This document shows positions 1 to 22,800 of a DNA stretch of 22,800 nucleotides, piece by piece (the first letter of the stretch is position 1; every line of letters starts with the position of its first letter). Location of the stretch: the IMG/VR virus record IMGVR_UViG_3300006990_000178, positions 1 to 22,800 of that record; one strand, 5' to 3'. The notes beneath the pieces are model-generated. The model was not told the origin of the DNA. It saw nothing but the letters and a program-made list of their open reading frames with translations, and did no database searches. This DNA is from a virus. The position numbers and the translations under genes were made by a program.

Positions 1-2
1 AC

Positions 3-1742
3 CAACAATCTATCAAGCACAAAGATGAACTACGCGTAGACGCAGGCATGAAGCGCAAAAACGGTAAGGTTCAGTCAATGACTATCGATAACGAAGTCAA
101 AGACGTACTAACCAACCCAGACCGTATGCACATCACTGTAGTCGACAGCTTCTCGTTCCCGTTCGTCCGTTGCAACATCAACAACGGCGACAGCGCAGCG
201 TATTACTTCAACGCCGAGCGCCCTATCTATATGTACAACTTCAAAGACGAACCGTTGTTCGAGATAGAAAAAGCTGACCCCGACTTCTACAAAGGCATCT
301 TCGACATGTTCGAAGACGAAATGAAAGAGATAGGCAAAACCGAATATCCAGTTGTGCTACGTGACTACCATACCGACATGTACTTCAACGGAGTATTCGA
401 CCCCAACCTCAATCAATTCACTACAGAGTATCCACTCACGCAAACAAGCAGAGCCAGCGTTGAGTCCTTTATGTTGAGCCACGGACGTGCAGCACCAGAC
501 TTCATCCCTGATGCACGCATCATCTTTGACCCAACCAAAGACGACGTAGCAGTCAACCTCAAAAAGGTGCCCTACTACGTCAACACGTACACTCGCAGCA
601 AGTACATGCTTGAAGCAGTCGACCCCGACGAGCCGTTAGAGTTTGGTCATGCAAGAAACATTCAACACTTGACCCCCAACATCTTTCTTTTGCTCGATCA
701 CATACTTGGCAACGGGCAAGAAGAGTTTGAGCGCTTCATTAACTGGATGGCTTACATCTACCAGACTCGGCAAAAGACTAAGACCAGCTGGGTACTCAGC
801 GGTACACAGGGCACAGGTAAAGGTTTGTTCTACAACACAGTCATCAAACCGTTATTCACCGAGTCACAAGCCCCTATGCGAGCACTCGAATCCATTGAAG
901 AGCAGTTCAACCTATTTATGCGCAACGCACTCTTCTTAGTTGTTGACGAATTCCACATGGGTTCAGCCAAAACAGGCACTAGCAAGATTGCTGACAAGCT
1001 CAAAAACTGGATTGCAGAAAAGAATGTGTCAATTCGGGCAATGCGTAGCAACAGCGTACAAGTCGAAAGCTACTGCAACTTCTTGTTTTTCACCAACAGA
1101 CTTGATGCAGTCAAGATCGACACAGGTGACCGACGTTACAACATCGCTCCTCGACAGGACACTAAGCTTCTTGACGCGCACCCTGAGCTGCCAGACAAGT
1201 TGTACAACATGGACAACGAATTACGAGCCTTCGCTGGTGTGCTTAACACCTTCAAATACGAAGAACGATTCATCCATGTACCTATCGACAACCGTGCTAA
1301 AGAACAAATGCGCACCGTTGGCATGACAGTCTTCGAAGAGTTCTGCAAAGCTATCAGCGACGGAAACCTTGGCCATTTCGCAGACATCTTAGACATCAAC
1401 ACAGGCACAGTCGCGTTCGCAAACGAAATTATGACCGCTCAGCGTTTTGTTAAAAACTGGATTGCAGAAGCTAAAGACCCATACGTAATACTACCAACGG
1501 AACACTTGCGAACCGTGTTCCACATACAAACCGAGCAAAACCCTCGTCTCAGCCAACGTGAGTTCATCAAACGGTTACAACGTCATGGGTTAGAACCAAC
1601 GCGCAAACGTCAGTTTTCTGCTGACAGGGCGCAAAACCCTATCCGAGGCATAGAAACGCAATGGCATATCTCGGATAAAAATCTGCAAGCCATCATCGAT
1701 ACTCACTTTGAGGACGAAGATAGAAAGCTCTTGCGGGCTTAA
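3..1742 (+). CDS. Primase-helicase, D5/DUF5906-type SF3-like ATPase (5' truncated)
   Basis: The frame is open to the left edge of the window: codons before the ATG at 48 read QQSIKHKDELRVDAG, so the true start lies upstream. Numbered from that ATG, the C-terminal half carries an ATPase core: Walker A GTQGTGKG (about 252-259), Walker B LVVDEF (297-302), an SF3 motif-C-like NFLFFTN (344-350) and a possible arginine finger in TGDRRYNI. This set and order are typical of the helicase part of phage D5-like or NrS-1-type (DUF5906) primase-helicases, which open the duplex at the replication fork. I cannot see the primase/polymerase active site, which would lie in the missing N-terminal part. The last ~130 residues look like the family's C-terminal DNA-binding extension. 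It leads the replication block. Family call good, exact subfamily less sure. Confidence 0.85.
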   Translation, partial: QQSIKHKDELRVDAGMKRKNGKVQSMTIDNEVKDVLTNPDRMHITVVDSFSFPFVRCNINNGDSAAYYFNAERPIYMYNFKDEPLFEIEKADPDFYKGIFDMFEDEMKEIGKTEYPVVLRDYHTDMYFNGVFDPNLNQFTTEYPLTQTSRASVESFMLSHGRAAPDFIPDARIIFDPTKDDVAVNLKKVPYYVNTYTRSKYMLEAVDPDEPLEFGHARNIQHLTPNIFLLLDHILGNGQEEFERFINWMAYIYQTRQKTKTSWVLSGTQGTGKGLFYNTVIKPLFTESQAPMRALESIEEQFNLFMRNALFLVVDEFHMGSAKTGTSKIADKLKNWIAEKNVSIRAMRSNSVQVESYCNFLFFTNRLDAVKIDTGDRRYNIAPRQDTKLLDAHPELPDKLYNMDNELRAFAGVLNTFKYEERFIHVPIDNRAKEQMRTVGMTVFEEFCKAISDGNLGHFADILDINTGTVAFANEIMTAQRFVKNWIAEAKDPYVILPTEHLRTVFHIQTEQNPRLSQREFIKRLQRHGLEPTRKRQFSADRAQNPIRGIETQWHISDKNLQAIIDTHFEDEDRKLLRA

Positions 1743-1745
1743 AAC

Positions 1746-1762
1746 TATTAGCTATACTAATA
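1746..1762. promoter_or_regulatory. Palindromic motif copy 1 (TATTAGCTATACTAATA)
   Basis: Six-base arms TATTAG and CTAATA flank a 5-base spacer. It lies between the primase-helicase stop and the nuclease gene, ending 25 bases before the ATG at 1788. It contains TATACT (1753-1758), preceded by TTGCGG (1731-1736) at 16-base spacing, so it may overlap a sigma70-type promoter. The same motif recurs at 3741, 8602 and 15935. Its function as operator or promoter is inferred. Confidence 0.65.
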
Positions 1763-1787
1763 ACAACGAAGCAGGAATATTCGTACT

Positions 1788-2543
1788 ATGAATCTTACCC
1801 AGAGCCAACGGCCTGATATAGACAAGGCTTTTGAAGTACCTGAACAACTCGGACCAGTTAAAGCGTGGTCCTACTCAGCCCTAAAAGTTTTCGAAGAATG
1901 CCCTTACCGCACCTACATATCACGTGTGCGACGAGTCCAAGAGCCATCTAGCCCAGCAGCTGACCGTGGCACACAAATTCACCAAGAGGCTGAGGACTAC
2001 GTCAACGGCACGCTCGGTGACTTCCCACAAAGCTTAGCTAAGTTCCGAGACGACTTCGAAGAACTACGCAGCCTGTATGCAGACGCTAAAGTCGAACTCG
2101 AAGGTGAGTGGGGCTTCAACACAGAGTGGGCACCTGTCGGCTGGATGGAGCCAAAGACATGGGCACGTATCAAACTCGACGCCCTTGTACACGAAGACGA
2201 AGGCAGTGCACGAGTCATCGACTACAAGACAGGAAAGAAGTTTGGCAACGAGATTACTCATTCGCAGCAGTGTTTGCTGTATGCCATTGGCACGTTCTTT
2301 CGCTATCCACATCTCGACTTTGTTCAGACCGAGCTGTGGTATCTAGACAAAGGTGAAATGACAACCAAGACATACACACGAGCCGATGCTATGCAGTTTG
2401 CCCCCGGCTTTCACAAACGCGCCATCGCTATGACAACGTGTGAAGACTTTGCGCCTACACCGAGTAAGCAAGCATGTCGCTGGTGCTCGTTCAAAAACGC
2501 CAATGGTGAAGAACCCGCTGAGTGTCAGTGGGGCGTTAGTTAA
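1788..2543 (+). CDS. PD-(D/E)XK nuclease, Cas4/RecB-like, with Fe-S cysteines
   Basis: This 251-residue protein has the RecB/Cas4-type nuclease (PDDEXK_1) motifs in order: GTQIH with H65, KLDALV with D131, IDYKTGK with D145 and K147, then Q160/Q161 and Y165. One cysteine near the N-terminus (C38 in EECPY) and three near the C-terminus (C230, C233, C246) match the one-plus-three layout that holds a 4Fe-4S cluster in Cas4 and AddB. Family knowledge predicts a metal-dependent DNA exonuclease, likely acting in replication or recombination. An AGGAA ribosome site sits 10 bases before the ATG. It follows palindrome copy 1 and is followed by a strong terminator, so it may be its own transcription unit. 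No cas1, cas2 or CRISPR array is present, so a replication role is more likely than adaptation. Confidence 0.88.
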   Translation: MNLTQSQRPDIDKAFEVPEQLGPVKAWSYSALKVFEECPYRTYISRVRRVQEPSSPAADRGTQIHQEAEDYVNGTLGDFPQSLAKFRDDFEELRSLYADAKVELEGEWGFNTEWAPVGWMEPKTWARIKLDALVHEDEGSARVIDYKTGKKFGNEITHSQQCLLYAIGTFFRYPHLDFVQTELWYLDKGEMTTKTYTRADAMQFAPGFHKRAIAMTTCEDFAPTPSKQACRWCSFKNANGEEPAECQWGVS

Positions 2544-2548
2544 TCCCT

Positions 2549-2569
2549 CTAAGTTGCGGCACAACTTAG
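2549..2569 (+). other. Perfect stem-loop after the nuclease stop codon
   Basis: Arms CTAAGTTG (2549-2556) and CAACTTAG (2562-2569) pair perfectly around the loop CGGCA. It starts 6 bases after the stop codon and lies just upstream of the terminator hairpin. It could protect the 3' end of the transcript or be a protein site. It has no T-run of its own. Confidence 0.55.
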
Positions 2570-2574
2570 TGTTT

Positions 2575-2610
2575 GCCCCGGTAGGTGAGTGGTCTACCGG
2601 GGCTTTTTTA
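2575..2610 (+). terminator. Rho-independent terminator
   Basis: A perfect 10-base-pair stem GCCCCGGTAG / CTACCGGGGC (2575-2584 with 2594-2603) encloses a 9-base loop and is followed directly by six T. This is a textbook intrinsic terminator on the + strand, ending the unit that holds the Cas4-like nuclease. The next gene starts only 17 bases later without an obvious promoter, so downstream genes probably depend on partial read-through or an unseen start. Confidence 0.9.
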
Positions 2611-2626
2611 TGTCTGGAGATAAATC

Positions 2627-2818
2627 ATGGACCACAAACAAGAACTACGAGCCACAAGCCTTCTACTCGGCGGCATCACTGAAGATGTCGTCTTCGACGT
2701 GTTAGCAATGGAAGCTGACGCAAACGGCAAACCATTCGACGAGTTCCAACTCGAAGACTTGCCAGTGCACATAAGACAACTTAACGATCGAATCAAATCA
2801 CAGGGGGAAGTTTCATGA
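2627..2818 (+). CDS. Small hypothetical protein (63 aa)
   Basis: This is a short acidic protein of 63 residues, with no signal peptide or membrane segment. A GGAG ribosome site lies 9 bases before the ATG, and its TGA overlaps the next ATG (ATGA at 2815-2818), which supports real translation and coupling. It lies immediately after the terminator at 2575-2610. I do not recognise a family. The even mixture of acidic and hydrophobic residues, with repeated D/E-L patterns, suggests a small folded helical protein such as an accessory or host-takeover factor. That is only a guess from size and position. Confidence 0.6.
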   Translation: MDHKQELRATSLLLGGITEDVVFDVLAMEADANGKPFDEFQLEDLPVHIRQLNDRIKSQGEVS

Positions 2819-3057
2819 GTTTTTTCTTTCGACTACTTACCGTAGTTGAACTCATTCATTGGCTAAAACGACTTAAGGAAACAGGCTATGCAGATGTGGC
2901 ACAAACGCAAAGACGAGAGTCTGATCCAATTTGCACTTGTAACAGAGCCACCCGAAGCAATGTATTGGACGACTTACAAGCTCAAAGTCACAGATGTGCA
3001 GCTTGTTACCAAGGTGCCTGCCAAAGACAAAACCCATATTCGGAGAGAGATTTATGA
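2815..3057 (+). CDS. Doubtful overlapping small ORF (80 aa)
   Basis: The start is well supported: GGGGGAAG lies 6 bases before the ATG, and the ATG overlaps the previous stop codon. The first ~27 residues (MSFFFRLLTVVELIHWLKRL...) look like a short amphipathic or membrane-associated helix. From 2888 onward, however, the same DNA is read in another frame by a more protein-like ORF, and the tail here is unusually rich in Cys, Arg and Gln. Either this is a genuine short peptide with an overlapping tail, or the ribosome site serves mainly to couple translation into the following ORFs. Product unknown, call tentative. Confidence 0.35.
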   Translation: MSFFFRLLTVVELIHWLKRLKETGYADVAQTQRRESDPICTCNRATRSNVLDDLQAQSHRCAACYQGACQRQNPYSERDL

Positions 3058-3169
3058 AGACATTGTCACCCGTGAAAGAGCGCCGCACACGAACACGGTA
3101 TCTAAAAAGCGTAAAGACGCCGTCCGTGACAATGCTAAAACCCGGCGGAAACAACAAAAAACTAGGTAA
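2888..3169 (+). CDS. Small basic hypothetical protein (93 aa)
   Basis: An AAGGA ribosome site lies 8 bases before this ATG. The protein has a plausible beta-rich first half (ESLIQFALVTEPPEAMYWTTYKL) and a strongly basic C-terminus rich in Lys and Arg, which suggests nucleic-acid contact. It overlaps the 2815 ORF upstream and the GP88-like gene downstream by 116 bases, each in a different frame. I do not recognise a family. In the overlap with 2815-3057 this frame gives the more natural protein, so I favour it as the coding frame there. Confidence 0.55.
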   Translation: MQMWHKRKDESLIQFALVTEPPEAMYWTTYKLKVTDVQLVTKVPAKDKTHIRREIYEDIVTRERAPHTNTVSKKRKDAVRDNAKTRRKQQKTR

Positions 3170-3740
3170 TAAGGTCACCACTGGCGCGTGGAAAAACGCT
3201 GCAATCTACAGCTTGACGCTCGAAGAACGCACCACCTGCCCTTCCGACTGCGAGCAATGGGACACGTGCTACGGTAACAACATGCCGTTTGCTGCGCGTT
3301 ACGATCATACACACCCTATGTTCCTCACCAATTTAGAAGAAAACATCAGCGATCTAATCTGCAAACACATATGGAAAGGACAACCACTAGCTATCAGGCT
3401 ACACGTACTAGGCGACTTCTTCAGTGTCGACTACGTTAACTTCTGGAACGACTACGTTGTTGGATGGGACATGCTCCACGTATGGGGATATACGCACCAC
3501 GATCCACAGTCCGAAATCGGTGAAGCCATTACCCGCATGAACACAATGGACAACTGCTACGTTAGGTTCTCTGACTCTAAGTTCACAGCACCAATGAACC
3601 TACAAGCCAACGTCATTGCTTCAGAAAGTGAACGACATACCGGCCTCATCTGCCCTGAGCAAAGAGGCGTCAAACTTAGCTGCGGTGATTGCGCTATGTG
3701 TTGGACCAGCAACAAGGCTATCAATTTTTTGCAACATTAA
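3054..3740 (+). CDS. GP88/DUF7227-like cysteine-rich phage protein
   Basis: I place the start at ATG 3054 because GGAGAG sits 6-7 bases upstream; the frame is open further up (an ATG at 2994), but without such a site. The 228-residue protein has LKPGGNNKKLGNKV, then IYSLTLEERTTCPSDC...DTCYGNN (C62, C66, C72), a central RLHVLGDFFSVDYVNFW segment, and a C-terminal cluster CPEQ...CGDCAMCW (C200, C210, C213, C216). This layout resembles the phage 'gene product 88' / DUF7227 proteins, whose function is not established. The cysteine groups suggest a metal or Fe-S centre, which is an inference. It ends one base before palindrome copy 2 and so closes the transcription unit of small genes. Confidence 0.7.
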   Translation: MKTLSPVKERRTRTRYLKSVKTPSVTMLKPGGNNKKLGNKVTTGAWKNAAIYSLTLEERTTCPSDCEQWDTCYGNNMPFAARYDHTHPMFLTNLEENISDLICKHIWKGQPLAIRLHVLGDFFSVDYVNFWNDYVVGWDMLHVWGYTHHDPQSEIGEAITRMNTMDNCYVRFSDSKFTAPMNLQANVIASESERHTGLICPEQRGVKLSCGDCAMCWTSNKAINFLQH

Positions 3741-3757
3741 TATTAGCTGTGCTAATA
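3741..3757. promoter_or_regulatory. Palindromic motif copy 2 (TATTAGCTGTGCTAATA)
   Basis: This is the best copy: the arms extend to 8 bases (AATATTAG / CTAATATT, 3739-3759). It sits in the short gap after the GP88-like gene and ends 29 bases before the helicase ATG at 3787. TTGCAA (3729-3734) and TAATAT (3753-3758) at 18-base spacing form a possible sigma70 promoter that the palindrome would overlap, as expected for an operator. Inference from repetition and placement. Confidence 0.7.
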
Positions 3758-3786
3758 TTCTTAAACAGAAAGGTGCCATTAGGATT

Positions 3787-5139
3787 ATGAAACCGTTCAA
3801 ACATCAAACTACAACCACCGACTTCATCCTTAGTAAGCCCGGTGTACTCATTACCTCCGACCCCGGTACAGGCAAAACACGCAGCGTAATCGATGCGTTT
3901 GTTAAGCGTGGCTTCGGTGACGGTCGTATGCTTGTACTCGCCCCGCTTTCTATCTTGGAAGCCTCGTGGGGTGACGACATACGTAAGTTCGCACCGCAGC
4001 TGTCGTACTCAGTTGCATACGCTAAAAACCGTATGAAAGCGTTTGATGAAGAGACAGACGTCGTCATCACCAACCACGACGCAGTCAAATGGCTTGCACA
4101 AAACCCCGGCTACCTTGAGCCATTCAGCACTATCTGCATCGACGAGTTCACAGCGTTCAAAAACGCAAACAGCCAGCGCTCCAAGAATGCTGCAAAGATC
4201 ATGAGTAACTTTGACTACCGCATTGCAATGTCAGGTACGCCTAACAGCAACACCATCCTCGACGTGTGGCACCCAACACTTCTTGTAGACGATGGTGAAC
4301 GCCTCGGTAAACGGTTCTACAGTTTCCGTAGCGCGGTGTGCCAGCCACAGTTCAACGGCTTTGCTAACGTGTGGATAGACAGACCCGACGCACAAGAAAT
4401 TGTTGCCTCTGCTCTCTTCGACATCAACATCCGCTTCTCTCTTGAGGAATGCATCGACATGCCAAAGCAAGTTGTGTCGACACGTTACGTTGACCTCAAC
4501 AAACAAACGATGGACGCGTACAAGATCCTTGCCGAAGACAGTGTGCTTTACACACCACAAGGCACAATCAACGCAGTCCATGCCGGTGCCAAGGTTAAAA
4601 AACTACTGCAGCTGTGCACTGGCGCAGTCTATGACGAAAACGGTAAAGCTCAGGGCATACACGCTGAGCGTTACGACCTAGTAATGCAACTGGTGCAGGA
4701 GCGTAAGCACTCGCTGGTTGCATTCAACTGGAAACACGAGCGAGACCATCTGGTCGAACTCGCTGAAAAGCTATCGATTAAGTACGGCGTGATCGATGGC
4801 TCCACAGCCGCACACAAACGCAAAGACATTGTTGACCGCATGCAGGCGGGGCAGCTTCAGGTTGTATTCGCCCACCCGCAGTCTGCAGGACATGGTCTCA
4901 CCATGACCAAAGCAACCACGGTGATCTGGGCGTCCCCCACCTACAACGCTGAGCACTACCAGCAGTTCAATCGACGCATCTATCGCGCTGGTCAAACCCA
5001 ACGCACAGAGGTCATACGGATTGCCGCTCAGGATACGTGGGAACCTGAAGTGTACGACAAGCTAGAAACCAAACTAGGCCGAATGGATGAACTGCTCGGC
5101 ATACTCAACCAAACCACATCGTTAAGAGAATCAGCATGA
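3787..5139 (+). CDS. SNF2-type superfamily 2 DNA helicase/translocase
   Basis: The frame opens earlier (3616), but ATG 3787 is the sensible start: it follows palindrome copy 2 and avoids overlapping the GP88-like gene. The 450-residue protein has SF2 motifs in order: DPGTGKT (25-31), TNHDAVKWL, DEFTAFKN (motif II as DEFT), SGTP (motif III), a conserved SAGHGLTMTKA block and QQFNRRIYRAGQ (motif VI). The RRIYRAGQ form and the compact size match phage SNF2-like helicases that move along DNA and remodel or unwind it during replication or recombination. Its stop overlaps the next gene's ATG (ATGA at 5136), so the two are translationally coupled. Confidence 0.92.
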   Translation: MKPFKHQTTTTDFILSKPGVLITSDPGTGKTRSVIDAFVKRGFGDGRMLVLAPLSILEASWGDDIRKFAPQLSYSVAYAKNRMKAFDEETDVVITNHDAVKWLAQNPGYLEPFSTICIDEFTAFKNANSQRSKNAAKIMSNFDYRIAMSGTPNSNTILDVWHPTLLVDDGERLGKRFYSFRSAVCQPQFNGFANVWIDRPDAQEIVASALFDINIRFSLEECIDMPKQVVSTRYVDLNKQTMDAYKILAEDSVLYTPQGTINAVHAGAKVKKLLQLCTGAVYDENGKAQGIHAERYDLVMQLVQERKHSLVAFNWKHERDHLVELAEKLSIKYGVIDGSTAAHKRKDIVDRMQAGQLQVVFAHPQSAGHGLTMTKATTVIWASPTYNAEHYQQFNRRIYRAGQTQRTEVIRIAAQDTWEPEVYDKLETKLGRMDELLGILNQTTSLRESA

Positions 5140-5501
5140 ATATTAATGAACTAATAGAACAACGCGTAACCATCAAAAATCAAATCGATGAACTAAATGC
5201 GCAAATCAAAGACCTGCAAGAACAGCTTCGTGGTAACGAAACTATCTTGCTCAAAGAGTTGGATGCACAAGGATTGTCACGTACAGCTAATGACAAAGCC
5301 TCCGTATCCATCAACGAAGACACGGTCCCCGATGTCACCGACTGGGATGAACTCTACGCCCACATCGTTGACACCAAAGACTTCAGTCTTCTCCAACGCA
5401 GACCAAGTAGTACTGCTTACAAGGAGATACTCAAGCTCGGCGAGAATGTCCCCGGCCTGCAGCCACGAACCGTTCGCAAACTAAATATGCGCAAACTCTA
5501 A
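5136..5501 (+). CDS. Coiled-coil hypothetical protein (121 aa)
   Basis: The first ~45 residues are a clear heptad-like helix (NELIEQRVTIKNQIDELNAQIKD...), suggesting a dimer or trimer. The remainder has a compact domain with DVTDWDELYAHIV and the basic tail RTVRKLNMRKL. It overlaps the helicase stop by 4 bases and precedes the putative DNA-binding protein by 10 bases, so it belongs to the replication operon. I recognise the general style from marine phage replication clusters but no named family. A helicase partner or a DNA-structure accessory protein is possible and unproven. Confidence 0.75.
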   Translation: MNINELIEQRVTIKNQIDELNAQIKDLQEQLRGNETILLKELDAQGLSRTANDKASVSINEDTVPDVTDWDELYAHIVDTKDFSLLQRRPSSTAYKEILKLGENVPGLQPRTVRKLNMRKL

Positions 5502-5511
5502 GGATCAAGTT

Positions 5512-6204
5512 ATGCCTAAATCAGCAGTAGCAGTAAAAGAATCAGCAGCAATCTCTCTCGTATCAAACGACGTTCCAGCACACGTGCGCGCAGCACAAGG
5601 TGCGGGTCGTGGTAATGAGGATGTCGGTAGCGCAATCGCAATACCACGCATCAAGTTGCTGCAGAAAATGTCTCCCGAGGTCGACAAATATTCGCCCAAG
5701 CACATCGCTGGCGCAGACGTTGGCCACTTCATCAACAGCATCAGTAGTGAAGTCTACGGTGAAGAGCTGTACGCCGTCTCTCTCAAGTTCAAAGTAGAGT
5801 ATGTCGTGTGGCGTAGCATGGAAGCAGGCGGTGGCTTGCTCGGTAACTTCACCAACCAAGCAGATGCTGAAGCAGCAGTAGCCGCTCAGGAAAAGCCAAG
5901 CGAGTACGAGATCAAAGACACGCACTCACACATCTTGTTGCTTAAGAACCCTGAGACAGGTGACCTGTCCCATCCAATCATCATGGACTTTACCAGTTCA
6001 AAGCTACGTGTCTCACGCAGCTGGAACACGCAGATTGCCAGCAAAGGCGGCGATCGCTTCAGCAGCTTGTGGCGTCTCAAGTCACAACCCGTTGAGTCAC
6101 GCACTGGTCAACAGTTCATGAACCTCGACGTCGAGTGGGTTGGCTGGGTAACTGACGAGGACTATGCAGTTGCCGAAGGGTTATTCGACCAGTTCTCTGG
6201 ATAA
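5512..6204 (+). CDS. Hypothetical replication-cluster protein, possible ssDNA-binding protein
   Basis: This 230-residue protein has a flexible Ala/Gly-rich start, then IPRIKLLQKMSPEV, a GHFINSISSEVYGEEL segment and a beta-rich middle (LYAVSLKFKVEYVVWR). Later segments include a Ser/Lys-rich SSKLRVSRSW. Proteins starting with 'IPR-K-LQ-SPEV' are common next to phage helicases and nucleases; a single-strand DNA-binding role is sometimes proposed. No catalytic motif is visible. An AAGGA ribosome site overlaps the preceding stop codon. The next gene begins 3 bases after its stop codon, so it sits in a tight operon between the helicase partner and the VRR-NUC-like nuclease. Confidence 0.7.
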   Translation: MPKSAVAVKESAAISLVSNDVPAHVRAAQGAGRGNEDVGSAIAIPRIKLLQKMSPEVDKYSPKHIAGADVGHFINSISSEVYGEELYAVSLKFKVEYVVWRSMEAGGGLLGNFTNQADAEAAVAAQEKPSEYEIKDTHSHILLLKNPETGDLSHPIIMDFTSSKLRVSRSWNTQIASKGGDRFSSLWRLKSQPVESRTGQQFMNLDVEWVGWVTDEDYAVAEGLFDQFSG

Positions 6205-6207
6205 TGA

Positions 6208-6633
6208 ATGAACGAGCACGGATTCGTAAGGTCCGTGCATCGTCAGTTATCTCCTGACGTTTTTGTCTGGAAGATTAACGACAAGTATGCGGGCGGTGTG
6301 CCAGATGCGTTTTACGCTGGCCCTGCCCGCTGTTTATTCGTTGAGTACAAGTACGTAAAGCTACCTAAGCGAGACACAACGCTTGTCAAAACAAGCCTGT
6401 CTGAACAACAAAAGCTTTGGTTGGACAGGATGTTAGCTATGGACAAGCAGGTAGCTCTAGTTATAGGATCAGTATTAGGAAACATAATAATTGATAAGGA
6501 CTGGGACTCCCCAATCCCGACAGAACTATTTAGACAGCGCGCTATGTCTACGAAAGCTGTTGCTCAGTGGATATCAGCGTTCTGTTTGGAAAAATGCCAT
6601 GACTACGAAGAAGGATTCTTCCGTGGCTGCTAA
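6208..6633 (+). CDS. VRR-NUC-like PD-(D/E)XK endonuclease
   Basis: This 141-residue protein carries GVPDAFY (D33) followed by CLFVEYKYV (E46, K48), the PD...ExK signature of VRR-NUC and related small nucleases. The Q in SEQQKLWLDRM fits the helix that follows in this family. Such proteins cut branched or nicked DNA, and in phages they are often placed in recombination or resolvase roles. Start: ATG 6208 lies 3 bases after the previous stop (another ATG at 6204 is in a different frame). Its 3' end overlaps the XRE regulator by 35 bases. The residues after ~100 are not part of the core fold and have no recognised function. Confidence 0.78.
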   Translation: MNEHGFVRSVHRQLSPDVFVWKINDKYAGGVPDAFYAGPARCLFVEYKYVKLPKRDTTLVKTSLSEQQKLWLDRMLAMDKQVALVIGSVLGNIIIDKDWDSPIPTELFRQRAMSTKAVAQWISAFCLEKCHDYEEGFFRGC

Positions 6634-6961
6634 TAACCTGAGAAAAATTTGGGACTTAAGAAAGTCCGAAATAGGCGTCACTCAAACCGAAGCAGCCAAG
6701 AAGCTAGGTTGGACACAGGGCGCACTCGCTCAATACCTAAACAACATCACAGATCTTAACCCGCCTGCAGTTATCAAGCTGGCAAATTTTCTAGGGGTAG
6801 ATCCTCGAGAAATTGACCCCAGCGCTAACCTTGATGACTACCCTCAGTACCTCAGCTTACCTACCGGTGCTCGGTCAAAAATTACAATAGACCTATCACG
6901 TAAATGGAAAGCAACTGTGCACGACAACGGGTCAATCACGATTACACCAAGCAAAAAATAG
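6599..6961 (+). CDS. XRE/Cro-CI family transcriptional regulator (120 aa)
   Basis: The frame is open upstream, but ATG 6599 is preferred, with GGA about 8-9 bases before it. Residues ~27-72 form a typical XRE helix-turn-helix: VTQTEAAKKLGWTQGALAQYL, then LNPPAVIKLANFLGVDPREI. The C-terminal ~45 residues form a small beta segment (SKITIDLSRKWKATVHDNGS) and lack a LexA-type peptidase domain, so RecA-driven self-cleavage is not expected. It is encoded co-directionally between the nuclease and the attP/integrase region, not divergently as in lambda. It is the obvious candidate for the lysogeny switch and for binding the TATTAG palindromes; this is inference. Confidence 0.85.
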   Translation: MTTKKDSSVAANNLRKIWDLRKSEIGVTQTEAAKKLGWTQGALAQYLNNITDLNPPAVIKLANFLGVDPREIDPSANLDDYPQYLSLPTGARSKITIDLSRKWKATVHDNGSITITPSKK

Positions 6962-6978
6962 CTGTCTCATTGGGACAG
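6962..6978 (+). other. Short inverted repeat after the regulator gene
   Basis: CTGTCTC (6962-6968) pairs with GGGACAG (6972-6978) around ATT, with one T-G wobble. It begins right after the regulator stop codon. There is no good T-run, so it is a weak terminator at best. Its right arm belongs to the 9-base word GGGACAGTT (6972-6980), which returns at 7158-7166 on the other side of the attP-like core. Confidence 0.45.
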
Positions 6979-7000
6979 TTCAATGCTAAACAAAGTGAAA

Positions 7001-7040
7001 TAACGTGTACTTAGCACACTACTAAAGTGGACTAACGTGT
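7001..7040 (+). repeat. Direct repeats TAACGTGT, possible integrase arm sites
   Basis: TAACGTGT occurs at 7001-7008 and 7033-7040, 32 bases apart (about three helical turns). Each copy is preceded by a related CTAAA...GTG stretch, so the true repeat is about 20 bases and imperfect. Between them lies TTAGCACACTACTAA (7011-7025), a degenerate relative of the TATTAG palindrome. Lying just left of the attP-like core, these fit arm-type integrase or excisionase sites, or operators for int. Confidence 0.5.
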
Positions 7041-7074
7041 TGATTTTATTAACATCGTGCCTGCAAACGGAGAA

Positions 7075-7093
7075 AATCCCTCTCTCTCCGCCA
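7075..7093 (+). other. attP: Candidate attP core matching a tRNA-Ser 3' end
   Basis: AATCCCTCTCTCTCCGCCA is just what the 3' end of a bacterial tRNA-Ser gene looks like: the end of the T arm, the acceptor strand CTCTCC, discriminator G and CCA. There is no tRNA body upstream, so it is not a gene. Lying directly before the integrase, it is best explained as the phage attachment core that recreates the 3' end of the host tRNA gene on integration. The strand and placement fit tRNA-targeting tyrosine integrases. Confidence 0.7.
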
Positions 7094-7164
7094 GTTCTCG
7101 CAAACCCTTGCAGTACAAGGCTTTCCGGGGGTATGCTGTTTCTTTTGGGACACAAGAGGGACAG

Positions 7165-8214
7165 TTGGCCACTATAATAAATAGAGACGGTAAGTTCTAC
7201 GTCCGCGTTCGCAAAGCAAACTTCAAACCCGAAAACCGCACCTTCGACACACGTACCGCAGCCAAACAATGGGCGCTTCAAACAGAAGCAGCTATGGCCA
7301 ATGGATCGTGGGTCTCGGACCGTGAAGCACGTATCACGAATCTTGATTCATTATTTCGCCGGTACATCGCCGAAATTCACGGGGCAAAGCCATTCGGCAA
7401 AAGTAAACTCGCAACAGTAAGAAGCACGGCACGAAGAGTCGGACACTTGCGTCTTTCAGATCTGTCTCCCGCCTTTGTTTTATCCTATGCAAAACAGCGT
7501 GCCAACGAGATCGCCCCCTCTACCCTGAACCAAGAACTAACCTACTTCGCGCAAGCCATCGATGTAGCACGGACCTTGTGGAACGCTCCACTAAAAGACA
7601 ACCCTGTGCGCGCAGCAATCGGCGTCTTATCTCAGGTAGATGTAGTACAAGGCAGTAGAAAACGTAACAGGAGACCCACGGACCACGAACTACAAACCCT
7701 GCTTAACCTAGCCAAAGGCAGTTGGATCAGGCCCATGATCGAGATAGCTGTCGAAACGGGGTTACGAGAGTCAGAAATTCACGCACTCAAATGGTCAGAC
7801 GTGGACTTTGACCGTGGTACGTTGCTTATTCGAGACCGAAAAAACCCTAAGCAAAAGCTCGGAAACGACCAGCTGATACCGCTTTTACCGGTGTCGAGAG
7901 AGGCGCTCCTACGTGAAAAGCAGCAAAGTAAGCAGGGTGGTAGGGTGTTCGAGGACGTTCTCCGCGCCGCCAGTATTAGCGATAAATTTGCCAAACTGAG
8001 AAAGAAGGCCGAGATCCAAGATCTACGATTTCACGACCTCCGACACGAAGCAATTAGCCGAATGTTCGAAAAAGGAATGACTATTCCAGAGGTCGCGGCT
8101 ATCAGCGGGCACAAAACGTGGACCAGCCTAAAGCGTTATACGCAGCTAAGTCCTAGATCTCTGTCGACTGCGTTCGAAAAGCAGCCTGCATCTGAGAAAC
8201 CACCGCAGTTGTAG
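7165..8214 (+). CDS. int: Tyrosine recombinase (phage integrase)
   Basis: Phage integrase of the tyrosine recombinase family. Counting from TTG 7165 (349 residues), the catalytic set is R201 (ETGLRESEIHALKW), a Lys in the RKNPKQK hairpin, H290 and R293 (FHDLRH), H316 (SGHKTW) and Y325 (LKRYTQL). An N-terminal arm-binding segment (ATIINRDGKFYVRVRK) and a SAM-like core-binding domain precede the catalytic domain. The frame is open to a GTG at 7057, but that start has no ribosome site, would translate through the attP core and adds a non-family leader. TTG 7165 has AGAGGG 4 bases before it and matches the usual 'MATI..RDGK' start. Its 3' end overlaps the opposing excisionase-like gene by 62 bases. 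Confidence 0.93.
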   Translation: MATIINRDGKFYVRVRKANFKPENRTFDTRTAAKQWALQTEAAMANGSWVSDREARITNLDSLFRRYIAEIHGAKPFGKSKLATVRSTARRVGHLRLSDLSPAFVLSYAKQRANEIAPSTLNQELTYFAQAIDVARTLWNAPLKDNPVRAAIGVLSQVDVVQGSRKRNRRPTDHELQTLLNLAKGSWIRPMIEIAVETGLRESEIHALKWSDVDFDRGTLLIRDRKNPKQKLGNDQLIPLLPVSREALLREKQQSKQGGRVFEDVLRAASISDKFAKLRKKAEIQDLRFHDLRHEAISRMFEKGMTIPEVAAISGHKTWTSLKRYTQLSPRSLSTAFEKQPASEKPPQL

Positions 8215-8368
8215 GGAACAAATATTTCTTGCCCCTTTTAACGTACGGAAGGCCCACTTTGTCGGCATACAATTGATTGTAAAGCGTTGTTTTTTTGATC
8301 TTTAGTACTTCAGCCAGCTCACCAACGTCCATGAAAGGGCCATATTTTTCGAGCATCCATTCAGTCAT
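8153..8368 (-). CDS. AlpA/MerR-like helix-turn-helix protein, excisionase candidate
   Basis: A 71-residue DNA-binding protein with a winged-helix core: MDVGELAEVLKIKKTTLYNQLY, then GLPYVKRGKKYLFPTTAV, the layout of HTH_17/AlpA/Xis proteins. I choose ATG 8368 because GAGGAG lies about 7 bases upstream; an in-frame TTG at 8374 has no such support. It overlaps the DUF3310 stop by 8 bases and the integrase 3' end by 62 bases on the opposite strand. Small proteins of this type next to a tyrosine integrase usually bend attachment-site DNA and steer it toward excision, or regulate int. The excisionase role is inferred from position and fold. Confidence 0.75.
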   Translation of the reverse strand: MTEWMLEKYGPFMDVGELAEVLKIKKTTLYNQLYADKVGLPYVKRGKKYLFPTTAVVSQMQAAFRTQSTEI

Positions 8369-8579
8369 TGGCAAGCTCCTCTACTAGTCTATCCAAATAC
8401 CAGCGAGCTTTGCGTAGATCTTCGACTGGCCTCCCCTTGTATGACATACGCCAGACATACTTTTCTACGTTGCCTTTGAGGTAACCGATGAATTGTTCAG
8501 AAGACATAGACGCTTTAATTGCATCTATGCATTCAATGTCGCCAGTCTTATAGTGCGGAGGGTTGTTTACAGCATCCAT
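8361..8579 (-). CDS. DUF3310 family phage protein
   Basis: This 72-residue protein has the DUF3310 pattern: NNPPHYKTGDIECIDAI, then FIGYLKGNVEKYVWRM, then DLRKARWYLDRL. The family is widespread in phages and is sometimes labelled 'nucleotide kinase', although no kinase loop is visible here and the function is not established. An AGGA ribosome site lies about 9 bases before the ATG. Palindrome copy 3 ends 22 bases upstream, so this gene may begin its own unit with the excisionase candidate. Finding an early-type gene on the late strand is a little unusual. Confidence 0.88.
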   Translation of the reverse strand: MDAVNNPPHYKTGDIECIDAIKASMSSEQFIGYLKGNVEKYVWRMSYKGRPVEDLRKARWYLDRLVEELAND

Positions 8580-8601
8580 GTATTGTCATCCTGACATTGC
8601 C

Positions 8602-8618
8602 TATTAGCCGTACTAATT
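8602..8618. promoter_or_regulatory. Palindromic motif copy 3 (TATTAGCCGTACTAATT)
   Basis: Arms ATTAG/CTAAT flank CCGTA. It lies 22 bases upstream of the DUF3310 ATG on the - strand and overlaps the end of the 23-residue lysine-rich ORF. On the - strand a TATAAT hexamer covers 8621-8616, overlapping the palindrome; I see no good -35 at standard spacing. It would control the DUF3310/excisionase pair. Confidence 0.62.
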
Positions 8619-8684
8619 ATACTTCTTTTTCTTCTTCTTACTACCTTTTGGCTTCTGATTTATGCAGGGTTGTCCCTTATGCAT
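8613..8684 (-). CDS. Very small lysine-rich ORF (23 aa)
   Basis: An ATG on the - strand at 8684 begins MHKGQPC and the ORF ends GSKKKKKKYN before a TAG at 8613. AGGGAG sits 7 bases upstream, right after the stop of the 8698-9048 gene, so the start has a better ribosome site than many longer genes here. Tiny Lys-rich proteins at the end of a structural block are common in marine phages, although I know no role. The one Cys and the poly-Lys tail suggest DNA or membrane contact. Its stop codon lies inside palindrome copy 3. Confidence 0.55.
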   Translation of the reverse strand: MHKGQPCINQKPKGSKKKKKKYN

Positions 8685-8697
8685 CACTTTTCTCCCT

Positions 8698-9048
8698 TTA
8701 CTCTGGTTTTGGGTTAGCCTGTTTAACCGCTAGTCTGTGCGCATAGAACGCGCCGGTTTGGTCAAGCGTCCCTGCGACAATGTCATGGAAGATCATGTCT
8801 AGCTGATCTTCTAAAGCAGCGTACTGGTTCTTTCGCTTCTGATCCCACTGTAGGTCTGGACTGCCCTCAACCACACCAATAACTGTTTGGATGTCTTCTA
8901 CAAAAACAAAACGTCTAACCTGTGTTCTGGGGTTTTCTATGTCTCCGCTATCGACATAGGAATACCAGCCTTCGCCCTCCCCTTTCAGCCCTTGAGGGCC
9001 AAAAATAATATCCTCAACGTCAGCGTCCCACTTAACGTACAGTTGCAT
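8698..9048 (-). CDS. Hypothetical protein after the fibre gene (116 aa)
   Basis: The ATG overlaps the fibre stop codon (TAATG at 9050-9046), so the two are coupled. The 116-residue sequence starts MQLYVKWDADVEDIIFGPQGLKG with WYSYVDSG and NPRTQVRR blocks, then a helical second half (QYAALEDQLDMIFHDI). There is no signal peptide or membrane span. I do not recognise a named family. Position directly after a fibre suggests a fibre-assembly chaperone or a small capping protein, but the sequence alone does not show this. Confidence 0.75.
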   Translation of the reverse strand: MQLYVKWDADVEDIIFGPQGLKGEGEGWYSYVDSGDIENPRTQVRRFVFVEDIQTVIGVVEGSPDLQWDQKRKNQYAALEDQLDMIFHDIVAGTLDQTGAFYAHRLAVKQANPKPE

Positions 9049-12000
9049 TATCTAGCCCCCAACATGAACCCGGATATCTCATACAAATAATCAGCAGCGG
9101 TGCTATTATCGTTGTCCGTAATCCCACTAGACCCAGTTCGAGTCACTTCCACTTTCATATCCACCGTCCCCGTAGTCTTATTCGACAAAGACCCGCTAAT
9201 AGCAAACTGGGCGTAGAGATTTGTGTTTGCTTTAAACCTAGTCTCTCCAACAAGCTGCCAGCTACTGCTATTACCAACGCTTATTGTGTCGCTTGTTGTA
9301 AAAGCGCCTCCAGATCCTGACGCAAGGCTGTATTGCACAGTAGTCCGATTAGTAGAGCTGCTGTACGATACCGAAGTAGCTGAATGCTGTTTGCTTGTAG
9401 TACTAACAAGCACACTCCCAGTGGCTACATTAGAGGTAATATCTCCAGAAAAGTTAAGGTAGCCCAAGCCGTAATAGCCTGTCGCAGTCACAGGTTGACC
9501 AAGAGAGGTTCCCGTGCCACCCGCATTGTCTTTCATGTACATCTGAAAACGGTATGTTTTATTCGCCGTAGAGTCATACCAGCCAGTAACACTGGCAAAC
9601 GCTTTATGACCATTAGTCGCATGAGATGTAGCTGGCAGCTGTTGCGACGTCACTTGCACAGTCCCCCCGCCAGTGGCCGTATTTCCTTTTATAGTTACGA
9701 ACGAAGTAGACCTAAACGGGTTAAGAACAGCGACATCACCCACGAGCTTATTAGCATAAACAGTAGTACCGGACATCACAGTCGCACTAATACTGCCAGA
9801 TGTTATCTGGTTCGCTTCGATAGCGTTTACCTGAAGTGCGCCAGTGTTTGGGTTAGACGTAAGCGTCGTGCTGTCGATGTTTAAACGATTAGTGTCTATC
9901 GTGCCCGCAGTAATCTTGTCAGCAGATAAGTTGGCAATCTTCGCGTTGTCGATCGCAGCGTCACCAATCTTGGCATTGGTTATCGTGCCGTTCTTAATAA
10001 AACCATCAGCGATGTACACACCAGCAGGTACAGTCTCGCCGTTAATTACCTGCTGACTAGTAATAACGCTAAACGGAACAGTAGGATTGCCAGTGTCACT
10101 GGCACTACCTAACAACGCAAAACGGTCAGCGTTTACAATAAATTCACTAACAATGTTCCCCGCTGCTGTAGTCGTAGACGCCAGACCAAAACCAGCTACA
10201 GCTCCGTTTAGGTCAACCTTTACGGTGTACTGCGCTTCCAGATCCTCACCATCTGCCTTGGTATAGAAATTCTGCTGAACCGCCGCCGTAGTCGCGTAAT
10301 CGCCAAGCGTAGACGTGGACACCAAGTCCGTCGTAGCCGAGCTAATCGCCGAGTTCATGTCAGTTGTTGTCGAATAATCGGTAGTCAGCGTTGCAGTAGT
10401 AACGTAGGCGTTAAGAGCGTTGGTCTGGTCAGTATCAGTAACGTAGTCATCCAGCGCTGTATTAAGCGCCGTAGTAGAGACCAGCGTTTGCGTCGCATTA
10501 CTTATCGCCGTGTCAGCTTCCGACCTTGTGTAGTAGTTCGTAGTAAGGTCCGATGTACTTGTGTAATCACCAAGCGCTGTAGATAAGCCGCTAGTAGAGA
10601 CAAGGTTCTGTGTCGCTACGCTGATCGCACTATTCGTCTCTGTCTCGGTCAGATAGTTATTAGTCAGCGTACTGGTATTTACATAATCATCTAGCTCATC
10701 AGAGAGATCCGTAGTTGAAACCAGACTTTGAGTCGCTGTGCTAATTGCACTGTCTGTTTGTGTCTCTGTAAGGTAGTTGTTAGTTAGGTGGGAAGACGTA
10801 ACGTAGTCACCCAACTCATCAGACAAGTCAGTCGTCGAAACTAGACTTTGCGTCGCCTGTGAGATCGCTTGGGTAGTTGCTGTCGACGTCAGATAATTGT
10901 TAGTCAGGTTAGCGTTAGTCGCATAGTCTGAAAGCTCGGTCGCCAAACCAGTGCTCGACACAAGGTTCTGTGTCGCCGAGCTAATCGCACTCTCTGTATC
11001 AGTTTCAGTCAGATAATTCGTAGTCAAATACGATGTCGTTGGGTAGTTACCCAGCGTAGTGTTCAGGTCTGTAGTCGACACCAAACTCTGCGTTGCGTTG
11101 GTAATCGCAGTGTCTGCTTCGCTGCTGGTGTAATAGTTAGTCGACAGCGTTGAGTTAGTAACGTAGCTGCCTAGCGCATTTGTTAGGTTAGTGCTCGATA
11201 CTAGGTCTTGCGTTGCTGTACTAATCGCGCTGTCCGCCGCAGTACGAGTGTAGTAGTTGTTCGTAAGCGTCGCAGTCGTCGCGTAGTCATCCAGCGTCGT
11301 GTCCAGATCGCTGTCCGTTACGTAATCTACCAGCTCATCTGCAAGCGACGAAGTGGACACTAAGCTCTGTGTTGCCGAGCTAATCGCAGCATCAGCTTCA
11401 GTAATCGTGTAGTAACTGTTGGTTAGCGTAGAGTTCTGAACATAGGGGTTCAGCGCCGTCGAAAGGTCTGTAGTCGACACAAGACTCTGCGTGGCGCTAC
11501 TAATCGCGCTATCCGCTTCTGTGATTGTGTAGTAATTGGTCGTCAACGTGCTGTTAGTGACATAACCAGACAGCGTCGTATTAGACACAAGGTTCTGAGT
11601 TGCCTGCGATATTGCAGAGTCGGCCTCTGAACTCGTGTAGTAATTGTTTGTAAGCGTAGCTGTCGTAACGTACGGTGAAAGCGCTGACGTAAGGTCAGAT
11701 GTAGCCACAAGGCTCTGAGTAGCTGTGCTAATCGCGCTATCCGCTTCTGTGATTGTGTAGTAGTCGTTTGTAAGCGTTGCGTTAGTTACGTAGTTGTCTA
11801 ACGTCGTGTTCGATACAAGGCTCTGAGTAGCTGTGCTAATCGCACTGTTAGTTTCTGTTGCAGTCAGATAGTCATTTGTTAGCGTTGCGGTCGTTGCATA
11901 GTCGCTCAGCTCAGTAGTCAGGTCTGTGTTTGACACAAGGCTCTGCGTAGCAGATGAAATCGCGCTATCAGCCTGAGTCTTTGTATAGTGGTTTGTCGTC

Positions 12001-13745
12001 AGCGTTGCAGTCGTCGCATAACTACCCAGAGTCGTGGTCAGGTCTGAGTCCAGCACGTAATCGTCAAGCGTGGATGACGATACAAGATTCGTGGTGGCCT
12101 GCGATATTGCGCTGTTAGTACCAGTCTCAGTCAGATAGTTGCTGGTTAAGTGGGCTGACGTCACGTAGTCGTCAAGGTCAGTAGTAGACGCCAGACTGCT
12201 TGTTGCCGTACTTATCGCATTATTTGTATCTGTCGCGGTCAGGTAGTCATTCGTCAACGTCGCTGTTGTCGCGTAGTCACCCAACTCATCGTCTAACTCG
12301 GTCGTTGATACAAGCGACTCAGTAGCCGTGCTAATCGCCGAGTTCATAGCGGCAGTAGTTGAATAGTTCGTAGTAAGCGTGCTGTTCGTTACGTAATCGC
12401 CCAAATCAGCAGTCGAAGCCAGCCCTGTTATCGCAGTACTGATGGCGGAGTTCATATCCGATGTTGTGGAATAGCTAGTCAACAAGGTAGAACGAGTAGC
12501 AACAAGACCTGTTGTTGAGTCGTTTACAGTGCTTTGTAACCCCGCAATAGCCTGAGCAGCAGCAGAAGAGGACGTTGCGCTCACCGTATTTAAAGACGTG
12601 ATTGACGCAGAGTTTGCTGACACCACATCCGCGAGACTGTCGTAGTCCCCAATCAACTCCCAGTAAGTAGTGTTGGTAGGGAGATTACCCGACGTACTTT
12701 GCTTCGCTCTGTACAGGCTATCGCTGTATGTAACCAAGTCTCCAGTCGCGTAAGAGGTAGAGCCGTCGTAAGCAGACACACCAACAATGTCGTTGATCTG
12801 ACTCTGCAAGGTGTTGGCCGAGTTCGTAATAGCTGTAGCACGGGCTGAAGCTTCGTTCGATATAGCAGTAGCACGGTCTGACGCCTCGGCATTAACAGCG
12901 CTTGTAATTGCTAACCCTCGATTAGTCACCTCAGTTGCTATCGAGGATGATATCGCAGAGTTACGAGCCTCGACTTCATCATCTATAGCATCAGTAATCG
13001 CTGTAGCACGGGCCGCCGCTTCGTCCTGTATAGCAGTAGCGCGAGCGTTGGCCTCTGCTGCAACTTGCGCTGCCACCGAACCAGCTACTGTCGCTGGCGA
13101 GTCAATTAGATCTATGCGGGTAGTGAGAGCGTTCGCAAGCTCAGACTCTGTAATAGCCCCCTCTATGATCTCAAGGATGTGCTCTACGTCTGTAGCCGTG
13201 GCTATTTCTAGACCAGCTGTAGCGTGGTACGGCCCCGGCTCTTCGTTTATGTTTACGTGCCGAAGCCAATAGTACCGAGTAAGTCCTGCGCCAATTGGGT
13301 CTACAAAAGATATACCAGAACTAATGCCTACAAACTGCGCGTCGCCAATCGTGTCGGCGTCAAAGCGCCAAATCTCAGTAAATGAATGCCCACGGTATGT
13401 CGGCAAGTCCCAATAAATCTGGGCAACAGCATAGCCACCAGCACCAGTTACGCCCGTAGGCGCAGTAGGTGTCTCTACATCTCCAGAATTGCCAGTTGAT
13501 GGCGGAAGAAAATCAGTGCTAGGCGTGTTCGGATCGAAAGGCCGGTTGGCTAAATCAACGGCAAGACCTGTGTCAATAAGCTCACGAAGGGTAATAGCAC
13601 GATCACGAACATCGCCCCTTCTTCCCAGTCTGATCTCAAGTGCCTCAGAAATGCTTTCAAGGTATCTCCTTAACTGTGGTGACACATCCGCCGGGGGTTT
13701 CGGAAAACCCGGAACCTTAGTCGGATTATTAGTGCGTACAGTCAT
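9048..13745 (-). CDS. Large tail fibre, lambda gpJ-like core (DUF1983-like) with repeat shaft
   Basis: This 1565-residue protein has, in order: a short N-terminal anchor (LRRYLESISEALEIRLGRRGDVRDRAITLRELID); a fibronectin-III-like segment at about 92-183; an Ala-rich coiled stretch with repeated ARATAI (228-310); a small carbohydrate-binding-like unit at about 325-366 (YDGSTSYATGDLVTYSDSLYRAK); a shaft of about 18 repeats (425-1165); a gpJ/DUF1983-like block (QYTVKVDLNGAVAGFGL...FIVNADRFALL); a 'KIGDAAIDNAKIANLSADKITAGTI' hinge; and a Ser/Thr/Gly-rich beta tip. By family this is a tail-tip or fibre protein that contacts the host, and the tip is the likely receptor-binding part. Its start overlaps the previous stop (ATGA at 13745-13742). 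The repeat number may vary between relatives. Confidence 0.85.
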   Translation of the reverse strand: MTVRTNNPTKVPGFPKPPADVSPQLRRYLESISEALEIRLGRRGDVRDRAITLRELIDTGLAVDLANRPFDPNTPSTDFLPPSTGNSGDVETPTAPTGVTGAGGYAVAQIYWDLPTYRGHSFTEIWRFDADTIGDAQFVGISSGISFVDPIGAGLTRYYWLRHVNINEEPGPYHATAGLEIATATDVEHILEIIEGAITESELANALTTRIDLIDSPATVAGSVAAQVAAEANARATAIQDEAAARATAITDAIDDEVEARNSAISSSIATEVTNRGLAITSAVNAEASDRATAISNEASARATAITNSANTLQSQINDIVGVSAYDGSTSYATGDLVTYSDSLYRAKQSTSGNLPTNTTYWELIGDYDSLADVVSANSASITSLNTVSATSSSAAAQAIAGLQSTVNDSTTGLVATRSTLLTSYSTTSDMNSAISTAITGLASTADLGDYVTNSTLTTNYSTTAAMNSAISTATESLVSTTELDDELGDYATTATLTNDYLTATDTNNAISTATSSLASTTDLDDYVTSAHLTSNYLTETGTNSAISQATTNLVSSSTLDDYVLDSDLTTTLGSYATTATLTTNHYTKTQADSAISSATQSLVSNTDLTTELSDYATTATLTNDYLTATETNSAISTATQSLVSNTTLDNYVTNATLTNDYYTITEADSAISTATQSLVATSDLTSALSPYVTTATLTNNYYTSSEADSAISQATQNLVSNTTLSGYVTNSTLTTNYYTITEADSAISSATQSLVSTTDLSTALNPYVQNSTLTNSYYTITEADAAISSATQSLVSTSSLADELVDYVTDSDLDTTLDDYATTATLTNNYYTRTAADSAISTATQDLVSSTNLTNALGSYVTNSTLSTNYYTSSEADTAITNATQSLVSTTDLNTTLGNYPTTSYLTTNYLTETDTESAISSATQNLVSSTGLATELSDYATNANLTNNYLTSTATTQAISQATQSLVSTTDLSDELGDYVTSSHLTNNYLTETQTDSAISTATQSLVSTTDLSDELDDYVNTSTLTNNYLTETETNSAISVATQNLVSTSGLSTALGDYTSTSDLTTNYYTRSEADTAISNATQTLVSTTALNTALDDYVTDTDQTNALNAYVTTATLTTDYSTTTDMNSAISSATTDLVSTSTLGDYATTAAVQQNFYTKADGEDLEAQYTVKVDLNGAVAGFGLASTTTAAGNIVSEFIVNADRFALLGSASDTGNPTVPFSVITSQQVINGETVPAGVYIADGFIKNGTITNAKIGDAAIDNAKIANLSADKITAGTIDTNRLNIDSTTLTSNPNTGALQVNAIEANQITSGSISATVMSGTTVYANKLVGDVAVLNPFRSTSFVTIKGNTATGGGTVQVTSQQLPATSHATNGHKAFASVTGWYDSTANKTYRFQMYMKDNAGGTGTSLGQPVTATGYYGLGYLNFSGDITSNVATGSVLVSTTSKQHSATSVSYSSSTNRTTVQYSLASGSGGAFTTSDTISVGNSSSWQLVGETRFKANTNLYAQFAISGSLSNKTTGTVDMKVEVTRTGSSGITDNDNSTAADYLYEISGFMLGAR
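10250..12480 (-). repeat. About 18 tandem coding repeats in the gpJ-like fibre shaft
   Basis: I count about 18 units of the form [Y-x-T-x(3)-x-D/N]-S-A-I-S-x-A-T-x-x-L-V-S followed by L-x(n)-Y-V-T-x-x-T-L-T. Basic units are 36 residues (108 bases); many have four extra residues (40 residues), and a few are longer where a second D-Y-V-T-D-S-D-L-T-T-L linker is inserted. The four-residue step suggests coil-like register changes. At DNA level the units are similar but not identical, so they are old or diversified. Confidence 0.8.
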
Positions 13746-15445
13746 AGGGCAGCTATCTCATCCATGCTCTGAGCGAGACATACCTCATCGATTTCTACAG
13801 CGCCTTCTACCTCTACCTCCCAAACTTGGCCCACGACAGCAGGCAAACGCATGATAGGTTCACGCAGCGTGCCCGATGAAGCGCCCGAGGGCACAGTCAC
13901 CGACTGCGTGTACACGTTGTTCGAATATGAAAGCGAGTAAACAGCGATCTGTGCTCCATCAGCCCACACTCGCACAGTCACCGGATATGCTTGAGCGTGT
14001 ACTGACACCCAACCCATGCTGACAGGTTTAGGCGTGACGTACTGTTTAGACTTCCATTTTAAAGTTTTATTGGCCGTACCTCCACGGTACTTTTTAATCT
14101 TATTACCTACGATTATGTACAACTCACCGTCTTTGGGATGCATGTACCCGCCACGCACTTCACCTGTGTAACTAAGATTAGAGAGCGCTGCTTCACCCGC
14201 ACGTGGGTCATAGACAAAACCGCCGCCGTTCCAGAAGGCAACGTACGTGTTCTCGTGCCTGAACGCCCGATACGTAGTTGGGTTAAAGTCGTCGTTCCAC
14301 TGTCTGGCAGAGATCAGACCATTGGTTACAACCTCGCCCTCGCCACCTGACACAGCGACCAGCCCGTCTGGACCGGCGTATAGAAGGTACTCACCCATGT
14401 CTACGACGCTTTTATCGTTGACGCAAGCCTGTGCTATGTCGAGCTTAATTGCTGTCATAGCACTGGGGTCAACGCCCGTTACAAAATATGGAGCGCCATC
14501 TGTAAGAGCCACAATACCGTTGGTGACAGAACCAATAGCAACAATGTCTTCCTCAAGCGTTATGCGATAGTCGATAGGCCACGCATGAGGTAGGAAAGGT
14601 TCACTAAGACAAAGACGTTTGCCTGTAAAACCAGCAAAAACGCCGTTAGCAACAGCAATAAGGCCAACAAGCGGCCCGTTAGGATATAAGCTCGTATCAT
14701 CGTCCGGCGGACCAATCCATGTACCGCTTGGCAACACTTCCCCGAGCGCAAACGACTGAGAGCTATCATCATACGTAGTTGTTGCAAAGGACACCTCCGC
14801 GACAAACTGGAACGTCGTGTTTGTACTACCTGTGTTTGATCTGTAGATACGCTTTTTAGCGCCCGTGCCGAAGTTGTAGTTACCACTAGGGTGCTCAGTA
14901 GATGGTAAAGGAATCGTTATCGTTTCCGTATCGGTACGTTCCAACACGTTGCTTGCTGGGCTGGGCGGTCCTTCTTCGCCGAAGGCAGTAACGAACGTAT
15001 AAACGTACGCTACGTCGTCAGGCGTCTGCGTGTCGTCCGCGTCACCTGTCTTGGTGATGGTTGGAGCAGCGGATGGGGCTGGTACGCCTAACCTAAAACT
15101 TGAAGCTGGGTAACTTGACCCTGCCACGATGGTCGCAGCCGTGCCCATACGCGGGTAGTCTTCCCCCGTCCAGTAAAGGCGGTCTAGTGTGTCGGCGGGT
15201 ATTGGACCCTGAACCACGGATACTCCATCGTCGTTCCACTGCAACCAGTTGGTATCACGATAAAAGAAGATAGAGCGGCGTGCGGTGTTAGTCAGCGTAA
15301 ATGTGTCAGAGTCTGAAGTAACTGGCTTCAGACGACCTGATTCAAAGTCTACGTTTTCTGCTGTTTGAGCGAATTGCTCAGAGAGAAGTCTTGGGGAGAC
15401 TCCGGGGGCGATACCACTAAAACTGTCGCGTTTAAAATACGCCAT
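13742..15445 (-). CDS. Neck/tail stabilisation-like virion protein (567 aa)
   Basis: The start FSGIAPGVSPRLLSEQFAQTAENVDFESGRLKPV is typical of a phage virion family placed near the head-tail joint (P22 gp10-like 'packaged DNA stabilisation' or tail beta-propeller proteins). The body is beta-rich with a fibronectin-like stretch (AYVYTFVTAFGEEGPPSPAS) and a propeller-like middle (LLYAGPDGLVAVSGGEGEVV). GAGGT lies 6 bases before the ATG, 7 bases after the holin candidate. The end overlaps the fibre start by 4 bases. Family assignment is from sequence style; I have no structural proof. A tail-spike or tail-tube role is the main alternative. Confidence 0.65.
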   Translation of the reverse strand: MAYFKRDSFSGIAPGVSPRLLSEQFAQTAENVDFESGRLKPVTSDSDTFTLTNTARRSIFFYRDTNWLQWNDDGVSVVQGPIPADTLDRLYWTGEDYPRMGTAATIVAGSSYPASSFRLGVPAPSAAPTITKTGDADDTQTPDDVAYVYTFVTAFGEEGPPSPASNVLERTDTETITIPLPSTEHPSGNYNFGTGAKKRIYRSNTGSTNTTFQFVAEVSFATTTYDDSSQSFALGEVLPSGTWIGPPDDDTSLYPNGPLVGLIAVANGVFAGFTGKRLCLSEPFLPHAWPIDYRITLEEDIVAIGSVTNGIVALTDGAPYFVTGVDPSAMTAIKLDIAQACVNDKSVVDMGEYLLYAGPDGLVAVSGGEGEVVTNGLISARQWNDDFNPTTYRAFRHENTYVAFWNGGGFVYDPRAGEAALSNLSYTGEVRGGYMHPKDGELYIIVGNKIKKYRGGTANKTLKWKSKQYVTPKPVSMGWVSVHAQAYPVTVRVWADGAQIAVYSLSYSNNVYTQSVTVPSGASSGTLREPIMRLPAVVGQVWEVEVEGAVEIDEVCLAQSMDEIAAL

Positions 15446-15452
15446 AGCTACC

Positions 15453-15695
15453 TCACTTCATGAGCAAGGTGACAATAAGCCCTGCCATACCGCCTAATAG
15501 CATTACCCCTAGAGTAAACATTCGCTTGTTCATTATTTCTAGGGAGTCGTCGATGCGCTCCAGACGATTAAAGATTGTCTTAGACCGCTCTTCACACATA
15601 GCTTCGTGGGAAGCGATACGGTTGATCGCCTCCCAGTATCGATCTACCGAGTCACTCTGACTCGATGACCTCGGCTGCGTCGTCACTGTTTTCAC
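15453..15695 (-). CDS. XhlA-like holin candidate (80 aa)
   Basis: An 80-residue protein with a helical cytoplasmic part (SKTIFNRLERIDDSLEIMNKRM) followed by one membrane helix at the C-terminus (FTLGVMLLGGMAGLIVTLLMK). This layout matches XhlA/hemolysin-type phage membrane proteins that help open the inner membrane at lysis. The GTG start at 15695 overlaps the preceding gene by 44 bases, and an internal start further in is possible since no strong ribosome site is visible. No endolysin lies within the window, so lysis genes may be split. Function inferred. Confidence 0.65.
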   Translation of the reverse strand: MKTVTTQPRSSSQSDSVDRYWEAINRIASHEAMCEERSKTIFNRLERIDDSLEIMNKRMFTLGVMLLGGMAGLIVTLLMK

Positions 15696-15894
15696 TTTTC
15701 ACTCGCTGGCTGATTAGGGAAGCGAGGTTTGTGACTGACACTTCGTGAATCACGGCCTGTCTTCGAGCGCCAACCATCATGTCATTTGCTTGAGCATGTA
15801 GTGACAGCAACTCTTTTACCTCGTCAGAAAGATCTTCGATTTGGTATTCCACTTCGTCGATCGTTACGGTTTGGACTTGTGATCCATCAGTCAT
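15652..15894 (-). CDS. DUF6447-like small phage protein (80 aa)
   Basis: VQTVTIDEVEYQIEDLSDEVKELLSLHAQAND resembles the short DUF6447 proteins of marine phages (beta hairpin followed by an LSDE-K helix). No enzymatic motif. It is the first gene after palindrome copy 4, which ends 40 bases upstream of its ATG, and its tail overlaps the holin candidate. A gene with a promoter-like element in front may therefore lead the unit with holin, neck protein and fibre. Role unknown. Confidence 0.7.
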   Translation of the reverse strand: MTDGSQVQTVTIDEVEYQIEDLSDEVKELLSLHAQANDMMVGARRQAVIHEVSVTNLASLISQRVKSENSDDAAEVIESE

Positions 15895-15934
15895 TTGCTA
15901 ACTCCTATAGGGCATAAACATCTATCCGTCATTT

Positions 15935-15951
15935 TATTAGCTGTGCTAATT
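15935..15951. promoter_or_regulatory. Palindromic motif copy 4 (TATTAGCTGTGCTAATT)
   Basis: Core identical to copy 2 over 16 bases. It lies in the only sizeable gap of the late block (15895-15961). On the - strand TTGCAA (15958-15953) and TAAAAT (15936-15931) with 16 bases between form a promoter-like pair that the palindrome spans. The next - strand start is the ATG at 15894. Confidence 0.65.
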
Positions 15952-15961
15952 TTTGCAACTA

Positions 15962-16495
15962 TTAGTTGCCACCTAACGGGTTTGTAGCATCAATCGCCAT
16001 CCAAAGGTCATTCATATCGCGTTCGTACTTTTTGAGGCGGTCGTTTATCGTGCTTAGGGCTTCCAACTTACCCGATACGCGCAGCTCTGTTTCAGACGAT
16101 GTCTTCTCGACAGATGCTATCCGGTCCCTTATATCCAGCAGCTCCTGCTGTGCGTCCATAATCTGCATAAGGTTCGCGCCTAGCTCAGCAAGCTTACCCT
16201 GCAGATTCTCAACATCTGCCGCAGTCATTGCCTGCTCCATTCCGGCAAGCTTCTTGTCCATATCCTGCAAACGGAGAGCGTTAGATTCGCGTAGATCATC
16301 AAATCTTTTGGCCAACCCTTCGGCCTGCGATGTTGCTGCAACTACTGCCTCAGACTGCTCGTTTAACTGAGAAAAGAACTGGGACGCTGCCCAGATACCG
16401 CCACCAATCGTTGAGGCAAATGACAACACAATAGCGATCCAAACGCCCTTTATCTGCGTGCCGCCTACATTTAACTCTAAGTCTTCAAGGGCCAC
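15962..16495 (-). CDS. Membrane-anchored coiled-coil protein (177 aa)
   Basis: One membrane helix near the N-terminus (IKGVWIAIVLSFASTIGGGIWAA) is followed by a long coiled coil (about residues 45-160) rich in Glu, Leu and Gln. This layout suits an inner-membrane spanin-like or envelope-linked protein, but there is no lipobox partner that I can see. GTG 16495 is the start, with GAGGAG about 10 bases upstream; the ORF overlaps the previous gene by 11 bases. It is the last gene before the regulatory gap at 15895-15961. Alternative: a virion assembly scaffold. Confidence 0.72.
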   Translation of the reverse strand: MALEDLELNVGGTQIKGVWIAIVLSFASTIGGGIWAASQFFSQLNEQSEAVVAATSQAEGLAKRFDDLRESNALRLQDMDKKLAGMEQAMTAADVENLQGKLAELGANLMQIMDAQQELLDIRDRIASVEKTSSETELRVSGKLEALSTINDRLKKYERDMNDLWMAIDATNPLGGN

Positions 16496-17321
16496 CGTTT
16501 AAACACTCCTCTTGATTTGCCGCGAACCAGCAACCGCCTTCTGGGGATTCGATCCAAAAGTCGTCTGTTTCGGCTTCAGTTAACACGTCCTCTGCAGCGA
16601 CAAAATAGTTGCCGACCTGCAGACCTTGAATGGTGCTACCGCCATCAAAAGATACCCACACGGCTTGCGTTGCTAAATCAAAGAAAACCGACGCGGTTTC
16701 TTCGTAGGTGACGCGCATGTCGTACGCCATGTCGTTTGCCTGTTCTAGAAGCGTCTCATCCCCCGCAACAGCCATGTAAGCAGCGGCTGTTTGTATTGCC
16801 GCCTCTGTGTTTGATAGGGCGTCGTTGTACTCGGTAATGTCAGAGTCTGTAAGCGTGACGTCGTTAGCCGCCATGAACTCTTGCAGCTCCATCGCTTCGC
16901 GCTGGTCAGGCGCTGCTTGAGCGTCCTGAGCCATTTCATTGACAGTGGCGACCATAATGACTTGCTGAGCGGCCTCTACATAGGCATCGATCATCTCGGA
17001 CACAACGTCCATAGCCTGATCAGCTTGATCTTGGAAGTACTCGTCTGCGCCGGGGTCGTAGGTGTATGTAGCCGCCGCTACTGCTGCAACCGCCTGATTG
17101 TAGGCGTTTTGCTGTTCTGTAGTTATATGGCCGTTCTCAGCCATCGCAGGCGCGATATTACCATCCCATGCGTAGGAGGAACCGCCAGCAATTGTCTTAA
17201 TACCATAGGCAAACGTATCGCGAATGCTTTGCGATGTGTCGACCAGATCATCAATCTCCGTCGCGTAGAGTGGAGCGGAAACGATCGCTAATACTACGCC
17301 CGTCAGAACTCTCACCGTCAT
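16485..17321 (-). CDS. Exported helical hypothetical protein
   Basis: Preferred start is ATG 17321 (278 residues) with GGGGG ahead of it; the frame is open five codons further to a TTG. A clear signal peptide, MTVRVLTGVVLAIVSAPLYA, predicts export with cleavage after YA. The mature part is acidic and mostly helical, Ala-rich (YNQAVAAVAAATYTYDP, AAIQTAAAYMAVAG), with two Cys near the C-terminus (GGCWFAANQEECLN) that could form a disulphide. No named family. It overlaps the upstream exported protein by 71 bases, in another frame. Superinfection immunity, lysis control or envelope contact are possible; none is shown. Confidence 0.72.
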   Translation of the reverse strand: MTVRVLTGVVLAIVSAPLYATEIDDLVDTSQSIRDTFAYGIKTIAGGSSYAWDGNIAPAMAENGHITTEQQNAYNQAVAAVAAATYTYDPGADEYFQDQADQAMDVVSEMIDAYVEAAQQVIMVATVNEMAQDAQAAPDQREAMELQEFMAANDVTLTDSDITEYNDALSNTEAAIQTAAAYMAVAGDETLLEQANDMAYDMRVTYEETASVFFDLATQAVWVSFDGGSTIQGLQVGNYFVAAEDVLTEAETDDFWIESPEGGCWFAANQEECLNGGP

Positions 17322-17931
17322 TGCTGTTACCCCCAAGTAATAGTGCGTCGTAAAACTCCTTATCTTCGTGATAGTCTGGAATCCACATCTCCGGGTTAGA
17401 CTTGACTTCCAGTAGCGCCGTCTTCCCCACTAACAACCTTCCGCCCCTAATGATCGGGCACGGGGTTGCACTCATAAACATAGCCCGCCAAACCTGAGCG
17501 TTCTGGCACATCAAGCTAACGCTTGCGACCTTCATCCCCATATTTGAGAGCGTAATCGCGTTGAGCCTGCGGTTACATTCTTCGTCTTGCGTGTATTTAC
17601 CAGACGAGATGCCCACCGACATCAGCTGCAGGCCGCCCGACAAAGACTTAAGACATGACTGCTGCCCGCTGCTCATAAGGCTCGGGCTAACTGCTGTCGT
17701 GACGGGCATGGACCGAGAACCAGCTCCGTTGTACGTCTTAGTGACGTTGCCGTTATTAGAATTGCTGGTGTTTAAATCACCCTCAATTCGCGTACCGTCG
17801 TCCCCATCATAGTCGGGTTCGTACTCGTCCCCCGGCAGAACGGGAGGCGGATCTACTTCTGGAGAAGGATCAATTTCAGGCTGGGCAAACGCCAAGCTTG
17901 GGATCAATGCCAATAATAGAACCCACCTCAC
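17251..17931 (-). CDS. Exported Cys-containing hypothetical protein
   Basis: GTG start at 17931. MRWVLLLALIPSLAFA is a good signal peptide with cleavage before QPE. The mature part begins with an acidic Pro-rich linker, then a Ser/Asn-rich stretch and a Cys-bearing block: SCLKSLSGGLQLMSVGISSG, DEECNRRLNAITLSNMGMKVASVSLMCQ, and ATPCP. The 'D-C-x-R-R-L-A-x-L' helix and the paired Cys are seen in small exported proteins near phage tail genes, but I cannot name the family. It is the first of the two exported proteins and overlaps the second by 71 bases. Confidence 0.7.
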   Translation of the reverse strand: MRWVLLLALIPSLAFAQPEIDPSPEVDPPPVLPGDEYEPDYDGDDGTRIEGDLNTSNSNNGNVTKTYNGAGSRSMPVTTAVSPSLMSSGQQSCLKSLSGGLQLMSVGISSGKYTQDEECNRRLNAITLSNMGMKVASVSLMCQNAQVWRAMFMSATPCPIIRGGRLLVGKTALLEVKSNPEMWIPDYHEDKEFYDALLLGGNSNDGESSDGRSISDRFRSTLRDGD

Positions 17932-17937
17932 TTCGAC

Positions 17938-18186
17938 TTAACTAGCTGTATAGCCCTGTCCGGAAGTTACAGCAGCCTCAACGTCGGTCATATCTTCGCC
18001 GTCCCAATCGTCCTTGGCAACCATAAGCTCAAGGTGAGCCACGTTACGGTCAACGCAGTCTTGACGCTCTGCGGCTTCCATATCGTCTTGGTTACCAGCA
18101 ACGATGTCGTTGATTAGATCTACGCTATGGCCCATAGCAGTAAAGTCTTGTGTGCGCTCTTCAGCGGTTCTTGCTTCGTCAGTCAT
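17938..18186 (-). CDS. Small phage protein with NVAHLELM motif (82 aa)
   Basis: A conserved-looking segment DCVDRNVAHLELMVAKDDWDGEDMTDVEAAVTSG suggests a small helical protein that recurs near marine phage tail genes; its function is unknown to me. AAGGAG lies 8 bases before ATG 18186, 11 bases after the S74 fibre stop. No signal peptide. A role as fibre-assembly helper or capsid accessory is possible from position only. Confidence 0.75.
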   Translation of the reverse strand: MTDEARTAEERTQDFTAMGHSVDLINDIVAGNQDDMEAAERQDCVDRNVAHLELMVAKDDWDGEDMTDVEAAVTSGQGYTAS

Positions 18187-18197
18187 GGATTAACTCC

Positions 18198-21100
18198 TTA
18201 GTTTGATTCAAGTGCGGCTATTCTAGCCTCAAGTTCTTGGATTGTTGCCACAAGTAGCGGCACAAGTTTGGATTGGTCAATGCCTTGGTATACAGGGTTA
18301 CCGTCGCTATCAACCTCGTTGTGTGTTCCTGTGGTTGCTTCTGGCACAACAGTTTGCACCTCGTGCGCCAAGAAACCATCAACAGTCGTATCAGCATCAG
18401 CAATGAAGTTAAATTGCTTAGGTGCTAACTGCTTAAGTCTTTCGGTAGCGCCTGTCATAGCTACTACATTTTCTTTTAGACGGTGGTCAGATGTTGTGTT
18501 GAAAGAAGCGCTAGAACCATTTGATGTAATGCTCCCTATGTTGGCTGATGAAGGTCCGACTAAAAAATAATGAAGGTAACGAGTGCCTGATGCCCCTTCA
18601 TTACTGGCAGTGAAGGCTTGGTGATCAGCATTGCTAGTACTGCTAACTACACCAGAATGACCTTGGTAACAGGTTGTTCCCTGATTGAAGTAAGCTCTAC
18701 CAGCAGAATCAACGCGTAATCTAGGATTACCGTCACCATCTGACAAGACGATGTTGTTGTTTGCGGCGCGGATGTCGAGGCCGTCTTGGTTGCCGCCGTA
18801 GCGGCCGAGGATGGTGTTCTTCGTTCCAGTGGTCATGAGATGACCAGCCCGTGATCCAACGGCAGTGTTGTCAATACCCGTAGCAAATTCTAAAGCATCA
18901 TTACCAATCGCCACGATACCGTTTTGGTTTGTAAACCCACGTCCAGCAGTACGACCAATAATTGTGTTTCCGCCACCGGTACTAAGTCCAGTACCAGCAT
19001 AGGCACCTATGATTGTGTTAGAGCTTCCTGTTGTAATGTCAGCGCCAGCGTTATGCCCAAAAGCAGTAACTTCAACCGCGCTTGTTAGATTCGCTAAAGC
19101 GCTAGTGCCTAATGCGGCGTTTCTATGGCCCGTAGTAATGTCTATGCCAGAGTTATACCCGATAGCAACATTGTCCTCGCCGCTTGATATTTCAAGCAAT
19201 GCGTTCTTTCCCATAGCGATATTGTTACTACCGCTTGTAATTGACGCCATTGTGTTTTCACCAACAGCTACGTTCCGTGCACCTGAACTTCCTCCTGACC
19301 CATACATAGAACGTCGGCCAATAGCGGTGTTTGAAGCGCCAGTGACGTTACGCAGTGCTTCATAGCCAACAGCCGTGTTTTCTGTTGTGGTGGTTGACGC
19401 AAAGCCGGCAAAGTGACCTACAAAAGTATGAGACGATCCTGTAGTGACCTGACTACCTGCGCTTTTACCGATAAACACGTTGCCAGATGACGTTGTTTGA
19501 GCGGTTCCCGCATCGCAACCAATAGCTACGTTGTTTGCCCCAGACGTAAGAGCGTCAAAAGCATTACGGCCTATTGCAACGTTTGAGTTTCCTGTGGCCA
19601 CCTGTAGTGCCGCAAAGCCAATACCTACGTTTTCCGATCCCGTCGCGTTAGTTGCAAGTACGTTATACCCCAAAGCAACGTTCTGATAGCCTGTGGTGTT
19701 TAACTCTAATGCGCTTATACCTACAGCCGTGTTGTAACTCCCAGTCGTATTAGACTGCATTGCTCTACCGCCAAACGCGGCGTTTTCTGTACCCGTAGTT
19801 GTGTTATATCCAGCGGTATACCCAATGAATGTTGAATGTTGGTTTCCTGTGCCGACAAAACTGTATCCAGCACCATAACCAACAAACGTTAATCTTGTAC
19901 CAGAGGTATTGCTATAACCAGCCTGATAACCAACAGCCGTGTTGTTGTTGGCGGTGGTGTTGAAACGTAGAGAGGCATCGCCAATAGCAGTGTTATACGA
20001 ACCAGTCGTATTTGCCGCCATAGACACGTTACCCATAACGGTATTGCTAACCCCTGTCGTGTTGGTATTTAAGGCTTCGTTGCCTACGGCAGTGTTAGGG
20101 CCAGCAGTTGTGTTTTTGCCGGAAAGGTAGCCAACAAACACCTGACCTGTACCAGTTGCGTTTGCATACCCCGCCTGATAACCCACAGCCGTGTTGTTGG
20201 GGCCTGTGGTATTTGCTTGTAGTGCGGAAGTTCCTATCGCAGTGTTATAAGAGCCGGTACTGTTGTACAGCGAATACTTACCAACAGCGGTGTTGTAATA
20301 TCCTGTTCCAGAAAAACCAGAGGAAAAGCCGACATAAGTGTTATCTGCACCGACAACATTTGATTGCCCAGCCTGATAACCAACAGCCGTGTTATTTGAA
20401 GCATCTACGTTGTCATTAAGGGCGTACATCCCTACTGCGACGTTGTAATTTCCTTGGGCATTTGAAGACAGAGCACTTCTGCCTACAGCAGTATTTCTAA
20501 CACCCGATGTGTTCGTGTATAGCGCGTTGACACCGACACCTGTGTTATATGAACCGGTGGTATTACTGTAACCAGCTTGCTGTCCTAAATAAGTAATTTC
20601 AACGCCCGTAGTGTTGCTAGACCCAGCCAGATTACCAACAGCAGTGTTGTAGGAGGCGGTGGTGTTAGCATCAAGAGCTAGAGCGCCTACTGCGACGTTG
20701 TTAGTGCCTGTGGTGTTTGCATACAAAGAGCCGTAACCAAGCGCCGTATTGCTGTTAGCGGTGGTGTTGCTTGCCAAAGCACCTACACCAACAGCAGTAC
20801 CATAGCTACCCGTTGTGTTAAATCTCATGGCGGGATTAAGAACGCCGGAGTGCGGCCCACCTACTGCAACGTTCGCTACGCCGGTAGTCGTTGCATACAA
20901 GGTTGTCTGACCAACAGCCGTGTTACTTCCAGCCGTTGAGCTGTATCCTGCTGACGCACCAATAAACGTGTTTACATTTCCGGTTACGTTACTAAGTCCT
21001 GCATAAGCGCCAAGGTAGACGTTGTTGTTTCCCGTTGTGGTATTGTATCCAGCTTGATAGCCAAACGCTGTATTTGGCGAGCCAGTAGTTAGACTGAAAA

Positions 21101-22800
21101 GAGACTGTTGCCCTACTGAAGTTGTCTGACTTGCTGTCGTAATCGCAGAACTACTCAGGAAACCAACGCCGACGTTACCTGCACCGGAGGTAAGGTTGAC
21201 CATAACGCCAGTGCCAATAGCGATGTTGGCGCTTCCGGTTACCGAAGACTGCATGGGGGCGTTAGCGCTTCCCGACCACAGACCACCAATAGCGATGTTA
21301 CCGTTCCCCGTGTTAATGCCTTTACCGGCTTCTGCGCCCATCGTTACGTTGCCGGTGCCAGTGGTAACGCTGTATCCAGCCTGATAACCAACAGCAGTGT
21401 TGTTGGAGGCGGTGGTGTTTGCGCCTAGCGCGGCTCCGCCTAAAGCTACGTTGCGGTTACCTGTAGTGTTTGCGTCTAAAGAAGACGTGCCAAACGCCGC
21501 GTTGCCTGTTCCTGTAGTGTTTGCAGTAAGTGCAAAATAGCCAAAAGCATCATTAAAAGACGCTGTAGTGTTTGAATCTAATGCTCGATAACCAAAGGCC
21601 GTGAGATATTCACCTGACGTGTTTGCCTGAATAGCGTTGTAACCTGCACCAGTGTTATTACTTCCGGTATTGTTTTCCAGAACCTGATAACCCAGAGCCG
21701 TATTACCTGCGCCAGTCACGTTAGCTTTCAACGCATCTCTACCGAGAGCAGTATTGCCAGTTGCTGTAGTTTGTGAGTACATGGCAAATTTACCAATACC
21801 CACGTTCGACGAGCCAGTTGTGAGCGCTTGACCTGCCCTGTCGCCAATTAAAACGTTATCGGATCCGGTAGTCGCGGCGGCACCAGCTTGGTATCCGACA
21901 CCGACATTGCCACCAGAAGTAGTAAGCGACGAGAATGAACCGTAGCCAACCGCTGTGCTTCGACCGCCTGTAGTCACCACTTGAAGTGTTGCGTAGCCGA
22001 TAGCCGTATTTTCTGTTGCAGTTGTATTGCTGGATAAAGCGTTGGCACCAACAGCGGTGTTCCGACTTGCAGTTGAGACGGCAAGTGCGCTTTTTCCTAA
22101 AGCTACATTATTAATTCCAGTGGTAAGGGCGGACAAGACTCCATAGCCAAGACCGGTATTATTTGAACCAGTTGTTACCGCATCCATTGCGTAAGGGCCG
22201 ACAGCAATGTTGGCGTCACCAAATGTTAAAGCGGAAAGTGAGTTGTTACCAATTGCAACGTTATTATTTCCTCCGCTTCCTACGCTATTTAATGCACCAG
22301 AACCTAAAGCTGAGTTTGCCGTACCCGTAGGATAGTTACCATTCAGCTTAATTGTGCCGTTTACGTCTAGACCGTCAGTTACAGCAGTTCCCGTTACGTC
22401 GATGCCTGTGGAGGTTGTGGCTAGTTTGGCTGAACCGCTATGAAATAATGTGTTGGCACCACCAGAAGTCAAATTAATTAAATTTTGTGAGCCTGCGGCG
22501 TTATAAATGTTTACATTGTCACCAAAAATTTGAAGGTCGCCTGCTCCACTTTCTTTGATGTTGCTGTGCGTACCATCATGATAAATCTGTAGGTCTGAGC
22601 CAGCACCGAAGACAGCCTTGGAGTTGTCTGCAAACTTCAGGTCTTCATCACTAGCCAGCCATTGGAGTTTTGCAGTAGTGCCAGTGTCTTCGTAGAAGCT
22701 AATGTCGCCGCCGGTTCCTATTCTTAAGCGCTCTTTTAAATCGGTGTAAATCTGTACATTTGCAACTTCGTTGTTACCAATATAAAGCGCATTAGCTGCT
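18198..22800 (-). CDS. Giant tail fibre/adhesin: YadA-like repeats with S74 chaperone tail (5' truncated)
   Basis: The frame is open from the window's right edge (first complete codon at 22799): 1533 residues are visible and the gene starts outside. The visible N-terminal part has fibre elements such as SDLQIYHDGTHSNIKESGAGDLQI. Then come about 69 repeats of roughly 17 residues, consensus NTAVGYxALxxNTTGxx, the pattern of the YadA/Hia-type left-handed beta-roll. The C-terminus has TSDHRLKENVVAMTGATERLKQL, HEVQTVVPEATTG and QSKLVPLLVATIQELEARIAALE: a peptidase S74 / endosialidase-type intramolecular chaperone with the Ser-Asp...Lys site, expected to cleave itself off after trimer folding. An in-frame TTG at 22472 is not the true start. 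Role: host receptor binding at the virion surface. Confidence 0.9.
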   Translation of the reverse strand, partial: AANALYIGNNEVANVQIYTDLKERLRIGTGGDISFYEDTGTTAKLQWLASDEDLKFADNSKAVFGAGSDLQIYHDGTHSNIKESGAGDLQIFGDNVNIYNAAGSQNLINLTSGGANTLFHSGSAKLATTSTGIDVTGTAVTDGLDVNGTIKLNGNYPTGTANSALGSGALNSVGSGGNNNVAIGNNSLSALTFGDANIAVGPYAMDAVTTGSNNTGLGYGVLSALTTGINNVALGKSALAVSTASRNTAVGANALSSNTTATENTAIGYATLQVVTTGGRSTAVGYGSFSSLTTSGGNVGVGYQAGAAATTGSDNVLIGDRAGQALTTGSSNVGIGKFAMYSQTTATGNTALGRDALKANVTGAGNTALGYQVLENNTGSNNTGAGYNAIQANTSGEYLTAFGYRALDSNTTASFNDAFGYFALTANTTGTGNAAFGTSSLDANTTGNRNVALGGAALGANTTASNNTAVGYQAGYSVTTGTGNVTMGAEAGKGINTGNGNIAIGGLWSGSANAPMQSSVTGSANIAIGTGVMVNLTSGAGNVGVGFLSSSAITTASQTTSVGQQSLFSLTTGSPNTAFGYQAGYNTTTGNNNVYLGAYAGLSNVTGNVNTFIGASAGYSSTAGSNTAVGQTTLYATTTGVANVAVGGPHSGVLNPAMRFNTTGSYGTAVGVGALASNTTANSNTALGYGSLYANTTGTNNVAVGALALDANTTASYNTAVGNLAGSSNTTGVEITYLGQQAGYSNTTGSYNTGVGVNALYTNTSGVRNTAVGRSALSSNAQGNYNVAVGMYALNDNVDASNNTAVGYQAGQSNVVGADNTYVGFSSGFSGTGYYNTAVGKYSLYNSTGSYNTAIGTSALQANTTGPNNTAVGYQAGYANATGTGQVFVGYLSGKNTTAGPNTAVGNEALNTNTTGVSNTVMGNVSMAANTTGSYNTAIGDASLRFNTTANNNTAVGYQAGYSNTSGTRLTFVGYGAGYSFVGTGNQHSTFIGYTAGYNTTTGTENAAFGGRAMQSNTTGSYNTAVGISALELNTTGYQNVALGYNVLATNATGSENVGIGFAALQVATGNSNVAIGRNAFDALTSGANNVAIGCDAGTAQTTSSGNVFIGKSAGSQVTTGSSHTFVGHFAGFASTTTTENTAVGYEALRNVTGASNTAIGRRSMYGSGGSSGARNVAVGENTMASITSGSNNIAMGKNALLEISSGEDNVAIGYNSGIDITTGHRNAALGTSALANLTSAVEVTAFGHNAGADITTGSSNTIIGAYAGTGLSTGGGNTIIGRTAGRGFTNQNGIVAIGNDALEFATGIDNTAVGSRAGHLMTTGTKNTILGRYGGNQDGLDIRAANNNIVLSDGDGNPRLRVDSAGRAYFNQGTTCYQGHSGVVSSTSNADHQAFTASNEGASGTRYLHYFLVGPSSANIGSITSNGSSASFNTTSDHRLKENVVAMTGATERLKQLAPKQFNFIADADTTVDGFLAHEVQTVVPEATTGTHNEVDSDGNPVYQGIDQSKLVPLLVATIQELEARIAALESN
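18745..22330 (-). repeat. About 69 tandem 51-base coding repeats (YadA-like beta-roll)
   Basis: Units of 17 residues, mostly [N/L/V]-T/V-A-V/I-G-x-x-A/S-L-x-x-N-T-T-G-x-x. Hand count is about 69. Most have length 16-17; two are about 24 residues long. DNA identity is modest except around the word coding for NTAVGYQAG, where a 26-base stretch recurs at 19921, 20173, 20371 and 21379 with one mismatch each against the first copy. Confidence 0.85.

Follow-up and report, generated by a model that had tools for sequence, protein, structure and literature searches.

The 23-codon open reading frame (ORF) on the (-) strand at positions 8613–8684 of the window, a 22.8-kb virus record, is a real, selected protein-coding gene. 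Its product, MHKGQPCINQKPKGSKKKKKKYN, belongs to a family of 21–36 residue phage polycations in which M-H-x-G, one to four further residues, a Cys, one or two residues and an Asn are followed by a Lys/Arg-rich tail, which usually holds or finishes with a (K/N)GY-like motif. Judged from sequence, the product is most likely a disordered polycation that would act late in infection by binding nucleic acid or some other polyanion.

A selected coding gene below gene-calling limits

The gene is too short for ordinary gene finders. The original prediction had proposed a 23-residue Lys-rich gene here with a well-placed AGGGAG ribosome site, and translation of the (-) strand, MHKGQPCINQKPKGSKKKKKKYN*, matched it exactly. 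The AGGGAG abuts the stop codon (8700–8698) of the preceding 116-residue late gene, and the ATG follows the end of that gene by 13 nt. The spacing is also a family property, as the ribosome site ends 6–8 nt before the ATG in 71 of 77 distinct nucleotide sequences. A GTG immediately 5´ of the ATG provides an alternative start codon; since the close relatives L007 and L011 have GCA where the window has GTG, the ATG is the conserved start.

Table 1 Features of the window near the tiny gene and at the operator copies
Feature	Position	Strand	Details
Tiny gene, 23 residues, MHKGQPCINQKPKGSKKKKKKYN	8613..8684	(-)	ATG 8684-8682, TAG 8615-8613; translation and family conservation
Ribosome-binding site AGGGAG	8692..8697	(-)	7 nt 5´ of the tiny-gene ATG; sequence
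TATAAT, Tyr and Asn codons of the tiny gene	8616..8621	(-)	Possible -10 of a putative DUF3310-gene promoter
Operator-like 15-bp palindrome ATTAG-N5-CTAAT	8603..8617		Over the tiny-gene stop, upstream of the DUF3310 gene
Operator copy	1747..1761		In the gap ahead of the gene at 1788
Operator copy	3742..3756		In the gap ahead of a helicase-like gene
Operator copy	15936..15950		Between TTGCAA (-35) and TAAAAT (-10), 16-nt spacer, before (-) late genes
Late gene, 116 residues, upstream of the tiny gene	8698..9048	(-)	Relatives phrog_9114 and phrog_1787, function not known
DUF3310 gene (PF11753), downstream of the tiny gene	8361..8579	(-)	E 2.3e-21
HTH_17 protein, excisionase-like	8153..8374	(-)	
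HTH_3 repressor-like protein, candidate operator binder	6491..6961	(+)	True start probably internal, near 6600

Family members were collected from IMG/VR with sequence patterns. Pattern A, which fixes only the ribosome site and the N-terminal motif (the first ten residues), matched 63 stretches, and in 61 of these the sequence continues as a closed ORF of 18–45 residues with a tail of at least 30% Lys/Arg; of the other two, one runs off the stored sequence and one is unrelated. A pattern built on the window-type motif gave 21 matches, all of which continue as a short, closed, Lys/Arg-rich ORF. Pattern B specifies neither the start codon nor the ribosome site, and an ATG directly precedes the motif in each of the 39 stretches that it matched. 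The set of 77 nucleotide sequences (66 peptides) was gathered with a pattern that required Cys, Asn and at least 25% Lys/Arg, so that the invariance of the Cys and Asn in this set was imposed by the search. Identical sequences were counted once in this set and in the selection analysis below, and some of the loci are overlapping pieces of one contig.

The substitution pattern shows purifying selection on the peptide. Across 24 pairs of equal-length sequences, which are disjoint but drawn from related phages, changes numbered 127.3 at 420.2 synonymous sites and 56.7 at 1790.8 non-synonymous sites, giving a pN/pS of 0.10; the window sequence (as in L002) differs from that of L004 by five synonymous changes and no non-synonymous ones. 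Conservation in related phages had been put forward as a check on the prediction, and a start or frame not conserved in close relatives as grounds for rejecting it. The start, ribosome site, N-terminal motif and Lys-rich tail are instead kept well beyond close relatives, and synonymous changes dominate. Moreover, an ATG ORF of 18–45 residues that has a ribosome site and a Lys content of 35% or more occurs once in the window and in none of 100 shuffled versions. That the ORF arose by chance within A-rich operator DNA, as its short length and the purine-rich DNA might suggest, is scarcely credible and is refuted by the conservation, the selection, the start codon and ribosome site, and the shuffling results.

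The family thus has fewer than 50 codons, a ribosome site and purifying selection in several phages, as is generally expected of a phage small-protein family. Conserved phage ORFs below the usual length cut-offs are the subject of Fremin, Bhatt and Kyrpides 2022, as cited in PMC11323111. The tiny gene is alike in being a short conserved ORF below such cut-offs and differs from catalogued families in that no family model matches it, the comparison with Fremin et al. being one of general kind. Conserved, unannotated phage microproteins are already known as a kind, and the present family is undescribed in the libraries searched. The gene illustrates that a 69-nt coding region under gene-calling limits can be strongly selected and a near-core gene of a phage group.

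Spread and composition of the family

Relatives of a 567-residue late protein (80 loci) have the tiny ORF downstream. The peptides are near-identical within the window clade, and more distant lineages carry peptides such as MHKGKQCRLNAPTKPIKMEKKKPSKGYSAPKKKS and MHKGKGKQCVLNQQDKPKKKKAKKKKRNYGY. Among the 52 loci that span both the 567-residue gene and a downstream landmark, 41 contain the tiny gene, four (L017, L045, L048 and L066) a divergent version and seven none, which indicates that it is dispensable in at least some relatives. Variants without Cys or His exist (L017 and L048); the N-terminal motif is therefore not absolutely required. Net charge across the family is +7 to +13, Trp is absent, and acidic and hydrophobic residues make up about 2% and 18%, respectively. 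AlphaFold predicts an extended chain with no secondary structure (pTM 0.15), a model unusable for fold searches.

A 28-sequence family alignment gave no convincing match in Pfam, PHROGs or NCBIfam (best E 0.096, for single members), and no PDB chain matched the family. In tblastn searches with four family peptides no credible match was found in the phage collection, one run giving three weak matches in tail-fibre genes (E of at least 2). Peptides of this kind are probably masked by the low-complexity filter, and the null result is therefore not evidence of absence. Stretches from ten named phages, four of them with a 567-residue-type protein at about 34% identity and six of them marine, contained no full-motif member and one chance match to the N-terminal motif (L175). 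The family was not found in a literature search, which is not proof of its being unpublished. In the absence of a Pfam, PHROGs or NCBIfam model, the motif is a reliable search handle for the family.

A scan of 84,980 bacterial and archaeal species genomes matched eight stretches, one of which (L143) holds a family member and seven of which do not; on this evidence the family belongs to phages. The L143 member lies at 2621–2713 on the reverse strand of an 8-kb contig, probably a phage contig, in a marine metagenome bin assigned to Candidatus Neomarinimicrobiota. From these sequence surveys, many uncultured aquatic phages carry the tiny gene as a conserved late gene.

The gene end overlaps a putative operator in the window clade

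The window contains four 15-mers of the form ATTAG-N5-CTAAT, all in gaps before gene starts (Table 1). Its 13-bp core, TTAG-N5-CTAA, occurs five times compared to 0.31 expected from 300 first-order shuffles. The core at 19085 was dropped as an operator copy because it is within a coding region and has no flanking A/T, and a TTAG-N7-CTAA at 7011 was dropped for its wrong spacing. Operator copies mostly have Y/R at their inner edges. In a survey of 15 chosen contigs the 15-mer was present in 11, and the reversed pattern gave no match in any of the 15; the 59-kb contig of one relative (L008) has ten copies. The site at 8603–8617 is multi-copy, symmetric, intergenic and close to a possible promoter, features anticipated for a repressor operator. 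At 15936 the palindrome is located between putative -35 and -10 elements, which is the usual layout for promoter repression, and the same arrangement is present in a relative.

The HTH_3 protein is a candidate binder of these sites. At least five sites were found in eight of ten contigs with an HTH_3 homologue versus none of five without (Fisher test, p 0.007, for 15 contigs chosen as gene-order representatives rather than as a random sample, and with the five-site cut-off set after the counts were known). Three contigs without a homologue carry one, three and four sites, and two with a homologue, G009 and G013, have none. Other repressor sites that recur throughout a phage genome, mycobacteriophage stoperators among them, likewise consist of one short site in many copies. 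The present operator resembles stoperators in this dispersal, but it is symmetric, sometimes lies in or beside promoter elements and has a candidate binder only.

The tiny gene has its stop codon inside the palindrome at 8603–8617, which is the third of the four 15-mers and by its position fits the copy 3 of the original prediction. The overlap of gene and operator that it described is real but confined to the window clade, where it accounts for seven of the 77 distinct sequences; in one of the seven (L006) the operator lies just past the stop. In five of the seven, TAT-AAT-TAG encodes Tyr-Asn and the stop while also supplying a perfect -10 hexamer and the left arm of the operator; L005 has TAC-AAT-TAG. 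The predicted ending of six Lys followed by YN is likewise exact as a translation. Other lineages have different tails, however, so that YN is not part of the family motif but operator and -10 DNA read as codons. With gene end, possible -10 box and operator on the same bases, this locus would be a compact case of overlapping signals.

Genomic position and possible functions

Late genes in the window lie on the (-) strand, and an integrase gene and the repressor-like gene on the (+) strand. Two very long, repetitive tail-fibre-like genes, at 18198–22799 and 9048–13745, are also on the (-) strand; the former has many NTAVGYQAGY-type repeats, and its end shows what we take to be a resemblance to a self-cleaving intramolecular chaperone domain. 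In 109 charted stretches, among which identical sequences were not collapsed, the tiny gene is at the end of the late/lysis region. Its commonest direct upstream neighbours are small late genes (c16; 23 of the 109), followed by a lysozyme-type endolysin gene (c21, PF00959; 15 of the 109) and a tail assembly chaperone gene (c9, PF16778; 13 of the 109). The tiny gene is placed as the last, or among the last, of a predicted late operon, and its translation would begin at a strong ribosome site of its own.

Our preferred account of this family of polycations, held tentatively, is that the tail binds a polyanion late in infection, that the N-terminus docks or binds metal and that, in the window clade, the gene end was trimmed into an operator. 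The polyanion bound by the disordered Lys/Arg tail would most likely be phage DNA or host or phage RNA, and late in infection the tail might neutralise DNA, for instance during packaging or inside the head. The conserved, short N-terminus would dock on a partner protein or bind a metal. The 3´ end of the gene in the window clade would have been trimmed to stop inside a repressor operator and a possible -10 that govern the next genes. DNA neutralisation is our first choice of these actions, given a late, near-core gene whose product is almost purely cationic. Weighing against this account are the lack of a homologue of known function, the seven spanning loci that do without the gene and the variants without Cys or His. 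The more specific proposal, of a new microprotein family with an M-H-x-G-x-x-C-x-[LI]-N docking motif and an extended polycationic tail, serving in the virion as a DNA counter-ion or as a packaging peptide and encoded by a near-core late gene of a large group of uncultured aquatic phages, whose end in the window clade shares bases with a -10 and an operator, we regard as speculative.

The main rival, owing to an endolysin and spanin neighbourhood in some lineages, is an accessory role in lysis, whereby the polycation would be produced together with the lysis genes, leave through holin lesions, displace divalent cations from LPS and weaken the outer membrane. Its action would be similar to that of poly-lysine or, loosely, of disruptin, a cationic phage lysis peptide. 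Besides its place directly after the lysozyme-type endolysin gene, the tiny gene closes an operon in the L069 group in which an Rz-like spanin gene (c26; phrog_812) is also present, and it stays there with the lysis genes while the structural genes are on the opposite strand; in another lineage the gene just downstream of it encodes an M15-peptidase endolysin. The peptides resemble disruptin-type peptides in being small and cationic and in their late or lysis neighbourhood in these lineages, but differ from them in their low hydrophobic content, absence of Trp and lack of a predicted helix. Further, the L069 lineage already has its spanin-like gene in the same operon, and thus the spanin replacement expected of a disruptin-type peptide was not found there, no lysis gene was recognised in the window, and the conserved N-terminus is left unexplained. 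We consider lysis doubtful. A takeover of RNA or ribosomes, by a Lys-rich microprotein that resembles the tail of a ribosomal protein and would bind rRNA or mRNA late, is rather unlikely: the late position of the gene is consistent with it, as are the size and composition, which we take to resemble those of small ribosomal protein tails, but the ribosomal protein models in Pfam and NCBIfam and the PDB chains were unmatched.

The DNA around the stop codon could instead suggest a leader peptide or attenuator, as the window ORF ends within an operator that has a TATAAT, 33 nt short of the DUF3310 start, and translation of the Lys run might tune the DUF3310 operon. This is very improbable and is largely refuted by the gene orders, which leave no fixed regulated gene downstream. 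Downstream genes vary by lineage, and in the L069 group the tiny gene converges on tail genes and hence has no gene after it on the same strand; that neighbours change while the tiny gene stays argues against such a role. In addition, the amino acids are conserved while synonymous change is free, and the operator overlap is limited to the window clade. No Rfam element was found in 8400–8900. The small size of the product makes its function easy to test with a synthetic peptide.

Similar basic sequences in other phages

The cultured Methylophilales phage MEP401 (L178) has an unannotated ORF of 20–21 residues at 34065–34130 on the (-) strand, between annotated genes, which ends in KKKKPMKKGY. 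A ribosome site is present and the N-terminal motif is absent; the product is possibly an analogous polycation. DUF6321 (PF19846), a basic phage domain, has in common with the longer family members a KKPxKGYxKK stretch, which was required by the search pattern, and DUF6321 members differ in being larger proteins without the N-terminal motif. Common descent, at which the C-terminal pattern hinted, is unsupported, as the Pfam model was unmatched and hhalign gave a probability of 2.9%. Most of the loci L183–L231 encode DUF6321 (two members checked), with KKPFKGYNKK at the start of the domain and varied N-terminal parts attached.
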